DNA of 64,000 nucleotides from Bacteroidota bacterium (GTDB lineage Bacteria; Bacteroidota; Bacteroidia; Chitinophagales; Chitinophagaceae), in assembly GCA_013286305.1 (NCBI GenBank), contig JABDFW010000001.1, positions 1 through 64,000 of the forward strand. The letters are read 5' to 3'. Position 1 is the first letter of the stretch. Every line of letters begins with the position of its first letter. This document shows, in pieces, positions 1-64,000 of the stretch. The notes under the pieces were generated by a model. The model worked only from the letters and a program-made list of their open reading frames with translations. It had not been told where the DNA came from and did not search any database. The translations under genes were made by a program, and so were the position numbers.

Positions 1-64
1 ATGTGAAAATGAATTAAGCACCCCTCTAACTCCCCCTAAAGGGGAGAAAAAATTGACTTAAACT

Positions 65-628
65 ATGCCCAATCCACGGTTAGCAACACGGTATGCAAAA
101 AGTTTGATTGGCCTTTCAACAGAAAAAGGACAGTTGGAAAAGGTATATGCAGATATGCAGTTTTTGCAGGCGATTTGCAAAAGCAACCGCGATTTTGTGA
201 ACCTTTTGCGCAGCCCTGTAGTTAAAGCCGATAAAAAGAACAGCATTCTTACCGCCATTACAACTGGCAAGGTAACCGCAATAACAGAAGGGTTTAATAA
301 GCTGCTTATTGCCAAAGGCCGCGAAAGCGACCTGCCTGAAATAGTTAACGCTTTTATTGACCAGTACAATACTATAAAAGGGATACATAAAGTAAAGCTT
401 ACAACCGCTGTTGTAATAGGTGATTCACTAAAAAACACTATTATAGATAAGGTAAAGCAGGGGTCCGGGATAGATAGCATAGAGCTTGAAACTAAAACTG
501 ATGAAAGCCTTATTGGTGGTTTTGTACTTGAGTTTAATAACAATCTTGTTGACGCAAGTGTATTGCGCGACCTGAAAGATATTAAGAAGCAATTTATAGG
601 TAATGTATATATAAGGAATATAAGGTAG
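65..628 (+). CDS. atpH: F-type ATP synthase delta subunit (AtpH)
   Basis: A 187-residue soluble subunit of the F1 stalk that links the F1 head to the membrane-bound b subunit. It has the usual family length and the OSCP/delta layout: a helical N-terminal domain beginning PNPRLATRYAKSL, and a C-terminal part with the typical IGGFVLEF motif near residues 160-170. It lies upstream of atpA on the same strand, as in other F-type operons. Bases 3-17 can be read as the last codons of a preceding gene, ending V-K-M-N-stop. By gene order that would be atpF, but too little of it is visible to call. Confidence 0.95.
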   Translation: MPNPRLATRYAKSLIGLSTEKGQLEKVYADMQFLQAICKSNRDFVNLLRSPVVKADKKNSILTAITTGKVTAITEGFNKLLIAKGRESDLPEIVNAFIDQYNTIKGIHKVKLTTAVVIGDSLKNTIIDKVKQGSGIDSIELETKTDESLIGGFVLEFNNNLVDASVLRDLKDIKKQFIGNVYIRNIR

Positions 629-779
629 TAAACAAGGCAGCCCCAACCCTAAAGGGGGCGAGAGTTGCCTTGCAATAATAATAATTTAATAAATATTTTT
701 TAAACCTCCATAACACTCCTTTAGGCCCGCCCGGACGACCTGGTCGGACGGGGGCTGGGGGCTGCTAAATAAAACAAAT
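629..779. repeat. Imperfect inverted-repeat spacer between atpH and atpA
   Basis: The 151-bp gap between atpH and atpA holds GC-rich repeat sequence. A GCAGCCCCAACC-type arm near 638-652 is roughly complementary to a GGGGCTGGGGGCTGC arm near 752-766, and GGACGACCTGGTCGGAC-like self-complementary sequence lies between them. A related CCCCCTAAAGGGG palindrome sits at about 33-46, ahead of atpH. These look like dispersed palindromes tolerated within the operon rather than coding sequence. Whether they terminate or attenuate transcription into atpA cannot be judged from sequence alone. Confidence 0.45.
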
Positions 780-2357
780 ATGGTAGAAATTAAACCCGAC
801 GAAATTTCAGCGATATTAAGGGAGCAATTAAGCAACTTTAATTCGGCAGCTGAACTGGAAGAAGTTGGAACGGTATTACAGGTGGGTGATGGTATTGCCC
901 GCATATATGGCCTTAACAATGTTCGCTCAGGTGAACTCGTTGTTTTTGAGAATGGTACCAAAGCCATTGCATTGAACCTTGAAGAAGACAATGTTGGTGT
1001 GGTATTGATGGGCGAAAGCGGTGATATTAAGGAAGGCTCCAAAGCAAAACGCACAGGCCAGATAGCTTCTATCAAGGTTGGCGAAGGCCTCGTTGGCAGG
1101 GTAATTAATACCCTTGGCGAACCGATTGATGGTAATGGCCCTATAACCGGTGAGTTATTCGAAATGCCGCTGGAACGCAAAGCACCCGGTGTTATTTACC
1201 GCGAACCGGTAAAGGAACCATTACAAACAGGTATTAAGGCTATTGATGCCATGATACCTATTGGCCGTGGCCAGCGTGAATTGGTTATTGGCGACCGCCA
1301 GACCGGTAAAACTGCTATTTGTATTGACACCATTATAAACCAGAAGGAATTTTACGAGGCAGGCAAACCTGTATATTGTATATATGTAGCAATTGGCCAA
1401 AAGGCATCAACTGTTGCAGGAGTAATGAAAACATTGCAGGATCATGGCGCAATGGTTTATACCACTATAGTGGCTGCTTCTGCCTCCGACCCGGCCCCAC
1501 AGCAGTTCTACGCTCCGTTTGCAGGCGCTGCCATTGGCGAGTTTTTCCGCGATTCAGGCCGCCCTGCGCTTATTATCTATGATGACCTTTCAAAACAGGC
1601 TGTGGCATACCGCGAGGTATCATTGTTGCTGAGAAGGCCACCTGGCCGCGAGGCTTATCCCGGTGACGTATTCTATTTGCACAGCCGTTTGCTGGAAAGG
1701 GCTGCCAAAATTATCTCAGATGATGAGGTGGCAAGAAACATGAATGACCTGCCCCAACAAATAAAGCATCTTGCAAAGGGTGGTGGTTCACTAACGGCGT
1801 TGCCTATTATTGAAACGCAAGCTGGTGACGTTTCCGCCTACATTCCTACCAATGTTATTTCCATCACCGACGGGCAGATATTTTTGGAAGGCAACCTGTT
1901 TAACGCGGGTATCCGCCCGGCTATTAACGTGGGTATTTCCGTGAGCCGCGTAGGTGGTAATGCACAGATAAAGTCAATGAAAAAAGTAGCAGGTACCCTT
2001 AAGCTTGATCAGGCCTTGTACCGCGAAATGGAAGCTTTCTCAAAGTTTGGCGGCGACCTTGATGCTGCTACAAAACTTGTGATAGATAAAGGTGCGCGTA
2101 ACGTGGAAATTCTTAAACAGGCACAATACGCACCCTTTTCAGTAGAAAAGCAGGTGGCTATTATTTACCTTGGTACGCAGGGTTTGTTGCGTGAAGTAGC
2201 AGTAAAAAAGGTAAAAGCGTTTGAGGAACATTTCCTATTAGAAATGCAGAATAAACTGCCTGAAGTACTTGCTGAATTTAAGAAAGGAAACCTACCTGAT
2301 GATGGTGTTAAAAAAATGGTTGAACTGGCAAAAGGATTAATGCCGCAATATAAGTAG
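780..2357 (+). CDS. atpA: F-type ATP synthase alpha subunit (AtpA)
   Basis: A 525-residue non-catalytic nucleotide-binding subunit of the F1 hexamer. The P-loop GDRQTGKT is at residues 171-178. The family signature [11 protein letters not shown] is at 380-390, and R390 corresponds to the alpha arginine finger that reaches the catalytic site on beta. The beta-barrel N-terminal domain (residues about 25-95) and helical C-terminal domain are complete. It follows atpH at 151 bp. In many Bacteroidota atpG (gamma) comes next, but here the gene is followed by a hairpin terminator and an inverted-repeat element, so gamma must be encoded elsewhere. Confidence 0.98.
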
Positions 2358-2365
2358 AAGTTATA

Positions 2366-2422
2366 AGTACGAAGTTAGAGGTACAAAGTAAGTACGAAGT
2401 TAGAGGTACGAAGTACGAATTT
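2366..2422. repeat. Short direct repeats after atpA
   Basis: Three imperfect copies of an AAGTACGAAGTTAGAGGTAC-like unit follow the atpA stop codon in tandem. They contain no start codon or coding signal. Similar low-complexity spacer repeats occur elsewhere in the window, for example at 7200-7320. Confidence 0.6.
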
Positions 2423-2430
2423 TAATACAG

Positions 2431-2460
2431 GGCTGTTCCAAATGGAGCGGCCTTTTTATT
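2431..2460 (+). terminator. Rho-independent terminator of atpHA
   Basis: A hairpin pairs GGCTGTTCC with GGAGCGGCC (two G-U pairs) around a four-base AAAT loop and is followed at once by CCTTTTTATTTT. It lies about 75 bp beyond the atpA stop codon. Its T-rich tail runs into the 9-bp target duplication of the element at 2465-2663. Confidence 0.7.
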
Positions 2461-2464
2461 TTAA

Positions 2465-2663
2465 CGTGAGTTCGGGGTAAGTAATTATAATTCAATAAGT
2501 TCCAGCGGAACCTAAATATTGGTAGAAAAAATACAATCAGATAACAGCATGCCGGAGGTATGCAATATATTGTGTACCTCCGGCACACCTTACAGTAATT
2601 TATTCGCTGTTACCAATATTTTTTCCTTACAGGACAATATCTTTTTCTTATCCCGAACTCACG
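2465..2663. mobile_element. MITE-like element with 17-bp inverted ends and 9-bp target duplication
   Basis: The 17-base end CGTGAGTTCGGGGTAAG (2465-2481) recurs in inverted form at 2647-2663 with one mismatch. The identical 9-mer TTATTTTAA lies directly outside both ends (2456-2464 and 2664-2672), as expected of a target-site duplication. Inside are a GTTCCAGCGGAAC palindrome (2499-2511), a hairpin with 11-bp arms (2550-2560 and 2575-2585) and further internal complementarity. At 199 bp it cannot encode a transposase and would need one acting in trans. No transposase in this window clearly matches these ends. Confidence 0.75.
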
Positions 2664-2848
2664 TTATTTTAAAGCTTTTCTGCTATCAAGTCCCCAAATC
2701 CAACCTCCTTTATCCAAAGCGCTATTTTATATTGTCATCCACTTTTTTCTAAATAATAGAAAAGTTAAATAAGAGCCTAATATTGATTTTATCAATATGC
2801 CAGGCAACTAAAGAAGGTGATCCAGGCGTTTTTCTATTAAACACTTGT

Positions 2849-3196
2849 ATGAAAAAGCACATCTTATCCCTGCTGGTTATTGTGATGCTGGGCATCGTAA
2901 ATTTTAATTCCTGCAGCAAGGGAGGTTCATCAATGAATAATACAGGGAACGGCCCAAGAGTAAATATCCAGAATTTTAGTTTTTCTGTAGCCAGCCTTTC
3001 AGTAGCATCGGGTACAATGGTTACCTGGACAAACAATGATAACACTGCCCACACAGTTACCGCAGACGACGGGAGTTTTAACAGCGGTAATATTGCTTCC
3101 GGGCAAACCTATACCAGGACATTTACCTCCGTAGGAACTTTCCCATATCATTGCTCAATTCATCCAATGATGAAGGCGGCAGTGGTGGTAAATTAG
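2849..3196 (+). CDS. Secreted cupredoxin (plastocyanin-like) lipoprotein
   Basis: A 115-residue protein from ATG 2849. An upstream in-frame start at 2783 would place 22 unconvincing residues before the signal peptide. The N-terminus MKKHILSLLVIVMLGIVNFNSCSKGGSS is a lipoprotein-type signal with C23 as the probable lipid-modified cysteine. The cupredoxin domain follows, with the type 1 copper ligands visible: His in NTAHTVTADDGSF and the Cys, His and Met of YHCSIHPMM near the C-terminus. It probably carries electrons or copper at the cell envelope. It stands alone after the element at 2465-2663. Confidence 0.88.
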   Translation: MKKHILSLLVIVMLGIVNFNSCSKGGSSMNNTGNGPRVNIQNFSFSVASLSVASGTMVTWTNNDNTAHTVTADDGSFNSGNIASGQTYTRTFTSVGTFPYHCSIHPMMKAAVVVN

Positions 3197-3454
3197 GGTA
3201 AGGTGCATTTAGTCCGTACAGTTATACACCAATGACAATGTTTTTGTACGGATATATTTTTAATTTAAAATTTCCTGGCTTTGGTGGGGAAATACATTAC
3301 CACAGAGAACACAGAGGTAATTCACAAAGGTACACAGAGAAATACCGCCCGGGCGGTACTGTGCCCTCTGTGCCATAACTCCTTTAACTCTGTGACCCTG
3401 TATTTTTCTTTTGTTCATAATTTAAGATTCCTTGTTCCTTGCCCGATATTCCGT

Positions 3455-3500
3455 TTATATATTTTCTACAAACAGGTAGCCCCGATGGGGCATAACGCCG
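3455..3500 (+). repeat. REP-like dispersed repeat, copy 1
   Basis: This roughly 46-bp unit contains TTTCTACAAACAGGTAGC, then the palindrome GCCCCGATGGGGC (3479-3491) and CATAACGCCG. A nearly identical copy is at 4681-4726. The rest of 3197-3637 (441 bp) holds an ACCACAGAGAACACAGAGG-type low-complexity stretch (about 3299-3345) and no credible gene. Confidence 0.75.
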
Positions 3501-3614
3501 GGTAATTAGGCGATGTATAAGCCCGTAGTAAAAAGCTTAAGAGAAAGGGTTGCCAATCATTTTCCTGCCATCGGGAAAACGATACTGATGTGCGGGGATG
3601 AAACTAAAATTAGC

Positions 3615-3622
3615 TAACTTTA
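3615..3622 (+). promoter_or_regulatory. Possible -7 element ahead of the 3638 gene
   Basis: TAACTTTA resembles the Bacteroidota -7 box TAnnTTTG and lies 16 bp before ATG 3638. No matching -33 TTG at 19-21 bp is evident, so this is tentative. Confidence 0.35.
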
Positions 3623-3637
3623 CAACAAATAATATTT

Positions 3638-4126
3638 ATGCCCAGCACTATTAAAGGCATATATGAAAACGGCCGTGTTATATTGGACGAGACCCCTGAA
3701 ACAAACGGGCCGGCAGAGGTTCTGGTAACCTTTACAGGAGGGATTATACCCCGAAATGCCACTGGCCCTTTGAACATAGCTAAAAGGTTAAATGAAATTT
3801 CTTTATTACAGGATGGCTGGTTAAATGGAGGGGGTATCGCCCCAAAAAAAGAGGATATACAATGGTTCTCCGTAGTTTTTGAAAATTCTTATGATTCATC
3901 TTTGCCATTGCCATATCTATACCCTACCATAAATGGCGGGATACAGGCAGAATGGATAAACGGAGATCACGATGTTTCGCTTAATATTGATCTTGAAAGC
4001 AAAAAAGCATTTTACCAGGCCCTTAATCACACCAATGACAATGTGGAAGAGCTAACCCTGGACCTGAAGCGAAGGGAGGATTGGCAATTATTAAATAAAA
4101 AGCTGTTAACTATACTGAAAGCTTAG
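3638..4126 (+). CDS. AF2212-like N-terminal domain protein, first gene of a conserved pair
   Basis: A 162-residue protein. Residues 1-33 (PSTIKGIYENGRVILDETP, then EVLVTF) match the small beta-strand module seen in AF2212/DUF104-type antitoxins. The rest contains LLQDGWLNGGG, a PLPYLYPTINGGIQAEW block near 85-105 and an acidic C-terminus. From memory, the DGWL and PYLYPT..GGIQAEW blocks recur in uncharacterised proteins of many phyla, next to a partner like the following gene. The next gene starts immediately after the stop codon, so the two are surely co-translated. The function is not known; a toxin-antitoxin-like or regulatory role is only a guess from the N-terminal module. Confidence 0.75.
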   Translation: MPSTIKGIYENGRVILDETPETNGPAEVLVTFTGGIIPRNATGPLNIAKRLNEISLLQDGWLNGGGIAPKKEDIQWFSVVFENSYDSSLPLPYLYPTINGGIQAEWINGDHDVSLNIDLESKKAFYQALNHTNDNVEELTLDLKRREDWQLLNKKLLTILKA

Positions 4127-4519
4127 ATGAATAACAATACATTATTGCTAAGGCAGGTACACCCTTCGTTTGTGCAGGCCGGCAATATTTCAACACAAGT
4201 TTTTTCTGTTGCCTCGCAGGCATTTAAACCTACACCCAAAGATGAAAATAAACTTTCAGTTTATAATGGGGATAAGTTTTCGGCTAAAGCATCATTTGAA
4301 CATTTTACAAGTTCAGGGGTAAACAAATCATTTGGAGTAATGGCTGTAATACCTGTTGAATGTGAAACAGAAAACCTGCACTGTGAAGAAAATAATGACC
4401 CATTTGATGGCCATGCTTTTATAGATTTTACAGGGTTGCCGAATAATCAAATAGACAAAAAAGCAAAAAAATTGAGAAACGCCGCCTCAAAGCGCGGATG
4501 GCTTTTTAAAAACTCATAA
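4127..4519 (+). CDS. Conserved protein of unknown function, second gene of the pair
   Basis: A 130-residue protein whose ATG directly abuts the stop codon of the preceding gene. Visible blocks are LLRQVHPSFVQAG, FKPTPKDENKLSVYNGDKFSA, a central VIPVECE and a C-terminal DGHAFIDFTGLPNNQIDKKAKKLRNAASKRGWLF. It has no signal peptide or membrane segment. The HPSFVQ, PTPKD..LSVY and HAFIDFTGL blocks match, as I recall them, uncharacterised proteins usually encoded with an AF2212-like or DGWL/PYLYPT protein. I cannot assign a reaction. Confidence 0.75.
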   Translation: MNNNTLLLRQVHPSFVQAGNISTQVFSVASQAFKPTPKDENKLSVYNGDKFSAKASFEHFTSSGVNKSFGVMAVIPVECETENLHCEENNDPFDGHAFIDFTGLPNNQIDKKAKKLRNAASKRGWLFKNS

Positions 4520-4645
4520 TTCACATAGCCGCTGCCTGAAGCCTTTGGAAAATTCTAAAATTTTCCAAAAGCTATACTTGTTGTCTAAATTCCCACACAA
4601 AGCCTCTTATGCCCTTGTTAGGAGGGTCGTATTCATTTACAAGAG

Positions 4646-4728
4646 GGGTAGCCCCGATGGGGCACCAAAAAACAGCGGCATATATTTTTTTCTACAAACA
4701 GGTAGCCCCGATTGGGCATAACGCCGTA
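4646..4728. repeat. REP-like palindromes, including copy 2 of the 3455 repeat
   Basis: GCCCCGATGGGGC is at 4651-4663 and GCCCCGATTGGGC at 4704-4716. The second lies in a 46-bp unit (4681-4726) that repeats 3455-3500 almost base for base, including TCTACAAACAGGTAGCCCCG. The interval 4520-4955 has no convincing gene: two overlapping frames at 4712-4940 have no codon signal and run through repeat sequence. Confidence 0.75.
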
Positions 4729-4903
4729 TAAGTTTGCCACCTTTTCGCACCGCAGATTTGACAACTTTCAAAAAGTTGTCAAATCTAATCAGCCCCGCTG
4801 CCCCCAAATCCCAGTTCAGGCAACCTCGCCTACCTCCAAAATCCCTTCGTTTACCGCCTTTTTCATCCGCTCATCACATTCCCGATTTTTATTTAATAAA
4901 TAA

Positions 4904-4935
4904 TTTGGTTTATTTTATAAACTACTCTATGTTTG
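4904..4935 (+). promoter_or_regulatory. Bacteroidota-type promoter of the TonB receptor gene
   Basis: TTTG at 4904-4907 is separated by 20 bp from TATGTTTG at 4928-4935, a full match to the Bacteroidota sigma-A consensus TTTG-N19-21-TAnnTTTG. The -7 box lies 20 bp before ATG 4956, leaving a short leader. Confidence 0.75.
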
Positions 4936-4955
4936 TGTAATCAAAGCAAAGTGTT

Positions 4956-7199
4956 ATGAAAAAGCAACTAACATTATTAACAATACTTATTATAGCCACC
5001 CATTTTTTATATGCACAGGTAACAATAAGTGGTAAGGTAAAAGATAACAGGAATAAGCCGCTTGCAAGCGCAAGTATTACATTAAAAGATACCTATGATG
5101 GCGCTACATCTGATTCGCTTGGCAATTTTAAATTTACCACAACAGAAAAAGGCGCCCACATTATTGAGATAACCAGCATGGGTTTTAAAACTTATGATCA
5201 AAACGTAAACATTGCAAACGAACCCATTACTATTGAGATATCTTTAAAAGAACAATTAGACGAGTTACGTGCGGTAACAGTTACTGCGGGTTCGTTTGCG
5301 GCAGGGGATAAGCAAAGGGGTACTGTTTTAAGTTCAATAGATGTAGCAACTACCGCAGGTTCAAACGCTGATATAACCGCCGCGTTAAAAACACTGCCGG
5401 GTACACAGCAGGTTGGTGAACAGGAAGGCCTGTTTGTGCGCGGTGGCGCAGGTTATGAAACAAAACAATTTATTGATGGCAACCTGGTAAACAACCCTTA
5501 TTTCTCCAGTGTGCCCGATATAGCCAGCCGCGGCAGGTTTTCGCCATTTCTTTTTAAAGGAACTGTATTTAGTACAGGAGGATATTCTGCAATGTACGGC
5601 CAGGCATTGTCATCGGTAGTATTGCTTGAATCTATTGACCTGCCGGAAAAATCTGAAGTAGATGCTTCCATATCTCCAATAGTTGTTGGGGCAGGTACAC
5701 AGCAATTGGCAAAAGATAAGAAATCTTCCTGGGGCTTTAGTTATGACTATGTAAATGTGGGGTTATATTTTAGCTTAGTAAAACAAACGCCTGATTACTA
5801 TATTTTACCTCAATTTCACAGTGGGGACGCGAATTTTAGGATAAAGACAAAGAGCGGAGGAATGATAAAATATTATACCACTTTTGCGTACAGCAATTTA
5901 GGTTTACGCAGGCCCGATATTGACAGCGCCTATTTAAAAAATGCTTTCGGATTAAAAAATCTTAACTGGTATAACAATTTTAGCTGGAAAGAAAATTTGG
6001 GAAGGGGCTGGAGGATGAACCTGGGTGCAAGCTATAGCACTAACAAGGATGATATTACACAGCAGGTGCAGGACCAGAATAATAAACCAAAACAATTTCC
6101 CGCGTATGAGTACTGGATGAATTATAAAAATTTTACTATCGGTAACAGGCAAGATCTTTCAGAAGCACGGGTTGTATTTGAAAAGAAACTTTGGGGTATA
6201 AGCACATTGCGTTTTGGAAGCGAGTATTGGTATAATGCAAACAAGTTTACCTATAATGATACATTGAGGAGGCTGATTGACAATTACACCGCAACTTTTG
6301 CTGAGACAAGTATTTATTTAACCAACGAAATAGCCGCGCAAATAGGCGCCCGGTTTGAATATTCATCTGTAATAAATAAAGCAGATGTTGCCCCGCGTAT
6401 TTCTCTTGCCTATAAAGTTAGTAAGGATGCACAATTTTCACTCGCATACGGGCAATTCTTTCAAAAACCCGAGAACACACAATTGTTTTATTCACAAAAT
6501 GTTGGATTTACAAAAGCAACGCATTACCTCATCAATTATCAATTGATGAACCCACAAAGAATATTCCGCGTGGAGGCCTATTATAAAACGTATGATGACC
6601 TTATAAAAACAATCCCTGTCGGCTACAATTATTTTAATTATAACAACAGCGGTTCAGGGTATGCGAAGGGAATAGATGTATTTTTCCGGGATAAAAAAAC
6701 CATTAAGAACGTTGACTACTGGATAAGCTATAGTTATATTGACACCAAACGCAATTATCTTAATTATACTGAAATGCTGCAGCCAAATTATGCGGCTACA
6801 CATACAGCATCGTTAGTAACAAAGCGCTTTTTTACTAAACTGAAAATGGGTGTTAATGCAACCTACACCTGGGCTACAGGAAGGCCCTATTACAACTTTA
6901 TGCTTAGCAACGGCAAATATCAATTGGCAGACCAGGGGTTAACCAAACCATATAACAGCCTTAATTTCAGCGCTGAATATATACCCAGTTTGGGCAAAAC
7001 AAATCCAAAATCATTTATAGTGTTGTTTGCAAGTATGACTAATGTGTTGGGATACGATGCAGTATATGGATACAATTATTCGTTCAGCGGCCTGGTAAAA
7101 CAGCCTGTTGAACCACCGGCAAAAAGGTTTTATTTCATCGGTTGTTTTATTAGCTGGGGTGTTGACAGGACGCAGGACGCGATAAATAATAACTTGTAA
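4956..7199 (+). CDS. TonB-dependent outer-membrane receptor with carboxypeptidase-regulatory-like domain
   Basis: A 747-residue outer-membrane protein. The signal peptide is MKKQLTLLTILIIATHFLYAQ. Residues about 22-105 form a CarboxypepD_reg-like beta-sandwich (TISGKVKDNRNKPLASASITL, then DSLGNFKFTT), which is typical of Bacteroidota receptors. A TonB plug follows (DITAALKTLPGTQQVGEQEGLFVRGG, about 135-165), then a beta-barrel to the end. It is shorter than SusC proteins and has no adjacent susD, so a siderophore, metal or cofactor substrate is more likely than glycan. It has its own promoter and no partner gene naming the substrate. Confidence 0.9.
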   Translation: MKKQLTLLTILIIATHFLYAQVTISGKVKDNRNKPLASASITLKDTYDGATSDSLGNFKFTTTEKGAHIIEITSMGFKTYDQNVNIANEPITIEISLKEQLDELRAVTVTAGSFAAGDKQRGTVLSSIDVATTAGSNADITAALKTLPGTQQVGEQEGLFVRGGAGYETKQFIDGNLVNNPYFSSVPDIASRGRFSPFLFKGTVFSTGGYSAMYGQALSSVVLLESIDLPEKSEVDASISPIVVGAGTQQLAKDKKSSWGFSYDYVNVGLYFSLVKQTPDYYILPQFHSGDANFRIKTKSGGMIKYYTTFAYSNLGLRRPDIDSAYLKNAFGLKNLNWYNNFSWKENLGRGWRMNLGASYSTNKDDITQQVQDQNNKPKQFPAYEYWMNYKNFTIGNRQDLSEARVVFEKKLWGISTLRFGSEYWYNANKFTYNDTLRRLIDNYTATFAETSIYLTNEIAAQIGARFEYSSVINKADVAPRISLAYKVSKDAQFSLAYGQFFQKPENTQLFYSQNVGFTKATHYLINYQLMNPQRIFRVEAYYKTYDDLIKTIPVGYNYFNYNNSGSGYAKGIDVFFRDKKTIKNVDYWISYSYIDTKRNYLNYTEMLQPNYAATHTASLVTKRFFTKLKMGVNATYTWATGRPYYNFMLSNGKYQLADQGLTKPYNSLNFSAEYIPSLGKTNPKSFIVLFASMTNVLGYDAVYGYNYSFSGLVKQPVEPPAKRFYFIGCFISWGVDRTQDAINNNL

Positions 7200-7359
7200 A
7201 ACGGGTTCCAGAAGTTCACAGGTTCACGGGTTCACGAGTTTAAGGAGCGCAAGATTGCGATACCGGATTTAAAAAAAACAAAATTGAAAATACACAGGAA
7301 CTTATGAACTTCTGGAACCAGTGAACTTTTTGAACTTTAAAAACATAAACCTAACCACC
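7200..7359. repeat. Inverted and direct spacer repeats
   Basis: GGTTCCAGAAGTTCA (7204-7218) recurs as its exact reverse complement at 7305-7319. Direct GTTCACAGG/GTTCACGGG/GTTCACGAG repeats follow the left copy. The interval could form a roughly 115-base hairpin in RNA. No gene is seen, and no T-run follows, so a terminator role is doubtful. Confidence 0.6.
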
Positions 7360-7713
7360 ATGGATGATCAGCAAAAGGAAGAAGAATTATCACCGCAGGA
7401 GAGCCTGAAACTTATTGCAAAAATGCTGGATAAAGTGCAGGATGATGCTTTGTGGAAAATTGCAAAAAAACGATCGGCATTTAAGTTATCGGTCGCGATA
7501 TACTTTGTTATCAATGCCCTGCTTGTAGGAATATGGTTTTATACTACTGGCATGCAATCGTACTTCTGGCCTGCGTGGCCGATGTTGGGCTGGGGCGTAG
7601 GTATAATCTTTCAATATTTTGATGCTTATTTAAATACCGGCGCATTCTCAGAAGAGAGAGAGTTTGAAAAGTTGAAGAAGAAACTTAAAGACGAACAAAA
7701 CAAAAAAGCGTAA
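7360..7713 (+). CDS. 2TM-domain membrane protein
   Basis: A 117-residue protein from ATG 7360; a GTG at 7321 is possible but falls in repeat sequence. The N-terminus LSPQESLKLIAKMLDKVQ is a charged helix shared with the later paralogues at 8780 and 9439. It precedes the 2TM domain block DDALWKIAKKRSAFKLSVAIYFVIN, two membrane helices (about 45-65 and 78-97) separated by PAWPMLGWG, and a lysine-rich tail. The 2TM domain family (PF13239) is widespread in Bacteroidota and of unknown function. It is the first of five same-strand genes ending in a winged-helix regulator. Confidence 0.85.
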   Translation: MDDQQKEEELSPQESLKLIAKMLDKVQDDALWKIAKKRSAFKLSVAIYFVINALLVGIWFYTTGMQSYFWPAWPMLGWGVGIIFQYFDAYLNTGAFSEEREFEKLKKKLKDEQNKKA

Positions 7714-7772
7714 ACAAACTTTTTATAAACAATAAAAAATTCACCATGTTTTCACCAATAAAAATCAACTAT

Positions 7773-8051
7773 ATGCATACCGAACAACAAAAGGATGAAG
7801 CGCTTTGGAAAATAGCCAAAAGAAGGGCTGCCTTTAAACAAACCTGCACTGTTTACTTTTTTGTAAACGCTTTTCTTGTAGGTATCTGGTTCTTCTCTTC
7901 CGGGCCCTGGAGTTATTTTTGGCCCAAATGGCCAATGCTTGGCTGGGGTTTTGGCCTTGCTATTCAATACTTTGACGCTTACCACAGCAATAATATTTTC
8001 ACCGCTGAAGATGAGTATATAAAATTAAAAAACGAAAAAACACAACAATAA
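7773..8051 (+). CDS. 2TM-domain membrane protein, paralogue
   Basis: About 92 residues from ATG 7773; an in-frame ATG at 7746 would add nine residues that the paralogue lacks. It has the same DEALWKIAKRRAAFKQT block, two membrane helices around WPKWPMLGWGFG, and an IQYFDAYHSNN loop matching IFQYFDAYLNT of the gene at 7360, so it is a tandem duplicate missing the N-terminal ESLKLI helix. The function is unknown. It lies 59 bp after the first copy. Confidence 0.82.
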   Translation: MHTEQQKDEALWKIAKRRAAFKQTCTVYFFVNAFLVGIWFFSSGPWSYFWPKWPMLGWGFGLAIQYFDAYHSNNIFTAEDEYIKLKNEKTQQ

Positions 8052-8073
8052 CAATTCTTAAAACTATCAATGT

Positions 8074-8712
8074 ATGAAACGCATAACGCTTTCCATTCTT
8101 TTTTGCAGCGCCATGCTGGTTGCATTTGCACAAAGCGACAGGTACGCTGCTGCCATGCAAAAAAACCTTGCCTTATTTGATTCTTCCAAAACAACTGCCG
8201 ATCTTCAAAAGCTTTCTGACATGTTTGTTAGAATTGGCGATGCTGAAAAAACGCAATGGCAACCTTATTATTACGCTGCCCTTGCCCTAACAACAGCAGG
8301 CTGGATGCCTGGCGGTGACAAAGATGCTAACGCCGAAAAAATAAACGCCTTAACAGATAAGGCCGAACCATTAGCAGCATCTAATGCTGATAAATCAGAA
8401 ATATGCGCATTGCGTAATATGGCTGCCACACAGCAAATGATGGTTGATCCTTCAACACGTTATGCAACCTATGGAGTAACAGCAAGCACAACACTGCAAA
8501 AAGGCATGCAGTTAAACCCCAACAATCCAAGGTTATATTACCTGCAGGGCATGAGCCTGTTTAACACACCTACACAATACGGTGGTGGTAAAGACAAGGC
8601 TAAACCTGTTTTTGAAAAGGCCGTTAGCCTGTATAATGCAGAACAACCGGCAGGTTTTAACCCAAGGTGGGGCAAACAGCAGGCTATAGCCCAGCTTGCA
8701 TTATGCCAATAA
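8074..8712 (+). CDS. Periplasmic TPR-like protein of unknown function
   Basis: A 212-residue exported protein with signal peptide MKRITLSILFCSAMLVAFAQ. The mature part is alpha-helical and alanine-rich, with tetratricopeptide-like pairs (QPYYYAALALTTAGWM, and NPNNPRLYYLQGMSLFNTP followed by KAKPVFEKAVSLYNAEQP). It has no catalytic motif. It begins 22 bp after the second 2TM gene, so it is probably in the same transcript; an envelope scaffolding role for the neighbouring membrane proteins is inference only. Confidence 0.75.
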   Translation: MKRITLSILFCSAMLVAFAQSDRYAAAMQKNLALFDSSKTTADLQKLSDMFVRIGDAEKTQWQPYYYAALALTTAGWMPGGDKDANAEKINALTDKAEPLAASNADKSEICALRNMAATQQMMVDPSTRYATYGVTASTTLQKGMQLNPNNPRLYYLQGMSLFNTPTQYGGGKDKAKPVFEKAVSLYNAEQPAGFNPRWGKQQAIAQLALCQ

Positions 8713-8731
8713 TGTTGTTTGTAAAAAAAAT

Positions 8732-8759
8732 TAGCAGCGTTGTACTTACAGCGCTGCTA
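8732..8759. repeat. Hairpin between 8712 and 8780
   Basis: TAGCAGCGTTG at 8732-8742 pairs imperfectly with CAGCGCTGCTA at 8749-8759. The A-run lies on the left side, so as an intrinsic terminator it would work only for leftward transcription, where there is no gene. It may instead stabilise or process the message between the two genes. Confidence 0.4.
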
Positions 8760-8779
8760 CATCCATTTAATGATACGCT

Positions 8780-9376
8780 ATGGAAAGAACTGACGAACCG
8801 CTTTCACCTGAAGAAAGTTTACGGTTGATAGAAAGTATGATAAACAAAGTAAAAGGCCGTTTTAACGAAGATGGCCACTTATTTTTATTTTGGGGATGGC
8901 TTATTTTCTTTTGCAGTGTTGCTGAATTTATTTTGTTTCATTTTTACCATTACGAGAAACATTACCTTGTTTGGTCGTTATCTTGGGTGGCGCTTGCTTA
9001 CCAGGTGTATTATATTGTAAAAAAACACCGCCGGCAAAAAGTAAAAACTTATACCGGGCATATAATAGGTTACGTTTGGCTAACCTATGTGATACTTTCA
9101 TTTCTTATTGGGTTTTTAATCGGAAGGCTTATTGGCGATACTTACTTTCTGCACATTTTTCCAATTATATTATCATTATATGGCATGCCGTTGTTTTTAA
9201 CAGGTATCATTCTTCGTTTTGGGCCTTTGATATTTGGCGCTGTTTGCTGCTGGGTATTATCGGTTGTCGCTACTTTTTTGCCTTACGACTACCAGATGCT
9301 TATGCTATCTGTTGCAATGATAACGGGGTGGCTTATACCCGGTTATTTATTGCGTGCAAAATACCAACGGCAATAA
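8780..9376 (+). CDS. Multi-pass membrane protein with SPEESLRLIESMI N-terminal helix
   Basis: A 198-residue protein. The cytoplasmic N-terminal segment LSPEESLRLIESMINKVKGR matches the gene at 7360 (LSPQESLKLIAKML) and the next gene. About five hydrophobic segments follow (roughly 30-50, 60-78, 92-115, 125-145 and 150-185), ending in PGYLLRAKYQRQ. No transport or enzyme motif is seen. It is a paralogue of the gene at 9439 and probably part of the same operon with the winged-helix protein. Confidence 0.78.
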   Translation: MERTDEPLSPEESLRLIESMINKVKGRFNEDGHLFLFWGWLIFFCSVAEFILFHFYHYEKHYLVWSLSWVALAYQVYYIVKKHRRQKVKTYTGHIIGYVWLTYVILSFLIGFLIGRLIGDTYFLHIFPIILSLYGMPLFLTGIILRFGPLIFGAVCCWVLSVVATFLPYDYQMLMLSVAMITGWLIPGYLLRAKYQRQ

Positions 9377-9438
9377 AATAAATACAATGGAAGACGAAAA
9401 ATTTTCACTGTTAAATGCTCATTTTAAAAAGCAACAAC

Positions 9439-10032
9439 ATGCAGGATGAACAACCATTATCAGAACAGGAAAGCCTTGACCTGATTGCCAGAATGATCAA
9501 TAAGGCAAAATGTGATTATGAAGATACCGCTATAAGCGCCCTTATGTGGGGCGGCGTTATTACTGTTTGCTCTATAGTTGCTTTTATTGGTGTTAAATTG
9601 AATATGCCCGCACTGGACAATATTTGGTATTTAACCATTGCGGCAGTATTTGTGCAGGTAATCATTTCTGTTCGTGAAAAACGCAGGAAAAGATTTTCGG
9701 GATACACCGATTCTGCGGTAGGAGGTATTTGGATAAGCTTTGGGATTGGCATATTCCTGCTTTCGTATTACGCCAATAAATTTCATGTGCCGGCTGCAAA
9801 TTCAGTTTTTCTTATCCTGTATGGCATTCCAACATTTGCCACCGGTTTTGCAACCAGGTTTACACCTATGACAATTGGCGGCCTTGCATGCTGGGTAATG
9901 GCCATAGCGGCCATGTACACTACATGGCCATACGACATACTTTATGGAGCGGCAGGCGCACAACTTGCCTGGTTTATACCGGGATTGATCTTAAGAAGAA
10001 AATACCAGAAAGCAAAAAAAGGAAATGTTTAA
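9439..10032 (+). CDS. Multi-pass membrane protein, paralogue of the preceding gene
   Basis: 197 residues from ATG 9439, which aligns the N-terminus QPLSEQESLDLIARMINKAK with the preceding paralogue; an ATG at 9415 is possible. It has five hydrophobic segments and a C-terminus PGLILRRKYQKAKK matching PGYLLRAKYQRQ. An out-of-frame ATG at 9387 opens a 20-codon frame beginning MEDEKF, perhaps the worn start of another copy. Its stop overlaps the regulator gene by 8 bp, strongly implying translational coupling and a shared role. Confidence 0.8.
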   Translation: MQDEQPLSEQESLDLIARMINKAKCDYEDTAISALMWGGVITVCSIVAFIGVKLNMPALDNIWYLTIAAVFVQVIISVREKRRKRFSGYTDSAVGGIWISFGIGIFLLSYYANKFHVPAANSVFLILYGIPTFATGFATRFTPMTIGGLACWVMAIAAMYTTWPYDILYGAAGAQLAWFIPGLILRRKYQKAKKGNV

Positions 10033-10324
10033 AGAATTAGACCCCATATTACACTCGCAATTGCGGCTTGCCGTAATGAGCCTGCTTATAAGCGTAAAGG
10101 AAGCGGAATTTACTTTTATTAAAGAGAAAACAAATGCCACTGCAGGTAATTTAAGCGTACAGGTACAAAAGCTTAAAGAGGCGGGCTATATTGAAGTAGT
10201 AAAAGAATTTAAGGATAACTACCCAAACACTACCTGCCGCATAACCCAGGCAGGTATAAAAGCCTTTGAAGAATATGTAAAAGCCCTGCAGGAATATTTA
10301 AAAGTAGGGCAAAGCAAACAATAA
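10025..10324 (+). CDS. Winged-helix transcriptional regulator (HTH_34 type)
   Basis: A 99-residue single-domain DNA-binding protein. ILHSQLRLAVMSLLISVKEAEFTFIKEKTNATAGNLSVQVQKLKEAGYIEV is the helix-turn-helix with recognition helix around GNLSVQVQKL, and CRITQAGIKAFEEYVKAL forms the wing and C-terminal helix. It belongs with MarR-like winged-helix proteins that often sit beside small membrane proteins in Bacteroidota. It overlaps the upstream membrane-protein gene by 8 bp, so it most likely regulates this cluster, perhaps its own operon. No ligand is suggested. Confidence 0.88.
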   Translation: MFKELDPILHSQLRLAVMSLLISVKEAEFTFIKEKTNATAGNLSVQVQKLKEAGYIEVVKEFKDNYPNTTCRITQAGIKAFEEYVKALQEYLKVGQSKQ

Positions 10325-10419
10325 AACCCCTGCCTTCTATATTAGTTTCTAATCTTACAGAGTAAGCTTTAAAGCGCTTACATTTTGTCATTTTTAAAAA
10401 GGTGTATGGCAACTTCTGC

Positions 10420-11802
10420 TTACAGTTCGTATTTAAGCTTAAAAACAAGGGCTGTCCATTTTTCAAGCATGTTTTGCACATCAATAGCCTTATAAGGCTT
10501 TATAAGAAAATCGTTCATGCCTGCCTCAAAACCTCTTTGTTTTTCCTGTAGCAAGGCATTGGCTGTTACGCCAATAATTAAAGGGGTATCTGTATTAACA
10601 TAGTATTCCCTAATTCTTTTTGTTGCGTCAACACCATCCATTACCGGCATAAGAATATCCATGAAAATAATGTCAAATTTTTCTTCAATTGCCAGGCCAA
10701 CTGCTTCGGCACCGTTACGCGCTGTTTTACAGGTATAACCCATTTTAGTTAATATCTGCACCAGTAAAACCTGGTTCATTTCATGGTCATCTACTGTTAA
10801 TATCTTAAGCGGTATTTTTCCGGCCATTTCATTATCCAGCCACTCAATGGGCCTTCTTTGGTTAAAATATTTTTCAGAAGACTTGTGATCAATTTTTTTT
10901 GCCTTTATCGAGAAAATTACCCTATTCCCGTTTTCCATTTCATTTATCATTTTTATATTCCCCCCCATCAGGGACACAAGCCTTCCGGCAATTGAAAATC
11001 TTAAGGAAGAAATACCAAAAAGGCTGCCGTTTGTATCTGCTTCTTCCCCTGCTCCAAAAGAGCCGGGCCCGGGGTTGTTTAAAACAGGGTTTGCTGTTTT
11101 GGAAATATTAAACTCAATATTCAAATGGTCTTCATCTTCATTTAATAAACTCACCCTAAGTTTTATTACCTGCTGGTCGTTAACCTTAATTGAGTCGCCG
11201 ATGATACTCATCAATATCTGGCGCAGCCTTACAGGGTCACATTCAATTAAGGCCGGTAATTTATCATCAATAAAGTATTCAATTTTTGATTCATTCAGCG
11301 GTGCGCCGTCAGCAGTAAATATCTCATTCAAACAATCACGAAGGACAAACGGAGTGTTTTCCAGGGGAATTTTGCCAGTTTCTATATACGAAAAATCTAT
11401 TATATCATTTACCACCGCCAATAACAACAGGCTGCTGCGGTGTATGTTTTTTATAAGTTTTTTCTGTTCAGTATCCAGGTTTGTTTCATTAAGCAAAGAA
11501 ATATTGCCAATGATGCCATGCATGGGTGTACGAATTTCGTGGCTCATCGTGGCAAGAAAATTCGTTTTGGCTTTATTTGCTGTTTCAGCAATATTTTTAG
11601 CATCAACCAGGCCGGCTTCTGTTTTTTTGCGCATTTCTTCATTCCGCAGTATCATTTGATAAAAAGCAAATAATACTAAAAAACAGCAGGCGATGCTTAT
11701 GGATAACAGTATAAAGATATTTCGATTGCTCCTGGCTGATATGCCGGCTGTATTTAAAACATTATAGATTATAGCCGTTATAACAACTATCAGTACAGCC
11801 AT
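10420..11802 (-). CDS. Hybrid histidine kinase with degenerate ATPase domain and intact receiver
   Basis: A 460-residue inner-membrane protein. Two hydrophobic segments (2-16, 29-50) are followed by a normal HisKA helix with FLATMSHEIRTPM, phospho-acceptor H88. The HATPase region (about 190-300) is badly degraded: the N-box reads IIGDSIK with D203 where Asn is expected, no DxGxGI motif is present, and the G2 region reads FGISSLRFS instead of GLGL. The receiver (331-450) is intact, with DD at 338-339, D382 and K435. ATP binding is therefore doubtful; it may act as a phosphotransfer scaffold or phosphatase. The frame stays open back to 11922 without an ATG, so an upstream unusual start cannot be excluded. 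Confidence 0.85.
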   Translation of the reverse strand: MAVLIVVITAIIYNVLNTAGISARSNRNIFILLSISIACCFLVLFAFYQMILRNEEMRKKTEAGLVDAKNIAETANKAKTNFLATMSHEIRTPMHGIIGNISLLNETNLDTEQKKLIKNIHRSSLLLLAVVNDIIDFSYIETGKIPLENTPFVLRDCLNEIFTADGAPLNESKIEYFIDDKLPALIECDPVRLRQILMSIIGDSIKVNDQQVIKLRVSLLNEDEDHLNIEFNISKTANPVLNNPGPGSFGAGEEADTNGSLFGISSLRFSIAGRLVSLMGGNIKMINEMENGNRVIFSIKAKKIDHKSSEKYFNQRRPIEWLDNEMAGKIPLKILTVDDHEMNQVLLVQILTKMGYTCKTARNGAEAVGLAIEEKFDIIFMDILMPVMDGVDATKRIREYYVNTDTPLIIGVTANALLQEKQRGFEAGMNDFLIKPYKAIDVQNMLEKWTALVFKLKYEL

Positions 11803-11933
11803 TGCTGTAACCAGTAAAAGCCCCTTTTTTTTATATTTTAGTGTTAGGTTTGCGATAATTAAAAATCGATTATTTCGTGCCTTGTTGTAATAAATGCTAC
11901 TTAAGATAACATTAAATATATCTTAAATATATT

Positions 11934-12224
11934 TTAAGGCTTACCTTCCAGCCAGTCGCAGTATTGCACCGAGCCAAGCCGGAACTTTATGGGCAGTTTT
12001 ATGGCCTTTTGAATTTTTAATTCTTTATCGCAGAAAAAAGGCAGATGTGAGGAATAAAAATTTGACGGTAAAACAGAATATGAAAAAAATGTTTTGAATT
12101 GCAGGCTGTCTTTTACTGCAAATGAAGTCTTTAATTTATTTTGCACACTATCTGCCTGTAATTGGGCAGATGCAGAAAACGCAAAAAAAATTATAAAAAG
12201 CATAACTAAACCGGTTTTCTGCAT
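11934..12224 (-). CDS. Small secreted protein of unknown function
   Basis: A 96-residue protein with a clear signal peptide, MQKTGLVMLFIIFFAFSASAQ. The mature part is about 75 residues with two cysteines (FFCDKEL and VQYCDWLEG) that could form a disulfide. No family is recognised. It is divergent from rpoN, and the 18-bp perfect palindrome at 12238-12255 lies just upstream of its start. It ends 132 bp before the kinase start on the same strand. Confidence 0.6.
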   Translation of the reverse strand: MQKTGLVMLFIIFFAFSASAQLQADSVQNKLKTSFAVKDSLQFKTFFSYSVLPSNFYSSHLPFFCDKELKIQKAIKLPIKFRLGSVQYCDWLEGKP

Positions 12225-12237
12225 AAAAGTGCTATTT

Positions 12238-12255
12238 GTGCGTAAATTTACGCAC
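12238..12255. promoter_or_regulatory. 18-bp perfect palindrome between divergent genes, likely operator
   Basis: GTGCGTAAATTTACGCAC is its own reverse complement. It lies 13 bp upstream of the small secreted protein start and 44 bp upstream of rpoN. Its centre TAAATTTA resembles a -7 box on both strands, so a bound dimer could control either gene. Confidence 0.5.
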
Positions 12256-12299
12256 TTAATTGATTGTTAGATTTTTAAAGTTGTAAACCTGTAGTAAGA

Positions 12300-13784
12300 A
12301 TGTCACTGAGCCAATCATTACAACAAAAGCTATTACAAAGGCTGTCGCCGCAGCAAATTCAGTTAATGAAACTGTTGCAGATACCTACGGCTAACCTGGA
12401 AGAACGTATTAAAGAAGAACTGGAAGAAAACCCGGCACTTGAAGTAACAGAAGAAAGCCATGATGACGAGTTTAGCGAAGACGGAAAAGACGAGATGGAA
12501 TCAACCGAGGAATATGAGATAGACGGAAGCGACGAGGATTATGGTAATATTGACTTAAGCGAATATGTGGGTGAGGGCGATGACGATGTTGCCGATTATA
12601 AATTGCGCGACGAGAATTACCCCGAGCTTGACGATAAAAAGTCAATGCCTTTCAGGATAGAAAACAGCTTTCATGAAATGCTGCTTGACCAATTAGGCAT
12701 GCTTTCGCTGGGCGAAAAAGATTTTAAAGTGGCTGAACAAATAGTAGGCAGCATGGATGATGATGGTTACCTGCGGAGAGAATTATCTTCTATTGTAGAT
12801 GACCTGGCCTTCAGGCAAAATATAATTGCCACAGAAAAGGAAATTGAAGAAATAATTAAGAAAATACAGCAATTTGACCCCCCGGGAATATGTGCCAGGG
12901 ACCTTAAGGAATGCCTGCTGCTTCAATTACAACGCCAGTTTGAGGGGGGTAAAAATGTGGCCCTTGCCATACAGGTACTGGATAAATACTTTGATGAGTT
13001 TACCAAAAAGCATTACGAAAAAATTCAGAGAGGGCTAAATTTAACGGATGATGACCTTAAAGATGTTATTGGCGCTATTATAAAGCTTAACCCCAAGCCC
13101 GGCGGCAATGTAGGGGAGATAAATAAAGCCGAAACCTATATTATCCCCGATTTCTTTATTCTTAATACGGGCGGCAAGCTGGAAATTACCCTTAATTCAA
13201 AAAATGCACCTGACCTGCGTATTAGCGAAGGCTACCGCGATATGCTGAAGGAGTATGATAAAGGAAGCAAAAAGGATAAACGCCAGAAAGAGGCCGTGAT
13301 GTTTATAAAGCAAAAAATAGATTCGGCCAAATGGTTCATTGATATGATAAAGCAACGGCAGCATACATTGTACAGTACAATGGATGCCATAATGAACTAC
13401 CAGAAAGAATTTTTTTTAACCGGGGACGAAACCACCCTTAGGCCGATGATATTAAAAGATATTTCTGAAGTTACCGGCCTTGATATATCCACTGTAAGCC
13501 GGGTTGCAAACAGCAAATTTGTACAAACGGAGTTTGGCACATACAGGCTGAAATTTTTCTTTAGCGAATCATTAAGTACCGACAGCGGGGAAGAAGTAAG
13601 CACACGCGAAGTAAAAAAGATACTAAGCGATATGATTGAAGGCGAAGACAAGAAAAAACCATTAAGTGATGAACACCTTACAGAATTACTGCAGGAAAAA
13701 GGATATAATATTGCACGCCGTACTGTTGCCAAGTACCGCGAACAACTGAATATTCCCGTGGCAAGGCTTAGAAAAGAATTGTAA
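12300..13784 (+). CDS. rpoN: RNA polymerase sigma-54 factor (RpoN)
   Basis: A 494-residue protein with the complete sigma-54 architecture. The glutamine/leucine-rich region I (SQSLQQKLLQRLSPQQIQLMKLLQIP) contacts enhancer-binding activators. A highly acidic region II spans about 48-110. The core-binding domain follows, then the HTH (DISEVTGLDISTVSRVANSKFVQTEFG), and the RpoN box ARRTVAKYRE is at 472-481. It directs activator-dependent transcription from -24/-12 promoters. No NtrC-type activator is encoded nearby. The following membrane-protein gene is 42 bp downstream on the same strand. Confidence 0.98.
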   Translation: MSLSQSLQQKLLQRLSPQQIQLMKLLQIPTANLEERIKEELEENPALEVTEESHDDEFSEDGKDEMESTEEYEIDGSDEDYGNIDLSEYVGEGDDDVADYKLRDENYPELDDKKSMPFRIENSFHEMLLDQLGMLSLGEKDFKVAEQIVGSMDDDGYLRRELSSIVDDLAFRQNIIATEKEIEEIIKKIQQFDPPGICARDLKECLLLQLQRQFEGGKNVALAIQVLDKYFDEFTKKHYEKIQRGLNLTDDDLKDVIGAIIKLNPKPGGNVGEINKAETYIIPDFFILNTGGKLEITLNSKNAPDLRISEGYRDMLKEYDKGSKKDKRQKEAVMFIKQKIDSAKWFIDMIKQRQHTLYSTMDAIMNYQKEFFLTGDETTLRPMILKDISEVTGLDISTVSRVANSKFVQTEFGTYRLKFFFSESLSTDSGEEVSTREVKKILSDMIEGEDKKKPLSDEHLTELLQEKGYNIARRTVAKYREQLNIPVARLRKEL

Positions 13785-13826
13785 CTATTTTGTGTAACCG
13801 GCCAACCACTTACTAAATATCATATA

Positions 13827-14480
13827 ATGGAGGATAATAATATTGTAATGCCGCAGCCAACGCTTTTACGCGTATTGGCAAGAATATGTTCGTATGCTTT
13901 TCACCCGTTATTTGTGCCAACTTATATTTTTTTATGGCTTACCATCCGGTTTCCTTATGCATTTGAGAATATTAGCCCGGTTCAGATGTTTCTGCGTAAA
14001 ATAAGTGTATTTACATGGACAGCCCTTTTCCCCGCATTTTCTGTCTTTCTTCTCGCCCAGCTAAAATTCATTGACAATATTTATTTAAGAACCCAGAGGG
14101 ACAGAATAATTCCATACGTTATTACAATGTTCTTTTACTGGTGGATGTGGTATCTTAGCCTGCACTGGGCCGATCAGCCCGAAGTATTAAAGTTCTTTTA
14201 TCTTGGTATTGGCTTTGCAACGGTGGTGGGGTTAATTGTAAATAATTTTTTTAAAATAAGTATGCATGCAATGGGTGTTGGCGGCGCCATGATGTTTGTA
14301 ATATTAACAAGTTTATTTTACCACATTTACCTGGGCGTTGATATTTCCCTGATCATAATAATAGCCGGGGCAACATGCACTGCGAGGTTGTTGCTTAACG
14401 AACATGCAGGAAAGGAAATTTATGCCGGCCTGTCAGCGGGTGTTCTTTGCCAGGCGCTGGCTTATTATTTTATGATGTGA
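13827..14480 (+). CDS. Multi-pass membrane protein downstream of rpoN
   Basis: A 217-residue integral membrane protein with about six hydrophobic segments. The segment KISMHAMGVGGAMM (about 147-160) is vaguely like the conserved His-containing loop of PAP2-type phosphatases, but the KxxxxxxRP signature and the catalytic His spacing are not convincing. I therefore do not assign an enzyme. It sits 42 bp after rpoN on the same strand and may be co-transcribed. Confidence 0.78.
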   Translation: MEDNNIVMPQPTLLRVLARICSYAFHPLFVPTYIFLWLTIRFPYAFENISPVQMFLRKISVFTWTALFPAFSVFLLAQLKFIDNIYLRTQRDRIIPYVITMFFYWWMWYLSLHWADQPEVLKFFYLGIGFATVVGLIVNNFFKISMHAMGVGGAMMFVILTSLFYHIYLGVDISLIIIIAGATCTARLLLNEHAGKEIYAGLSAGVLCQALAYYFMM

Positions 14481-14595
14481 GGAATGGGAAATAAAATAAG
14501 GGTATTTCATGTGGTTATCTCTCAATCCCCCTTTATTACTTTCAACCTGGTGATTATATTGTTGTTTTCTATAGTTGGTATATACATTCCCCGGG

Positions 14596-14721
14596 CTAAA
14601 GAAGTTGCTGCAATCTGTAATTTGCCTGCCGCACCGCGGCAATTATTTCCTGGTGAATTTCTCTTTGGTAAAGCTGCAAAATCTGCTTTGCTGTATATAA
14701 TGCAAATCTATGAACAAACGA
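14596..14721 (-). pseudogene. Possible remnant of a coding sequence (reverse strand)
   Basis: On the reverse strand a 41-codon frame without a start codon reads plausibly as a C-terminal amphipathic helix: about 40 residues containing FALYTAKQILQLYQREIH and EIIAAVRQANYR, ending before a TAG. Codon use looks protein-like, whereas the overlapping forward frame 14484-14786 does not resemble any family. It may be the tail of a lost gene. Confidence 0.3.
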
Positions 14722-14814
14722 TCAGGCAGATGAATAAATACTATTTTCAATGTTTTTATTTTCAGGAAGTCTTCAGTATGCTTTAAAATGTTATATTTTT
14801 AGCAAAATGCCTGC

Positions 14815-15528
14815 ATGGAGGTAAAAAGTGTTTATAAATGCCTGATAGTGGATGACGATGAAATTGACCGGCTTACGGTAGTGGCAAATTTACGCCGTTA
14901 CCCCTTTATTCAGGTAAGAGGCGTTTACGCTACCGCCGCTGAAGCATTGGTTCATATAGCCAAAGAACCTGTTCAACTGCTGTTGTTAGATATTGGCATG
15001 CCTGATATGAGCGGGTTGCAACTGCGGCAGGAGTTAATGCAGGTGCCGGTCTGTATTTTCATAACCTCGTACCCCGATCATGCTGTGGATGCTTTTGAAG
15101 CAGCAGCTTTCGACCTGGTAACAAAACCATTTACGCAACGACGGTTCGATGTTGTTATGCAGCGCACAAAAGAATACCTGGAAATAAAAGAAAAGGCAAC
15201 CCTTTTTGAACACGCGTTAGGCAACGATACCATCTTTATAAAAGAGGGGCATGAAAAAACCAAAATAAAACTGCACGATGTATTTTACCTGGAAGCGCTA
15301 AAAGATTATACAAGTATTGTTACCCCCCAAAAAAAATATTGTGTGCTGGAAAGTATAGGCAACCTTTTGCAGGAAGAAAGTTTCCGGTCGTTCATACGCA
15401 TACACCGCAGTTTTGCAGTGCAAAAACATTATATACATAAAGTTGACACCAGGAATGTTTACCTGGATAAAATAAGCCTGCCGTTAGGAAAAACATTCAG
15501 GAAAAATGTAGAGGGGCTTTTTCAATAA
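14815..15528 (+). CDS. LytTR-family response regulator
   Basis: A 237-residue cytoplasmic two-component regulator. The receiver domain has the acidic cluster DDD at 13-15, phospho-acceptor D59 in LLLLDIGMPD and K104 in VTKPF. The C-terminal LytTR domain (about 140-237: TIFIKEGHEKTKIKLHDVFYLEALKDYTSIVT, then FIRIHRSFAVQKHYI) binds DNA. Its TAA overlaps the ATG of the histidine kinase gene by one base (TAATG), so the two are translationally coupled and form a cognate pair. Confidence 0.95.
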   Translation: MEVKSVYKCLIVDDDEIDRLTVVANLRRYPFIQVRGVYATAAEALVHIAKEPVQLLLLDIGMPDMSGLQLRQELMQVPVCIFITSYPDHAVDAFEAAAFDLVTKPFTQRRFDVVMQRTKEYLEIKEKATLFEHALGNDTIFIKEGHEKTKIKLHDVFYLEALKDYTSIVTPQKKYCVLESIGNLLQEESFRSFIRIHRSFAVQKHYIHKVDTRNVYLDKISLPLGKTFRKNVEGLFQ

Positions 15529-17573
15529 TGCACTTACTTTATTTTATGAACCGAAAGATGTTTTCCCTATTATTATTTTTTCTGCCTTTTTGCGTACTTG
15601 GGCAAAAGGAGGGGCAGGCATTGATAGATAGCTTATTAACAGAACTGCCCAAACAAAAAGAAGATACCATTAAAGTAAAGGTTCTGTACAGGCTGTCAGG
15701 ATTATATTCTACAGTCGATATAGATAAGGGGTTACAATATGGGAAGAATGCGTTACTGCTCGCGAAAAAGCTCAATTGGGAAACCGGGGTTATAAAATCA
15801 TCTAATTCGTTAGGGTTGAATTTTTGGAGAAAAGGAGATTATCCGGAAGCTTTAAATTACTTTGATACCGTTATACTGGTAAGCATGCAAACGGGTGATA
15901 AGATAATGCTGAATAAGGGTTCGTTAAATAAAGGGTCAGTATATAATTTACAGGGATATTATCCCAGGGCATTAGAGTATTATATGAAATGCCTGAAGGT
16001 GTCTGAAGATATAAGGGACTATCCCGATGAAGCATTGTGTTTACACAATATTGCCAGTGTGTACCTGAAAACTGATGATTATGCTAAAGCGCTGGATTAC
16101 GATACCAAAGCTTTTGCCCTTTATCAATCATTGGCAAATAAATATGGTATGGCGCAATGCCTTGGGGGGCAGGCAGATGCTTACGACGGGCTTAAGAAGG
16201 ATACCGAAACATTGCATTATTACCAAAAAGCATTAACCCTGTACGAAGAGTTAAATGATAAAAATGGAATGGCCGCTATGCTGAATGATATGGCAACCAC
16301 TTACAAAGACAAAAAAGATTTTAAGAATTCAGTTGCAGACTATGCGAAAGCAATCGCAATAGAAGACTCTCTTGGAAATGACTATGAATTAGGGATGCTT
16401 TATAATAATATTGCGGGCGTATATATAGATGCTGTTAGATTCGGCGATTACAGTACTAATGAAAATAATAACATTGGTATAGTTAATATAAAAACCGGTT
16501 ATTTAAAAAAGGCCAATGACTATTTATCCGGTGCATTGATCATAAATAAAAAAAATAAGAACTTTGACGCCCTGATGGATAATTACCTTTTTATCTCTGA
16601 GCTTGATTCGATTAACGGAGATTATAAAGGTGCCTTAGAAATGCATAAAAAATACTCCATCTATAATGACTCCATTTACAATACTAATAATAAACAGACC
16701 ATTCAGCAACTGGAAGCCCAACGCCAGATAGACCTGCGCGATAAAGAAATACAAATAAGCAAACTTACCATAAGTAACGGGGAAAAACAACGATGGTTAT
16801 ATATAGCTGGCCTTGTGCTATTATTCATAATCGGGGGATTGCTTTTTCTTAGAAGCCGCAACCGTAAAAAAGTTAATATCAGACTGCAAAATTTAAATAG
16901 CCGCCTTGATGAAGCAAACAAAATAAAAACAAGGTTCTTCGCTATTCTCAGCCACGACCTTCGCAGCCCGGTAGCCAGCCTTATAAATTTTTTATATCTT
17001 CAAAAAGAAGCGCCTGACCTTCTTGAAAAAACTGATCCTTTAATACACAAGCAACGAATAACAAATTCTGCACAGGATCTTTTAAATATAATGGAGGACC
17101 TGTTGTTATGGAGCAAGGGGCAAATGAATAATTTTAAACCTGAGATAACAAGGGTGCAGGTTACTAACCTGTTTAATGAAATGCAGCATACTTACCCCGG
17201 CACAAAAGAACTGCAAATAAATTTTGTCACTCCTCCCGGCGATCTTGTAATAGATACTGATGAGAATTATTTAAAGACGATATTAAGAAACCTTACCACC
17301 AATGCCATAAAAGCATTGAAGAATAAAATAAATGGTTATATTGAATGGAAGGCATGGCAGGAAGGCGGCAAAATATACCTCTCAATCACCGATAATGGCC
17401 CCGGTATTTCTGAGGCGCAGCAACAGGTATTGTTTACAAACGATGCATCTATTGGTACACGAAACGGGCTTGGCCTTCATCTTATAAGAGATCTTGCAAC
17501 TGCTCTTAGCTATTCTATAAAGGTTGATTCTCAATTAGAAAAAGGTACTACATTCATCTTGATGGCGTGTTAG
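15528..17573 (+). CDS. TPR-containing membrane sensor histidine kinase
   Basis: A 681-residue sensor. A signal peptide (KMFSLLLFFLPFCVLGQ) leads to a periplasmic array of about seven tetratricopeptide repeats (residues 60-380), then a membrane helix around WLYIAGLVLLFIIGGLLFL (about 425-443). The HisKA domain has FAILSHDLRSPVASL with H476. The HATPase has N (TTNAIKAL), SITDNGPGIS and GLGLHLIRDLA, so it should be active. It is coupled to the LytTR regulator, which it presumably phosphorylates. The ligand sensed by the TPR region is unknown. Confidence 0.92.
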   Translation: MHLLYFMNRKMFSLLLFFLPFCVLGQKEGQALIDSLLTELPKQKEDTIKVKVLYRLSGLYSTVDIDKGLQYGKNALLLAKKLNWETGVIKSSNSLGLNFWRKGDYPEALNYFDTVILVSMQTGDKIMLNKGSLNKGSVYNLQGYYPRALEYYMKCLKVSEDIRDYPDEALCLHNIASVYLKTDDYAKALDYDTKAFALYQSLANKYGMAQCLGGQADAYDGLKKDTETLHYYQKALTLYEELNDKNGMAAMLNDMATTYKDKKDFKNSVADYAKAIAIEDSLGNDYELGMLYNNIAGVYIDAVRFGDYSTNENNNIGIVNIKTGYLKKANDYLSGALIINKKNKNFDALMDNYLFISELDSINGDYKGALEMHKKYSIYNDSIYNTNNKQTIQQLEAQRQIDLRDKEIQISKLTISNGEKQRWLYIAGLVLLFIIGGLLFLRSRNRKKVNIRLQNLNSRLDEANKIKTRFFAILSHDLRSPVASLINFLYLQKEAPDLLEKTDPLIHKQRITNSAQDLLNIMEDLLLWSKGQMNNFKPEITRVQVTNLFNEMQHTYPGTKELQINFVTPPGDLVIDTDENYLKTILRNLTTNAIKALKNKINGYIEWKAWQEGGKIYLSITDNGPGISEAQQQVLFTNDASIGTRNGLGLHLIRDLATALSYSIKVDSQLEKGTTFILMAC

Positions 17574-17620
17574 CTGAAAATAATTGTTTACGCATTCATA
17601 TAAATCGAAAAAAGTGCAGG

Positions 17621-18745
17621 TTAACCCTTTTCATGCCTGGTGATTGATGATTCACGTTTTTCCGTCATCACGATGTCTGTGCTTGCAGCCGCAAGGGAAA
17701 CATTATTCTTATTAAGCAGTTCAATTATTTCAAGATTAATATGTTCGCGAAAGGCATAAAATTCCTTTAGCGTCTGCGCCATCGAAGTAAAATACTGTAC
17801 AGTAATAACATGAGCCTTTGTACCGGTATCGCTTAAAAAAACAATGCTGTCCTCTATCACATCATCCTGCAATATCATTTTAATAGCCGCAGTTATATTT
17901 TTCAGTTCTTCGGCGGTAGCAGATAAACTTAGCTCCAGGCTTATTTCTGCCCTGCGTTGCGTGCGTTGTGTAACATTATCAAGAATGGTATCTACCATTT
18001 GTTTATTAGGTACGGTAATATATGTTTTCTGGTCGGTACGTATGCGGGTACTCCGCAAGCCAATTTTTTCAACTACGCCATTAAACCCCTGCACCTTTAC
18101 AGTATCGCCGGTGCTGAAAGGTTTGTCAAAAAAAATAATAAAAGAAGCTATAAGGTTTTCAAGGCTTTCCTTGGTGGCAAGGGCAATAGCTGCGCCAATA
18201 AGGCTTAACCCGGTAAGAAAATTACTAACCCTGTAATGAAAAGAAAAATGCAGAACAAGCAGGCCACCGATAAGAATAAGAAAAACGCGCAAAAAGTCTT
18301 TAAAAAAAATAATTAACTGGCTTGTATTCTCTCCACCGGCATTGCTTGCTTTTTCTTCCAGTATCAGCGCGGCAAATTTTACAAAGCGTATGCACAGCCT
18401 TATAAATACAATAATTAGCGCCGTATTTGTAACAGACTCCAGCAAAGCCTTGAAGTAAACGTCGCGGAATACTTTGAAATGTAAAAACGAAGGAAGGGTC
18501 AATTTATCAAATGCGATAACTATAATAAACAGGAACAGGAATATTTCAAGCGGGCCGATGATAAGCTCAAGAAAAGGATCTTTATGAAAACTTTTGCCCG
18601 ATTTTGTAAAGACCTTATAAAGCAGCTCAGCAAAATATTTTGAAATAAACCGCTTAACAATAAATGCAATTAATATAACGCCAAATACTTCAAGATAGGT
18701 TTGAATGCTGTTGTTTAATATCTCTTTTTGCAGAAAGTCTTCCAT
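17621..18745 (-). CDS. MscS-family mechanosensitive ion channel
   Basis: A 374-residue inner-membrane protein. Membrane helices lie at about 15-30, 60-85, 105-125 and 145-200. The pore-lining helix is GLSLIGAAIALATKESLENLIASFIIFFDKPFSTGD, followed by the MscS beta-domain (VQGFNGVVEKIGLRSTRIRT and ITVPNKQMVDTILDNVTQR) and an alpha/beta tail. It opens under membrane tension to release solutes on osmotic downshock. It follows the beta-propeller-like gene by 9 bp, so both are probably co-transcribed with lpxH. Confidence 0.93.
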   Translation of the reverse strand: MEDFLQKEILNNSIQTYLEVFGVILIAFIVKRFISKYFAELLYKVFTKSGKSFHKDPFLELIIGPLEIFLFLFIIVIAFDKLTLPSFLHFKVFRDVYFKALLESVTNTALIIVFIRLCIRFVKFAALILEEKASNAGGENTSQLIIFFKDFLRVFLILIGGLLVLHFSFHYRVSNFLTGLSLIGAAIALATKESLENLIASFIIFFDKPFSTGDTVKVQGFNGVVEKIGLRSTRIRTDQKTYITVPNKQMVDTILDNVTQRTQRRAEISLELSLSATAEELKNITAAIKMILQDDVIEDSIVFLSDTGTKAHVITVQYFTSMAQTLKEFYAFREHINLEIIELLNKNNVSLAAASTDIVMTEKRESSITRHEKG

Positions 18746-18754
18746 GCAACAAAG

Positions 18755-19576
18755 TTATTGAAGTGTATAAATGGAAAGGCCATCTTTTGTAAGAACAAAA
18801 AATTTATTACCCAGTTTTTGCATTTTTATGACGGATGCGAGATTGATATTTGTTTTTACCTGCTGAATATTTAATGCGCGGGGGTTTGAAAAATAAAGAA
18901 ACCTGTCGTCGTGCCCGAATAAATTTTTGTCTGCCACCTGCACATTTTTCCACCCATTTACCTGCACCCTTTGTTTTAATGCGCCGTAATAGTCAAAAAT
19001 AAGCCAGCCGTTATTTGTATCGTACAGGTAAAGCGATCCGTCATTATCTATTATGCGGGTGGGTTCGTATTGTTCTGAGAATAGCACCCTGAAGTCGGCG
19101 GTTTCCAACAGAACATTGCCGTTATCGTCAAGCTTCTTTATTTTATTATCCAACTCGTCAAAAATCCAGTAGTTATTATCATAGCTCTGCGCAACCGCCT
19201 TTACCTGCAAAATTCCGTACTTACGCAAGTCAATAGTATTAAGTGTATTAAAAAAACGGTCAAGTACAAGAATAGTGGTAAAATCTTTATAGAAAACAAT
19301 TATTTTAAGCGGGTTGCTTACATCCATTGAATATATATCTCCATAACGGCGTACATCGTTAAATACACCCGCAGAATCATATTTATCGTCTAATTTTTTA
19401 ACCTGGTTATCTGTACTTACTAAGTAAATGTTATTAAGGTTGTCAGTATAAAAATTGGTATAGCTGCCCGGTATTGTTTTTTGCGCAAGCAGGTTTATAG
19501 TGGTATCTGCGGCCATAATTTTAAGCAATGGCACAAACAGTAACAGGATGAAGCAAAGGTTTTTTACGATTCCCAT
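18755..19576 (-). CDS. Exported beta-propeller-like protein of unknown function
   Basis: A 273-residue protein with signal peptide MGIVKNLCFILLLFVPLLKIMA. The mature chain is built of short repeating strands (NNIYLVSTDNQVKKLDD, NNYWIFDELDNKIKKLDD, GSLYLYDTNNGWLIFD), consistent with a small six-bladed propeller. No catalytic residues are evident. The ATG lies inside the 3-prime end of lpxH (13-bp overlap), so the genes are translationally coupled. An envelope role is inferred from export and context. Confidence 0.75.
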   Translation of the reverse strand: MGIVKNLCFILLLFVPLLKIMAADTTINLLAQKTIPGSYTNFYTDNLNNIYLVSTDNQVKKLDDKYDSAGVFNDVRRYGDIYSMDVSNPLKIIVFYKDFTTILVLDRFFNTLNTIDLRKYGILQVKAVAQSYDNNYWIFDELDNKIKKLDDNGNVLLETADFRVLFSEQYEPTRIIDNDGSLYLYDTNNGWLIFDYYGALKQRVQVNGWKNVQVADKNLFGHDDRFLYFSNPRALNIQQVKTNINLASVIKMQKLGNKFFVLTKDGLSIYTLQ

Positions 19577-20322
19577 TTTTTTAATTCAATATCATTACCG
19601 TCAAACGTTGCGTAGGTAAAATTGAGTATCCAGTCACCAAGATTTATATAGCGGCTGGTTGAATTCAGTTCATAATCTACAGGGTAATGCCTGTGCCCGA
19701 AAATAAAATAATCAAAGTGTTCTTTGGCCAACACCTGCCTGCAATAAATAACAAGCCATTCGGCCTTTTCACCCATAAAATGTTTATCGGTGCTGCCCGT
19801 TTTTTCCCGGCTCTTCCTGCTAAAATAATTTGCCAGGCCTATACCAAGGCTGGGGTGCAATTGCCCGAACATCCACTGACATAGCCTATTCCTGAATATT
19901 TTTTTCAGGAATTTATAACCATGGTCGCCTGGCCCCAGGCCATCACCATGGCCAATTAAAAACTTTTTATTGTTCCATTCAAATGTTTGTGGCTCATAGT
20001 AAACCGTAATGCCCATTTCTTTTTCAAAATAACCGCTCATCCACATATCGTGGTTGCCTATAAAAACAAACACTTTTATTCCGCTATCAGTAAGCTCAGC
20101 AAGTTTACCAAATAACCTTACGTAGCCTTTGGGCACAACTTTTTTATACTCGTACCAAAAGTCGAAAATATCGCCTAAAATAAAAACTTCCGAAGCATCC
20201 GGCTTAATGCTTTCTAAAAAAGAAACGATCTTTTTTTCTCTTACTAAGCTGCTCTCATGATCGGGAGCGCCAAGGTGAAAATCAGAAAGAAAATAAATTT
20301 TTTTATTGGGGGAGATTAGCAT
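19564..20322 (-). CDS. lpxH: UDP-2,3-diacylglucosamine diphosphatase-like metallophosphoesterase (LpxH)
   Basis: 252 residues from ATG 20322. An upstream in-frame start at 20385 would run into the neighbouring gene and adds no family sequence. Metal ligands of the calcineurin-like fold are all visible: YFLSDFHLGAP, LGDIFDFW, FIGNHDMW, HGDGLGPGDHGY and FGHRHYPV. The sequence fits LpxH-type enzymes that cleave UDP-diacylglucosamine to lipid X in lipid A synthesis at the inner membrane. It precedes and overlaps the propeller gene and follows the GIY-YIG-like gene by 13 bp. Confidence 0.9.
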   Translation of the reverse strand: MLISPNKKIYFLSDFHLGAPDHESSLVREKKIVSFLESIKPDASEVFILGDIFDFWYEYKKVVPKGYVRLFGKLAELTDSGIKVFVFIGNHDMWMSGYFEKEMGITVYYEPQTFEWNNKKFLIGHGDGLGPGDHGYKFLKKIFRNRLCQWMFGQLHPSLGIGLANYFSRKSREKTGSTDKHFMGEKAEWLVIYCRQVLAKEHFDYFIFGHRHYPVDYELNSTSRYINLGDWILNFTYATFDGNDIELKKWES

Positions 20323-20335
20323 TTTGTGAGGATAG

Positions 20336-20830
20336 TTAGCTTTCCAGATAGGGATTAAATATTGGGAATAAGTGTGAGATAGCAAAATTTTCTAAATAGA
20401 ATCTAAGAAGATGATCTTTCTCCTCAGCGAAGGTGACAGTTGTGTTATTACAGAGATGTTCTTCTTCACCAAAAAGTTTCTTCCAGCATTCAAAAAAAGG
20501 TCCCTTTTTTGAATGATTATTCAATCTTACGCAAAGATCAGATTTTCCCTCTCCCTTTGTTCTTCCTACATAAATGCAAATATTAGGGCTCGTAATAATC
20601 TCTGATATATTTCTCTTTATCTTCCTTAACTCAATGCTATCAGTTCTGTCCTTAATTGTTCTGTAGGCGTCTGAATCTTTTTTTAGCCAAATAGCATAGA
20701 CTCCCGGGGTCTTAACATGGATTTTTTTTGTTATAGGAATAGAATATAGCTCGTTTCTTCCGAGCTCAAAAATATTGCATAAATCATTGCAATTTCCTAT
20801 ATCCTTCAATCCTTCAAGTTTATCTTCCAT
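20336..20830 (-). CDS. GIY-YIG-like nuclease-fold protein
   Basis: A 164-residue protein. GVY at 43-45 (TPGVYAIWL) and YVG at 87-89 (ICIYVGRTKGEG) match the two signature strands of GIY-YIG endonucleases. R102 in LCVRLNNH lies where the catalytic Arg is expected, and E147 in FYLENFAISHLFPIFNP is placed like the metal-binding Glu, with N159 in the final FN. The gap between the two strands (41 residues) is longer than in UvrC-type domains. No other domain is present. It is read in the direction of the MNT gene, but a 217-bp inverted-repeat element now separates them. Nuclease activity is inferred from motifs only. Confidence 0.7.
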   Translation of the reverse strand: MEDKLEGLKDIGNCNDLCNIFELGRNELYSIPITKKIHVKTPGVYAIWLKKDSDAYRTIKDRTDSIELRKIKRNISEIITSPNICIYVGRTKGEGKSDLCVRLNNHSKKGPFFECWKKLFGEEEHLCNNTTVTFAEEKDHLLRFYLENFAISHLFPIFNPYLES

Positions 20831-20855
20831 ATTTCTCTCATAATAGTTATTTAGA

Positions 20856-21072
20856 TCAGGGCAAACGCATTATAAATTTTAGAAAAATTTAAAATCATGT
20901 TACATGTCCCGTTAGGGACATTTTGTAGGTAGTCAGATGAAATAAAGTAAGCACGATGCGTTCCGATAGGAACGCTTGGTGCTCGTTTCATAATTGTTCT
21001 ACCTACGAAATGTACCTAACGGCACATAAAAGCCCAAAACAGCCTACTAATATTTATAATGCGTTTGCCCTG
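20856..21072. mobile_element. MITE-like element with 21-bp perfect inverted ends and 9-bp target duplication
   Basis: A 21-bp end beginning CAGGGCAAACGCATTATA (20857-20877) recurs as its exact reverse complement at 21052-21072. The 9-mer TTATTTAGA flanks it on both sides (20847-20855 and 21073-21081), indicating target duplication. Inside are REP-like palindromes GTCCCGTTAGGGAC (20906-20919) and GCGTTCCGATAGGAACGC (20958-20975), and paired TAGGTAG/CTACCTA arms. It is too short to code for a protein. It separates the MNT gene (the right duplication covers its stop codon) from the GIY-YIG-like gene. Confidence 0.78.
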
Positions 21073-21076
21073 TTAT

Positions 21077-21358
21077 TTAGACATACTGTAAATCTTTTTC
21101 AATAACTTTCATATACCTTTCCTTCATACCATTCTTTGAAACTATATCTACCTTTTTTTGGAACAATTCTTCCAATTCGTAGCTAAGATCAATAAAAGCC
21201 CTTGCGTCGGGAATTGTTAATTCAACCATTACATCTACGTCACTTGAACTATCGCTGTCCCCCCTGCTGTAAGAACCAAAAAGGGCTATGCTCTTTAACG
21301 GATATTTATTAAAAAGTATTTCTTTATTGGCTTTTAATGTATCAAGTACTTCATTCAT
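21077..21358 (-). CDS. MNT-type minimal nucleotidyltransferase
   Basis: A 93-residue protein of the pol-beta superfamily minimal nucleotidyltransferases. It has the active-site motif ALFGSYSRGDSDSSSDVDVMVEL (GSx(10)DxD; about residues 25-47) with catalytic aspartates in DVDV. Such proteins usually pair with a HEPN toxin, which the MntA antitoxin AMPylates. No HEPN gene is adjacent here. The stop codon lies within the target duplication of the inverted-repeat element, and in the element-free sequence the next gene would be the GIY-YIG-like one. It starts 39 bp after the lutC-like gene on the same strand. Confidence 0.88.
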   Translation of the reverse strand: MNEVLDTLKANKEILFNKYPLKSIALFGSYSRGDSDSSSDVDVMVELTIPDARAFIDLSYELEELFQKKVDIVSKNGMKERYMKVIEKDLQYV

Positions 21359-21397
21359 ACCTTAAAATTAAGAAAATGTGCTGATTATATCTCTATG

Positions 21398-22030
21398 CTA
21401 CTTGTCTATCAAAAAGCAATATACTTCTTTAGGCCCGTGTACGCCCACTACCAAAGTTTTCTCTATGTCTGCCGTGCGGCTTGGGCCAGTGGCGAAAGTG
21501 ATCAAGGAAGGCAGCTTTGCGTACTTATTTTTTGCCAGCGTAAGCGCATCTTTAACATCGTACACCAATTGGCTTGTATAGGCTATACAAATGTGCACCG
21601 GCGCATATACGCTCGTGGTCCTGCCACTTTGCTGGGCGCTGCTCATTACAATGCTGCCGGTTCTTGCTACCAAAAATTCACATCCTGTAATGGAAGCATC
21701 GCAAGTTATAAGATCATCTGAGTAATTAATAGTAAACCCGGCAGAAGATAAGGATTCTTTTAGCCCGCTTTCCCTGCAATATATTTTGTCCCACTTGCGT
21801 GTAACGATCAACGATTGCAGTTGTTCAACCAATTCATTTTCATTAAGGCAAAAAGAAAACTTACCCTGCAGCTTTGTAAAATTTTCAGCGAATTCAACAT
21901 CAATTTCCTGTTGCAATGGCTTAAATACGCTCTCGGTTCCATCACTTTGAGGAAAAGGAACAGGCACTGAATTGCTCAGTGCCTGTCGTATTTTGCGTAA
22001 GATATTTTGTCTTGCGGGTGATACTTTCAT
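21398..22030 (-). CDS. LUD-domain protein (LutC/YkgG family)
   Basis: About 210 residues from ATG 22030 (MKVSPARQNILRKIRQAL is the usual family N-terminus); an ATG at 22054 would overlap ftsH by 8 bp. The LUD fold block STAGFTINYSDDLITCDASITGCEFLVARTGSIVMSSAQQSGRTTS and the C-terminal GPSRTADIEKTLVVGVHGPKEVYCFLID are typical. Relatives act in lactate utilisation with LutA and LutB, but neither is present here. In Bacteroidota a lone LUD gene often follows ftsH, as here, and its job in that setting is not established. Confidence 0.88.
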   Translation of the reverse strand: MKVSPARQNILRKIRQALSNSVPVPFPQSDGTESVFKPLQQEIDVEFAENFTKLQGKFSFCLNENELVEQLQSLIVTRKWDKIYCRESGLKESLSSAGFTINYSDDLITCDASITGCEFLVARTGSIVMSSAQQSGRTTSVYAPVHICIAYTSQLVYDVKDALTLAKNKYAKLPSLITFATGPSRTADIEKTLVVGVHGPKEVYCFLIDK

Positions 22031-22046
22031 CTCACTCGTAATTTTA

Positions 22047-24131
22047 TTATGCAAGCGGCCTGGCGGGGCTATTAATAATGCCCGGAACTTTTTCTTCCTG
22101 GTTACTTAGCCCGTTTTCTGAATGCTTATTATCTACCGGAGGAGCCTCAACGCCATCATCCAGCAGCTTTTTTTCTTCAAAGGGGCGTTTGCCTATCAAT
22201 ATTTCCAGATCGCTTTTAAATAATACTTCTCTTTTCAACAATTCCTTAGCTAATTTTTCAACTTGCTCCTTCTTCTCTACCAGTAATTTTTTAGTTCTTA
22301 TATATCCCTCATCAATAAGTTTCCTTACTTCTTCATCAATTATCTTGCCCGTCTCTTCGCTAAAAGGCTTGGTAAAGGCATTTTCCTGCGAGGGGTCGTA
22401 AAAGCTAACATTTCCCACCTTTTCATTCATACCGTAAACAGTCACCATTGAGTAAGCTATACGGGTTATTTGCTGAAGATCGTTTGAAGCGCCGGTAGAT
22501 ATTTTGCCAAAAAATATTTCTTCTGCTGCTCTGCCGCCAAGCGTCATACAAATTTGATCCATCAATTGGTCTGTATTATACAAATACTGCTCTTTCGGCG
22601 TGTATTGTGCATAACCCAATGCAGCAGTACCACGGGGTACAATGGTTACTTTTAATAAAGGGTAAGCATGTTCAAGGTACCATCCGCAAATAGCATGGCC
22701 CGCTTCGTGATAGGCTATTATCTCTTTTTCTTCAGGTAATATTATTTTATTCTTTTTTTCCAGGCCACCAATAACGCGGTCAATAGCGTCCTGAAAATCG
22801 CTCATATCTACCGCGTCTTTTCCTTTGCGGGCGGCAATAAGGGCAGCCTCATTACAAACATTGGCTATATCAGCGCCTGCAAAACCGGGTGTTTGTTCAG
22901 CAAGCTTATGTATATCAAGGGTTTGAGAAATTTTTATCGGTTTCAAATGCACTTTAAAAATAGCTTCGCGCCCCTTTACATCGGGTTTGTCAATAGATAT
23001 CTGGCGGTCAAAGCGGCCAGGCCGTAATAAAGCCGGGTCTAATACATCGGGCCTGTTGGTAGCAGCAAGGATAATAATACCTGCATCGCCTGCAAAGCCA
23101 TCCATTTCAACCAATAATTGGTTAAGGGTATTTTCTCTTTCGTCGTTGCTCATTATAGCATTGCGCCCGCGGGCACGGCCAATGGCATCTATTTCGTCAA
23201 TAAAGATGATACACGGGGCTTTTTCCCTTGCCTGCTTAAACAAGTCCCTAACGCGGCTGGCGCCTACACCTACAAACAGTTCTACAAAATCAGAACCGCT
23301 CATGCTGAAAAAAGGCACCTGGGCTTCGCCCGCAACAGCTTTGGCCAATAAGGTTTTACCGGTACCCGGCGGTCCTATCAATAATGCACCCTTGGGTATT
23401 TTACCACCAAGCAGGGTGTACTTTTTAGGGTTCTTTAAAAAGTCAACAATTTCCATTACCTCCACTTTTGCCTCATCTAACCCTGCAACATCGGCAAAAT
23501 TTATGTTCACTTTTGTGCCTTTTTCAAATAACTGGGCTTTGCTTTTGCCTATATTAAATATACCACCCGGGCCACCACCACCGGCAGGGCCACCCATTTT
23601 GCGCATGAATAAAAAGATCATTACCACAAAAAGCAGGATAGTGAAAAAGATATTTGCCGCGGGGCCATACCATTCGCCTTCGCTTGTTATGTGTATATCC
23701 GGTTTCTTTGTATTTGATACATTATTGTCCTTACAAAACTGGTCATACCGGTTAGGCCATGTTTTTGCATCAGATACACCAAACTCAAATAGAGGAGAAG
23801 TATTATCAGCAGGTACGGTTTTTTGCAACTTATCTTTATAATAAGGTTTGTTAAGGCTATCGCTGTTAATATATACCCTTACAATGTCTTTATTTTTTAC
23901 AAGGTCTATCTTCGTAACATCGCCCTGTAACAACATGTGTTGAAAAAACTCGGATTCAGTAGTTGTAGCCGTATCTGGTGTACTTCTAACCAAAAGATTA
24001 TATCCTATAAGCCCTACTGCAATAACGGCGTATATCCAGTAAATACTAAACCGGGGGCCCTTCCGCGGGTTTTTGTCATCACCTCCTCTGTCAATAGGAT
24101 TGGGTTTTATGTTTTTATCGTCCTGTGCCAT
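22047..24131 (-). CDS. ftsH: ATP-dependent zinc metalloprotease FtsH
   Basis: A 694-residue membrane-anchored AAA+ protease that degrades misfolded and regulatory membrane and cytosolic proteins. Two transmembrane helices (about 31-47 and 159-176) flank a periplasmic domain. The AAA module has Walker A GPPGTGKT (253-260), Walker B IIFIDEID and the pore motif FVG. The peptidase motif HEAGH is at 475-479. A glycine-rich linker GGPAGGGGPGG follows the second helix. It lies between rsfS (65 bp upstream) and the LUD gene, all on the reverse strand. Confidence 0.98.
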   Translation of the reverse strand: MAQDDKNIKPNPIDRGGDDKNPRKGPRFSIYWIYAVIAVGLIGYNLLVRSTPDTATTTESEFFQHMLLQGDVTKIDLVKNKDIVRVYINSDSLNKPYYKDKLQKTVPADNTSPLFEFGVSDAKTWPNRYDQFCKDNNVSNTKKPDIHITSEGEWYGPAANIFFTILLFVVMIFLFMRKMGGPAGGGGPGGIFNIGKSKAQLFEKGTKVNINFADVAGLDEAKVEVMEIVDFLKNPKKYTLLGGKIPKGALLIGPPGTGKTLLAKAVAGEAQVPFFSMSGSDFVELFVGVGASRVRDLFKQAREKAPCIIFIDEIDAIGRARGRNAIMSNDERENTLNQLLVEMDGFAGDAGIIILAATNRPDVLDPALLRPGRFDRQISIDKPDVKGREAIFKVHLKPIKISQTLDIHKLAEQTPGFAGADIANVCNEAALIAARKGKDAVDMSDFQDAIDRVIGGLEKKNKIILPEEKEIIAYHEAGHAICGWYLEHAYPLLKVTIVPRGTAALGYAQYTPKEQYLYNTDQLMDQICMTLGGRAAEEIFFGKISTGASNDLQQITRIAYSMVTVYGMNEKVGNVSFYDPSQENAFTKPFSEETGKIIDEEVRKLIDEGYIRTKKLLVEKKEQVEKLAKELLKREVLFKSDLEILIGKRPFEEKKLLDDGVEAPPVDNKHSENGLSNQEEKVPGIINSPARPLA

Positions 24132-24196
24132 ACTTGCTTACTTCACAATTGTTTAATAGTTTTTCTTAATAAAAGTTCAAAATACAGTGTTTTATA

Positions 24197-24601
24197 TTAA
24201 CTGTCATATTCTTCAAGTTCTGCATCGCTCCACATTTCCTCAAGTTTGTAAAATTTGCGGGTTTCAGCATGCATTATATGTATCACTATATTTATATAAT
24301 CAATCAATATCCATTGTTTAGCCTGGTGGCCTTCGTGCTTATAAGGAATTTCATTGCACTCCTTTTTAACGGTATCTTCTACCGAGTCACTTATGGCCTT
24401 TACCTGCGTGGTATTGGAGGCCTCGCAAATAACAAAGAAATCAGCAACTGCTTCAGGTATTTTCCGCAGATCGAGGCAAACTATTTTTTCACCCTTTTTT
24501 TCCCTTATAGCCTTTATTACAGACTTGAAAATTTTAGAATTACGGTTAAGCCTTATTATGCCTGTTCTTTTGCGATCATTCAAGACAGATAATGGTGCCA
24601 A
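24197..24601 (-). CDS. rsfS: Ribosomal silencing factor RsfS
   Basis: A 134-residue protein that binds ribosomal protein uL14 and blocks subunit joining when nutrients run low. The family core is clear: KIVCLDLRKIPEAVADFFVICEASNTTQVKAISDSVEDTV, then WILIDYINIVIHIMHAETRKFYKLEEMWSDA. The only usable start in the family-like N-terminus (APLSVLNDRKRTG) is TTG at 24601, since no in-frame ATG exists. It lies upstream of ftsH and is divergent from birA across 86 bp. Confidence 0.93.
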   Translation of the reverse strand: MAPLSVLNDRKRTGIIRLNRNSKIFKSVIKAIREKKGEKIVCLDLRKIPEAVADFFVICEASNTTQVKAISDSVEDTVKKECNEIPYKHEGHQAKQWILIDYINIVIHIMHAETRKFYKLEEMWSDAELEEYDS

Positions 24602-24663
24602 TAATCAATTAAATTTTAGTGAAATAATTTATTAATTGTATTTAGGGCCGGTTGCAATTCAGC

Positions 24664-24671
24664 TAATTTTG
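24664..24671 (+). promoter_or_regulatory. -7 box of the birA promoter
   Basis: TAATTTTG matches the Bacteroidota -7 consensus TAnnTTTG. Its placement 16 bp before the TTG start of birA gives a short leader and supports that start. No -33 TTG lies at exactly 19-21 bp. Confidence 0.45.
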
Positions 24672-24687
24672 CCAAAAATACTAATTT

Positions 24688-25449
24688 TTGTCTGCTAATA
24701 GCATAATTCATACCGAAGGACAACCATTTATAGAATTAATAACGGTTGACAGCACCAACAACTATGCCATGGCACAGTTGCAATTACCAGGTGTACAACA
24801 TGGTACGGCATGGTTTGCATACGAACAGACCAAAGGAAAAGGCCAGCGTGCAAAGCAATGGCACACTAAACCCGGGCAGAACATTATTATATCGGTAGCC
24901 CTAAATACCAATAGCTTACCAGTTTCCGCACAATTTTATTTAAGTGTTGCAATGGCCATAGCGGCCCATGATGTTTTTAGTAAATATGCAGGCAGTGAAA
25001 CATGTGTTAAATGGCCAAATGATATTTACTGGAATGACAGAAAGGCAGGGGGGATATTGATAGAGAACATTATAAGAGGAGATAAATGGCAGTGGGCAGT
25101 GGTGGGCATGGGTATAAATATTAACCAAACTTCGTTTGGGGATAATGCTGCCAACGCCGTTTCGTTAAAACAAATAACCGGTAAAAATTTTGATGTTATA
25201 ACCATTGCAAAAGAACTGCATAATTGTATAAACGCGCGTTTTAAGCAAGTGGCCGCAGGCAAAGATGTATTACTTGCCTGTTATAATCAAGTGCTTTATA
25301 AAAGGGGCAAAGAAGTACAACTGCGAAAAGAAAATATATTATTCAGGGTGGTGATAAAAGAAGTAACGCCGGATGGCAGGCTATTGGTAGAAGGCGCTGC
25401 GTGGAACTCGTTTGGGTTTGGGGAGGTGGAGTGGCTGGTTAGTCCATAG
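24688..25449 (+). CDS. birA: Biotin--[acetyl-CoA carboxylase] ligase (BirA)
   Basis: A 253-residue single-function ligase that attaches biotin to the carboxylase carrier protein via biotinyl-AMP. The family core is present: ELITVDSTNNYAMAQL, FAYEQTKGKGQRAKQWHTKPGQNIIISV (the GRGRRGR-like nucleotide loop reads KGKGQRAKQW), VKWPNDIYWNDRKAGGILIEN and VVGMGININQ. It lacks the N-terminal HTH of E. coli BirA, so it is not a repressor. The start is TTG 24688; the next in-frame ATG would remove the conserved DSTN block. Confidence 0.95.
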   Translation: MSANSIIHTEGQPFIELITVDSTNNYAMAQLQLPGVQHGTAWFAYEQTKGKGQRAKQWHTKPGQNIIISVALNTNSLPVSAQFYLSVAMAIAAHDVFSKYAGSETCVKWPNDIYWNDRKAGGILIENIIRGDKWQWAVVGMGININQTSFGDNAANAVSLKQITGKNFDVITIAKELHNCINARFKQVAAGKDVLLACYNQVLYKRGKEVQLRKENILFRVVIKEVTPDGRLLVEGAAWNSFGFGEVEWLVSP

Positions 25450-25563
25450 ACCATAGTCGATAGTCCATGGTAAAAGGCAACAAGTTCGTTTTTTAAGAAT
25501 CATTAAACTCTTTCAACCCAATTCGCACATATACTATGGGCTATCGACCATGGACTATGGACT
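25441..25563. repeat. 30-bp imperfect inverted repeats in the birA-bcp gap
   Basis: AGTCCATAGACCATAGTCGA (start of 25441-25470) and its imperfect reverse complement at 25534-25563 bracket about 63 bp of AT-rich sequence; most of the 30 positions pair. Each arm is itself built from repeated CCATAGTC/GTCCATGG-like hexamers. It sits between the convergent birA and bcp genes and may act as a weak bidirectional hairpin. Confidence 0.6.
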
Positions 25564-25595
25564 TTCTTGTCTTAATGACTAATGACCCCCAATAA

Positions 25596-26060
25596 CTATA
25601 GCCCAAATGCCTTTACAATTTCTGCTGCATGATCTTTATTCTTGGGCTTTTTAAATATCTTTTTGATCTTGCCTTTTTCGTCAATTAAAAAAGTGGTTCG
25701 GTGTACGCCCATATAGTGGTTGCCAAACATTTGCTTTTCTCCCCATACGCCGTATTGCTCAAGCACCTTATGATTGGTATCTGCAATAAGGGTAAAGGGT
25801 AACTGGTATTTTGTTTCAAATTTTTTGTGACTTTTTTCATCATCGGGGCTTACTCCAACTACCCCAATCCCTTTTTGCTTCAGCAGGGCAAAATTGTCCC
25901 GCAGGTTACATGCCTCTATGGTACAGGTGGGGCTATCGTCTTCAGAATAAAAATACAGGGCCAGTTTTTTGCCCTTAAAATCTGCTAATGAAACCTTATT
26001 GCCGTTTTGGTCAGTGCCCTTAAATGCAGGGGCTTTGTCACCTTCGTTCAGCGTGATCAT
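25596..26060 (-). CDS. bcp: Thioredoxin-dependent peroxiredoxin (Bcp/PrxQ type)
   Basis: A 154-residue cytoplasmic peroxidase that reduces H2O2 and organic peroxides using thioredoxin. The active site reads YSEDDSPTCTIEACNLRD, with peroxidatic C46 and resolving C51 five residues later, as in PrxQ; the usual TPGCT is SPTCT here. The rest (GISPDDEKSHKKFETKYQLPFTLIADTNHKV, HRTTFLIDEKGKI) is standard. It is convergent with birA. Confidence 0.95.
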   Translation of the reverse strand: MITLNEGDKAPAFKGTDQNGNKVSLADFKGKKLALYFYSEDDSPTCTIEACNLRDNFALLKQKGIGVVGVSPDDEKSHKKFETKYQLPFTLIADTNHKVLEQYGVWGEKQMFGNHYMGVHRTTFLIDEKGKIKKIFKKPKNKDHAAEIVKAFGL

Positions 26061-26254
26061 ATTCGGGTATGTTATTTTACAACGAAGAAAAGGATTTTAT
26101 TTATTAAATACAGTTTTACCGGAAGTTTTATACAAAGGGAGGCACTTACCCCAATGTTATTGATTTCAAGCCACAACCTTTTGTTTATTAGGTGAATTAA
26201 ATTGGCTTCTAAACAAAACTTTTGCTTAAAGTTCATATTACTGGTTATATAAGT

Positions 26255-26262
26255 TATATTTG
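26255..26262 (+). promoter_or_regulatory. -7 box upstream of the cysteine-repeat protein gene
   Basis: TATATTTG is an exact TAnnTTTG match, 76 bp before ATG 26339. A TTTG at 26221-26224 is about 30 bp upstream, wider than the usual 19-21 bp spacing, so only the -7 box is supported. Confidence 0.4.
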
Positions 26263-26338
26263 AAAGGTTAACGGTTTTTAGTTAGGGCTTGCAAAAGCTT
26301 TATCTTTAAGCGCCTGCCCCACCTTATTAACAAAATGT

Positions 26339-28456
26339 ATGAAACAACAATCCGGACCCTGGTCGGTATTTCTATTGATCTTTTTTGCCTTTTTTTCTCT
26401 TTCTTTACATGCCCAGCAAAATATAGCGATCAATACCGACGGCTCCTTACCCGATCCCAATGCTATACTCGACATAAAATCATTCACTAAAGGTATTCTT
26501 ATTCCACGTACAAGTACTACGTCGCGCAACCTTATGCCCAAAACCAAAGGCCTGCTGGTGTATGATACTACTACAAACGGTTTTTGGTATCACAACGGTA
26601 CAAGCTGGGTAAGCATGCAAGCCCCTGCCGCATGGGCGCTGACAGGCAATAAAGGAACGAAGGACACGCTGGATTTTATAGGCACAAGTGATTCCGTGTC
26701 ACTTACTTTCAGGGTTAATAACAAATCCAGCGGCAAAATAGATCCTAAACACAACAACACTTTTTTGGGCTACAAGTCGGGCCTGAGCGATACTGCCGGG
26801 CGCAACAACTTAGCCATTGGCGCCATTGCGGCTTCAAACAATAAAACAGGTTATAACCTTGCGGCAATGGGCGACTCTGCCTTATACAGCAATACTTCGG
26901 GCAGCGGCAATACTGCGGTGGGCGCCACCGCGGATGTATTGTACGGCAACTTAACAAATGCTACGGCCATAGGCTATGGCGCCAAAGTTGACAGCAGTAA
27001 TAAAGTAGTAATAGGCAACAATGCGGTAACACTTGTTCAAACAGGCGCTACTGTTCAGTCAACCGGCTTGTTAGCGAGTTCTGCGGGTAATAAGCTTGAC
27101 ACCTCCGCAATAATAGAAGCGCGCTCGGTAACCAAAGGGTTACTGTTACCACGATTAACAGCCCAGCAAATATTCCAGATCCCTATCCCGGCGGCGGGAC
27201 TTATCGTGTATAATACCTCAAAAAGCAAACCGGCATATTTTGACGGCCTTACCTGGCGTTTTTTCAATGATAATGAGCTAACTGTACCCGGCATATTACC
27301 TAATGCCACGGCTATTTGTACTTATCCCGGCGTATGCACCATAGCAGCCTGCAATACCGGTTATAGTGATTGCGACGGCGTCCCCGGCAATGGTTGTGAA
27401 ATAAACGTGGTTACCGATATTAATAATTGCGGCCTGTGCGGTTTATCAGGGGCAAGTTTGCCAAATGTTGCCTCGGCATCGTGTGTAAACGGGGCAATTG
27501 TTATTAATAGCTGCAATGCGGGTTTTGCAAATTGCGACGGCAATCCAAGTAACGGCTGCGAAGTAAACCTGCAGACCGATGTTAATAATTGCGGTAGTTG
27601 CGCATATGTAGTTGGCCAGTATCCAAACAGTACAGCCGGTTGTGCAGCAGGCGTGGGCACTATTGTTTGCAATGCAGGTTTTGCTAATTGCGACGGTGTA
27701 ATAAACAATGGCTGTGAAGTAAACCTGCAGACGAACATTAATCATTGTGGCCTGTGCAGTATATCAGGGACAGGTTTGCCAAATGTTGCTTCGGCATCTT
27801 GTGTAGCCGGGTCAATTGTTATAAATAGCTGCAACCCGGGTTTTGCAAATTGCGATGGCATAGCAAGCAATGGCTGTGAAGTAAACCTGCAGACAAACAT
27901 TAATAATTGCGGGGCGTGCGGTATATCAGGGGCAAATTTGAATAATGCCGCCTCTACAGCGTGCGTAGCCGGGGTTATTGTTATTAATAGTTGTACTTCA
28001 GGTTTTGCTAATTGCAATAACCAGGCAAGCGACGGCTGCGAAGTAAACCTGCAGAACAACGTTAATAATTGTGGAGCGTGCGGCATATCAGGGGCAGGTT
28101 TGCCAAATGTTGCCTCAGTTTCGTGTGTAGCCGGAGCAATTTATATTAATAGTTGTAATGCAGGTTTTGCTGACTGCGATGGCAATGCAAGTAACGGTTG
28201 CGAAGTAAACCTGGCGACGAACATTAATCATTGTGGCCTGTGCAGTATATCAGGCGCAGGTTTGCCAAATGTTGCCTCGGCATCGTGTGTAGCCGGAGTA
28301 ATTGTTATTAATAGTTGCAACGCAGGTTTTGCCAATTGCGACGGCATAGCAAGTAATGGCTGCGAAGTAAACCTGGCGACGAATGGTAATCATTGCGGTA
28401 CTTGTTCAAATGCTTGCCCGGCTGGAAAAACTTGTACAGCAGGGGCATGCCAATAG
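26339..28456 (+). CDS. Secreted cysteine-rich tandem-repeat surface protein
   Basis: A 705-residue exported protein (signal peptide ending FFSLSLHAQQ). Residues about 27-100 (DGSLPDPNAILDIKSFTKGILIPRTS, LLVYDTTTNGFWYHNGTSW) are a module common in Bacteroidota surface and phage-fibre-like proteins. Residues 135-230 resemble the left-handed YadA-type head (NNLAIGA, GNTAVGA, NATAIGYGAKV, NKVVIGNNA). From about residue 330 to the end there are seven units of roughly 54 residues, each with an xAGFANCDGxxSNGCEVNL core followed by NCGxC and NSC. The repeats are also near-identical at DNA level. No T9SS sorting domain is present. A structural or adhesive role is likely. Confidence 0.8.
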   Translation: MKQQSGPWSVFLLIFFAFFSLSLHAQQNIAINTDGSLPDPNAILDIKSFTKGILIPRTSTTSRNLMPKTKGLLVYDTTTNGFWYHNGTSWVSMQAPAAWALTGNKGTKDTLDFIGTSDSVSLTFRVNNKSSGKIDPKHNNTFLGYKSGLSDTAGRNNLAIGAIAASNNKTGYNLAAMGDSALYSNTSGSGNTAVGATADVLYGNLTNATAIGYGAKVDSSNKVVIGNNAVTLVQTGATVQSTGLLASSAGNKLDTSAIIEARSVTKGLLLPRLTAQQIFQIPIPAAGLIVYNTSKSKPAYFDGLTWRFFNDNELTVPGILPNATAICTYPGVCTIAACNTGYSDCDGVPGNGCEINVVTDINNCGLCGLSGASLPNVASASCVNGAIVINSCNAGFANCDGNPSNGCEVNLQTDVNNCGSCAYVVGQYPNSTAGCAAGVGTIVCNAGFANCDGVINNGCEVNLQTNINHCGLCSISGTGLPNVASASCVAGSIVINSCNPGFANCDGIASNGCEVNLQTNINNCGACGISGANLNNAASTACVAGVIVINSCTSGFANCNNQASDGCEVNLQNNVNNCGACGISGAGLPNVASVSCVAGAIYINSCNAGFADCDGNASNGCEVNLATNINHCGLCSISGAGLPNVASASCVAGVIVINSCNAGFANCDGIASNGCEVNLATNGNHCGTCSNACPAGKTCTAGACQ
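27340..28440 (+). repeat. Seven in-frame tandem repeats of about 162 bp
   Basis: Units begin near 27349, 27511, 27670, 27829, 27991, 28156 and 28318 and share blocks such as GGCTGTGAAGTAAACCTGCAG. Units three and six, and four and seven, are especially alike, suggesting recent duplication or recombination. The array lies wholly inside the cysteine-rich surface protein gene, so copy number could vary without breaking the frame. Confidence 0.75.
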
Positions 28457-28504
28457 CGCACGGAAAGGATTAAAGCGGCACATAAATATTTATAAAAATC
28501 AGCC

Positions 28505-29650
28505 ATGCCTATTTTAAAGTTATACAGCAAAAAAATTAAACCCGCACGCACTATTGCGGGTATGGCTTTTATATTTTGCCTGCAAGTGCAGGCACAGGGC
28601 CTTTATGTTGGCAGCAGCACTAATTTTATTTCTAACGGGGCCATAAATATCATTTTTAATAATGTTGGGTTAACCAATGCCGGGTCGCTTATAAATAATG
28701 GCAACACAATAACCTTTACAGGCACCGCGGCAGCAGCTGTTTCGGCAATAACGGGCCCCAATATTATATTTAATAACCTGGTGCTGAATAAATCAGCCGG
28801 CGATGTACAGTTAAACACTTCCATAGCAGTTAACGGTAATCTTAGTTTTACCGGCGGCAACCTTCAGCTAAATAATTACAATGTTGACCTTGGCAGCGGT
28901 GCAGGCACGTTAGTTGGTGAGAGTGAAACCGGCCGTATAATTGGCACGCAGGGCGGCAGCGTACTTAAAACGGCTGTGCTTACCGGCCCTTATGCCACAA
29001 ATCCCGGCAATATTGGCATTTATATTACCAGCCCGGCAAATTTAGGCAGCACCCTTATAAAAAGAGGGCATATAGCCCAAACCGTTGCTTTGGGCAAAAC
29101 CGGTATTTACAGGTATTTTGAATTTACCCCAACCAATAATACAGGCCTTGATGTAAGCCTTCAATTTAATTATTTTGATGCCGAATTAAATGGTTTGCCG
29201 GAATCCGGGTTATACTTTTGGTCAAGTAATGATGCTGGTAATACATGGGCCTTTCTTGGCAAGGACGGAAATACAAGTACTTTAAACCTTGTATTAATGA
29301 ATGCTATTAACCAGCTTGGCAGGGTTACCCTTGCATCGTCAAACACAAGTATTAAAGTTGCAAAATCTCTGACTGAGCCAACTACGCCCGCAAAGGAATT
29401 TGTTATAAGCAAAATATATCCCAACCCTGCAAAAGATTTTGTAAACATTGTGTTTACTTCAACAAAGGAAATAGAATGCTCATTAGCCCTGTATGCCCAA
29501 ACCGGCCAGGTGCTTGAAGTAAAAAAGTTACATGCTGCTAAAGGGCCTAATTTTATTTACTGGGCTATCCGGCAATATGCGGCAGGCGCCTATTACTTTA
29601 AATTTATTAATATTCCAATGGCTTCCTCGCAAATTATCAAAGTAAATTAG
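28505..29650 (+). CDS. T9SS-exported surface protein with C-terminal sorting domain
   Basis: A 381-residue protein. The signal peptide (IAGMAFIFCLQVQAQ, about 17-31) is preceded by a basic stretch. The middle (35-200) is asparagine- and glycine-rich with repeated beta strands (ALVNNGNTITFTG-like), suggesting a beta-helix. The last 80 residues begin KIYPNPAKDFVNIVF and end with SSQIIKVN, the type A sorting domain recognised by the type IX secretion system. It follows the cysteine-repeat protein by 48 bp on the same strand. Confidence 0.85.
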   Translation: MPILKLYSKKIKPARTIAGMAFIFCLQVQAQGLYVGSSTNFISNGAINIIFNNVGLTNAGSLINNGNTITFTGTAAAAVSAITGPNIIFNNLVLNKSAGDVQLNTSIAVNGNLSFTGGNLQLNNYNVDLGSGAGTLVGESETGRIIGTQGGSVLKTAVLTGPYATNPGNIGIYITSPANLGSTLIKRGHIAQTVALGKTGIYRYFEFTPTNNTGLDVSLQFNYFDAELNGLPESGLYFWSSNDAGNTWAFLGKDGNTSTLNLVLMNAINQLGRVTLASSNTSIKVAKSLTEPTTPAKEFVISKIYPNPAKDFVNIVFTSTKEIECSLALYAQTGQVLEVKKLHAAKGPNFIYWAIRQYAAGAYYFKFINIPMASSQIIKVN

Positions 29651-29656
29651 CCCCCC

Positions 29657-29690
29657 AGCCCAATGTTTAGTAGATTACATTGGGCTTTTC
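29657..29690 (+). terminator. Rho-independent terminator after the T9SS cargo gene
   Basis: AGCCCAATGT (29657-29666) pairs perfectly with ACATTGGGCT (29677-29686) around a 10-base loop and is followed by TTTTC. It lies 7 bp after the stop codon. Confidence 0.8.
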
Positions 29691-29756
29691 AACATTAAAT
29701 AATCACTTCGCACAAGAAAATTCTTCTTTTTTCGTTTTAACATTATTATTTTGCAT

Positions 29757-30602
29757 ATGATGCGTAAAAAAATTTTACTCAGCTGCATAGTTATTCTTGC
29801 TTTTTTTTCTGTAAAAGCACAGTACGAAAGCTACAAACAGGAAGGAGAATTTGGCATTGGCGTAGGCCTTGACCATTATTTTGGCGACCTTGACGCCAAT
29901 GCTGCTCTTAACCGCCCTAAGTTTACCGCGGGTATTTATTTTTTAAAGCAATTCAATAATTATATTGGGCTAAAGGTTGCCGGCGACTATGCCTTCCTGG
30001 CTTATGCTGATAAATACAGTAAAAATCCTGTACAGGTTGAGCGTAACCTTAGCTTTAATACAAATATTTATGAGTTTTCATTAAATGGTGTATTTAATTT
30101 TTTCAAATTCATACCAGGCGTTGAAGGGTATAATTATACACCTTATATGTCAATAGGCGCAGGTGTGTTTTCGTACGACCCTTATGCATATTTAAACGGG
30201 CAAAAATATTATTTGCGGCCCCTTGGCACCGAAGGCCAGGGCACTCCCGGGCGCCCGGCCCCTTATGGCTCAATGGCGGTGTGCTTTCCATTTGCGGTTG
30301 GGTTTAAATTCAGCATCTCAGATAAAACAAATGTATTTGCAGAGGTTGGTTACCGCTTTACCACTACAGATTATATTGATGATGTTAGCACCACTTACGC
30401 AGGCTCGGCGGCTTTTCCACCCTTGCCTAATGGCCAGCCTTCACCGGCCTTTCTTTTACAGGACCGGAGTTACGAATTGGGGGCACCCATCGGCATCAAA
30501 GACCGCCAGCGTGGTAACAGCTTGCAAAAAGATGCATATGTGCTTTTTCATGTAGGCATTTCCCTTAATTTGTCTTCTTATATATGCCCTACCGCCAAAT
30601 AA
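29757..30602 (+). CDS. porG: PorG-like outer-membrane protein (DUF6089 family)
   Basis: 281 residues from ATG 29757 (or the adjacent ATG 29760). The signal peptide is MRKKILLSCIVILAFFSVKAQ. The mature chain is a small beta-barrel with the family features GEFGIGVGLDHYFGDLDANAALNRPKFTAGIYF and FAVGFKFSISDKTNVFAEVGYRFTTTDYIDDV. In Porphyromonas, PorG belongs to the type IX secretion machinery and its gene neighbours uppS, bamA and two skp genes; the same order is found here. Two T9SS cargo proteins are encoded in this window. The role is inferred from family and synteny. Confidence 0.82.
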   Translation: MMRKKILLSCIVILAFFSVKAQYESYKQEGEFGIGVGLDHYFGDLDANAALNRPKFTAGIYFLKQFNNYIGLKVAGDYAFLAYADKYSKNPVQVERNLSFNTNIYEFSLNGVFNFFKFIPGVEGYNYTPYMSIGAGVFSYDPYAYLNGQKYYLRPLGTEGQGTPGRPAPYGSMAVCFPFAVGFKFSISDKTNVFAEVGYRFTTTDYIDDVSTTYAGSAAFPPLPNGQPSPAFLLQDRSYELGAPIGIKDRQRGNSLQKDAYVLFHVGISLNLSSYICPTAK

Positions 30603-30870
30603 TAAGCAGCTATTGGTAAACCATGTCTCCTCGTGGCACTTTGCTTTTTTAAAGCCCCCTTTAAAAATTATTCAGGCATTCAATGTTTTGCCCTTAGGCA
30701 AAGCCTGTTGCCAAAAGATTTTACAAAATCCTTTTTCAGCACATTAAGCTCATAAGGGATTAAGTAAATATTGGTGCCTATCCGTTATGTTTACCTTAAA
30801 CCTTTTAATAAACTATTTTTAGAGAAATCTATTTTACTAACTTCGCCAATTCTAATCTCCCGCCAGAGTT
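30603..30870. other. Gap before uppS with probable promoter
   Basis: In 268 bp no gene is seen. TAACTTCG at 30838-30845 resembles a -7 box and lies 26 bp before the uppS ATG, so uppS-bamA-skp probably has its own promoter. Confidence 0.35.
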
Positions 30871-31629
30871 ATGGAGCAACTCGAAAAAATTGATAAAAGC
30901 CGGTTACCGCGCCATATAGCCATAATAATGGATGGAAATGGCAGATGGGCGCAGGAAAAAGGCCAGGACAGGCTTTATGGCCATTTTCATGGTGTTGAAA
31001 GTGTGCGCAATATTGTGGAAGGCGCCTCAGAAATTGGTATTGAGTACTTAACATTGTACACTTTTAGTACCGAAAACTGGGACAGGCCCCAATACGAAGT
31101 AAGCGGATTAATGGAATTGCTTGTTGATACAATAAGGAGTGAAGTTACCGTATTAAATAAAAATAACATAAAACTTCATGTAATTGGCGATATACAAATG
31201 TTACCGGATTACGCCAGGAACGAATTACAGGAAGCTATGAATGAAACCAGCCACAACACGGGGCTAAACCTAATATTGGCATTGAGTTACAGCAGCCGGT
31301 GGGAATTGGTAAATGCTGTAAAGAACATTGCTTTTGATGTTAAAGCAGGTAAGATTGACCCTGCCTGTATTACCCAGGACACACTGCAAAACTATCTGAC
31401 TACCAGTGCTTTTCCCGATCCTGAATTAATGATACGTACAAGTGGCGAATACCGCATAAGCAATTTTTTACTTTACCAGCTGGCTTATTCTGAACTATAT
31501 TTTACCGACACGAGGTGGCCTGATTTTAGAAAACAAAACCTGGTGGAAGCAATATTAGATTACCAGGCGCGTGAAAGGCGTTTTGGCAAAATAAGTGAAC
31601 AATTACAACCCGAATCTATGGCGCAATGA
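30871..31629 (+). CDS. uppS: Undecaprenyl diphosphate synthase (UppS)
   Basis: A 252-residue cis-prenyltransferase that condenses isopentenyl units onto farnesyl diphosphate to make the lipid carrier for peptidoglycan and O-antigen. The signatures are visible: HIAIIMDGNGRWAQ (21-26 contains the catalytic Asp), GHFHGVESVRNIVEGASEIGIEYLTLYTFSTENW and PELMIRTSGEYRISNFLLYQLAYSELYF. It precedes bamA by about 135 bp and follows the PorG-like gene. Confidence 0.97.
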   Translation: MEQLEKIDKSRLPRHIAIIMDGNGRWAQEKGQDRLYGHFHGVESVRNIVEGASEIGIEYLTLYTFSTENWDRPQYEVSGLMELLVDTIRSEVTVLNKNNIKLHVIGDIQMLPDYARNELQEAMNETSHNTGLNLILALSYSSRWELVNAVKNIAFDVKAGKIDPACITQDTLQNYLTTSAFPDPELMIRTSGEYRISNFLLYQLAYSELYFTDTRWPDFRKQNLVEAILDYQARERRFGKISEQLQPESMAQ

Positions 31630-31764
31630 TCCCGCAAATATTTTTAAAATGTTATTTAACAAACACTTTTAATTATTCCCGTTAATTTGCCGCCACTAAA
31701 ACAACAACTGCCGGCCCCGCCGCGCGGGGTTTTGGAATCGCAAAAAACACAAACAGTAATCCGG

Positions 31765-34527
31765 ATGCAGAAATTTCTTATATCGTTTATCCTTGCAACC
31801 ATCCTTTGCATGGGCAGTTATTTTACTTATGCACAGGTGCCGGGCAATCCAGCGGATACTACTGTAACATCTTTAAATGCCGACCTGTTAAATATATTTA
31901 CGCAAAAACAGCCCCAAAAATATAAAGTGGCCGGTATAAAAGTAACCGGAAACAAATATTTTGATGAGGCGTTGCTGATATCTGTTAGCGGGCTTAATGT
32001 TGGAGATGAGATCACCATACCCGGGGGGGATAATTTTTCAAAGGCCATAACTAAATTATGGGGGCAAAATTATTTTAGCGACGTTTCTATTTATATAACT
32101 AAACTGCAGGGCAATAACATTTACCTTGAAATAAATGTTACTGAAAGGCCCAGGCTTTCAAAATTTTTCTTTAAAGGCGTACCCAAAGGCCAGTCAGATG
32201 ACCTGAAGGATAAAACCGGGCTTGTTGTAAACAGGGTGATAACCGAGAACATGAAGCGCAATGCGGTTGACGCCATTAAAAAGTATTTTGCCGATAAAGG
32301 CAACCCCGGCGCAAAAATAACCTATGACCAAAAGGCAGATTCATCTATTCAAAACACAGCGATACTTACTTTTTACATAGATAAAGGAAAGAAAGAAAAA
32401 GTAGATAATATAAATTTTGTCGGCAACACAATAAGCGACAACGATCTTAGGCGCCAATTGAAAGATACTAAAGAAATGACGCGTTTTTCGCTTTATCCTG
32501 ACTATGGCACAGGCGGCCTTGCCGCGGCAAAAATATACACATTTAAAGATTATCTTCATGAGAAGGGATACCTTACCTATACCAAAACAAGGCGCCTTTT
32601 AAACCCCTACGTCCGCTTAAAATTCTTTACTTCTGCAAAATTTAATGCAGCTAAATACCAGGATGATCAAAATAAAATAATTGATTACTATAACTCAATT
32701 GGCTTCCGTGATGCGGGTATAACAGATCACAGGGAAAAATTTGATACTGCAAAAGGCACTGTAAATATTGACATACGGGTTGACGAAGGCCATAAATATT
32801 ATTTTGGCAATATTACCTGGCGCGGTAATACCAAATATTCCGATTCTATTTTAACGCTTATATTGGGCATTCATAAAGGCGATGTTTATAATTCAGACCT
32901 TCTAAGCAAAAAGTTGGGTAAAAATGTCTCTCCTGAAGGGGGTGATATAAGCGGTTTATATTATGACGATGGTTATCTTTTCTTTCGCATTGATCCTGTT
33001 GAAACCGCCGTATATAATGACACTATTGATTTTGAGATACGCATTTCAGAAGGTACGGTAGCAACATGGAAAAATGTTAAAATAACAGGTAATGAAAAAA
33101 CGAAGGAATATGTAATCCGTCGTGAATTAAGAACAATTCCGGGTGAAAAATTCAGCCGTACACTGGTTATCCGTTCACAACGCGAGCTTGCCCAGCTTGG
33201 CTTTTTTGACCAGGAAAAAATTGAACCTGTTATCGTGCCTAATCCTGAAGATGGAACAGTGGATATAACGTGGAAGCTGGTTGAAAAATCGAGCGACCAA
33301 TTAGAACTAAGCGCCGGTTTTGGAGGTGGAATAGGTTTAACGGGTACATTGGGTGTAACATTTAATAACTTTTCCATTAAAAATATCTTTCGCAAATCAG
33401 CCTGGGACCCGTTGCCTACAGGCGACGGACAAAAGCTAAGCGTTCGTTTCCAAAGTAATGGAAGCGCATACCGCTCATACAATGTATCTTTCACCGAACC
33501 ATGGTTAGGCGGTACAAAAAGAAACTCGCTTACACTTAGTGTTTATGATACCAAGTTTTCAAATTCGTACAACCCTTTAACGCTTTCATACAGTACTTCT
33601 GCAGCAGACAGCTCGTATTTTAGAACTACAGGTTTTGCAATAGGCCTCGGCAAACAGTTAAAATGGCCGGATGACTTTTTTACACTTGGCTTTACCTTTA
33701 ACTACGCGTTATACACGTTAAAGAATTATACCATTGACCAGTACCTTACGCTTAAGGATGGCTCGCTGTTCAACAATGGCCGGTCAAACAACATCAGTGT
33801 AAAAGTAACTTTGCAGCGCTCATCTGTAGATGCGCCTACATTTCCCAGGTCGGGCTCTAACTTTTTGGTAAGCTTGCAGCTAACACCTCCATTTTCATTG
33901 CTTGACCCAAGCCTTGTAAATGCACAAAACCCATATAAGTTTGTTGAATACCATAAATGGCGTTTTACAGGCGAGTGGTATGTGCCGATAGGCCAGGCGA
34001 CGGGGGAAGATAAGAACAAGCAGTTTGTATTAAAGATGGCTGCGAAATATGGGTTTATTGGCCGTTATAACAGCAAGCTGGACATTTCTCCTTTCGAGCG
34101 CTTCCAGGTGGGTGATGCAGGCTTAAGCAACAGCTATGCATTATTGGGCTATGATATTATTTCTCAAAGAGGTTATCCCGTGTATCAAACTTCTGACCCA
34201 AGAGTTAACCCCGACCAGTCAGGCGCAACACAATATTTCACCATTTTTAATAAATATACCCTTGAGCTTCGCTACCCGCTAAGCCTAAACCCAAGCAGCA
34301 CTATTTATGCATTAACTTTTTTTGAAGCTGCCAACGGATGGTATTCTTTCCAGGATTATGACCCTTTCAGGCTTCGCCGTTCTGTGGGCTTAGGAGCACG
34401 CTTCTTTTTGCCTATGTTCGGATTGTTGGGATTTGATTATGGAATAGGATTAGACAGGTTGCAACCTGGCCAGGGCCTTAAAAACGCAGGCAGGTTTACA
34501 TTTATGCTGGGATATGAACCTGATTAA
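31765..34527 (+). CDS. bamA: Outer-membrane protein assembly factor BamA
   Basis: 920 residues from ATG 31765, where the signal peptide MQKFLISFILATILCMGSYFTYAQ begins; the open frame extends upstream only through non-coding sequence with a TTG. Residues about 50-480 hold five POTRA domains (for example VAGIKVTGNKYFDEALLISVSGLNVGDEI and WKNVKITGNEKTKEYVIRRELRTIPGEKF). The rest is a 16-strand Omp85 barrel, with the lid-loop signature in RGYPVYQTSDP and a C-terminal GRFTFMLGYEPD. It folds outer-membrane proteins. Its 3-prime end is followed closely by two skp genes. Confidence 0.96.
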   Translation: MQKFLISFILATILCMGSYFTYAQVPGNPADTTVTSLNADLLNIFTQKQPQKYKVAGIKVTGNKYFDEALLISVSGLNVGDEITIPGGDNFSKAITKLWGQNYFSDVSIYITKLQGNNIYLEINVTERPRLSKFFFKGVPKGQSDDLKDKTGLVVNRVITENMKRNAVDAIKKYFADKGNPGAKITYDQKADSSIQNTAILTFYIDKGKKEKVDNINFVGNTISDNDLRRQLKDTKEMTRFSLYPDYGTGGLAAAKIYTFKDYLHEKGYLTYTKTRRLLNPYVRLKFFTSAKFNAAKYQDDQNKIIDYYNSIGFRDAGITDHREKFDTAKGTVNIDIRVDEGHKYYFGNITWRGNTKYSDSILTLILGIHKGDVYNSDLLSKKLGKNVSPEGGDISGLYYDDGYLFFRIDPVETAVYNDTIDFEIRISEGTVATWKNVKITGNEKTKEYVIRRELRTIPGEKFSRTLVIRSQRELAQLGFFDQEKIEPVIVPNPEDGTVDITWKLVEKSSDQLELSAGFGGGIGLTGTLGVTFNNFSIKNIFRKSAWDPLPTGDGQKLSVRFQSNGSAYRSYNVSFTEPWLGGTKRNSLTLSVYDTKFSNSYNPLTLSYSTSAADSSYFRTTGFAIGLGKQLKWPDDFFTLGFTFNYALYTLKNYTIDQYLTLKDGSLFNNGRSNNISVKVTLQRSSVDAPTFPRSGSNFLVSLQLTPPFSLLDPSLVNAQNPYKFVEYHKWRFTGEWYVPIGQATGEDKNKQFVLKMAAKYGFIGRYNSKLDISPFERFQVGDAGLSNSYALLGYDIISQRGYPVYQTSDPRVNPDQSGATQYFTIFNKYTLELRYPLSLNPSSTIYALTFFEAANGWYSFQDYDPFRLRRSVGLGARFFLPMFGLLGFDYGIGLDRLQPGQGLKNAGRFTFMLGYEPD

Positions 34528-34579
34528 TAAACCTATTGATAAATTGTTTATTTTCATATTCCTGCAAAAAATTTGTTTT

Positions 34580-35095
34580 ATGAAAAAGTTAATATTGCCT
34601 GTATTAATAACCCTGGTTACAAGCCTTAACGCTGTTGCACAACACTATGCCGTAATAGATACAAAGTACATTTTAAGCAAAATGCCCGAATATAACATGG
34701 CGGATAAGAAATTGCAGGACCTGAGCACGCAATGGCAAAAAGAAATAGATGATAAACAGGCATTATTAAACCAAATGTATAAGGACTATGATGCTGAACA
34801 GTTTATGCTTAGCGATGAATTAAAAAAGAAAAGGGAAGATGAACTGTTTAATAAGGAGAAAGAACTGCGCGACCTGCAAAAGAAAAGGTTTGGTTACGAA
34901 GGCGACCTTTTTAAAGAACGCCAAAGCCTTGTAAAACCCCTGCAGGACAAAGTATATAATGCAGTGCAAAAAATAGCGGTAGCACACGGGTACGATTTTA
35001 TTCTGGATAAGAGTGAAGGAATTACTGTTATATTTGCCGACCCAAAATTGGAGAAGAGCGACGAGGTATTGAGGGAGCTTGGAATTAAGAACTAA
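34580..35095 (+). CDS. skp: Skp/OmpH-family periplasmic chaperone, first copy
   Basis: 171 residues from ATG 34580 with signal peptide MKKLILPVLITLVTSLNAVAQ; an earlier TTG-type start would overlap bamA. The mature chain has the OmpH layout: a short strand (HYAVIDTKYILSKMPEYNMADKKL), a long charged coiled coil with repeated lysine and glutamate (about 55-115), and a closing strand (AVAHGYDFILDKSEGITVIFADP). Skp trimers carry unfolded outer-membrane proteins to BamA, encoded directly upstream. Confidence 0.9.
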   Translation: MKKLILPVLITLVTSLNAVAQHYAVIDTKYILSKMPEYNMADKKLQDLSTQWQKEIDDKQALLNQMYKDYDAEQFMLSDELKKKREDELFNKEKELRDLQKKRFGYEGDLFKERQSLVKPLQDKVYNAVQKIAVAHGYDFILDKSEGITVIFADPKLEKSDEVLRELGIKN

Positions 35096-35129
35096 TTCGT
35101 AATCCACAAAAATCAATAAAATTTAAAAA

Positions 35130-35771
35130 ATGAAAAAGGTTTTCTTTAGCGTCCTGGCTGTATTGGCAATTTTTTTTGCAGGTGATAAAGCCGGCGCACA
35201 AACACTGAAAATAGGCGTATTTGATATTGATGCAATGGTACAGGCAATGCCCGGTTATCGCGCAGTTGACAGTATGCTGAATATTTATCAAACCGATTCT
35301 CTTGGTTCAGAATACCAGGTATATTTAAGTGAATTTAAGCGTTTGGACAGCACCTATAAAGCTGATTCTCCGCTGGTAGCCCAGGGCAGAAAACCAGCAG
35401 CAGTATTACAATATACGGCAACCCAGCGCCAGAACATGTACAGCTACCTCGTTAACTGGAATACATATGGCCAAAGGAAATTAGAAGCTAAAAAAGGCCA
35501 GTTGGCACAAGGCTTATACCAGGAGGTTGAAGCAGCCTACAAAAAGGTGCTTGACGCAAAAAAATATAACATTATACTTAAACCCGGTGCATACGAATTT
35601 GGGCCCCATATAGATAATGTGTTTATTTCAGTTGCTAAGGAACTTAAGCTAGATGGATTGCCACAGGAATTCCTGGTATTAGGTGACGACCCGGATGCAC
35701 CAGCCCAGCCACAGCAACCTGCGGGGTCTAAATCGGGTGGTAGTACCGGTGGTACTAAACCAAAGCCATAG
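35130..35771 (+). CDS. Skp/OmpH-family periplasmic chaperone, second copy
   Basis: A 213-residue protein with signal peptide MKKVFFSVLAVLAIFFAGDKAGAQ. The strand TLKIGVFDIDAMVQAMPGYRAVDSML and the helical middle match OmpH/Skp, though it is less charged than the first copy. The tail (about 185-213) is rich in proline, glutamine and glycine and probably disordered. It lies 34 bp after the first skp. Paired skp genes after bamA are common in Bacteroidota. Confidence 0.88.
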   Translation: MKKVFFSVLAVLAIFFAGDKAGAQTLKIGVFDIDAMVQAMPGYRAVDSMLNIYQTDSLGSEYQVYLSEFKRLDSTYKADSPLVAQGRKPAAVLQYTATQRQNMYSYLVNWNTYGQRKLEAKKGQLAQGLYQEVEAAYKKVLDAKKYNIILKPGAYEFGPHIDNVFISVAKELKLDGLPQEFLVLGDDPDAPAQPQQPAGSKSGGSTGGTKPKP

Positions 35772-35833
35772 GTATTAACGGGAACAGCAAAAGCATTTCA
35801 CCCCTAATTTAGGGTAGAAAAGAATAATATTTT

Positions 35834-35866
35834 AAAGAACCACGCTTCTTTCGGGCGTGGTTCTTT
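35834..35866 (+). terminator. Rho-independent terminator of the uppS-bamA-skp operon
   Basis: AAAGAACCACGC (35834-35845) pairs perfectly with GCGTGGTTCTTT (35855-35866), giving a 12-bp stem with a 9-base loop, followed by AATTTT. It lies just before murI, so murI probably has a separate promoter. Confidence 0.8.
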
Positions 35867-35876
35867 AATTTTGGAT

Positions 35877-36722
35877 ATGCAACATGCGCAACCTATTGGA
35901 GTATTTGATTCCGGTTACGGAGGGCTTACCGTACTGAAGGAAATTGTGGAGAAGCTGCCTGCATACGATTATATTTATATGGGCGACAATGCCCGCGCAC
36001 CGTATGGCAACCGCTCATTTGAAACGGTATATCATTATACGCTGCAATGTGTAAAATGGTTTTTTCAGCAAGGCTGCCCGCTGGTAATTTTAGCCTGTAA
36101 TACCGCTTCGGCTAAGGCATTACGCACTATTCAGCAAAACGACCTTCCAAAAATAGACCCAAATAAAAGGGTATTGGGTGTTATAAGGCCCACTACTGAA
36201 ATAATCGGGACCTTTTCTGAATGTAAAAGCGTTGGAATACTTGCAACAAATGGTACTGTACAATCGCAATCATATGTGATTGAGATCAAAAAATTTTTCC
36301 CTGGTGTAAACGTTTCTCAGGAAGCATGCCCCATGTGGGTGCCCTTGGTAGAAAACAATGAGCAGTTAGGCCACGGTGCGGATTTTTTTGTTAAAAAGAA
36401 TATCCGTGAGTTGTTGGCTAAAGACCCGATGATGGATACAGTATTGCTTGCCTGCACCCATTATCCGCTACTGAAGAAAAAGATTGAGGAATACATGCCG
36501 GTTGATGTTAAAATAGTTTCGCAGGGCGAAATTGTAGCAAACAGCCTGGTTGACTACCTTAAAAGGCATACCGAACTGGAACAACAACTTAGTATAAACG
36601 GTGGCCGTTTATTTTATACCACTGATTCCCCGGCCGATTTTGATAAACATGCTGTTGCGTTTTTTGGCAGAGAAGTGCAATCGAAACACCTGGACTTGGA
36701 AGATTTTCATACCGCGCCCTAA
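35877..36722 (+). CDS. murI: Glutamate racemase (MurI)
   Basis: 281 residues from ATG 35877. It interconverts L- and D-glutamate for peptidoglycan. The two catalytic cysteines are in VILACNTASAKAL and VLLACTHYPLLKKK. The N-terminal IGVFDSGYGGLTVLKEI carries the catalytic Asp and substrate loop, and the YMGDNARAPYGNRS segment is typical. The start is only 11 bp past the upstream terminator stem. Confidence 0.97.
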   Translation: MQHAQPIGVFDSGYGGLTVLKEIVEKLPAYDYIYMGDNARAPYGNRSFETVYHYTLQCVKWFFQQGCPLVILACNTASAKALRTIQQNDLPKIDPNKRVLGVIRPTTEIIGTFSECKSVGILATNGTVQSQSYVIEIKKFFPGVNVSQEACPMWVPLVENNEQLGHGADFFVKKNIRELLAKDPMMDTVLLACTHYPLLKKKIEEYMPVDVKIVSQGEIVANSLVDYLKRHTELEQQLSINGGRLFYTTDSPADFDKHAVAFFGREVQSKHLDLEDFHTAP

Positions 36723-36784
36723 CCGGAATTGCATTGCTGCATAAAAATTTCTATAATCAATGCCAAAATAAAAAAATAATCTAT

Positions 36785-36792
36785 TACCTTTG
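36785..36792 (+). promoter_or_regulatory. -7 box of the rpmH promoter
   Basis: TACCTTTG is an exact TAnnTTTG match, 82 bp before the rpmH ATG. The leader between them holds CCGGGAGGCAGTG-like sequence with weak secondary structure. Confidence 0.55.
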
Positions 36793-36874
36793 CCGACCTT
36801 TCACCGGGAGGCAGTGATGGTGACTGCAACCTAAGGGTAGAAAAATTATTAAGGGTTAGTAAAATACAGCAAAA

Positions 36875-37030
36875 ATGAAACGTACATTCCAGCCACATAA
36901 TCGCCGCCGTAAATCAGTTCATGGTTTCCGCAAGCGTATGGAAACAGCTAACGGCCGCAAAGTTTTGGCAAGCCGCAGGGCAAAAGGCCGCCATAAGTTA
37001 ACTGTTTCAGACGAGAGGAAGTTAAAGTAA
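36875..37030 (+). CDS. rpmH: 50S ribosomal protein L34 (RpmH)
   Basis: A 51-residue, very basic protein. It begins [19 protein letters not shown], continues [20 protein letters not shown] and ends in [12 protein letters not shown], matching the L34 family along its whole length. It was found by reading the gap before rnpA, since it is too short for routine ORF calling. It is followed by a strong terminator and then rnpA and yidD, the conserved rpmH-rnpA-yidD order. Confidence 0.98.
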
Positions 37031-37058
37031 TATCCCGCAGGATAATTTAAATAGCTAA

Positions 37059-37091
37059 AGCCCTCCCGTTTGTTACGGGAGGGCTTTTTTA
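37059..37091 (+). terminator. Rho-independent terminator after rpmH
   Basis: AGCCCTCCCGT (37059-37069) pairs perfectly with ACGGGAGGGCT (37075-37085) around a 5-base loop, and a TTTTTT run follows. It sits between rpmH and rnpA, so part of the transcription may stop before rnpA, favouring L34 over the RNase P protein. Confidence 0.9.
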
Positions 37092-37104
37092 TTGCACCGG
37101 TTTA

Positions 37105-37500
37105 ATGAGTAAACAATTTTCATACAGCAGGGAAGAAAAATTAAAAAGCAGGAAAACGATGGAGTTGCTTTTTAGCAAGGGGAGGTCATTTACGGCTTTT
37201 CCGCTGAAAATTTTTTACCTGCAGCCCGGAGAAAAACTGGATTTTTTTATAAAAGCAGGTGTTGGCGTTAGCGGAAAGACTTTTAAAAAGGCTGTAGAAC
37301 GCAACCACATAAAGCGATTACTTCGCGAAGCCTACCGGACAGAAAAAACAGCACTGCACCAATTTTTACTGGAGAGGGGTATGCAACTGGTTATTTTCAT
37401 ATTATATATTGATAAAACCCCGCCTGTTTATAAAACAATAAAAGAAAAGATGCCGTTTGTTTTTAAACGGTTAATGAAGGAGTTGAATGAAAAGGCTTAA
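37105..37500 (+). CDS. rnpA: Ribonuclease P protein component (RnpA)
   Basis: A 131-residue basic protein that binds the catalytic RNA of RNase P and the tRNA leader. The RNR motif region is intact: [28 protein letters not shown] (about 52-80), preceded by [27 protein letters not shown]. Its 3-prime end overlaps yidD by 14 bp, so the two are translationally coupled. Confidence 0.96.
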
Positions 37501-37717
37501 GCAAATACTAAGTTATCCCTTTATATTTTTTATAAAAATATACCAGTATGGCATTTCGCCGATGCTTGGGCCTAAATGCAGATTTACCCCAACCTGCTCT
37601 CAATATGCCGTTGAAGCATTAAAGAAATATGGTTTATTTAAAGGCACCTGGTTGGCAATAAAACGCATCTCAAAATGCCACCCAGGCGGCGGAAGCGGTT
37701 ATGACCCTGTACCCTAA
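37487..37717 (+). CDS. yidD: Membrane protein insertion efficiency factor (YidD)
   Basis: A 76-residue protein. [65 protein letters not shown] contains the complete family signature with three conserved cysteines (CRFTPTC and KCHPGG). It is thought to help YidC-dependent membrane insertion. It overlaps rnpA. The lipoprotein gene on the other strand ends only 4 bp away, with no obvious terminator between. Confidence 0.96.
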
Positions 37718-37721
37718 AACT

Positions 37722-38327
37722 TTATTGATTGGGTGACTTTTCGGGGGTTGTTAGTTTTTGCAGGTTAGCGATCATTTCCCTTACCTCATTAATAGTATAA
37801 AACTGGTAAACTTCCGGTTCTTTATCACCCTGTTGCGGTATAGAGGTCATTTGGTGGTAAGGCGCCACAATAAAAGCATCCGGGTTTGATGTTATTTTTG
37901 CCACCGTATTTGGAGGGATAAAATAATTGCGGTTTGCATCGCTTACATTTTTACCCTGGGATAATTGTATTAATGAATCAATTTTTTTCTTGAGGTCGTC
38001 CTGTGTTATCACCTTTTGCGCCGCACCCTGCGCTGAAAAATGCTGGTAGCTGCCAATGATGGTATCATTATTCTTGAGGTTTGCAATATAATAACCCTTA
38101 TCCGGGATAGACAGTGTTGCATCGCCTGCCGCCGTACTTACTTTTAAGCTGCTTCCTTTAAAGTCAAGTTCCTTTTCCACATGGCCCCTTGTTGTTTTAC
38201 AATCAACTGTGCCCGCGTCTTCATTGATAGACGGGTTATCATGTGTAAGTACCAATACCTTTTTTGTATTGTTTCCGCAACTTGCCAACAACAATGGCAA
38301 TAACAGGTATAAAAATATCTTTCTCAT
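37722..38327 (-). CDS. Lipoprotein of unknown function
   Basis: 201 residues from ATG 38327. The signal MRKIFLYLLLPLLLASCGNN has a canonical lipobox (LASC, C17). An in-frame extension to 38396 would read through the terminator hairpin of the upstream gene, so it is rejected. The mature chain is beta-rich with a KGYYIANLKNNDTIIGSYQHF strand and a conserved-looking YQFYTINEVREMIANLQKL near the end. No family is recognised. It lies downstream of superoxide dismutase on the same strand. Confidence 0.75.
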   Translation of the reverse strand: MRKIFLYLLLPLLLASCGNNTKKVLVLTHDNPSINEDAGTVDCKTTRGHVEKELDFKGSSLKVSTAAGDATLSIPDKGYYIANLKNNDTIIGSYQHFSAQGAAQKVITQDDLKKKIDSLIQLSQGKNVSDANRNYFIPPNTVAKITSNPDAFIVAPYHQMTSIPQQGDKEPEVYQFYTINEVREMIANLQKLTTPEKSPNQ

Positions 38328-38336
38328 AACATTTAT

Positions 38337-38365
38337 ATAAAAGTGCCGCAAAATTTGCGGCACTT
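38337..38365 (-). terminator. Terminator after superoxide dismutase
   Basis: AAGTGCCGCAAA and TTTGCGGCACTT (38341-38365) form a perfect 12-bp stem. Read leftward it is followed by TTTTATATAA. It separates the dismutase gene from the lipoprotein gene. Confidence 0.75.
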
Positions 38366-38399
38366 CAAAGTAAAACGTATTTATAAAATATACCAACTT

Positions 38400-39002
38400 T
38401 TATTTGGCGGCAAAATGTTCAGCTACTTTTTTCCAGTCAACTACATTCCATATTGCAGCTAAATAATCCGGCCTTTTGTTTTGGTATTTAAGATAATAGG
38501 CATGTTCCCAAACGTCAACTCCAAAAACAGGCGTGCCTTTTATGTCGGCCACATCCATTAAAGGGTTATCCTGGTTAGGGGTGGAAGATATTTCCAGCTT
38601 GCCGTCTTTTTTTACCAGCCACGCCCATCCGCTGCCAAAACGCCCAACGCCTGCAGCAGCAAATTTTGTTTTAAAATCATCAAAACTGCCAAAGGTTGCA
38701 TTAATAGCATCAGCCAGTTCGCCTGTTGGTATGCCCCCGGCACTGGGGCCAAGGATCTCCCAAAAAAAGCTATGGTTCCAGTGGCCGCCGCCGTTGTTGC
38801 GTATTGCAGGTGAAAGTGAACCGGCTGCTTTAACCAGCTCTTCCAGGCTTTTATTTTCGTTGGGGGTGCCTGCTATAGCATTATTAAGGTTGGTTACATA
38901 AGCCTGGTGATGTTTTCCATGATGTATCTGCATGGTCAGCGTGTCAATATACGGTTCCAGAGCATCAAATGCATAAGGAAGCGCAGGTAGTGTAAATGCC
39001 AT
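38400..39002 (-). CDS. Fe/Mn superoxide dismutase
   Basis: A 200-residue cytoplasmic enzyme converting superoxide to H2O2 and O2. Metal ligands are evident: His in [12 protein letters not shown] (about residue 27), His in NHSFFW, and Asp and His in [36 protein letters not shown] and [12 protein letters not shown] are standard. Metal preference cannot be settled from these motifs. It has its own promoter (39034-39065) and a terminator. Confidence 0.97.
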
Positions 39003-39033
39003 ATGGTTAAATTTAAATTTGTTGAATTATCAA

Positions 39034-39065
39034 CAAATGTACTTACTGAAAGTTTAAACACACAA
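39034..39065 (-). promoter_or_regulatory. Bacteroidota promoter of superoxide dismutase
   Basis: On the reverse strand TTG (39065-39063) is followed after 21 bp by TACATTTG (39041-39034), an exact -33/-7 match. The -7 box ends 31 bp before the start codon. Confidence 0.7.
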
Positions 39066-39117
39066 GCCGTGTTTTAATTGTTTCTTATGTCGAAAAGGGA
39101 TTTTATTTCTGCAGCCC

Positions 39118-41580
39118 TTACTGTACCACCATTTTTTTATTAAATTTTTGTTGCCGGCCCAGTAGCTGCATATAATAAACACCCTTGCTAAGGTTGTTTA
39201 AAATAATGCTCATAGTGGCAGAGCCGCCCGGGTGGTCAATGGTTCTGGCATAAACCAAATGCCCTATGCCATCGTAAAAAATAAGCGTATAAACACCGGC
39301 GGCTATATTCTCCATCTGCACGGTTACTGTATTTCCTTTTACCGGGTTAGGATATACATTTAAGGCCGTTATTCCCGCAGTATTTACTTTAACAACAGCG
39401 CTGTAATTTATCCCTCCATTGTTATCAATTGTTTTTATACGGTAATAATTAATATTTTTATTTGGCGATGCATCCAGCCAGCTATAATTTTTTTTGCCAC
39501 TGGCGATAACTGATGCTATACTGGTAAATTGCCTGCCATCTGCGGAGCGTTGTACTTCATATTTATTAATATTTATTTCTTCAGTAACATCCCATTCCAC
39601 ATTTATTGCTGCCTCCTGCTGATAGGCCCTGATATCTGTTACCGCAAGCGCCAACGCATTGCCTGTGGGAATAAAGGCATACACGCCGTTATAATATGAC
39701 ACTCCATAAGTGGTATCATTTACTGATACAAATTGTTTAAAGGTTATTGTATCTAAATTAAAAGAATGCCAGGTGACGCCCATGTCTTTCGTATAAAAAA
39801 CGCCATAGCCAATACTATTAAAGTATGCATCGAAATAAGAATAGTTGGCGATGATGGTGTTAGATGTATCAACTGATAAAAAGAAACAGGAAAGGCCGGA
39901 GAAAGCAGGATAAGGCGACGGCAAATTCTGCCATTTGCCGCTGATCTTTTGTTTAATGCCGGTGTTATATGTGCCTGCAAGGAGGATACCTGTTTTTGTT
40001 TGTGCAAAACTATAAGCCTGCGAATTAAGCCCGCTTGTATCAGCCAGCCATGCACCTCCTCCAACCGGGCGTTTATAGATCATTCCGTCATCAAAAGCCA
40101 AGTATAAATTGCCGGTATGGTCGCTATAAAAAGAGGTAGGGCTTGTATAGTATGCAGGATAAGGGATACCTGTTGTATCTAACGCCCAGGGCTGGCCTAC
40201 AGGTTTTGCAAATACCCTTAACAGGCTACTGCCACACAGGTCGGCTGCGTGTTGCGTACCCGTTTCATCTGCATAATAAAGGTTTTCGCTTATACTGCTT
40301 AGCCCCGCTGTGTCAGGTAGCCAGGTGGCGCCATTGTTTGCACTTTTATAATTTACGTATTGTGTTGTACCGGTAAGAAAATTTGTATAATTATTTTCTC
40401 CCAAAGTATATAAATTGCCTGCATCATCCTTACATAATGGGCCACCAGGTACATAACCATAAGGAGGGAAGCATTTTGTCCAGCTGGTGTCGGTTTTGTC
40501 CTTATAAAAAATGCCCAACCCTGTTGATATAAATTTACGCCCTGTGCTGCTTTCAATAAATGCGTTATTGATCTCCGATTGAATTCCATTATTATCCTCT
40601 GCCCAGGTAGCGCCCTGGTCATTGCTAATAAATAAACCATAAATAGTAGCCAGCGCCAACGCTGAATCCCCGCTGATAGCTGAAAAAATTGCTTTGTCAG
40701 CAGGCATAGTTTTATTACTTATAACGGAAGCAATAGAAACCCAGGGGCCTGTGCCACCGGCCGATTTAAGCACTGTATTGCCTAATTTATAAGAGCTTAC
40801 CGAGGAGGCTATTGCGTACAAATTACCATATGCGTCGTCACCAAAAGCAATAACAGTCCGGTTGTTTAACCCTGCCGTATCAATTTTCCAGCTTACCCCG
40901 TTATCACCGCTTATATATATTTTATTGGCAGAGGCTGTAATTATCCTCTGCTCCCTGTCAACAAACACAAGCGACAGATTGTTTAAAGGAATGGTTGTTA
41001 TTTTGCCCCACGGGCCTCCTTGTGTTTGAAAATAAAGCCCGTTACCGGTAGCGAGCCATACATTGTTTGATGAATCAACCCCAAAATCGTTCAGGTAAAA
41101 ATTACTGATGCCAACTGTATCCATAAACCAGGTATGTGCAGTATCATCTGAGGCGATAATTGTATTGGGCTGGGAAAGAGCATAAAGCCTGTCCCCATCA
41201 ATTTTTGTAACGCCTGAGAGTACGTTCCCTAATTTTTCCGTACGCTGTTTTTCAACTGAATACCTGTAAACATCGCCATTTGACAGGAAGAAGATTATAA
41301 AATGTGAAAACCTTGTTATGGTTTTTACGGTTACCGCGGTAATATCAACACCATCCGGGGCATCAAAAATATCAAAGCCAAAACGACTTCTGTCGATTAA
41401 ATACAATCTTTTGGCTGTGGCAATTACACGATGATAATTATTATCGCCGACAAAATAGGTATATACACCAATTTCAGAGGTACCGGAAGGTATTATATAT
41501 GTGATCGCCGTTTGTGCCTCGCAAAATTTTGGTATAAAAAAGATACATGCGAGGGATAAAAGAAGGGTAAAAGTTTTCAT
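39118..41580 (-). CDS. T9SS-exported protein with sialidase-like (BNR) repeats
   Basis: 820 residues from ATG 41580 with signal peptide MKTFTLLLSLACIFFIPKFCEAQ; an upstream in-frame start at 41703 adds 41 residues with no role. The body (about 40-620) is a series of propeller-type repeats with Asp-box-like motifs (SGDNGVSWKIDT, SNDQGATWAEDN, SANNGATWLPDT, TKDMGVTWHSFN). A fibronectin-like beta domain follows (EVQRSADGRQFTSIASV), then a type A sorting domain (LNVYPNPVKGNTVTVQM to KKMVVQ). It is likely a surface or secreted beta-propeller of unknown ligand. Confidence 0.88.
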   Translation of the reverse strand: MKTFTLLLSLACIFFIPKFCEAQTAITYIIPSGTSEIGVYTYFVGDNNYHRVIATAKRLYLIDRSRFGFDIFDAPDGVDITAVTVKTITRFSHFIIFFLSNGDVYRYSVEKQRTEKLGNVLSGVTKIDGDRLYALSQPNTIIASDDTAHTWFMDTVGISNFYLNDFGVDSSNNVWLATGNGLYFQTQGGPWGKITTIPLNNLSLVFVDREQRIITASANKIYISGDNGVSWKIDTAGLNNRTVIAFGDDAYGNLYAIASSVSSYKLGNTVLKSAGGTGPWVSIASVISNKTMPADKAIFSAISGDSALALATIYGLFISNDQGATWAEDNNGIQSEINNAFIESSTGRKFISTGLGIFYKDKTDTSWTKCFPPYGYVPGGPLCKDDAGNLYTLGENNYTNFLTGTTQYVNYKSANNGATWLPDTAGLSSISENLYYADETGTQHAADLCGSSLLRVFAKPVGQPWALDTTGIPYPAYYTSPTSFYSDHTGNLYLAFDDGMIYKRPVGGGAWLADTSGLNSQAYSFAQTKTGILLAGTYNTGIKQKISGKWQNLPSPYPAFSGLSCFFLSVDTSNTIIANYSYFDAYFNSIGYGVFYTKDMGVTWHSFNLDTITFKQFVSVNDTTYGVSYYNGVYAFIPTGNALALAVTDIRAYQQEAAINVEWDVTEEININKYEVQRSADGRQFTSIASVIASGKKNYSWLDASPNKNINYYRIKTIDNNGGINYSAVVKVNTAGITALNVYPNPVKGNTVTVQMENIAAGVYTLIFYDGIGHLVYARTIDHPGGSATMSIILNNLSKGVYYMQLLGRQQKFNKKMVVQ

Positions 41581-41767
41581 GCAATTAGTTTTATAAATTA
41601 ATTGGGCTGAAAAAAAGGATGAACAGAAGTGCAAAGGGCGGAAGTTCGATGCAGGGCGTGGATCCAGGTTTTCTGTACTAAGATAGAATTTTTCTTTTGG
41701 CAATTCCTATTATCTTTTTCTAAAGGCTTTTGGCGGTAAAATGGTACTTTAGATAAAACATGCTTAC

Positions 41768-42541
41768 ATGTCAAATCCTCTGTCAAACAACTCGCGCAGG
41801 CAGTTTGTAAAGAATGCTGCAGCCGGTTTAAGTTTTTTGCCCTTATCTTCTTTATTAAATGCACAAACAATTACTACACCACCTGCCGGTAAAAAGAAAA
41901 TAGTTTGCATAGGCGGGCATCCTGATGACCCTGAAAGCGGATGCGGCGGCACGCTTGCAAAGCTGGTACACGCGGGGCATGATGTTACCATAATATATTT
42001 AACAACGGGCGAGGCTGGCATTGACGGCAAACCGCACGACGAGGCTGCCGCTATTCGTAAACAGGAAGCAATCAATGCATCAAAAGTGCTTGGCGCAAAA
42101 CCGGTATTTGCCGGGCAGATTGACGGCGATACCATCATGAACAACGAATGGCTTGGCAAGCTGCAGCAAATCATTGCAACAGAAGCCCCGGACCTTGTTT
42201 TTACGCACTGGCCGGTTGATTCCCACAAAGACCACCAGGTTGCCAGCCTGCTTGTGATACAAACCTGGATACGCAGCCCGCAAAAGTTTCCGCTTTATTT
42301 TTTTGAGGTTTGCACAGGCGAGCAAAGTTTAATATTTCATCCTACTGACTACGTTGATATAAGCGATACGCAGGAACAAAAAAGGCAATCGGTGTATTGC
42401 CATGTTAGCCAGGACCCGCCCGGCATTTATGCCTGTGGCCATGCTGCTATGGAAGAATTCAGGGGGAGAGAATTAGGCGTAAAAGCAGCAGAGGGGTTTG
42501 TACGTATGAGTGGCAAGATGATGGGAGGGAATATGATGTGA
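41768..42541 (+). CDS. PIG-L family deacetylase, Tat-type signal
   Basis: A 257-residue protein. The N-terminus SNPLSNNSRRQFVKNAAAGLSFLPLSSLLNAQ is a twin-arginine-type signal, so the enzyme is probably folded with zinc before export. The PIG-L/LmbE core is intact: CIGGHPDDPESGCGGTLAKLVHAGHDVTIIYLTTGEAG carries HPDD with its zinc ligands, and FTHWPVDSHKDHQVAS the third His. Relatives deacetylate N-acetylglucosamine-containing substrates. The substrate here is unknown. Confidence 0.92.
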   Translation: MSNPLSNNSRRQFVKNAAAGLSFLPLSSLLNAQTITTPPAGKKKIVCIGGHPDDPESGCGGTLAKLVHAGHDVTIIYLTTGEAGIDGKPHDEAAAIRKQEAINASKVLGAKPVFAGQIDGDTIMNNEWLGKLQQIIATEAPDLVFTHWPVDSHKDHQVASLLVIQTWIRSPQKFPLYFFEVCTGEQSLIFHPTDYVDISDTQEQKRQSVYCHVSQDPPGIYACGHAAMEEFRGRELGVKAAEGFVRMSGKMMGGNMM

Positions 42542-42584
42542 TGGCTTTGTTAAAAACAAAGCCGACCAGTAGATTTCAAGGCAC

Positions 42585-43228
42585 TTATATTTTCGTGTCT
42601 TTTTTTATTTTCTCTGCAAGTGAGGGCATATAATTTACAAACCATTCGGGAAGTTCAGTGTAAGCTATTGATTCTTTTATTTTTCCATCTTCAAAAATTG
42701 CAATTGAAATATGGTCTGCTTCGGAAGTATCGACTATATGCAAACTATTAATCAACACGAAATACTTATTTACCTTTTCAAGATTGCCATAAAAATTGTC
42801 GCGAAGGCTTAAGGAATCCACATTATGTCCGCCTTCCTGCGCCCTCCCCAAAACTCTTAAAGCAGAAAGCTCTTCATTGGTTAACCCAAAAAAAATCATA
42901 TGGATGCAATACTCCTCTGCTTTAAATTTTCGTGGTATCTCCCATGTTGCTTCATTCGGGAAATGGCCTTCGTAAACAAAATCTGCTTTATTTGTTATAG
43001 CCATTTCCACAAGGCTGTTAAATTTTTCTTCTACAATTCCAACGAAAGCCTTTTTGATTCTTTAATTGCCTTAACGCCTTGCTTCCATAACTCGGCCCTC
43101 TTCAGAATAAAAAGTTCGTCCCCATTAAAAATGGAACAGCTTTTTTGAATATGTTTAGGTAAATAGTTGACTCCTACACTTGATTTTCCCGCGCCATTTG
43201 AACCTGTAATGATGTATAGCTCAGGCAT
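42585..43228 (-). pseudogene. Zeta-toxin-family ATPase with internal frameshift
   Basis: The first part (43031-43228) reads MPELYIITGSNGAGKSSVGV with a Walker A GSNGAGKSS, then stops at TAG. A single missing base near 43034-43037 explains this: in the shifted frame it continues VEEKFNSLVEMAITNKADF, then VYEGHFPNEATWEIP, FFGLTNEELSALRVLGRAQEGGHNVDS and to the end at 42585. The RxxxGGHxV-type block and Walker A are typical of zeta-like kinase toxins. It begins 3 bp after the small partner gene. The break may be real inactivation or a sequence error. Confidence 0.8.
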
Positions 43229-43231
43229 TAT

Positions 43232-43489
43232 TTAGTATAAATGAAATTGCGAACGTATTTTTTTTATTTCTGCGAAGGAAAGATCACGTATAATATCAAA
43301 ATCATACTGAGATTCAGACAAACTGGCCAATTTAATAACCCCTCCCGGATATTCAAGATAACAGAGCCCCTTAGGCAGGTCCCTCGAGTTTATCATAAAA
43401 GGCATACCCATACTAAGTTTTTGGCTACGTAATTTTCTTACTGCCAAAGAACCTTTTTGCGCATAATATCTTAATTCTGTTGTTTGCAT
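43232..43489 (-). CDS. Small protein upstream of the zeta-like gene, probable antitoxin
   Basis: An 85-residue cytoplasmic protein with no recognised family. It contains QKGSLAVRKLRSQKLSMGMPFMINSRDLPKGLCYLEYPGG and a C-terminal DFDIIRDLSFAEIKKIRSQFHLY. In Bacteroidota, proteins of this size commonly precede zeta-like ATPases, and here the stop is 3 bp from the toxin start. A -7 box (TAAATTTG) lies upstream. The antitoxin role is inferred from order and size only. Confidence 0.65.
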   Translation of the reverse strand: MQTTELRYYAQKGSLAVRKLRSQKLSMGMPFMINSRDLPKGLCYLEYPGGVIKLASLSESQYDFDIIRDLSFAEIKKIRSQFHLY

Positions 43490-43508
43490 TACCCAAATTC
43501 CTGTTACT

Positions 43509-43516
43509 CAAATTTA
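43509..43516 (-). promoter_or_regulatory. -7 box of the zeta-pair operon
   Basis: Read leftward, TAAATTTG (43516-43509) matches TAnnTTTG and lies 19 bp before the small partner gene start. It overlaps the end of the Fur-family gene region (stop codon at 43528). Confidence 0.45.
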
Positions 43517-43527
43517 CAAAAAAACTT

Positions 43528-43950
43528 TTATATATTTCCACATTTACCGCAAATACCGCTTACAATTACATCGGTTTGTTTGCTCTTAAAACCTGCAGGC
43601 AATTGCACATTAGGTATAGTTACATGGTCAAGGCAAAAAGTGGTACCGCACACATCGCATACAAAATGAATATGGTTATCGTGATGATGGCCCTCGGCAC
43701 AGTCGTCCTTGCACAAGGCATACCGTATAGAATTATCTGATGTGGGGATGGAATGTATAATGCCTTTTTCAACAAAGGTTTGCAGGGTGCGGTAAATAGT
43801 TACCCTGTCAAACTGTTCGCCCGAAAGCCTTTCAATATCAGCATGCGCAAGCGCACCTTTTGAGTGATGAAAATATTCCAGTATTTTTTTGCGGCTGTCT
43901 GTAACGCTTAACTGGCTTCGTTTTAATGTTTCCGCTACAATATTCTGCAT
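43528..43950 (-). CDS. Fur-family metal-responsive regulator
   Basis: A 140-residue dimeric repressor of the Fur/Zur/PerR family. The N-terminal winged helix includes LSVTDSRKKILEYFHHSKGALAHADIERL and RVTIYRTLQTFVEKGIIHSI. The C-terminal dimer domain has a metal site (EGHHHDNHIHFVCDVCGTTFC) and structural cysteines CDVC and CGKC. The histidine-rich KDDCAEGHHHDNH segment is more like Zur or PerR than Fur proper, but the metal cannot be named from sequence. It lies next to the Sco gene, 6 bp downstream of its stop, so the two may be co-transcribed. Confidence 0.93.
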   Translation of the reverse strand: MQNIVAETLKRSQLSVTDSRKKILEYFHHSKGALAHADIERLSGEQFDRVTIYRTLQTFVEKGIIHSIPTSDNSIRYALCKDDCAEGHHHDNHIHFVCDVCGTTFCLDHVTIPNVQLPAGFKSKQTDVIVSGICGKCGNI

Positions 43951-43956
43951 ATAAAA

Positions 43957-44673
43957 CTATTGGGCATTATTATTAGGTGTGCCGTTATTTGCAACAGCAG
44001 CATTGTTTGCTTTTTCTGCCAGCAGGCCTCTTATATCACTCTGCAACTGTTTTAATTCGTCCTGTTTTAACCCGTCATACACCTGGCCGCGCACCTGGCC
44101 GTTCTTATCAACCAATGCAAAAAACTGCGTGTGCAAAAACTGGTCGTTTATATTAACAAAAGCATTTTTCGGATCGTCTAATAAATAACTGTCGCGGGCA
44201 GACCGGTAAAGGCTGTCCTTACGACCGGTAAGAAAAACCCATTTGTGCTCATCTACATGCAGGTTATCAGCATATTTTTTTAATACTGCGGCTGAATCAA
44301 TTTCGGGGTCGCAGGTATGCGAAACGATCATCAAATCAGGCTCATCCTTAAAAACATCATATACCATGGTATGCATATTGGCATTCATCCGCGGGCAAAT
44401 ACCCTTGCAGGTAGTAAAAAAATAATTTACCACGCAAACCTTGCCAAGCATATCTTTTTCAGTAAAAGGCTTTCCGTCCTGTGTAATAAATGTAAAAGGC
44501 TTTACTGTGTTTAATACCGGGGACTTGCTCTTGAAATTACTGGCAAAAGTTCGCCAGGTTTGCTCCCTGAAAACATCTTTGGGGCTGTGTACATCGCCCA
44601 GCACAACCACCAGGAACACAAAAACCAATACCACGAAAAAAATACTGTAGCCGAGCAGTTTCTTTTTGTTCAT
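43957..44673 (-). CDS. SCO1/SenC family thioredoxin-fold copper protein
   Basis: 238 residues from ATG 44673; an in-frame start at 44763 adds 30 unlikely residues. One N-terminal membrane helix (LGYSIFFVVLVFVFLVVVLGD) anchors a periplasmic thioredoxin fold with the copper/redox CxxxC in FFTTCKGICPRMN and the conserved His in NDQFLHTQFFALVDKNGQVRG. Sco proteins deliver copper to cytochrome oxidase CuA or act in thiol redox. The tail (about 215-238) is asparagine-rich. The promoter -7 box is at 44690-44697. Confidence 0.93.
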   Translation of the reverse strand: MNKKKLLGYSIFFVVLVFVFLVVVLGDVHSPKDVFREQTWRTFASNFKSKSPVLNTVKPFTFITQDGKPFTEKDMLGKVCVVNYFFTTCKGICPRMNANMHTMVYDVFKDEPDLMIVSHTCDPEIDSAAVLKKYADNLHVDEHKWVFLTGRKDSLYRSARDSYLLDDPKNAFVNINDQFLHTQFFALVDKNGQVRGQVYDGLKQDELKQLQSDIRGLLAEKANNAAVANNGTPNNNAQ

Positions 44674-44689
44674 AAAACCAATTATAGTG

Positions 44690-44697
44690 CAAAGGTA
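44690..44697 (-). promoter_or_regulatory. -7 box of the Sco/Fur-family operon
   Basis: On the reverse strand TACCTTTG (44697-44690) matches TAnnTTTG. It ends 16 bp before ATG 44673, which supports the shorter start for the Sco protein. Confidence 0.5.
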
Positions 44698-44829
44698 AGG
44701 CAGCTTTACAGCACATTTATCAATGACGGGTTGCTTAACTTTTATTTTGCAACTTTGTTGCAAAGTGCTACTTATGCCTCATGGGCAGCTGTATAAACTT
44801 ATAAGTATATCAGCGCTTAACCCGTAATA

Positions 44830-45729
44830 TTAATATGGTTTATATTCCCGTTTGTATTGAACGGATCTTATTTCGTTGCCCTTATTATCGTAAGTAATAA
44901 GTGAAAGACGTTGAATAGAATTTTTTAGGTCAGTACTTATAATTTTAACAGGTTTGCCATTTTGCTCCCATAAAGTATCTGTTAAAAATAATTCTTTTAA
45001 ATCTCTAACTTCTTTTACAAGACTGTCTGTGTGAATAAAAAAACTTGTTGAAACAACATCATTTTTTTCATTCACTTCATTTGTTTCAAGAAGCCGGTTA
45101 TCGCCTGAATACTTATTGGTTTCTATCGATTTAACTTTCTTGTTTGGCAGCAGGTTTATTGTTCTAACAAGGTGGCCCTTATTATCATAAAAAAATGATC
45201 GTATTGTGGTATCGTGCGTTAAAAGGTAGTCGTGGGAATGGGCAATTATGCTGTCAATACTTTTATATTTTATCATCTTATCCTGGGAAGCGGATATATA
45301 AACTGTTTTTATGCATTGGCTTTTGGTATTGTATTCATTAACATCTTCATCCAATATTTTTCCATCCATTGTGTTAATGGTGTGTGTTAAATTATTTTTT
45401 TTATCATATTGGTAAATACTTCCGCTGGCCTGGGTTCGTTTATTTTTTTCATCGGTAAAATCCCGTTTGCCGGTTAAATTAAATCTGCCGTCATATTCCC
45501 GTACAGTAAATGATTTGACACTAATGATCAATCTTCCTTTATAAAAATAATAAAATGTAGCATATGTGGTGTCCAGGAGCCCCGCATTTGTATAAGTATT
45601 TACTGAAACAACGCTGTCGGTAAGCATCCAGCCATCGCCTGCGCTGCCCGGGAAATGCTCTTTTTTAGTATGACCATTACAGCAATAAAATAATAAAACA
45701 ATACCAATTATAACAAGGGTTTCACGCAT
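44830..45729 (-). CDS. Lipoprotein with RHS-like short beta repeats
   Basis: A 299-residue protein with an N-terminal signal ETLVIIGIVLLFYCCNG; C16 or C17 is the likely lipidation site. The body is made of strand pairs such as GSIYQYDKKNNLTHTINTMDGK, FFYDNKGHLVRTINLLPNKK and ITYDNKGNEIRSVQYKREYKPY, which resemble YD/RHS-type repeats of secreted proteins. No toxin or enzyme domain is visible. It stands alone. The function is unknown. Confidence 0.72.
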   Translation of the reverse strand: MRETLVIIGIVLLFYCCNGHTKKEHFPGSAGDGWMLTDSVVSVNTYTNAGLLDTTYATFYYFYKGRLIISVKSFTVREYDGRFNLTGKRDFTDEKNKRTQASGSIYQYDKKNNLTHTINTMDGKILDEDVNEYNTKSQCIKTVYISASQDKMIKYKSIDSIIAHSHDYLLTHDTTIRSFFYDNKGHLVRTINLLPNKKVKSIETNKYSGDNRLLETNEVNEKNDVVSTSFFIHTDSLVKEVRDLKELFLTDTLWEQNGKPVKIISTDLKNSIQRLSLITYDNKGNEIRSVQYKREYKPY

Positions 45730-46388
45730 TGCGGTTAAAATATTTAGCTAATATAAGCAAAGCGCAGGCAGCAATCATTTAATCATCTTTATAGAGCAGC
45801 ATGAAGCTACTTTGCCGGTAATTTTTATTCAAGGCAACTCATTTTATTTAATTACCGTATGTAAATAATATCAAATGCAAGGTGAGGTAACAGGCCACTC
45901 TTTTTAGAACCCCCATATCTAATTTATTGCAGGCAGCAATGCAAACGTGATTTACGTACGCTTGTGATCGTATTGCATAAATATTGGCAGTAAGTTGTTC
46001 TAAATAGTGAGGGTCTTACGGGATGTTGCTCTTATGAATCACCGGGGCTAAAATAAGATATTCTGTGAGGACCGGGCCCCGGTTATTGTATTGCAGTGAG
46101 GATACGGGGTAATGTTATGCCTGTTATACTTCGCGTCTTGGGAAAAATATTCAATAAGCAACACTCAACATTCAATGCTCAAGGTAAATACACGCGGAGT
46201 TTTAGCCTTGGATATTGAGGCCGCCCGAACGGTATGAGCGGGTGTTGAAAATTGTCCAAGGGGACTCCTTCGGAAAATATTGCTTATTTATTTGTGCACA
46301 AATTCAAGCAGTGTTGACTATAAGTACCGGGGCTGTGGCTGTTCTTTTGATGCAACCGAACCGCGTTAATTTTTACTGATGACCTGTA
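45730..46388. other. 659-bp gap without a gene
   Basis: No open frame with protein-like character was found. It contains a CCGGGCCCCGG palindrome (around 46073-46083), low-complexity ATTCAACATTCAATGCTCAA-like stretches near 46150-46180 and GC-rich REP-like pieces (CGAACGG, GCGGG) near 46225-46250. Nothing clearly regulatory is visible. Confidence 0.5.
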
Positions 46389-47375
46389 TTACTGCAACAT
46401 TATCCTTTTCATGTCTGCATCTTTCACTGTTAACAGGCCCGCGGCAGGCAGGCGTTTGGTTAACTCTTTATAATTTTTATCTTCTGTAAATATTTTCTTC
46501 AGCATAGGCAATGCCTGTTCAACCTCGCCGTTGTTGCAAAGAGTAATCGCCGTCCAGTACTGCATCTCCACATTTGAGGGAAACATTTTCATCGCAGAAT
46601 GATATTCATTCATCGCGGTGATCATCTGATTTTTTTCGGTAGCAAGGTCGCCGTTATTCATGTGCTGGTAAGCAATATAAAGATTGTATAACCTTCTTAA
46701 TTCTTTTAACGGCTGCGGGTTATCATCCACTCTTACATCAATGCTTTTATTATTCCATGGCTCATTGGTTGGCACCCCCGGAACAACGATGAGCGCCGCT
46801 GCCTGCATGCCTCGTATATCGCCGCCTGCAACTTGCGCCGCGTCAAGGGCAGCAAGCACTCTTTCTGCCAGCGGTTTGCCTGCTGATGCCCGAAATGCCT
46901 TTGCCATATTTTCGCACACGGTATTTGTGAGCATCATGTTGCTTTGCACACTGAAATTGGAGCCGGTGATATGTGATGCATATTGAATACAACTTTTGCC
47001 TGTATGGGCAGCTACATTGCCTTTGGCATCTAAAATGGCTACCTGCCTTACTTCTCTTGAGGAATCTGTTTTCAATAAACTGTCTAATACCTGCTGTGCC
47101 GTAAACCCCTTTTTTAGTAATGCAAGCCCCTTAAGCCCGTACGATTTATTAACGGATGCCTGAGTGGCAACCACGCCAACACCTGCTTCGCCCCAGGGTA
47201 CCAGTGTGCCCACACTAAACCAATGGCTTTGCACGCCAACAGCCATTTCGCCTGTTATGCTGTCACGTGCAACAATTGAAAAGGTATGTACCAATGGCTG
47301 GTTGTTATTAAAAACCTGTGCATGAACTATTGTTGAAAACGATGTTATCAAAAAAAGGAAACTTAGTTTTCTCAT
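46389..47375 (-). CDS. DUF1028 domain exported protein
   Basis: 328 residues from ATG 47375 with signal peptide MRKLSFLFLITSFSTIVHAQ. Residues 25-220 carry the DUF1028 Ntn-hydrolase-like domain: TFSIVARDSITGEMAVGVQSHWFSVGTLVPWGEAGVGVVATQASVN, then QSNMMLTNTVCENMAKAF and AAQVAGGDIRGMQAAALIV. The C-terminal third is a short TPR-like helical region (AYQHMNNGDLATEKNQMITAMNEYHSAM). DUF1028 enzymes are predicted hydrolases with unknown substrate. Confidence 0.9.
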   Translation of the reverse strand: MRKLSFLFLITSFSTIVHAQVFNNNQPLVHTFSIVARDSITGEMAVGVQSHWFSVGTLVPWGEAGVGVVATQASVNKSYGLKGLALLKKGFTAQQVLDSLLKTDSSREVRQVAILDAKGNVAAHTGKSCIQYASHITGSNFSVQSNMMLTNTVCENMAKAFRASAGKPLAERVLAALDAAQVAGGDIRGMQAAALIVVPGVPTNEPWNNKSIDVRVDDNPQPLKELRRLYNLYIAYQHMNNGDLATEKNQMITAMNEYHSAMKMFPSNVEMQYWTAITLCNNGEVEQALPMLKKIFTEDKNYKELTKRLPAAGLLTVKDADMKRIMLQ

Positions 47376-47460
47376 TGCAATTGTTTGGATAAATATATTG
47401 GAAAGAAGAATAGGATTGCTATTGCGAATACAAATCAATTTTTATTTGGGGAAAATTTGA

Positions 47461-47875
47461 GAGATTGTTTAAAAATTTATTTAAAAATACACTTTGGCTA
47501 AAGCCATTCGCACCTTCATCAATTAACCCAGCTTTAAAGCCAATGTCATTTAGTTAAGAGTAATGCGTCAAACTAAGACCAGTCTTTTTAACTCCAGCGG
47601 AGTTTCGTGTTTATAGAAATAGACGGCACGTATTGTCTGAGGCTCCATCGGAGCCACGTAAACAGGATTTAATTAACACGTGGCTCCATACGGAGCCAAT
47701 AAAAAGCAGCATGCATAATTTCTATAAACACGATGCCCCTCTGGGGCAATAGTCCATTAACAAAACGACATTGGCTTTAAAGCTGGGTTATATAAAACCG
47801 CGGGTATTGGCTTTAGCCAAAGTATATTTAAGCAGCATAAGGTATTTATTTTTAAAATTTTAAACAGCTTCTAAG
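47461..47875. repeat. Nested inverted-repeat element with REP-like palindromes
   Basis: Four levels of inverted symmetry surround one centre. The outermost arms are AT-rich (about 47461-47490 with 47835-47875). The next is ACTTTGGCTAAAGCCA (47491-47506) with its perfect inverse at 47808-47823. The third is a 23-bp perfect arm starting AACCCAGCTTTAAAGCC (47525-47547 with 47767-47789). The innermost pair is CGTGTTTATAGAAAT near 47606-47620, matched near 47719-47733. Inside are palindromes ACTCCAGCGGAGT (47591), GGCTCCATCGGAGCC (47641), GGCTCCATACGGAGCC (47682) and GCCCCTCTGGGGC (47735). No protein frame is present. Confidence 0.75.
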
Positions 47876-47883
47876 AAGTAAAT

Positions 47884-47915
47884 AAAAAAGCCATCCCGCA
47901 GAAGTGGGATGGCTT
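47884..47915 (-). terminator. Rho-independent terminator of the PDZ-protein gene
   Basis: AAGCCATCCC (47888-47897) pairs with GGGATGGCTT (47906-47915) around an 8-base loop. Read leftward it is followed by TTTTTT. It lies 27 bp past the stop codon. Confidence 0.85.
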
Positions 47916-47941
47916 GCACATGAGAAGAAATATATATAGAC

Positions 47942-48898
47942 TTAGAGATTAGTTGTTTTTAGTTCTTTTGGATATTTTACATCAGCAGTTTGCGACTGGC
48001 CATTGCGTGTATAAGTTACTTTAAATGTATCACCCTCCTTGCCGTCTTTCACTGCTTCTTTCAGGTCGTCCACAGAGGTGATGTTTTTGCCATTTACCTG
48101 TGTAATGATATCATCTTCTTTAAGCCCGGCTTTATCTGAAGGTGATTCCTCATTTACACCCAACACTTTAACACCCTTACCGTCTTCGGTGTCCTGCACC
48201 TGTATGCCCATACGCGGCCTGCCCCTCACAAATGAATAAGAACGTGCATCCGGCGCAATCTTCAGGTTAAAATTGTTATCGCCGCCAACGCCATAAATAC
48301 GTATGTCTTTGTTTTTTTGCAGGGTGGCCGAAACTGTATTTTCTTTTCCGTCGCGTTTGTAGGTGATACTTATTTTATCTTCCGGCTTGTATTTCCCTAC
48401 GGCCTTATACAGGTCGTCGCCGTCTGCTATTTTATCATCACCGATTTTAGTGATAATATCGCCTTCTTTTAAACCCGCTTTAGCAGCAGAGCTTTCTTCA
48501 GTAACATCAGTAACTTTTGCGCCTTCATCTGTTTTTTCTGTCATCACGCCCAGTATTGCTTTATTACTCTTAATTTCCTTGCCAAAACTGTTGTTAAACA
48601 TATTCCAGTCCCCGCTCACAAAAGGTTTAGGAAAGTTATAGGCCATATCAGGCATGGTATGATCTTTCATTACTTCAACGCCATCTCCTTTATATTCGTC
48701 AACAGGTTTTCCATTGATGGTTATTTTGTCGCCGTCAACCACGATGGTCACTTTTTCGGTGTTGTTGGCTTTTTTGCGGATTACGATGCTTTCATCGTCC
48801 ATGTCTTTTTGCACTTTAGGTTTGGTATCCTGCGCATATAGGGTTGCTGAAAAGCCAAGTGCAAGCAATAAGGCGGATGATTTTAAAAAAGTATTCAT
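47942..48898 (-). CDS. Exported protein with two PDZ domains
   Basis: A 318-residue periplasmic protein with signal peptide MNTFLKSSALLLALGFSATLYAQ. After an acidic region (30-110) come two PDZ domains: about 115-195 (KAILGVMTEKTDEGAKVTDVTEESSAAKAGLKEGDIITKIGDDKI) and 230-312 (RPRMGIQVQDTEDGKGVKVLGVNEESPSDKAGLKEDDIITQVNGKNI). There is no serine protease domain, so it is not DegP itself; it probably binds C-termini of envelope proteins. It has its own -7 box (48938-48945) and terminator. Confidence 0.88.
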   Translation of the reverse strand: MNTFLKSSALLLALGFSATLYAQDTKPKVQKDMDDESIVIRKKANNTEKVTIVVDGDKITINGKPVDEYKGDGVEVMKDHTMPDMAYNFPKPFVSGDWNMFNNSFGKEIKSNKAILGVMTEKTDEGAKVTDVTEESSAAKAGLKEGDIITKIGDDKIADGDDLYKAVGKYKPEDKISITYKRDGKENTVSATLQKNKDIRIYGVGGDNNFNLKIAPDARSYSFVRGRPRMGIQVQDTEDGKGVKVLGVNEESPSDKAGLKEDDIITQVNGKNITSVDDLKEAVKDGKEGDTFKVTYTRNGQSQTADVKYPKELKTTNL

Positions 48899-48937
48899 TT
48901 TGTTAGGTTTATTTGTTCTACGAATGTTTTAGTAGAT

Positions 48938-48945
48938 CAAATGTA
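48938..48945 (-). promoter_or_regulatory. -7 box of the PDZ-protein promoter
   Basis: On the reverse strand TACATTTG (48945-48938) matches TAnnTTTG and lies 39 bp before the start codon. The -33 region is less clear. Confidence 0.5.
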
Positions 48946-49148
48946 GGGGATTTTTTTATATACGAAAAGTTTCGGAAATGTTAAAGTGGGAAAAAGTTTA
49001 AGAAAGTTTCCAGTTTCCAGTTTGGGTGACGAGATCACGCAAGGTAATAAAAATGGCAGTTGACAGATGAAGATGAACGGACAGGAATGTTTAAAGATGG
49101 CAAGGTAAACAGGGCACCATTACCCTTATACCTGGAAAAATATTATTC

Positions 49149-49721
49149 TCACTTATAATTAGTTTCGTGCATCGCCGTTCGTATAAATAATTCCGGGTAA
49201 TTAACAACAAGCCCTAATTCATCAACCGTTATGATTGCTTCAAAATCATTGGGCACATTTTCATATTTATATTCAGTTTGCGAAACCCTGGTATATTTCT
49301 GCGTGGCTGATCTTACCTGCTGATTTAAAACATCCAGGTATAAAACATCAATCTGCCTGCTTTCAAGTATTGCCAGCCGTATCCTGTTTATAGGCAGTGT
49401 GTTTGTAAAAGGGGTTAATGAAATATCAATATCAATACACCCCTTAAGTTCATTTACAGGAATCCCGTTTTTGCTCCAATTCCCTTTCCCGTCATTGCTG
49501 AAGCGAGATACATTTCTTTTGTCAGAAAGCTGGGTTTTCAATTCAAAGGATATTGTTTCCCAATTCGCATTTGTAATTATTGAGTATTCAGCTTTATAAA
49601 TTTTATGCTTGTACATGCCAATGATCACCGAATTAACCTCCGTACCGGTATCCGTTCTTGTAAACACGCAGTTCTCAAGAGAGTAATATGCCAGCCCGGT
49701 CCAGAGTATGTTTGCCTGCAC
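49149..49721 (-). CDS. Putative glycolipid-binding family protein (PF06475-like)
   Basis: A 190-residue cytoplasmic protein. The family pattern of a tryptophan-glycine start (ILWTGLAYYSLENCVF), VNSVIIGMYKHKIYKAEYSIITNANWETISFEL, GCIDIDISLTPFTNTLPI and a closing ELFIR fits the putative glycolipid-binding domain seen in mycobacterial and other proteins. The reaction is unknown. It has no close neighbour on the same strand. Confidence 0.78.
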   Translation of the reverse strand: MQANILWTGLAYYSLENCVFTRTDTGTEVNSVIIGMYKHKIYKAEYSIITNANWETISFELKTQLSDKRNVSRFSNDGKGNWSKNGIPVNELKGCIDIDISLTPFTNTLPINRIRLAILESRQIDVLYLDVLNQQVRSATQKYTRVSQTEYKYENVPNDFEAIITVDELGLVVNYPELFIRTAMHETNYK

Positions 49722-49880
49722 AATTTTATTTTTAACTTTTACAACGTCCTTCTCCCCGTTTCCAGTTTCCGGTTTGAGTGGAGAAGAATATTAAGGGGAA
49801 GTTACTGACTTTGTTTGAGGTCATAAATAGAATCCTTTCGGCTTCATAGTTAGAATTACCTCGTGAAAGGGGTAACAGGT

Positions 49881-50801
49881 TTATGCTTTTTCAATTATAT
49901 ACTGCCAATTCTTAAACTTTGTAAATTTTAATTTTCCAAAGGGTTTAATATCCAATTTATTCATAAAATCCTTTCCAATTTTCAATAAATCAGAACGCCC
50001 TGTACGCTTTTCGTAACTTATAATTTTTTTTTCATTACTGATAATAATTGCAACATCAGTCGATTTAGATGGAAAATTTGAAGAAGCAATTGTAGTAATT
50101 CTCAATACCCCTTTTTTTATATCCTTTTCTGTAATTGTATTTCCATTATCAGGTAAATAAAATACGCTATTATTTTTGGCGGTTATCACTTTGTTTTCAA
50201 AATCACGATTTTTTGACTCTTTATTGGTTAAAACTAAGTGTGTGGGTTCTGTGCATATATTGCCCTTCAAATGATGATAGTATTTTATTTTATCATTAAT
50301 ACTAATACTTGCATTATGAAAAGGCACTTCAAATATTTCAGTGCTTTTGTATTGGCCTACTTTGCCATATTGGTTGGTGCGAAGATGAAAATTTCTTTTA
50401 ATTATGTTATGCTTTTCGAATTCTTCTGCTACTCGGTAATGCATTAGACATAAACGACTTGTCTTAGTATTATCCAATAAATTTAAAATTCGTTCTACTT
50501 CCCATTTGTCTATACTTACGAGGCTGCTTCTAGTTTCTACAATATCTCTGTTTAGGTCGGTAACTCCTATAATCCAATGATTAAAATTGTAAATATTATT
50601 TCCAAATATGGTTTCGTCACCTTTTAGTGGATCTACGATTGGCTGAGAAATAATGGAAGATTTAAATAACAGATTCCAAAAACTCAGATTTCTGCTAAAC
50701 CAGTGTGCATTTTTATTCGACACCTCGGGTGCATTTAATGCTAAAAAAAGTAAATCCATTTTCGGGTGTATGTATTCTTTCAGATTAACAGCGACTAGCA
50801 T
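49881..50801 (-). CDS. Protein with uracil-DNA-glycosylase-like N-terminal domain
   Basis: A 306-residue protein. Residues about 8-125 resemble the MUG/TDG branch of the UDG fold: YIHPKMDLLFLALNAPEVSNKNAHWFSRNLSFWNLLF is the nucleotide-flipping/active-site strand and loop, IIGVTDLNRDIVETRSS fits the second conserved strand, and TSRLCLMHYRVAEEF the final strand-loop. The catalytic Asp or Asn cannot be fixed confidently. The C-terminal 170 residues are lysine-rich and unrecognised. The gene is visibly AT-rich compared with its neighbours, suggesting transfer. Deaminated-DNA repair or a defence-like role is inference. Confidence 0.6.
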   Translation of the reverse strand: MLVAVNLKEYIHPKMDLLFLALNAPEVSNKNAHWFSRNLSFWNLLFKSSIISQPIVDPLKGDETIFGNNIYNFNHWIIGVTDLNRDIVETRSSLVSIDKWEVERILNLLDNTKTSRLCLMHYRVAEEFEKHNIIKRNFHLRTNQYGKVGQYKSTEIFEVPFHNASISINDKIKYYHHLKGNICTEPTHLVLTNKESKNRDFENKVITAKNNSVFYLPDNGNTITEKDIKKGVLRITTIASSNFPSKSTDVAIIISNEKKIISYEKRTGRSDLLKIGKDFMNKLDIKPFGKLKFTKFKNWQYIIEKA

Positions 50802-50969
50802 GGTAACTTTCTTTTCACTCTATGATGCAATATTTTTTATTGTACAAAATTTTTGAACTGCTTTTATAAATTACTTTATCCAGGTCATCTGCATTCAACT
50901 TATGTTTGCCAGAATCTGTATACTAATATTTAGAATCCGTCATCTGTCAACCCCCATCTACCATCTATG

Positions 50970-52787
50970 CTAATAATCTATTTCCAGTTTAAGCCTATCC
51001 TTTAACTCCTTCACCAGCGGAAATTGTTCTGCAATACGTTCAAAACGCTCGCGGCTGTTTAGCAGCATGCTTGCGGGTATTTCTTCTTTAACGCCTTCCT
51101 CCACAATAACTTTAAATGAAATACTGCGGTTATTGAATGCTTCCTGTATATGGCTCGCTACCATCATCCGCTCCTGCTCAATAAATTTTTGCTGGGTAAA
51201 AGCAAAAACAATTACGGTAAAAAAATTGTCCTCATCAATATGCAGCTTAGCGATACGAAAGGTTTTGCTGGATGAATGTTTTTGCTGTTCCTCCAGCGTA
51301 TCGGCGTATTTAAGCCAGCATCTCAGCAGGTCAGCATCATTTAGTGCAATGGCTTCTTTTATTACCTCAATATTGCGCGTTCCCTGGTATTTTTCCTGCA
51401 GTGTTTCCAGCAAATTTCTCTTAAGGCCGGTTTCGTTTGTTGCTGTAGTTGTATTTGCTGAAATGGGGCGCTGAACAACAGGCGCAGCGGCAGGTTTGGC
51501 TGTAGCAGCTACTGTAACAACGGCTTTGGTTTCCTGTATAAATAATTTTGGTTCGCCGTTATTTTGGTGGCCGTTTGTTTGGGTTACGGGTGCATTGATC
51601 TGTATAGACGGAACCGGTTTTGTTTTATAAGCTACCGGGCCGTCAACCCGTTTTTTTTTAACTACACTGCCATTCTCAACAGACAGCTCAATGGCCTGTT
51701 GTAAAAAATTAAGTTTTATCAGCGCCAGTTCTACATGCAGGCGCTTGTTACGCGCCATTTTATAATTTATTTCAGCCTCATTCAAAATATTAAGTGCGCT
51801 TACTAAATAAGCAGTGCCTGCTTTAGCCGCAGTGGACACATATTTTTCCTGCATGCCCTCCACTACATCAAGCAATGTAACGGCGCGGGCATCTTTACAT
51901 ACAAGAATGTTGCGCATAAATTCAGCTATGCCGTTTAACACCAGGTCACCTTCAAAACCTTTGCGGTTTATTTCATCATATAACAACATGCCGCCGGCCA
52001 TATCCTGCGCCATCAGGCAATCCAGCAGCTTAAAATAATAATCGTGGTCAAGTATGTTTAAATGCTCAAGCGTATTGCGGTAAGTAACCTCGCCATTGGT
52101 AAAGCTTACAATTTTATCAAGTATGCTTAATGCATCGCGCATGCAGCCTTCACTTTTTTGCGCTATTACCTGCAGGGCGGCTTTTTCAACGTGAATTTCT
52201 TCTTTGGTGGCAATCTCTTCCAGGTGCTCAACGGTATCATGAATGGTAATGCGCTTAAAATCAAATATCTGGCAGCGGCTAAGAATAGTTGGCAGTATTT
52301 TATGCTTCTCCGTAGTAGCCAAAATAAATATGGCGTAAGGCGGCGGCTCTTCCAGTGTTTTTAAAAAAGCGTTGAAGGCGCTTGCGCTAAGCATGTGTAC
52401 CTCATCCACTATATACACCTTGTATTTGCCTGCTTGTGGTGCAAAGCGTACCTGGTCAACTAAGTTTCGTATATCATCAACCGAGTTATTGCTGGCGGCA
52501 TCCAGCTCGTGAATGTTCAGCGAAGTACCCTCGTTAAACGACCTGCACGAATTACATTTATTACAAGCATCACCATCTGGTTGAATGTTTTCGCAATTAA
52601 TGGTTTTTGCAAGTATGCGCGCACAGGTTGTTTTACCCACCCCGCGCGGGCCGCAGAACAAAAAAGCATGCGCCAACTGGTTATTGGCAATAGCATTTTT
52701 TAGCGTGGTGGTAATATGCGCCTGCCCCACAACCGTATCAAAAGTTTGGGGGCGGTATTTGCGTGCCGAAACAATGAATTTATCCAT
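50970..52787 (-). CDS. dnaX: DNA polymerase III subunits gamma/tau (DnaX)
   Basis: A 605-residue clamp-loader ATPase. The AAA+ module has Walker A GPRGVGKT (46-53), zinc cysteines CNKCNSC and an upstream Cys (65, 75, 78, 81), DEVHML and TTEKHKILPTILSRCQ (sensor 1, arginine finger). After about 370 a proline- and threonine-rich linker leads to a C-terminal domain (KRNLLETLQEKYQGTRNIEVIKEAI, then FNNRSISFKVIVEEG) that contacts other subunits. There is no obvious slippery site for a short gamma form. The GNAT/small-protein pair lies upstream on the same strand. Confidence 0.97.
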   Translation of the reverse strand: MDKFIVSARKYRPQTFDTVVGQAHITTTLKNAIANNQLAHAFLFCGPRGVGKTTCARILAKTINCENIQPDGDACNKCNSCRSFNEGTSLNIHELDAASNNSVDDIRNLVDQVRFAPQAGKYKVYIVDEVHMLSASAFNAFLKTLEEPPPYAIFILATTEKHKILPTILSRCQIFDFKRITIHDTVEHLEEIATKEEIHVEKAALQVIAQKSEGCMRDALSILDKIVSFTNGEVTYRNTLEHLNILDHDYYFKLLDCLMAQDMAGGMLLYDEINRKGFEGDLVLNGIAEFMRNILVCKDARAVTLLDVVEGMQEKYVSTAAKAGTAYLVSALNILNEAEINYKMARNKRLHVELALIKLNFLQQAIELSVENGSVVKKKRVDGPVAYKTKPVPSIQINAPVTQTNGHQNNGEPKLFIQETKAVVTVAATAKPAAAPVVQRPISANTTTATNETGLKRNLLETLQEKYQGTRNIEVIKEAIALNDADLLRCWLKYADTLEEQQKHSSSKTFRIAKLHIDEDNFFTVIVFAFTQQKFIEQERMMVASHIQEAFNNRSISFKVIVEEGVKEEIPASMLLNSRERFERIAEQFPLVKELKDRLKLEIDY

Positions 52788-52907
52788 AGCCGGGTTGCAA
52801 TATAGTAAGTTTTGGGGAGAGGTGAGGGGGTGTGGAAAAGGAGGTAATTAACTGCGGCAATACAGGCTAATTTCCCGAGTTCAGACCATTATGCATAGCA
52901 AAAACAC

Positions 52908-53081
52908 TTACTTAGCCGCTTTTGACCTTACACCAGTTTTTTTGACCCGGGTAGCTTTTTTGGCAACTTTTCCTGCTTTATAATCAAGAATGAATTTACT
53001 TATGGCTGCCCTGTCCTTATCAGATAAGGGCTTACTCTTAATTATAAAATCTACTCCTTCAGGTTCTTTTACGTATGCCAT
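52908..53081 (-). CDS. 57-residue basic protein, partner of the GNAT gene
   Basis: MAYVKEPEGVDFIIKSKPL followed by SDKDRAAISKFILDYKAGK and a lysine-rich C-terminus. It starts 2 bp after the stop of the upstream GNAT-like gene, so the two are clearly one unit. It was found by reading between dnaX and the GNAT gene, being too short for standard ORF calling. From memory, very similar small proteins (KEPxGVDF start) recur in Chitinophagaceae genomes. No HTH or ribbon-helix-helix is recognisable. An antitoxin-like or regulatory role is inferred from size and spacing. Confidence 0.72.
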   Translation of the reverse strand: MAYVKEPEGVDFIIKSKPLSDKDRAAISKFILDYKAGKVAKKATRVKKTGVRSKAAK

Positions 53082-53083
53082 AT

Positions 53084-53611
53084 TTAGGTTTTAAAATATT
53101 TTTCTACTAAAATTCGTGCCGGTTGTGTAGGTATTATCATTCTTTGACCACCGAAATGATAAGCCCCAAGTGTTCTTTCATAATGACGAATAAGTTTAGT
53201 TTTTGCATCAAAGGCTACAAATCCATCAAACCCTTTTTGAAAGGATATTTTGCATGCATATGCAACCAAATTTCCTGCTACACCTTCATATATCTTGTTT
53301 TTTCCAATATTGAAAGGAGCGCTTTCAATCAAATTCATAAAAATATGATCACTTTCAACGGAAACACTTAATAATCCCTGAATAATGGTTGGATTATTAA
53401 CAATGGTTAATTTATATACTTCCTTTTCATTATCCGCATATTCAATCTTCCAGTTGAACAACCATCCATTTTTCTTTGTTAATTGTTTAAGGTCATCCTT
53501 CGACAATTGAAACATTTCGGTTTGGAAACTGTCGCCTGAAATCGTGTTCCGAATTGAGTTTGTGAGCAAATCAATTTCAAAGTCCTGGAAGATATTTTTA
53601 GTTCTTCTCAC
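53084..53611 (-). CDS. GNAT-fold acetyltransferase-like protein
   Basis: A 175-residue protein starting at GTG 53611, since a stop codon lies immediately upstream. Residues 110-175 (GVAGNLVAYACKISFQKGFDGFVAFDAKTKLIRHYERTLGAYHFGGQRMIIPTQPA) fit the acetyl-CoA-binding half of GNAT proteins: a GxxxxLxxxAC helix start in place of the usual Q/RxxGxG/A loop, then a strand-helix-strand with RHYERTLGA. The N-terminal half is divergent. The tight spacing to the small gene at 53081 suggests a two-gene cassette. Confidence 0.7.
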   Translation of the reverse strand: MRRTKNIFQDFEIDLLTNSIRNTISGDSFQTEMFQLSKDDLKQLTKKNGWLFNWKIEYADNEKEVYKLTIVNNPTIIQGLLSVSVESDHIFMNLIESAPFNIGKNKIYEGVAGNLVAYACKISFQKGFDGFVAFDAKTKLIRHYERTLGAYHFGGQRMIIPTQPARILVEKYFKT

Positions 53612-53710
53612 TACGCAATATACAAAAAATGTAGTTATTATTTATGCAAGCGGCTAATGATTTTATATGCACCCGTATAGCAGTGTCCCTTTCTAAAACC
53701 TCTGTTTCCC

Positions 53711-53861
53711 CTACTCACTCCTCAACGCTTTAGCAGGGTTTGCCATGGCCGCTTTTATAGATTGAAAGCTGATGGTTAATATGTTATGGCTGCTACGACC
53801 ACTGCGGCTATTATAAAAACCACCGCACTATAGTAACTTGGTAATCACAATCCTGCAGCCA
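53711..53861 (-). pseudogene. 3-prime remnant of an ABC-transporter permease (FtsX/MacB family)
   Basis: Reading leftward across three frames gives WLQDCDYQVTIVRW, then FIIAAVVVAAIT, then LTISFQSIKAAMANPAKALRSE and a stop. This is the standard last helix and tail of MacB/FtsX-type permeases. At least two frameshifts separate the pieces, and nothing upstream of about 53861 resembles the rest of the gene, so only about 150 bp survive. The remaining 53612-54012 holds no other gene. Confidence 0.7.
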
Positions 53862-54012
53862 TACCCGCATAGTCCACTACGTCAGCAGAATAGTTGATGT
53901 ATCAAGCGAAAAAGCAAGGGAAAAATATTTTGTGTAACTATAGTGCTTAACATCTAATGCCCATTTTCAGCTAACCGTCGCAACAGCCCTCACCTTTCTA
54001 AATAGCTTATAA

Positions 54013-54930
54013 TTATCCCTTCTTAGCTGCCTCGCTCTCTTTATTCGCTTTTTCCTGGCCTATTCCCATGGTAAGTGCAGTTATACCGGCCATATTGCCA
54101 AGCTGCATGCTGTCAACCGCCGAGCTGGGCACTATCACAATAGTTGAGTTTTGTTTTAACCCTTCATACAGCATGTTCATGGCCCTTAAATGCAGGGCAA
54201 CCGGGTTGCTTGCATAGGTTAATGCAGCTTCCCCAAACTTCTCCGCTACCTGTTTTTCTGAATCACCGAGTATTACCCTGGCCTGCCGCTCCCTTTCAGC
54301 CTGCGCCTGCATTGACATCGCGTTCTCTAACGCCGCAGGTATCAAAACATCTTTTACTTCCACCGAATTAACCGTAATACCCCAGGGCTCAGTGCGCTCA
54401 TCAATAATTACCTGTAGTAAACCGCTTATCTTGTCCCTGCCCTCCAGCATGTCGGATAGCATTGTTTTTCCTATAACATCGCGCAATGCAGTTTGCGCAG
54501 CCCAGCTTATTGCACCCATATAATCCGCCACTTCCAGCGCGGCCTTTTGCGGGTCAAGCACTTTCCAAAACAGCACGGCATCTACATCAACCGGTACCGT
54601 GTCTTTGGTAAGCGTTTTTTCCGCTTTAAACGTGGTAGTTATAACACGGGTATCAATCCAGTAAGGGATAGTATCCAGTATGGGGATAATAAAAAACAAA
54701 CCAGCCCCCTTTAAAGAATTAAACTTGCCCAAACGCAAAACCACGGCTTTTTCCCATGGGTTAGCGATCTTGATGGACGAAGAAACTATCAAAGCAATTA
54801 CAAAGGCAACCGCAATGATCCCTTCGCTTGCCGGAATATCCAGTGTTCCGTTTACGGCATAAGCAATTGCCAGGCCAGCCCCGACAATTATAAAAAATAT
54901 TAAAGTGGAAAACAAGCTTTTATTTCTCAT
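54013..54930 (-). CDS. Slipin/stomatin-type SPFH membrane protein
   Basis: A 305-residue inner-membrane protein. Two hydrophobic segments (8-25 and 37-58) precede the SPFH core: IKIANPWEKAVVLRLGKFNSLKGAGLFFIIPILDTIPYWIDTR, then KDTVPVDVDAVLFWKV and VKDVLIPAALENAMSMQAQAERERQARVILGD. The C-terminus is a coiled coil of charged and alanine-rich residues. Slipins form membrane microdomains and often associate with an NfeD partner, which is not adjacent here. Confidence 0.92.
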   Translation of the reverse strand: MRNKSLFSTLIFFIIVGAGLAIAYAVNGTLDIPASEGIIAVAFVIALIVSSSIKIANPWEKAVVLRLGKFNSLKGAGLFFIIPILDTIPYWIDTRVITTTFKAEKTLTKDTVPVDVDAVLFWKVLDPQKAALEVADYMGAISWAAQTALRDVIGKTMLSDMLEGRDKISGLLQVIIDERTEPWGITVNSVEVKDVLIPAALENAMSMQAQAERERQARVILGDSEKQVAEKFGEAALTYASNPVALHLRAMNMLYEGLKQNSTIVIVPSSAVDSMQLGNMAGITALTMGIGQEKANKESEAAKKG

Positions 54931-55255
54931 GGCAAACCTCCTGTTTGTTAAGGCGTTATTTTATGCAGAATGGACTATGTAAAGTTAAAGGGGAAAAAAG
55001 ATTCCCGGTTGTTATATAATTTTAGAATTGCCTTATATTATTCAAGTGGCGGGGGAAGAAAGGTAAAATTTAGGTTGATTGATCAATGGTATAGCTTTTG
55101 GAAAGTTTTAGAACTTTTGAAAAGCTTGGAGCCTGTAATTTTTGATTAGCTTTATAAGTTTACACATAACAGCGTCCTCAACCCTAACGCAGTGGCGCGG
55201 ACAGAGACGGGGAAAAGGGGAAACCTAAAACCAATTAACCCTAAAGCAAAAACTG
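54931..55255. other. 325-bp gap with one cassette-like motif
   Basis: No gene is seen. At 55168-55186 the sequence AACAGCGTCCTCAACCCTA resembles the motif repeated at 55918-55937 and 56471-56489 and, like them, lies about 88 bp before the next start codon. Confidence 0.4.
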
Positions 55256-55831
55256 ATGAAAAAAGTTTGTTTTCTTACAATTATTTTTAGTCTTTTTTTA
55301 CATAATTCTTATTGTCAGACAAAGCCGGAAGTTGATAGTAATTTTATTGGTTTTCAATCCGCTTTGAGGGAATATAAAATTGATAGTTGCTTAGTAGGTC
55401 TGCTCACAGATATTGAAGAGTCTGATTCAATGAATTTAACATACCCGCCAAATCAATTTTTCTATGACCTGGCGTTTTCCAAAAAAGAAAAGATTAGAGA
55501 AATGACAATTGGCATATCCCGTTGGCAGAAAGCAAAGTCTCTTGATTATTCGGGAGTCATCGTTATTAACCACATGTCTTTTTTATGCAGAGGTGATTTT
55601 AAAGACGATAAATTGTTTAGCGAGACCAAAAACGCAATCGAAATAAAATTAAAAAAGCCAAAATTGTATCAGTATGATGATATGGATGTGATGTTTGTAA
55701 GTTTTATATACTATCCTGCCTTGATAGGCAGGTATGAATTATGCGGCGGACTTCCAATCAATATATATGTTTACAACGGAAAAAAAATGAAGGGATATAG
55801 TTATAAGTACTCTCCTTGGCACATAAAATAA
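55256..55831 (+). CDS. Small exported protein of unknown function
   Basis: A 191-residue protein with signal peptide KKVCFLTIIFSLFLHNSYCQ. The mature chain includes YPPNQFFYDLAFSKKEKIREMTIGISRW, HMSFLCRGDFKDDKLFSETKNAIEIKL and a tyrosine-rich C-terminus (INIYVYNGKKMKGYSYKYSPWHIK). No family is recognised. It is the first of several AT-rich single-gene units on this strand, each preceded by a related motif. Confidence 0.62.
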   Translation: MKKVCFLTIIFSLFLHNSYCQTKPEVDSNFIGFQSALREYKIDSCLVGLLTDIEESDSMNLTYPPNQFFYDLAFSKKEKIREMTIGISRWQKAKSLDYSGVIVINHMSFLCRGDFKDDKLFSETKNAIEIKLKKPKLYQYDDMDVMFVSFIYYPALIGRYELCGGLPINIYVYNGKKMKGYSYKYSPWHIK

Positions 55832-55899
55832 AAGCTGCGGATATTTGTAACCATGCTCGTCTTGTGGTATAAATAAAACAAATGTTATCGCCGCCATTC

Positions 55900-55937
55900 G
55901 TATGGCTCTACCATACCGAATAGCGTTCTTAGCCTTA
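55900..55937 (+). repeat. Cassette-junction-like repeat, copy 1
   Basis: The sequence around ATAGCGTTCTTAGCCTTA (55920-55937) and its upstream flank matches 56455-56489 over about 33 bp (ATGG, then ATAGCGTTCTTARCC). It lies about 89 bp before the next gene start. Confidence 0.5.
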
Positions 55938-56006
55938 TTTATTGTTACAGCGAGCAAGGGAAAGGCAGATTTTTTTTGAGATATGTAAAAAGAAAACTTA
56001 TTGGAT

Positions 56007-56447
56007 ATGGATTTCAAAGTAAAAGTTGATGAAATAAACAGGCAGACCTCTAAGGAGCAGAAAAAGAGAATTCATTATCACTCATTATACAATTTTATCT
56101 ATTATTTCAATGACTTGAAAAAAGATAATGAAAAAGTTCAAATGTTGTTAGAGGAGTATGTCAATTTAATAGAATCAAAAAATTATTCTTTTACAAAGGA
56201 AGAAAGCGTAACCTATCATAAATCGTTCATTGCACCAATTGGAATGGTTTATTCCAGGTATTTAAATTTCTCGGGCATTTCGGGTATATATTTAAACTTC
56301 TTATTTTTTGGTTTACCCAATATACTTCTTTGGTTTATATTTCATTCTATAAAGGCGAGTTTAATCGTTGGTTCATTATCACTCGTTTTCTTGCTAAGCC
56401 GTCAAATAACATTTTTTAAGCACAAAATGTTCGGTTATCGGTATTGA
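56007..56447 (+). CDS. Small protein with C-terminal membrane segments, unknown function
   Basis: 146 residues from ATG 56007; TTG 56001 is possible. The N-terminal two-thirds is charged and helical (KVDEINRQTSKEQKKRIHYHSLYNFIYYFNDLKK). The C-terminus has two hydrophobic segments (GIYLNFLFFGLPNILLWFIF and ASLIVGSLSLVFLL). No homology is recognised. It is AT-rich and isolated between two related motifs. Confidence 0.6.
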   Translation: MDFKVKVDEINRQTSKEQKKRIHYHSLYNFIYYFNDLKKDNEKVQMLLEEYVNLIESKNYSFTKEESVTYHKSFIAPIGMVYSRYLNFSGISGIYLNFLFFGLPNILLWFIFHSIKASLIVGSLSLVFLLSRQITFFKHKMFGYRY

Positions 56448-56454
56448 TATTTTT

Positions 56455-56489
56455 ACATGGTTCAACTTACGGATAGCGTTCTTAACCTA
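56455..56489 (+). repeat. Cassette-junction-like repeat, copy 2
   Basis: ATAGCGTTCTTAACCTA (56473-56489) and its flank match 55900-55937. It sits about 95 bp before the Imm27-like gene. Confidence 0.5.
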
Positions 56490-56565
56490 TTAGTTTGCTA
56501 TTAAAATCAAAGGTGTGGATGGACTACTGGAGAAACTCCTAAATGCGTAACACTAACTAAATAAA

Positions 56566-56931
56566 ATGATTATAAAAAAAGAAGAAAATGAAATAATTGG
56601 TTCTTGGAATTTCGACGGGAGAACAATGATAAAAGATGAAAATTGTAAAAGAATAAACCTATTAATAACAAAGCATTTAAAAAAAATTGCTACCGATCAG
56701 AGTGGTTGGTGCACATTATATAAAAATCCTAATGATGACCGATTTTGGGAATTAGTTTATCTTCAAGGCGAAATGCACGGCGACGGCCCTCCTAGTTTAG
56801 TCAATATATCAAGCGAAAAAGCAGGTATATGTGTTGGCTATATAACTTTACATGCGCAGCATCCTCCGCCTAAAGCACAATGGTCGAGGATAAATATTAC
56901 CGGAAATAAATTTAATCATGACTTTCACTGA
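56566..56931 (+). CDS. Immunity protein, Imm27 family
   Basis: A 121-residue protein. NEIIGSWNFDGRTMIKDENCKRINLLITKHLKKIATDQSGWCTLYKNPNDDRFWELVYLQGEMHGDGPPSLVNISSEKA contains the Imm27 blocks: GSW, a CKRINLLI helix, DQSGWxxLYxNPxDxRFWEL, and QGEMHGDGPP. Such proteins neutralise a cognate polymorphic toxin. No toxin gene is encoded nearby, so this is an orphan immunity gene, possibly protecting against neighbours. It overlaps the next gene by 14 bp. Confidence 0.85.
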   Translation: MIIKKEENEIIGSWNFDGRTMIKDENCKRINLLITKHLKKIATDQSGWCTLYKNPNDDRFWELVYLQGEMHGDGPPSLVNISSEKAGICVGYITLHAQHPPPKAQWSRINITGNKFNHDFH

Positions 56932-57451
56932 AAATAATTTACAAAGTAAGTGGCTTACACGGCTTAGGAAGGTTTTTCTCATAGCTACCTGCTTCATTAT
57001 AGCTATGTCTATTTGTGCAATTGTAATTATTATAAAAAATATTCTCCATGAAAGAAAGTTGGAGAGGGAGTCAATTATTTATACAATTCTTGTTCAAACG
57101 GCCATATGGGCTATTATGCTAAGTGCACTTACCGCTCCACTATCGATAGCGTTATATTTTGTTAGGAAAAGACTTATTTGTAAAATAAAATTTTCTTCTA
57201 CTGATTACATTGAAATAACTACTTATAACAATCAAACTTTTGCATTTACCAGACCATTTGATATCGTTAAGAAACGCCCTGACTACCCACTTCAATTTCT
57301 TAGAAGCAATCGTATGGGCGTCTTCATTAATTTGACTTTTTCGCAGGCAAGGGCTTTTGTTTTTATAATTGAAAAAAGAAAATTTTATTTAATGCCTTTC
57401 TTATTTAATGAAGATATATTTCCATTCAATATTGACGAAACTTTTAGTTAA
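56918..57451 (+). CDS. Membrane protein linked to the Imm27 gene
   Basis: A 177-residue protein starting inside the Imm27 gene (14-bp overlap). Two membrane helices lie at about 18-40 and 52-78. The cytoplasmic tail (DYIEITTYNNQTFAFTRPFDIVKKRPDYPLQFLRSNRMGVFINL) is a small beta-rich domain. No family is recognised. The overlap suggests coupled expression with the immunity protein. Confidence 0.62.
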   Translation: MTFTENNLQSKWLTRLRKVFLIATCFIIAMSICAIVIIIKNILHERKLERESIIYTILVQTAIWAIMLSALTAPLSIALYFVRKRLICKIKFSSTDYIEITTYNNQTFAFTRPFDIVKKRPDYPLQFLRSNRMGVFINLTFSQARAFVFIIEKRKFYLMPFLFNEDIFPFNIDETFS

Positions 57452-57516
57452 AATGTAATGGTAAATCTGCCCCGACCCCAGTTAATCTTAGCAAAGCGTA
57501 CAAAAAATTCCACCCT

Positions 57517-58182
57517 CTACTTCATCAAAACCGGCTCTATCGCTTTTCTCCAGATGGCGTAACCGCTGGCATTCATGTGCAGGTTATCCTGTAAATAAAT
57601 ACCCGGCTGGGGCTTCCCGTCGGGGGTTAGCATTAAATGATACACATCTACAAACGATGTGCTTTTTTGCATAGCTAAAAATTGTTTTATCTGCGCGTTT
57701 GCATCTTCCATTTTTGGTGTCAGCTTTTGCCGGCTGGGGCTTGGCTTTAAGGAGACAAAAACAATATTCTCGCCTGGCATTTTATTTCTTATCAGCATGA
57801 ACAATTCTTTAAAGCGGCTTACAACCGTAGCGGCGGTTACCGTGTCAGATGCGGCGAGGTCATTCTCCCCGCAATAGATAACCACCTGTTTCGGGTGATA
57901 CGGAAAAATAATATCATTGGCATAGCGTATAACATCTGGCAATGAAGATCCGCCAAACCCGCGGTTTATAATGGGATAAGAAGGGAAATAAGACTGCACA
58001 TCCGCCCACTTGGTAAACGAAGAACTGCCCACAAACAAAATAGCATGTTGCGGCGGTGGTGTGGCGCTATCCTGCTTTTTAAAATTTTGTATATCATTCC
58101 AAAAAGGCGGCTTAACCTGGGCTTTTGCATTATATGCGATAAGGAGGGATGCAAACAAAAAAAAACGAATAGCAAGCTTCAT
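57517..58182 (-). CDS. SGNH/GDSL-type esterase, exported
   Basis: A 221-residue protein with signal peptide KLAIRFFLFASLLIAYNAKA. The SGNH blocks are visible: ILFVGSSSFTKWADVQ (Ser), IINRGFGGSSLPDVI (Gly), VIYCGENDLA (Asn) and LQDNLHMNASGYAIW (His). It hydrolyses an ester or acetyl group on an envelope or exported substrate. It stands apart from the second SGNH gene at 60068. Confidence 0.9.
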   Translation of the reverse strand: MKLAIRFFLFASLLIAYNAKAQVKPPFWNDIQNFKKQDSATPPPQHAILFVGSSSFTKWADVQSYFPSYPIINRGFGGSSLPDVIRYANDIIFPYHPKQVVIYCGENDLAASDTVTAATVVSRFKELFMLIRNKMPGENIVFVSLKPSPSRQKLTPKMEDANAQIKQFLAMQKSTSFVDVYHLMLTPDGKPQPGIYLQDNLHMNASGYAIWRKAIEPVLMK

Positions 58183-58309
58183 GTGATTTTATTTATACGG
58201 GTAAAGATATTGAAGATGCAGGCAACCTGCCCCAGTTTTAGTTTTTAAGCGCCAGCGCGGTAGAAAAAATATACCAAATTCAAGGCCGTTTGCCGCATGA
58301 TGGAAATAT

Positions 58310-58385
58310 GTCACCCCTCCAGGGTTTACCTTGGCGCGTGCATTAATTTTCTATAATAATTTCAGCCCTTCGGGCTTTGCCGTTC
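58310..58385. repeat. REP-like palindrome upstream of TauE/SafE
   Basis: AGCCCTTCGGGCT at 58364-58376 and a CCCCTCCAGGG-type stretch near 58313-58323 lie in TTTTCTATAATAATTTC-rich sequence similar to other REP-like sites here. No gene is present between 58183 and 58439. Confidence 0.5.
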
Positions 58386-58439
58386 TACTATTTTCTTCTT
58401 TTTATAATTTTTTGCAATTACTATGGTAGAAACCGCACA

Positions 58440-59327
58440 TCACGTTTCAACAGCCATTGATTTTTTTTCTTCCTTCTTGCTGAAATATGCGGATAGCATG
58501 GTAACAGATGTGTAAAGGATGACTGCGATAACTATCCACCGCAAGGTTTCAAGCTGTAACTGTTTTACAATAAATGCGGCTATCAAAACGGCAACAATGC
58601 CGGGTATTGCCATACTCACCGCGGCCTTGCGGTTATATGCGCCTGCCCTAATAAATTTGAATGATGCAGTTGGCATAAGAAACGCGCACGAACCCATCAT
58701 TATAGGGAAAGCAACTTTAGGCGATAAGCCTAAAACAAACACCAATGCCATGCAGGGAGCGTACAGGCCGATACCTGCAGTCATTAATGCGCCGAGTATA
58801 AAATTTACTGTTGCCGCTATCACCAGTTTACCGCCATATAATCCTATACCAGTGCCGCCCCCTTCTATCCAGTCCAACTGTTTGGCAAGCATAAATCCTG
58901 CAGTTACAAGCAATGCAACCCCCATGACAAGCCGCACCATTTTCTCCGATAATTTTGAAACAATGCCAGCGCCGATAACAGCGCCAAGCGTTGCTGTTGC
59001 CAGCATGATGATGAGCGTTACGGGCTCTACTTCAATCACTCTTATAAAAATGATGGCCTGCGCTAATACCGGCAGTGTATTGGCAACATTCATGGTACCG
59101 GGTATCTGTTTATCTTTTGTTTGGTGAGTAAATTTTAACAGGGCTGTTTGCGGTGCAAACGCGCCAATGCCCAGCACATCAAAAAAGTTTACCACAAATC
59201 CTATCAGGGCAGTTTTTATCCAGCTAACATTTTCAAGATTGTTTTTATGTTTTAAAAAGTCCTTCGTTAAAAAATACGAGAACCACAAGGCCAGTACTAT
59301 CAATGCTAACCAAACAATTATTATCAT
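58440..59327 (-). CDS. TauE/SafE-family sulfite exporter-like membrane protein
   Basis: A 295-residue integral membrane protein with about eight helices. The family features are FVVNFFDVLGIGAFAPQTALLKF, MNVANTLPVLAQAIIFI and NFILGALMTAGIGLYAPCMALVFVLGLSP. Relatives export sulfite, sulfoacetate or other small anions. The C-terminus is lysine-rich and cytoplasmic. The substrate is not determined. Confidence 0.93.
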   Translation of the reverse strand: MIIIVWLALIVLALWFSYFLTKDFLKHKNNLENVSWIKTALIGFVVNFFDVLGIGAFAPQTALLKFTHQTKDKQIPGTMNVANTLPVLAQAIIFIRVIEVEPVTLIIMLATATLGAVIGAGIVSKLSEKMVRLVMGVALLVTAGFMLAKQLDWIEGGGTGIGLYGGKLVIAATVNFILGALMTAGIGLYAPCMALVFVLGLSPKVAFPIMMGSCAFLMPTASFKFIRAGAYNRKAAVSMAIPGIVAVLIAAFIVKQLQLETLRWIVIAVILYTSVTMLSAYFSKKEEKKSMAVET

Positions 59328-59377
59328 ACCTGTTTGTTGTTTATGCTAAAATACCATTTAATTGGCGGCTGCCATTA

Positions 59378-59845
59378 TTATATTGGCTTTTCCAATGCAA
59401 GGCGTATATCGTCCCAAACCAGCCAGTATTCATTCATGGTATAAGCGCCGTGCGCGCGATAAAATTTTTGTGCCGGCGCGTTAGCAGGGTCAACATTTAC
59501 ACAAATTTTCAACGCTTTTTGCTGAATAAACCATTCTGCCAGCAACTGCAGCAATTGCGAGGCTATGCCTTTTCTTTTATACGCTTCAGCAACATTTATC
59601 CATTCCAGTTCGCCATCACATTCAAAACGGCGGGTAAGGTGCCCTGCAATAAAACCCACTCCCATTTCGCCATCCAATGCAACAAATATGATACGTGGCA
59701 ACAATGCGTGCTGCGGGTGATGCACGCAATTGAGGTAATTGGTTATACGGTTTATCCAATACTCTTCTGTTCCCCATTTTTCAGCGCGAATGGCCGCCAT
59801 GCCGGGAACATCTGCTATAGTTGCTATTCGGTATTGTAATAGCAT
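59378..59845 (-). CDS. GNAT-family N-acetyltransferase
   Basis: A 155-residue soluble enzyme using acetyl-CoA. The core includes IATIADVPGMAAIRAEKWG, LEWINVAEAYKRKGIASQLLQLLAEWFIQQKA (the RKGIA pyrophosphate loop) and VDPANAPAQKFYRAHGAYTMNEY. The acceptor is unknown. It lies 50 bp before the TauE/SafE start on the same strand. Confidence 0.92.
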   Translation of the reverse strand: MLLQYRIATIADVPGMAAIRAEKWGTEEYWINRITNYLNCVHHPQHALLPRIIFVALDGEMGVGFIAGHLTRRFECDGELEWINVAEAYKRKGIASQLLQLLAEWFIQQKALKICVNVDPANAPAQKFYRAHGAYTMNEYWLVWDDIRLALEKPI

Positions 59846-59992
59846 AATGAAACGCTGTTGGTTTACTATAATCAGGATGACTACTTGTTGGTTTCAATCA
59901 TCTTTGATAATGTACTTATTATGCGAATTAAATATACAAACAATGTTGGCAGCTAAATATCTGTTTTATTGGGATTATCTGTCGCAATTGAA

Positions 59993-60026
59993 TTTGCTGA
60001 AATATGTTTTTTTGCGGGTATATTTG
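59993..60026 (+). promoter_or_regulatory. Bacteroidota promoter of the CE2-like esterase gene
   Basis: TTTG (59993-59996) is followed after 22 bp by TATATTTG (60019-60026), matching TTTG-N20-TAnnTTTG closely. The -7 box ends 41 bp before ATG 60068. Confidence 0.6.
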
Positions 60027-60067
60027 GAATGTTCTTTATGATTATAAACTTGTAAACCTGTTATTAG

Positions 60068-61147
60068 ATGTTTAAATATTCCACCTGCTTAACCGCGTGT
60101 ATATTTTGCGTTTTTGCAAATGGTTTTTCACAAACGGTATTTGTGCCTGCGCAGGATAAACACATAGCCTACGAAGGCAGGACAATTTTTAGAAATGGTG
60201 CAACCGAATTGATGTGGCCGGGTACATCAATAAGAATAAATTTTGAAGGCAGCAGTATTGCAGGGGTGTTTAAAGATGAGGATACCGCCAACTATTATAA
60301 TGTTATTATAGACAAAGACAGTATGTATGAAATTAATTTTGGCAAAGAGAAAAAAACATACACATTAGCTGACCATTTAAAAACCGGCAGGCATTCCCTT
60401 CAACTGTTTAAACGCACCGAGTGGGATAAAGGCAGAACATGGTTTTATGGTTTTGAGCTGAACAAAAATGCAGCATTATTTTATCCTTCAAAACCGCCAA
60501 AAAGAAAAATAGAATTTTTCGGTAACTCCATTACCTGCGGGTATGGCATAGATGATCCGGCAGGTAATAACCCGACCGGCTATTTTGAAAATAACTATGA
60601 ATCATACGCAGCTTTAACTGCAAGGCATTTTAATGCGCAATACCATTGCACGGCAAAAAGCGGCATTGGCATTATGGTTAGCTGGTTTCCGCTGATAATG
60701 CCCGAAATGTACGGCCGTGCAGACCCTACCGACTCTACCAGCAAATGGGATTTTTCAAAATACACACCCGACCTGGTTGTGATAAATTTATTTCAAAATG
60801 ATTCGTGGATCGTAAAAATGCCGCAGAACGCACAATTTAAAAACAGGTTTGGCACAAAGGCGCCGGATGAGGCTTATATTATACAGGCTTATAAAAAATT
60901 TGTGCAAACCATACGCAGTACGTACCCCAAGGCGCAAATTATTTGCATGCTCGGCAATATGGATATAACCCGCACGGGTTCGCCGTGGCCGGGGTACGTG
61001 CAAAAAGCGGTGGAGCAGTTAAATGACCCCAAAATATTTATCTATATAGCGCCTTATAAACAAACAGGTGGCCACCCTGTAATAGCGGAACAAAAAGTAT
61101 TAGCAGACGGGTTGATAAAATTTATTGACGAGCATATTAAGTGGTGA
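60068..61147 (+). CDS. CE2-like two-domain SGNH acetyl-esterase
   Basis: A 359-residue exported protein (MFKYSTCLTACIFCVFANGFSQ). Residues about 25-150 form a jelly-roll domain (HIAYEGRTIFRNGATELMWPGTSIRINFEGSSIAGVF), as in carbohydrate esterase family 2. The SGNH catalytic domain follows: IEFFGNSITCGYG (Ser), YHCTAKSGIGIM (Gly), VVINLFQNDSW (Asn) and QTGGHPVIAEQ (His). It likely removes acetyl groups from plant polysaccharides outside the cell. Confidence 0.88.
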   Translation: MFKYSTCLTACIFCVFANGFSQTVFVPAQDKHIAYEGRTIFRNGATELMWPGTSIRINFEGSSIAGVFKDEDTANYYNVIIDKDSMYEINFGKEKKTYTLADHLKTGRHSLQLFKRTEWDKGRTWFYGFELNKNAALFYPSKPPKRKIEFFGNSITCGYGIDDPAGNNPTGYFENNYESYAALTARHFNAQYHCTAKSGIGIMVSWFPLIMPEMYGRADPTDSTSKWDFSKYTPDLVVINLFQNDSWIVKMPQNAQFKNRFGTKAPDEAYIIQAYKKFVQTIRSTYPKAQIICMLGNMDITRTGSPWPGYVQKAVEQLNDPKIFIYIAPYKQTGGHPVIAEQKVLADGLIKFIDEHIKW

Positions 61148-61164
61148 GAAGATGCACGGAGATA

Positions 61165-61400
61165 TTTATATATTACGCCCCGCTGCGGCGGGGCTCGGCG
61201 TTTTTTCACTTGATTTTGGCACAGGGCTGCTCCCTTGCTCATATATTATCGCCCTTTCAGGGCTCCGGGATGTTGGCAGACAAACAACATGTCAAGCCCT
61301 AACGGGGCGCTATATATTAGCGATGGGTGCAGCCCATCGAATAAAGACAAACGCATTAAGCCCTGCAGGGGCGGAACACATTATACATAAAATATTAAAA
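61165..61400. repeat. Array of five REP-like palindromes before the RAYT gene
   Basis: Within about 200 bp are GCCCCGCTGCGGCGGGGC (61177-61194), GCCCTTTCAGGGC (61251-61263), GCCCTAACGGGGC (61296-61308), CGATGGGTGCAGCCCATCG (61321-61339) and GCCCTGCAGGGGC (61360-61372). All share GCCC...GGGC arms with short loops, as do the palindromes found elsewhere in the window. Confidence 0.75.
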
Positions 61401-61408
61401 CAACGATC

Positions 61409-61861
61409 ATGGGACAATCGCTCGTACAAAACTATATCCACATTGTGTTTAGTACAAAACATCGTGAGCCACTTATAAAACCGCCTTACGAGAATGAATT
61501 ACATAGTTACATTGCCGGTACATGTAAAAACCTGGATTGCCAACCTGTAAAAATTGGCGGATATACTGATCATGTTCACATACTGTGTATGCTGTCAAAA
61601 AAAATAGCACTTGTAAACCTTTTAGAAGAAGTGAAGACCCATTCATCCAAATGGATGAAAACAAAAGATGAAGCGCTTAAAATTTTTTACTGGCAGGGGG
61701 GATACGGAGCATTTTCTGTAAACCCATCGCAGGTTGATACTATAATAACATACATTAATAATCAACACCTGCATCACAGCAAAAAAACTTTCCAGGATGA
61801 ATACAGGGCGTTTCTCAAAAAGTATAATGTTGTATATGATGAGCGATATGTGTGGGATTAA
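61409..61861 (+). CDS. RAYT: REP-associated IS200-like Y1 transposase
   Basis: A 150-residue HUH transposase. Metal-binding HVH (H55, H57) lies in GGYTDHVHILCMLSKK, and catalytic Y115 in TIITYINNQHLHHSK. The WQGGYGAFSV block and IHIVFSTKHREPLI start are typical of RAYT/IS200-like proteins. RAYTs mobilise or copy REP palindromes; here an array of five lies directly upstream, with no IS-like flanking ends visible. It looks intact. Confidence 0.88.
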   Translation: MGQSLVQNYIHIVFSTKHREPLIKPPYENELHSYIAGTCKNLDCQPVKIGGYTDHVHILCMLSKKIALVNLLEEVKTHSSKWMKTKDEALKIFYWQGGYGAFSVNPSQVDTIITYINNQHLHHSKKTFQDEYRAFLKKYNVVYDERYVWD

Positions 61862-61917
61862 TTATCATATTTTAACTGGCTGGCTGTTTATCTGCGGTAG
61901 GCCATCTTTTTGCTGTA

Positions 61918-63903
61918 TTATTTTAACGGGAGCTCAACGTAAAACGTAGTTCCCATCCCAACAACGCTTTCAAACCATATCTTGCCGCTATGCCTTTCAA
62001 TGATCTGCCTTGATATTACAAGCCCCAATCCAAATGACTGCTCGCCGGCAGTGCCCTTTCGCTTGGCTTTTTGTGATAAGGAGAAAATTTCACCCTGTAA
62101 TTTTTCGGGTATGCCGATGCCATTGTCCTGCACCGATACGCAGACAGAATGATTGAGTGTTTGCAGGCTAACGCTTATCACTGCATTTTCGGGGCTGAAT
62201 TTTATTGCATTGCTTATAAGGTTGCTGAATACCCGCCACAATTTTTCCCTGTTACCCGGGATAACAGTGTGTGGCGCATGCAAAACAATTTGCTGCCTTT
62301 TTTCTGATGCTTTATGCTGCAGTAATGTTACACAATAATGCAGCAGCTCGCCAATATCAAGCGGCTCAGTTGAAAATACAGATATGGTCGGTTGAATGTG
62401 CAGCAGGTCGTTGATAAGATCGAGTGAGTTGTTACCTGAACGGTACATAAGCTGAAGCATCTGGTAGTCGGGATGATCTTTTTGCTCATCAAGTATAATG
62501 CCTATATAACTTGTTATGGCGCCAATTGGGTTACGCAGGTCGTGGGCAACTACTTTCATAAGCCGGCTGTTTTCTTCCTGGCTTTTTTCAAGCGCTTCTA
62601 AAGTCTGGGTAAGGGCTTTAATATGGCGCCTGGACTGTTTGCTGTTTTTTAAAATAAGCAGGATTATTGCAGCACCCATTAAACAACCTAATACGAGTAT
62701 GATAAGATATATTGTTTGCAGCCTCGTTTTTTGCTCTAACAATTGCAGTTTGCTTTTACGGTCAATATTCTCAAATTCATTGTGGATGTCGGTTGCAGGA
62801 ACAGCATCGGCAGCTAAAGAATCTTTTATTTTCATATACCGTACAACAGCATAGTATGCCTGCAACGGCTTGTTGGTGGCTATATAATAACGGGACTGTA
62901 ATCGGTATAGAGTGGCGCTTAGGTCTGCATTGCGAATAGTGTCCATCGCAATGCCGCAAACCTGCAGAAGCGTGTTTGTTTCAGGCAGGCGTGATTGATC
63001 TAAATAAAGCTTTATCAATTTTATACGGCTATATACAGCATCTTCAGGCGCATGCTTTGGTTGTTCTGTCATCGCAATGCTTTCTTTTAAAAGCTGTTCG
63101 GCTAAACTGTAATTTCGCCTCTCTATTTCCATATCCGCTTTGTTACCCTGTATTACCGCCCTGGCAAGTGCAACAAAATCGGCCCGTTGTGGAAATTCTT
63201 TTTCATGTTCGCTTATATATCCCAGGGCTTTATCAAAATATAATTGTGCACTATCAGCCATGCCCTTCCTGCTGTAGCATATAGCAATATTATCAAGTGT
63301 GCCCTGTGTATTTACAAAAAGATCAAATGGGCTGCGGGCGGTGCATTGCGATTGTTCTGCAAGCCCCAATTTAAAGTACCCGGCAGCGTCAATATATTTT
63401 TCCTGGCGGTAACTTACATTAGCCAGCCTTGTGGTATATTCGCTGAAATAGCAGCTATCGGCGGTTTGAAAAATAATTTCCCGCGCCTGGTAATACCAGT
63501 CAAAGGCTTCATCATAGTGATGTTGCCCAAGCAAAATGTCACCACGAAGAAAGAGGGATTTTGCATAGTTAACAGTGTCGCTCATAGCTCTTCCTGCGCC
63601 CCTGCTAACGCTTAATAGGGTATCAGTGTATAATAATGCCTTAGGAAAATTTTTGGTTTTGTAATAAAAATATCTCCATGCAATAAAATATTTATCCCAC
63701 TGGTCGTTGGTACCGGGGTTTTTAATAGACTTATATGCAGCATTCAAAACAGTAAAATAGTGGCTGCTATCCCACAGGCCGGCCTGTGCGCGTATCATTA
63801 CAGAATCTAAATACCCGGGATGGTTAATGTTGGTATTGGTAAATGATTTGCATGCCAGTATAAACAGTAACGGCAAAACAATCAGAAATAATTTACCATT
63901 CAT
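61918..63903 (-). CDS. TPR-containing sensor histidine kinase (lipoprotein-type signal)
   Basis: A 661-residue membrane sensor. The signal LFLIVLPLLFILACKSF has a lipobox (LAC). About 50-390 is a series of tetratricopeptide repeats, then one membrane helix (about 398-420, LIILVLGCLMGAAIILLI). The HisKA motif is VVAHDLRNPIGAITSYI (phospho-acceptor about residue 454). The HATPase is complete: NLISNAIKFS, VQDNGIGIPEK and SFGLGLVISRQIIERHSG. No partner regulator is adjacent; it is a paralogue in layout of the kinase at 15528. Confidence 0.92.
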   Translation of the reverse strand: MNGKLFLIVLPLLFILACKSFTNTNINHPGYLDSVMIRAQAGLWDSSHYFTVLNAAYKSIKNPGTNDQWDKYFIAWRYFYYKTKNFPKALLYTDTLLSVSRGAGRAMSDTVNYAKSLFLRGDILLGQHHYDEAFDWYYQAREIIFQTADSCYFSEYTTRLANVSYRQEKYIDAAGYFKLGLAEQSQCTARSPFDLFVNTQGTLDNIAICYSRKGMADSAQLYFDKALGYISEHEKEFPQRADFVALARAVIQGNKADMEIERRNYSLAEQLLKESIAMTEQPKHAPEDAVYSRIKLIKLYLDQSRLPETNTLLQVCGIAMDTIRNADLSATLYRLQSRYYIATNKPLQAYYAVVRYMKIKDSLAADAVPATDIHNEFENIDRKSKLQLLEQKTRLQTIYLIILVLGCLMGAAIILLILKNSKQSRRHIKALTQTLEALEKSQEENSRLMKVVAHDLRNPIGAITSYIGIILDEQKDHPDYQMLQLMYRSGNNSLDLINDLLHIQPTISVFSTEPLDIGELLHYCVTLLQHKASEKRQQIVLHAPHTVIPGNREKLWRVFSNLISNAIKFSPENAVISVSLQTLNHSVCVSVQDNGIGIPEKLQGEIFSLSQKAKRKGTAGEQSFGLGLVISRQIIERHSGKIWFESVVGMGTTFYVELPLK

Positions 63904-64000
63904 AGTACGGAAGTATGGGATGCAATAATACGATTAAGGAATAAATAATGCCGGGCAAATTCGCCTGAAGTTTGCACCTTTTCACCTAAACAAACCACGT

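What the first reader, a model, noticed from the sequence alone, without database searches (positions are those of the whole stretch)
52908..53611. GNAT-like protein and 57-residue basic protein as a two-gene cassette
The small gene starts 2 bp after the GNAT stop and was found only by reading between genes. GNAT toxins usually follow a ribbon-helix-helix antitoxin; here the order is reversed and the small protein lacks that fold. The cassette lies beside an ABC-permease remnant in an accessory stretch.
Basis: partly seen in the sequence, partly recalled or inferred. Interest (0 to 1): 0.6.

Follow-up and report, generated by a model that had tools for sequence, protein, structure and literature searches.

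The report
Toxin-first acetyltransferase toxin-antitoxin-like cassette
A pair of neighbouring bacterial genes, an unnamed acetyltransferase and the 57-residue protein encoded right behind it, recurs as a mobile unit across many bacteria and looks like a new kind of poison-and-antidote pair related to domains found on phage head proteins.

Summary
The 175-aa protein matches no Pfam or NCBIfam family, but its modelled fold is GNAT, closest to the tRNA-acetylating toxin TacT3 (VIA Z 12.8). A partner gene follows it at 151 of 153 loci examined. Partner kinds change along the family: KEPxGVDF-type small proteins (window), three other small classes, a ~105-aa class, HigA-like XRE proteins, and short ORFs behind phage head proteins (MuF / minor capsid 2) that carry the same GNAT domain at their C terminus. 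Only the two genes travel together; at the same site between dnaX and a permease remnant a same-genus genome carries an MNT-HEPN toxin-antitoxin pair instead. Enzyme genes often use GTG/TTG starts (43 of 81), partners always ATG (81 of 81). Best explanation: a toxin-first GNAT toxin-antitoxin module whose antitoxin lacks a DNA-binding domain and probably blocks the toxin by direct docking. Toxicity, neutralisation and the acetylated target are inferred, not shown. Verdict: new variant of a known kind.

The parts
53084..53611 (-). GNAT-fold acetyltransferase, predicted toxin, 175 aa, GTG start
   Evidence: fold (model made on the homologue L127, 74% identical)
53180..53182 (-). codon of Tyr144, invariant in all 53 aligned homologues; lies in the GNAT motif where AtaT Y144 / KacT Y145 would be expected (inferred, no residue-level superposition made)
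   Evidence: mutant names from PDB titles
52908..53081 (-). 57-aa partner, predicted antitoxin: conserved residues 1-35, variable basic tail
53046..53069 (-). KEPEGVDF motif (partner residues 5-12); E6 and P7 invariant in 98 aligned partners
53082..53083 (-). 2-bp gap between toxin stop and partner ATG
52840..53710 (.). replaceable segment: in the same-genus genome G001 the same interval holds an MNT-HEPN pair
50970..52787 (-). dnaX, conserved left border of the site
53711..53820 (-). ABC-permease C-terminal remnant, right border of the site, shared with G001

Best explanation
The pair is a mobile, toxin-first toxin-antitoxin module. Shown: a GNAT-fold protein with an invariant tyrosine and a co-encoded small partner that are inherited together, both under purifying selection. 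Inferred: the GNAT protein acetylates an essential cellular amine, most likely aminoacyl-tRNA as its nearest structural relatives TacT3 and AtaT do, and so stops translation. The 57-aa partner has no folded domain of its own; its conserved KEPxGVDF segment probably adds a short strand to the enzyme and its helix packs on it, while the basic tail may contact the enzyme or nucleic acid. Because the antitoxin is encoded second, its excess would be secured by start codons (GTG/TTG for many toxins, ATG for the partner) and by tight coupling of the two genes. In relatives the same enzyme is paired with other partners (HigA-like XRE proteins), and in some phages the same domain is the C-terminal end of a head protein followed by its own small ORF (immunity gene by analogy with MuF toxins).
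For: GNAT fold with best VIA matches TacT3 12.8 (rmsd 2.6, 140 aligned) and TacT3-TacA3 12.4; Foldseek 7ak9 E 6.8e-5. Partner at 151 of 153 loci. Distant homologues (28-38% identity) are followed instead by 156-183 aa proteins with HTH_3 hits in 6 of 9 whose profile matches HigA/YbaQ chains. The largest shared flanking gene family occurs in 7 of 124 cassettes: only the pair travels. MNT (PF01909) and HEPN (PF05168), a known TA pair, occupy the same site in G001. Same domain at the C terminus of Phage_Mu_F (L205) and Phage_min_cap2 (L200) head proteins, each followed by a small ORF. Start codons: toxin GTG/TTG 43 of 81, partner ATG 81 of 81. AF2 of a natural read-through of toxin and partner (L127): pLDDT 88.1, pTM 0.83, partner residues 16-45 with block means 91-95, a strand bridge at partner residues 14-15; window partner alone: pTM 0.40, one helix, block means 66 and 59 for residues 41-57.
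Against: No toxicity or binding data exist. VIA rows differ little between toxins and ordinary GNATs (Listeria GNAT 11.7, RimI 11.5, PA4794 11.4), so the fold alone does not say toxin. Docking rests on two chains joined by a three-residue linker, without error maps or coordinates. The decay test is not significant: 15 broken toxins with intact partner against 2 intact toxins without partner, P = 0.17 given the lengths. Two intact toxins lack a partner (L114, L192). No transcription data were available.
Confidence: 0.74

Rival explanations
1. Substrate model: the lysine-rich tail of the small protein is what the acetyltransferase modifies, and the pair is a regulatory enzyme-substrate unit (a nucleic-acid-binding protein switched by acetylation), not a toxin-antitoxin pair.
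For: Tails are strongly basic (mean net charge +6.8; 83 of 98 at +5 or more); the enzyme is a GNAT.
Against: The tail is the least conserved part (majority frequency 0.28 against 0.71 for residues 1-35); partners of other clades are unrelated in sequence (XRE: hhalign probability 0.6%), which a fixed enzyme-substrate pair would not tolerate; HigA-like partners and the MNT-HEPN site swap point to TA.
Confidence: 0.1
2. Immunity/anti-phage model: the cassette is kept because the small partner (with the enzyme) protects against phages whose head proteins carry the related GNAT domain; a captured toxin-immunity pair acting as defence.
For: Same domain at the C terminus of phage head proteins with a downstream small ORF; small ORFs behind MuF toxin genes are read as immunity genes in PMC5576092 (passages read).
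Against: Phage-side GNATs are only 33-40% identical to the window's and their small ORFs look different; no PADLOC model fits; the stand-alone enzyme is retained, which pure immunity would not need.
Confidence: 0.1
3. Ordinary metabolic or resistance acetyltransferase with a small accessory protein, as proposed for GNAT-Xre and GNAT-RHH operons in 2009 (PMC2701414, passages read).
For: GNATs of many functions share the fold and score close to the toxins.
Against: Site swapping with MNT-HEPN, HigA-like partners and occurrence as the end of phage head proteins are not expected of a metabolic enzyme.
Confidence: 0.06

Closest known systems
GNAT-RHH type II toxin-antitoxin (TacT/TacA, AtaT/AtaR, KacT)
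   Same: GNAT fold, two-gene unit, top structural matches
   Different: the antitoxin there is a ribbon-helix-helix DUF1778 protein (PMC9177977, passages read), encoded first (PMC6929052, passages read); here a 57-aa protein without DNA-binding fold, encoded second; no sequence-family hit
GNAT-Xre type II systems (PacTA; GNAT-Xre predicted in 2009; predicted GacTA with toxin first)
   Same: GNAT toxin with a partner other than RHH; distant members here have an XRE partner downstream; PacT chain 8gxj aligns at Z 10.9
   Different: the window partner has no HTH; PacA has an extra N-terminal domain (PMC9561280, passages read)
MuF polymorphic toxins of temperate phages (PMC5576092, passages read)
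   Same: the homologous GNAT domain sits C-terminal to Phage_Mu_F or Phage_min_cap2 in L205 and L200 with a small ORF behind
   Different: the window protein is stand-alone; the words acetyltransferase and GNAT do not occur in the main text of that paper
HigBA and other toxin-first TA modules
   Same: toxin gene first; XRE partners match HigA profiles
   Different: the enzyme is a GNAT, not a RelE-fold RNase (recalled); the window partner is not HigA-like

Membership tests
Type II toxin-antitoxin system | two adjacent co-oriented genes, overlapping or nearly so | tested here: met
   146 of 148 partner ORFs found by the simple rule start within 30 bp of the toxin stop, 36 overlap it
Type II toxin-antitoxin system | mobility and patchy spread independent of neighbours | tested here: met
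   GNAT in 57 of 196 relatives and 30 of 395 phylum genomes; no conserved flank; site swap
Type II toxin-antitoxin system | one protein toxic alone, neutralised by binding of the other | not testable with these tools
   only a read-through AF2 model hints at docking
Type II toxin-antitoxin system | antitoxin or complex autoregulates by DNA binding | tested here: inconclusive
   no DNA-binding domain found in the small partner; basic tail could bind nucleic acid
GNAT-RHH (DUF1778) toxin-antitoxin family | GNAT-fold toxin | tested here: met
GNAT-RHH (DUF1778) toxin-antitoxin family | ribbon-helix-helix antitoxin | tested here: not met
   no RHH family among the Pfam hits of 45 partners at E 0.1; no strand in the lone model
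GNAT-Xre toxin-antitoxin family | XRE/HTH antitoxin | tested here: not met
   window partner has none; HTH_3 found for 6 of 9 partners of distant homologues
MuF polymorphic toxin | N-terminal MuF-type phage head domain | tested here: not met
   window protein is 175 aa without it; L205 and L200 do have it

The most novel reading that the evidence does not exclude
An unnamed GNAT effector superfamily leads two lives: stand-alone toxin-antitoxin modules in Bacteroidota, Fibrobacterota, Bacillota and Spirochaetota replicons, and the C-terminal end of phage head proteins. Its partners have been exchanged several times (a family of roughly 57-aa clamp-like antitoxins, a ~105-aa class, HigA-like proteins, phage small ORFs), and the KEPxGVDF partner is a new antitoxin type that works without any DNA-binding domain.
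Probability: 0.5. Interest if true: 0.75.

Novelty: new variant of a known kind. Interest (0 to 1): 0.6.

Why it matters
If it is a toxin, it adds a GNAT toxin family with a new, very small antitoxin type, a natural series of swapped partners on one enzyme, and a link between chromosomal toxin-antitoxin pairs and effectors built into phage heads. Each point is directly testable with two short genes.

Tried and rejected
Small partner as RHH or VapB-like antitoxin: NCBIfam TA_VapB reached E 0.0086 and matched 2 of 45 partners at E 0.1; taken as chance. GNAT by sequence families: only chance-level hits in Pfam, NCBIfam, PADLOC and PHROGs and in PDB sequences. PDB sequences for the partner: best E 0.0055, three hits, taken as chance. 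XRE partner and small partner as homologues: hhalign probability 0.6%. KEP, LDVD and DVF small classes are one family (97.7 and 97.0%); YYLD is uncertain (1.8% to KEP, 42% to LDVD). Antitoxin retention after toxin decay: direction as expected but P = 0.17. Left aside in that tally: three loci with both genes damaged (L216, L217, L220), two ambiguous (L219, L221), one contig edge (L222). The six broken toxins of the set (L121, L154, L160, L165, L194, L195) rest on one in-frame stop each and were not inspected further; assembly errors could mimic them. Tree: 88 of 133 rows (KEP rows of the genome scan thinned to one in three, partnerless rows dropped before); classes follow the enzyme tree (12 changes, shuffled mean 41.5), so swaps are few and old; the bootstrap had not settled. 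SPFH neighbour as a conserved border: matched only its own genome of 59 at E 1e-60, so it says nothing about the site. Of the 94 rows (90 distinct places by my count), 60 were fetched and 8 more; the remaining, mostly distant ones were not checked for partners. The 153 loci are not all independent: L061 and L170 are one contig, L200 and L201 are identical in the domain, and the genome scan kept the best 80 of at least 582. Viral scans with the phage-type domains gave 2 loci, both already held, and 5 near-identical loci L210-L214 not read further.

Full report
The observation. The larger starts with GTG and ends two bases before the ATG of the smaller. The window belongs to a genome of 161 contigs, 69.6% complete. 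That genome holds two more copies of the larger gene: one on C112 (48% identical) followed by a different 64-aa ORF that overlaps it by 11 bp, and one on C54 (32%) followed by a 173-aa ORF that overlaps by 4 bp. This was the first sign that the enzyme keeps a downstream partner while the kind of partner changes.

Distribution and co-occurrence. In 196 genomes (own included) the enzyme is found in 57 and the small protein in 20. All 24 places of the small protein lie beside an enzyme hit. I fetched 60 enzyme loci and then 93 more: 80 from named genomes, 6 from viral contigs, 7 from plasmid and phage records. A partner ORF follows directly in 59 of 60 (at L111 53 bp away, at L094, L103 and L116 behind a broken enzyme frame) and in 92 of 93. 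L114 and L192 lack one; at L192 a short stub of the partner's start seems to remain. In an even draw of 395 genomes of the phylum 30 have it.

What the enzyme is. No family model recognises it. AlphaFold2 on a homologue (L127, 74% identical; read through into its partner) with 69 aligned rows gives pLDDT 88.1 and pTM 0.83. Foldseek and VIA-align place it among GNAT acetyltransferases, with TacT3 first (Z 12.8, rmsd 2.6, 140 aligned), TacT3 bound to its antitoxin next (12.4), and AtaT, KacT and PacT among the top 50, mixed with RimI and other GNATs. F52, G79, N101, L140 and Y144 are invariant in 53 homologues. That Y144 corresponds to AtaT Y144 is inferred from motif position and PDB titles only.

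What the partner is. Among 98 KEP-type partners residues 1-35 are conserved (E6 and P7 invariant, D11 99%) and the tail of about 21 residues is variable but basic, mean net charge +6.8. The window partner alone is predicted as one helix, pTM 0.40, with block means 76, 94, 87, 66 and 59 for residues 11-20, 21-30, 31-40, 41-50 and 51-57. In the read-through model the partner of L127 shows a strand bridge at residues 14-15 and block means 91, 95, 93 and 79 for residues 16-25, 26-35, 36-45 and 46-55. This fits docking on the enzyme but is no proof: the chains share a short linker, the two partners are homologues and not identical, and no error map was available. KEP, LDVD and DVF partners form one family; YYLD may belong; XRE does not by sequence.

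Partner exchange and phage link. Distant enzymes (28-38% identical) are followed by 156-183-aa proteins: 6 of 9 hit HTH_3 and their profile matches HigA and YbaQ chains. Two enzymes are followed by about 105-aa proteins with no Pfam family. In Fusobacterium phage phiPaco the same domain ends a 524-aa minor head protein with Phage_Mu_F (E 3.9e-11), followed by a 58-aa ORF overlapping 4 bp. In L200 it ends a 538-aa Phage_min_cap2 protein (E 1.8e-36), followed by a 65-aa ORF. MuF proteins with C-terminal toxins and a small immunity ORF are a described family (PMC5576092, passages read; neither GNAT nor acetyltransferase occurs in its main text). GNAT domains in phage polyvalent proteins were described as two RimI-like families (PMC5512222, passages read); whether either equals this one was not tested. 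On the enzyme tree partner classes are clustered, so exchange is rare and mostly deep.

The site. Comparison with the same-genus genome G001 shows similarity up to window 52839 and again from 53711. Between these points the window has the GNAT pair and G001 has an MNT-HEPN pair (PF01909 E 2.6e-11, PF05168 E 1.8e-13). In the second same-genus genome, G002, neither was seen there. MNT-HEPN was described as a toxin-antitoxin type (PMC2701414, passages read), so this slot behaves as a site where such cassettes replace one another. Around 124 small-partner cassettes the commonest flanking family occurs at only 7 loci.

Expression hints. In 81 KEP loci with an intact 170-180-aa enzyme, the first in-frame start is GTG or TTG in 43 and ATG in 38; the partner starts with ATG in all 81. 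Starts were assigned mechanically, with ATG preferred for the partner. The bias would favour partner excess although the partner is encoded second.

Results that do not help. Broken enzymes with an intact partner outnumber the reverse 15 to 2, but the enzyme is three times longer and the excess is not significant (P = 0.17). Fold similarity alone cannot separate toxin from metabolic GNAT.

Novelty. Searches of the open-access library and passages of seven papers, one of them in outline and abstract only (PMC12226406), showed GNAT-RHH, GNAT-Xre, GNAT with DUF4065, and a predicted toxin-first GNAT-wHTH pair (PMC9177977, PMC9561280, PMC6929052), none with this enzyme or partner in what I saw; most subscription papers are not covered. 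I rate it a new variant of a known kind with interest 0.6.

Noticed in passing
window 56566-56931 (+): An Imm27 immunity-protein homologue (PF15590, E 1.2e-18) lies in the same accessory stretch; no toxin was recognised beside it.
   Followed up: no
L227 3531-4323 (+): MNT-HEPN toxin-antitoxin pair in same-genus genome G001 at the site that holds the GNAT cassette in the window.
   Followed up: yes
L138, L181, L182, upstream of the cassette: A HigA-like gene family (recognised by eye from its sequence) lies within 1.5 kb upstream of the GNAT cassette at three loci, suggesting clustering of toxin-antitoxin modules.
   Followed up: no
L101 3676-3990 (-), L102 4509-4820 (+): About 105-aa partners with no Pfam match replace the small partner behind enzymes about 45% identical to the window's.
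   Followed up: partly
L203-L209: Relatives of the enzyme sit on large Paenibacillus, Niallia and Treponema plasmids and in a Fusobacterium phage, each with a short downstream ORF of differing sequence.
   Followed up: partly
window 54013-54930 (-): The SPFH/band 7 gene next to the cassette has no match at E 1e-60 in the 58 other genomes searched, so it may be accessory too.
   Followed up: no
window 49881-50801 (-): 306-aa protein without any Pfam match at E 1.
   Followed up: no
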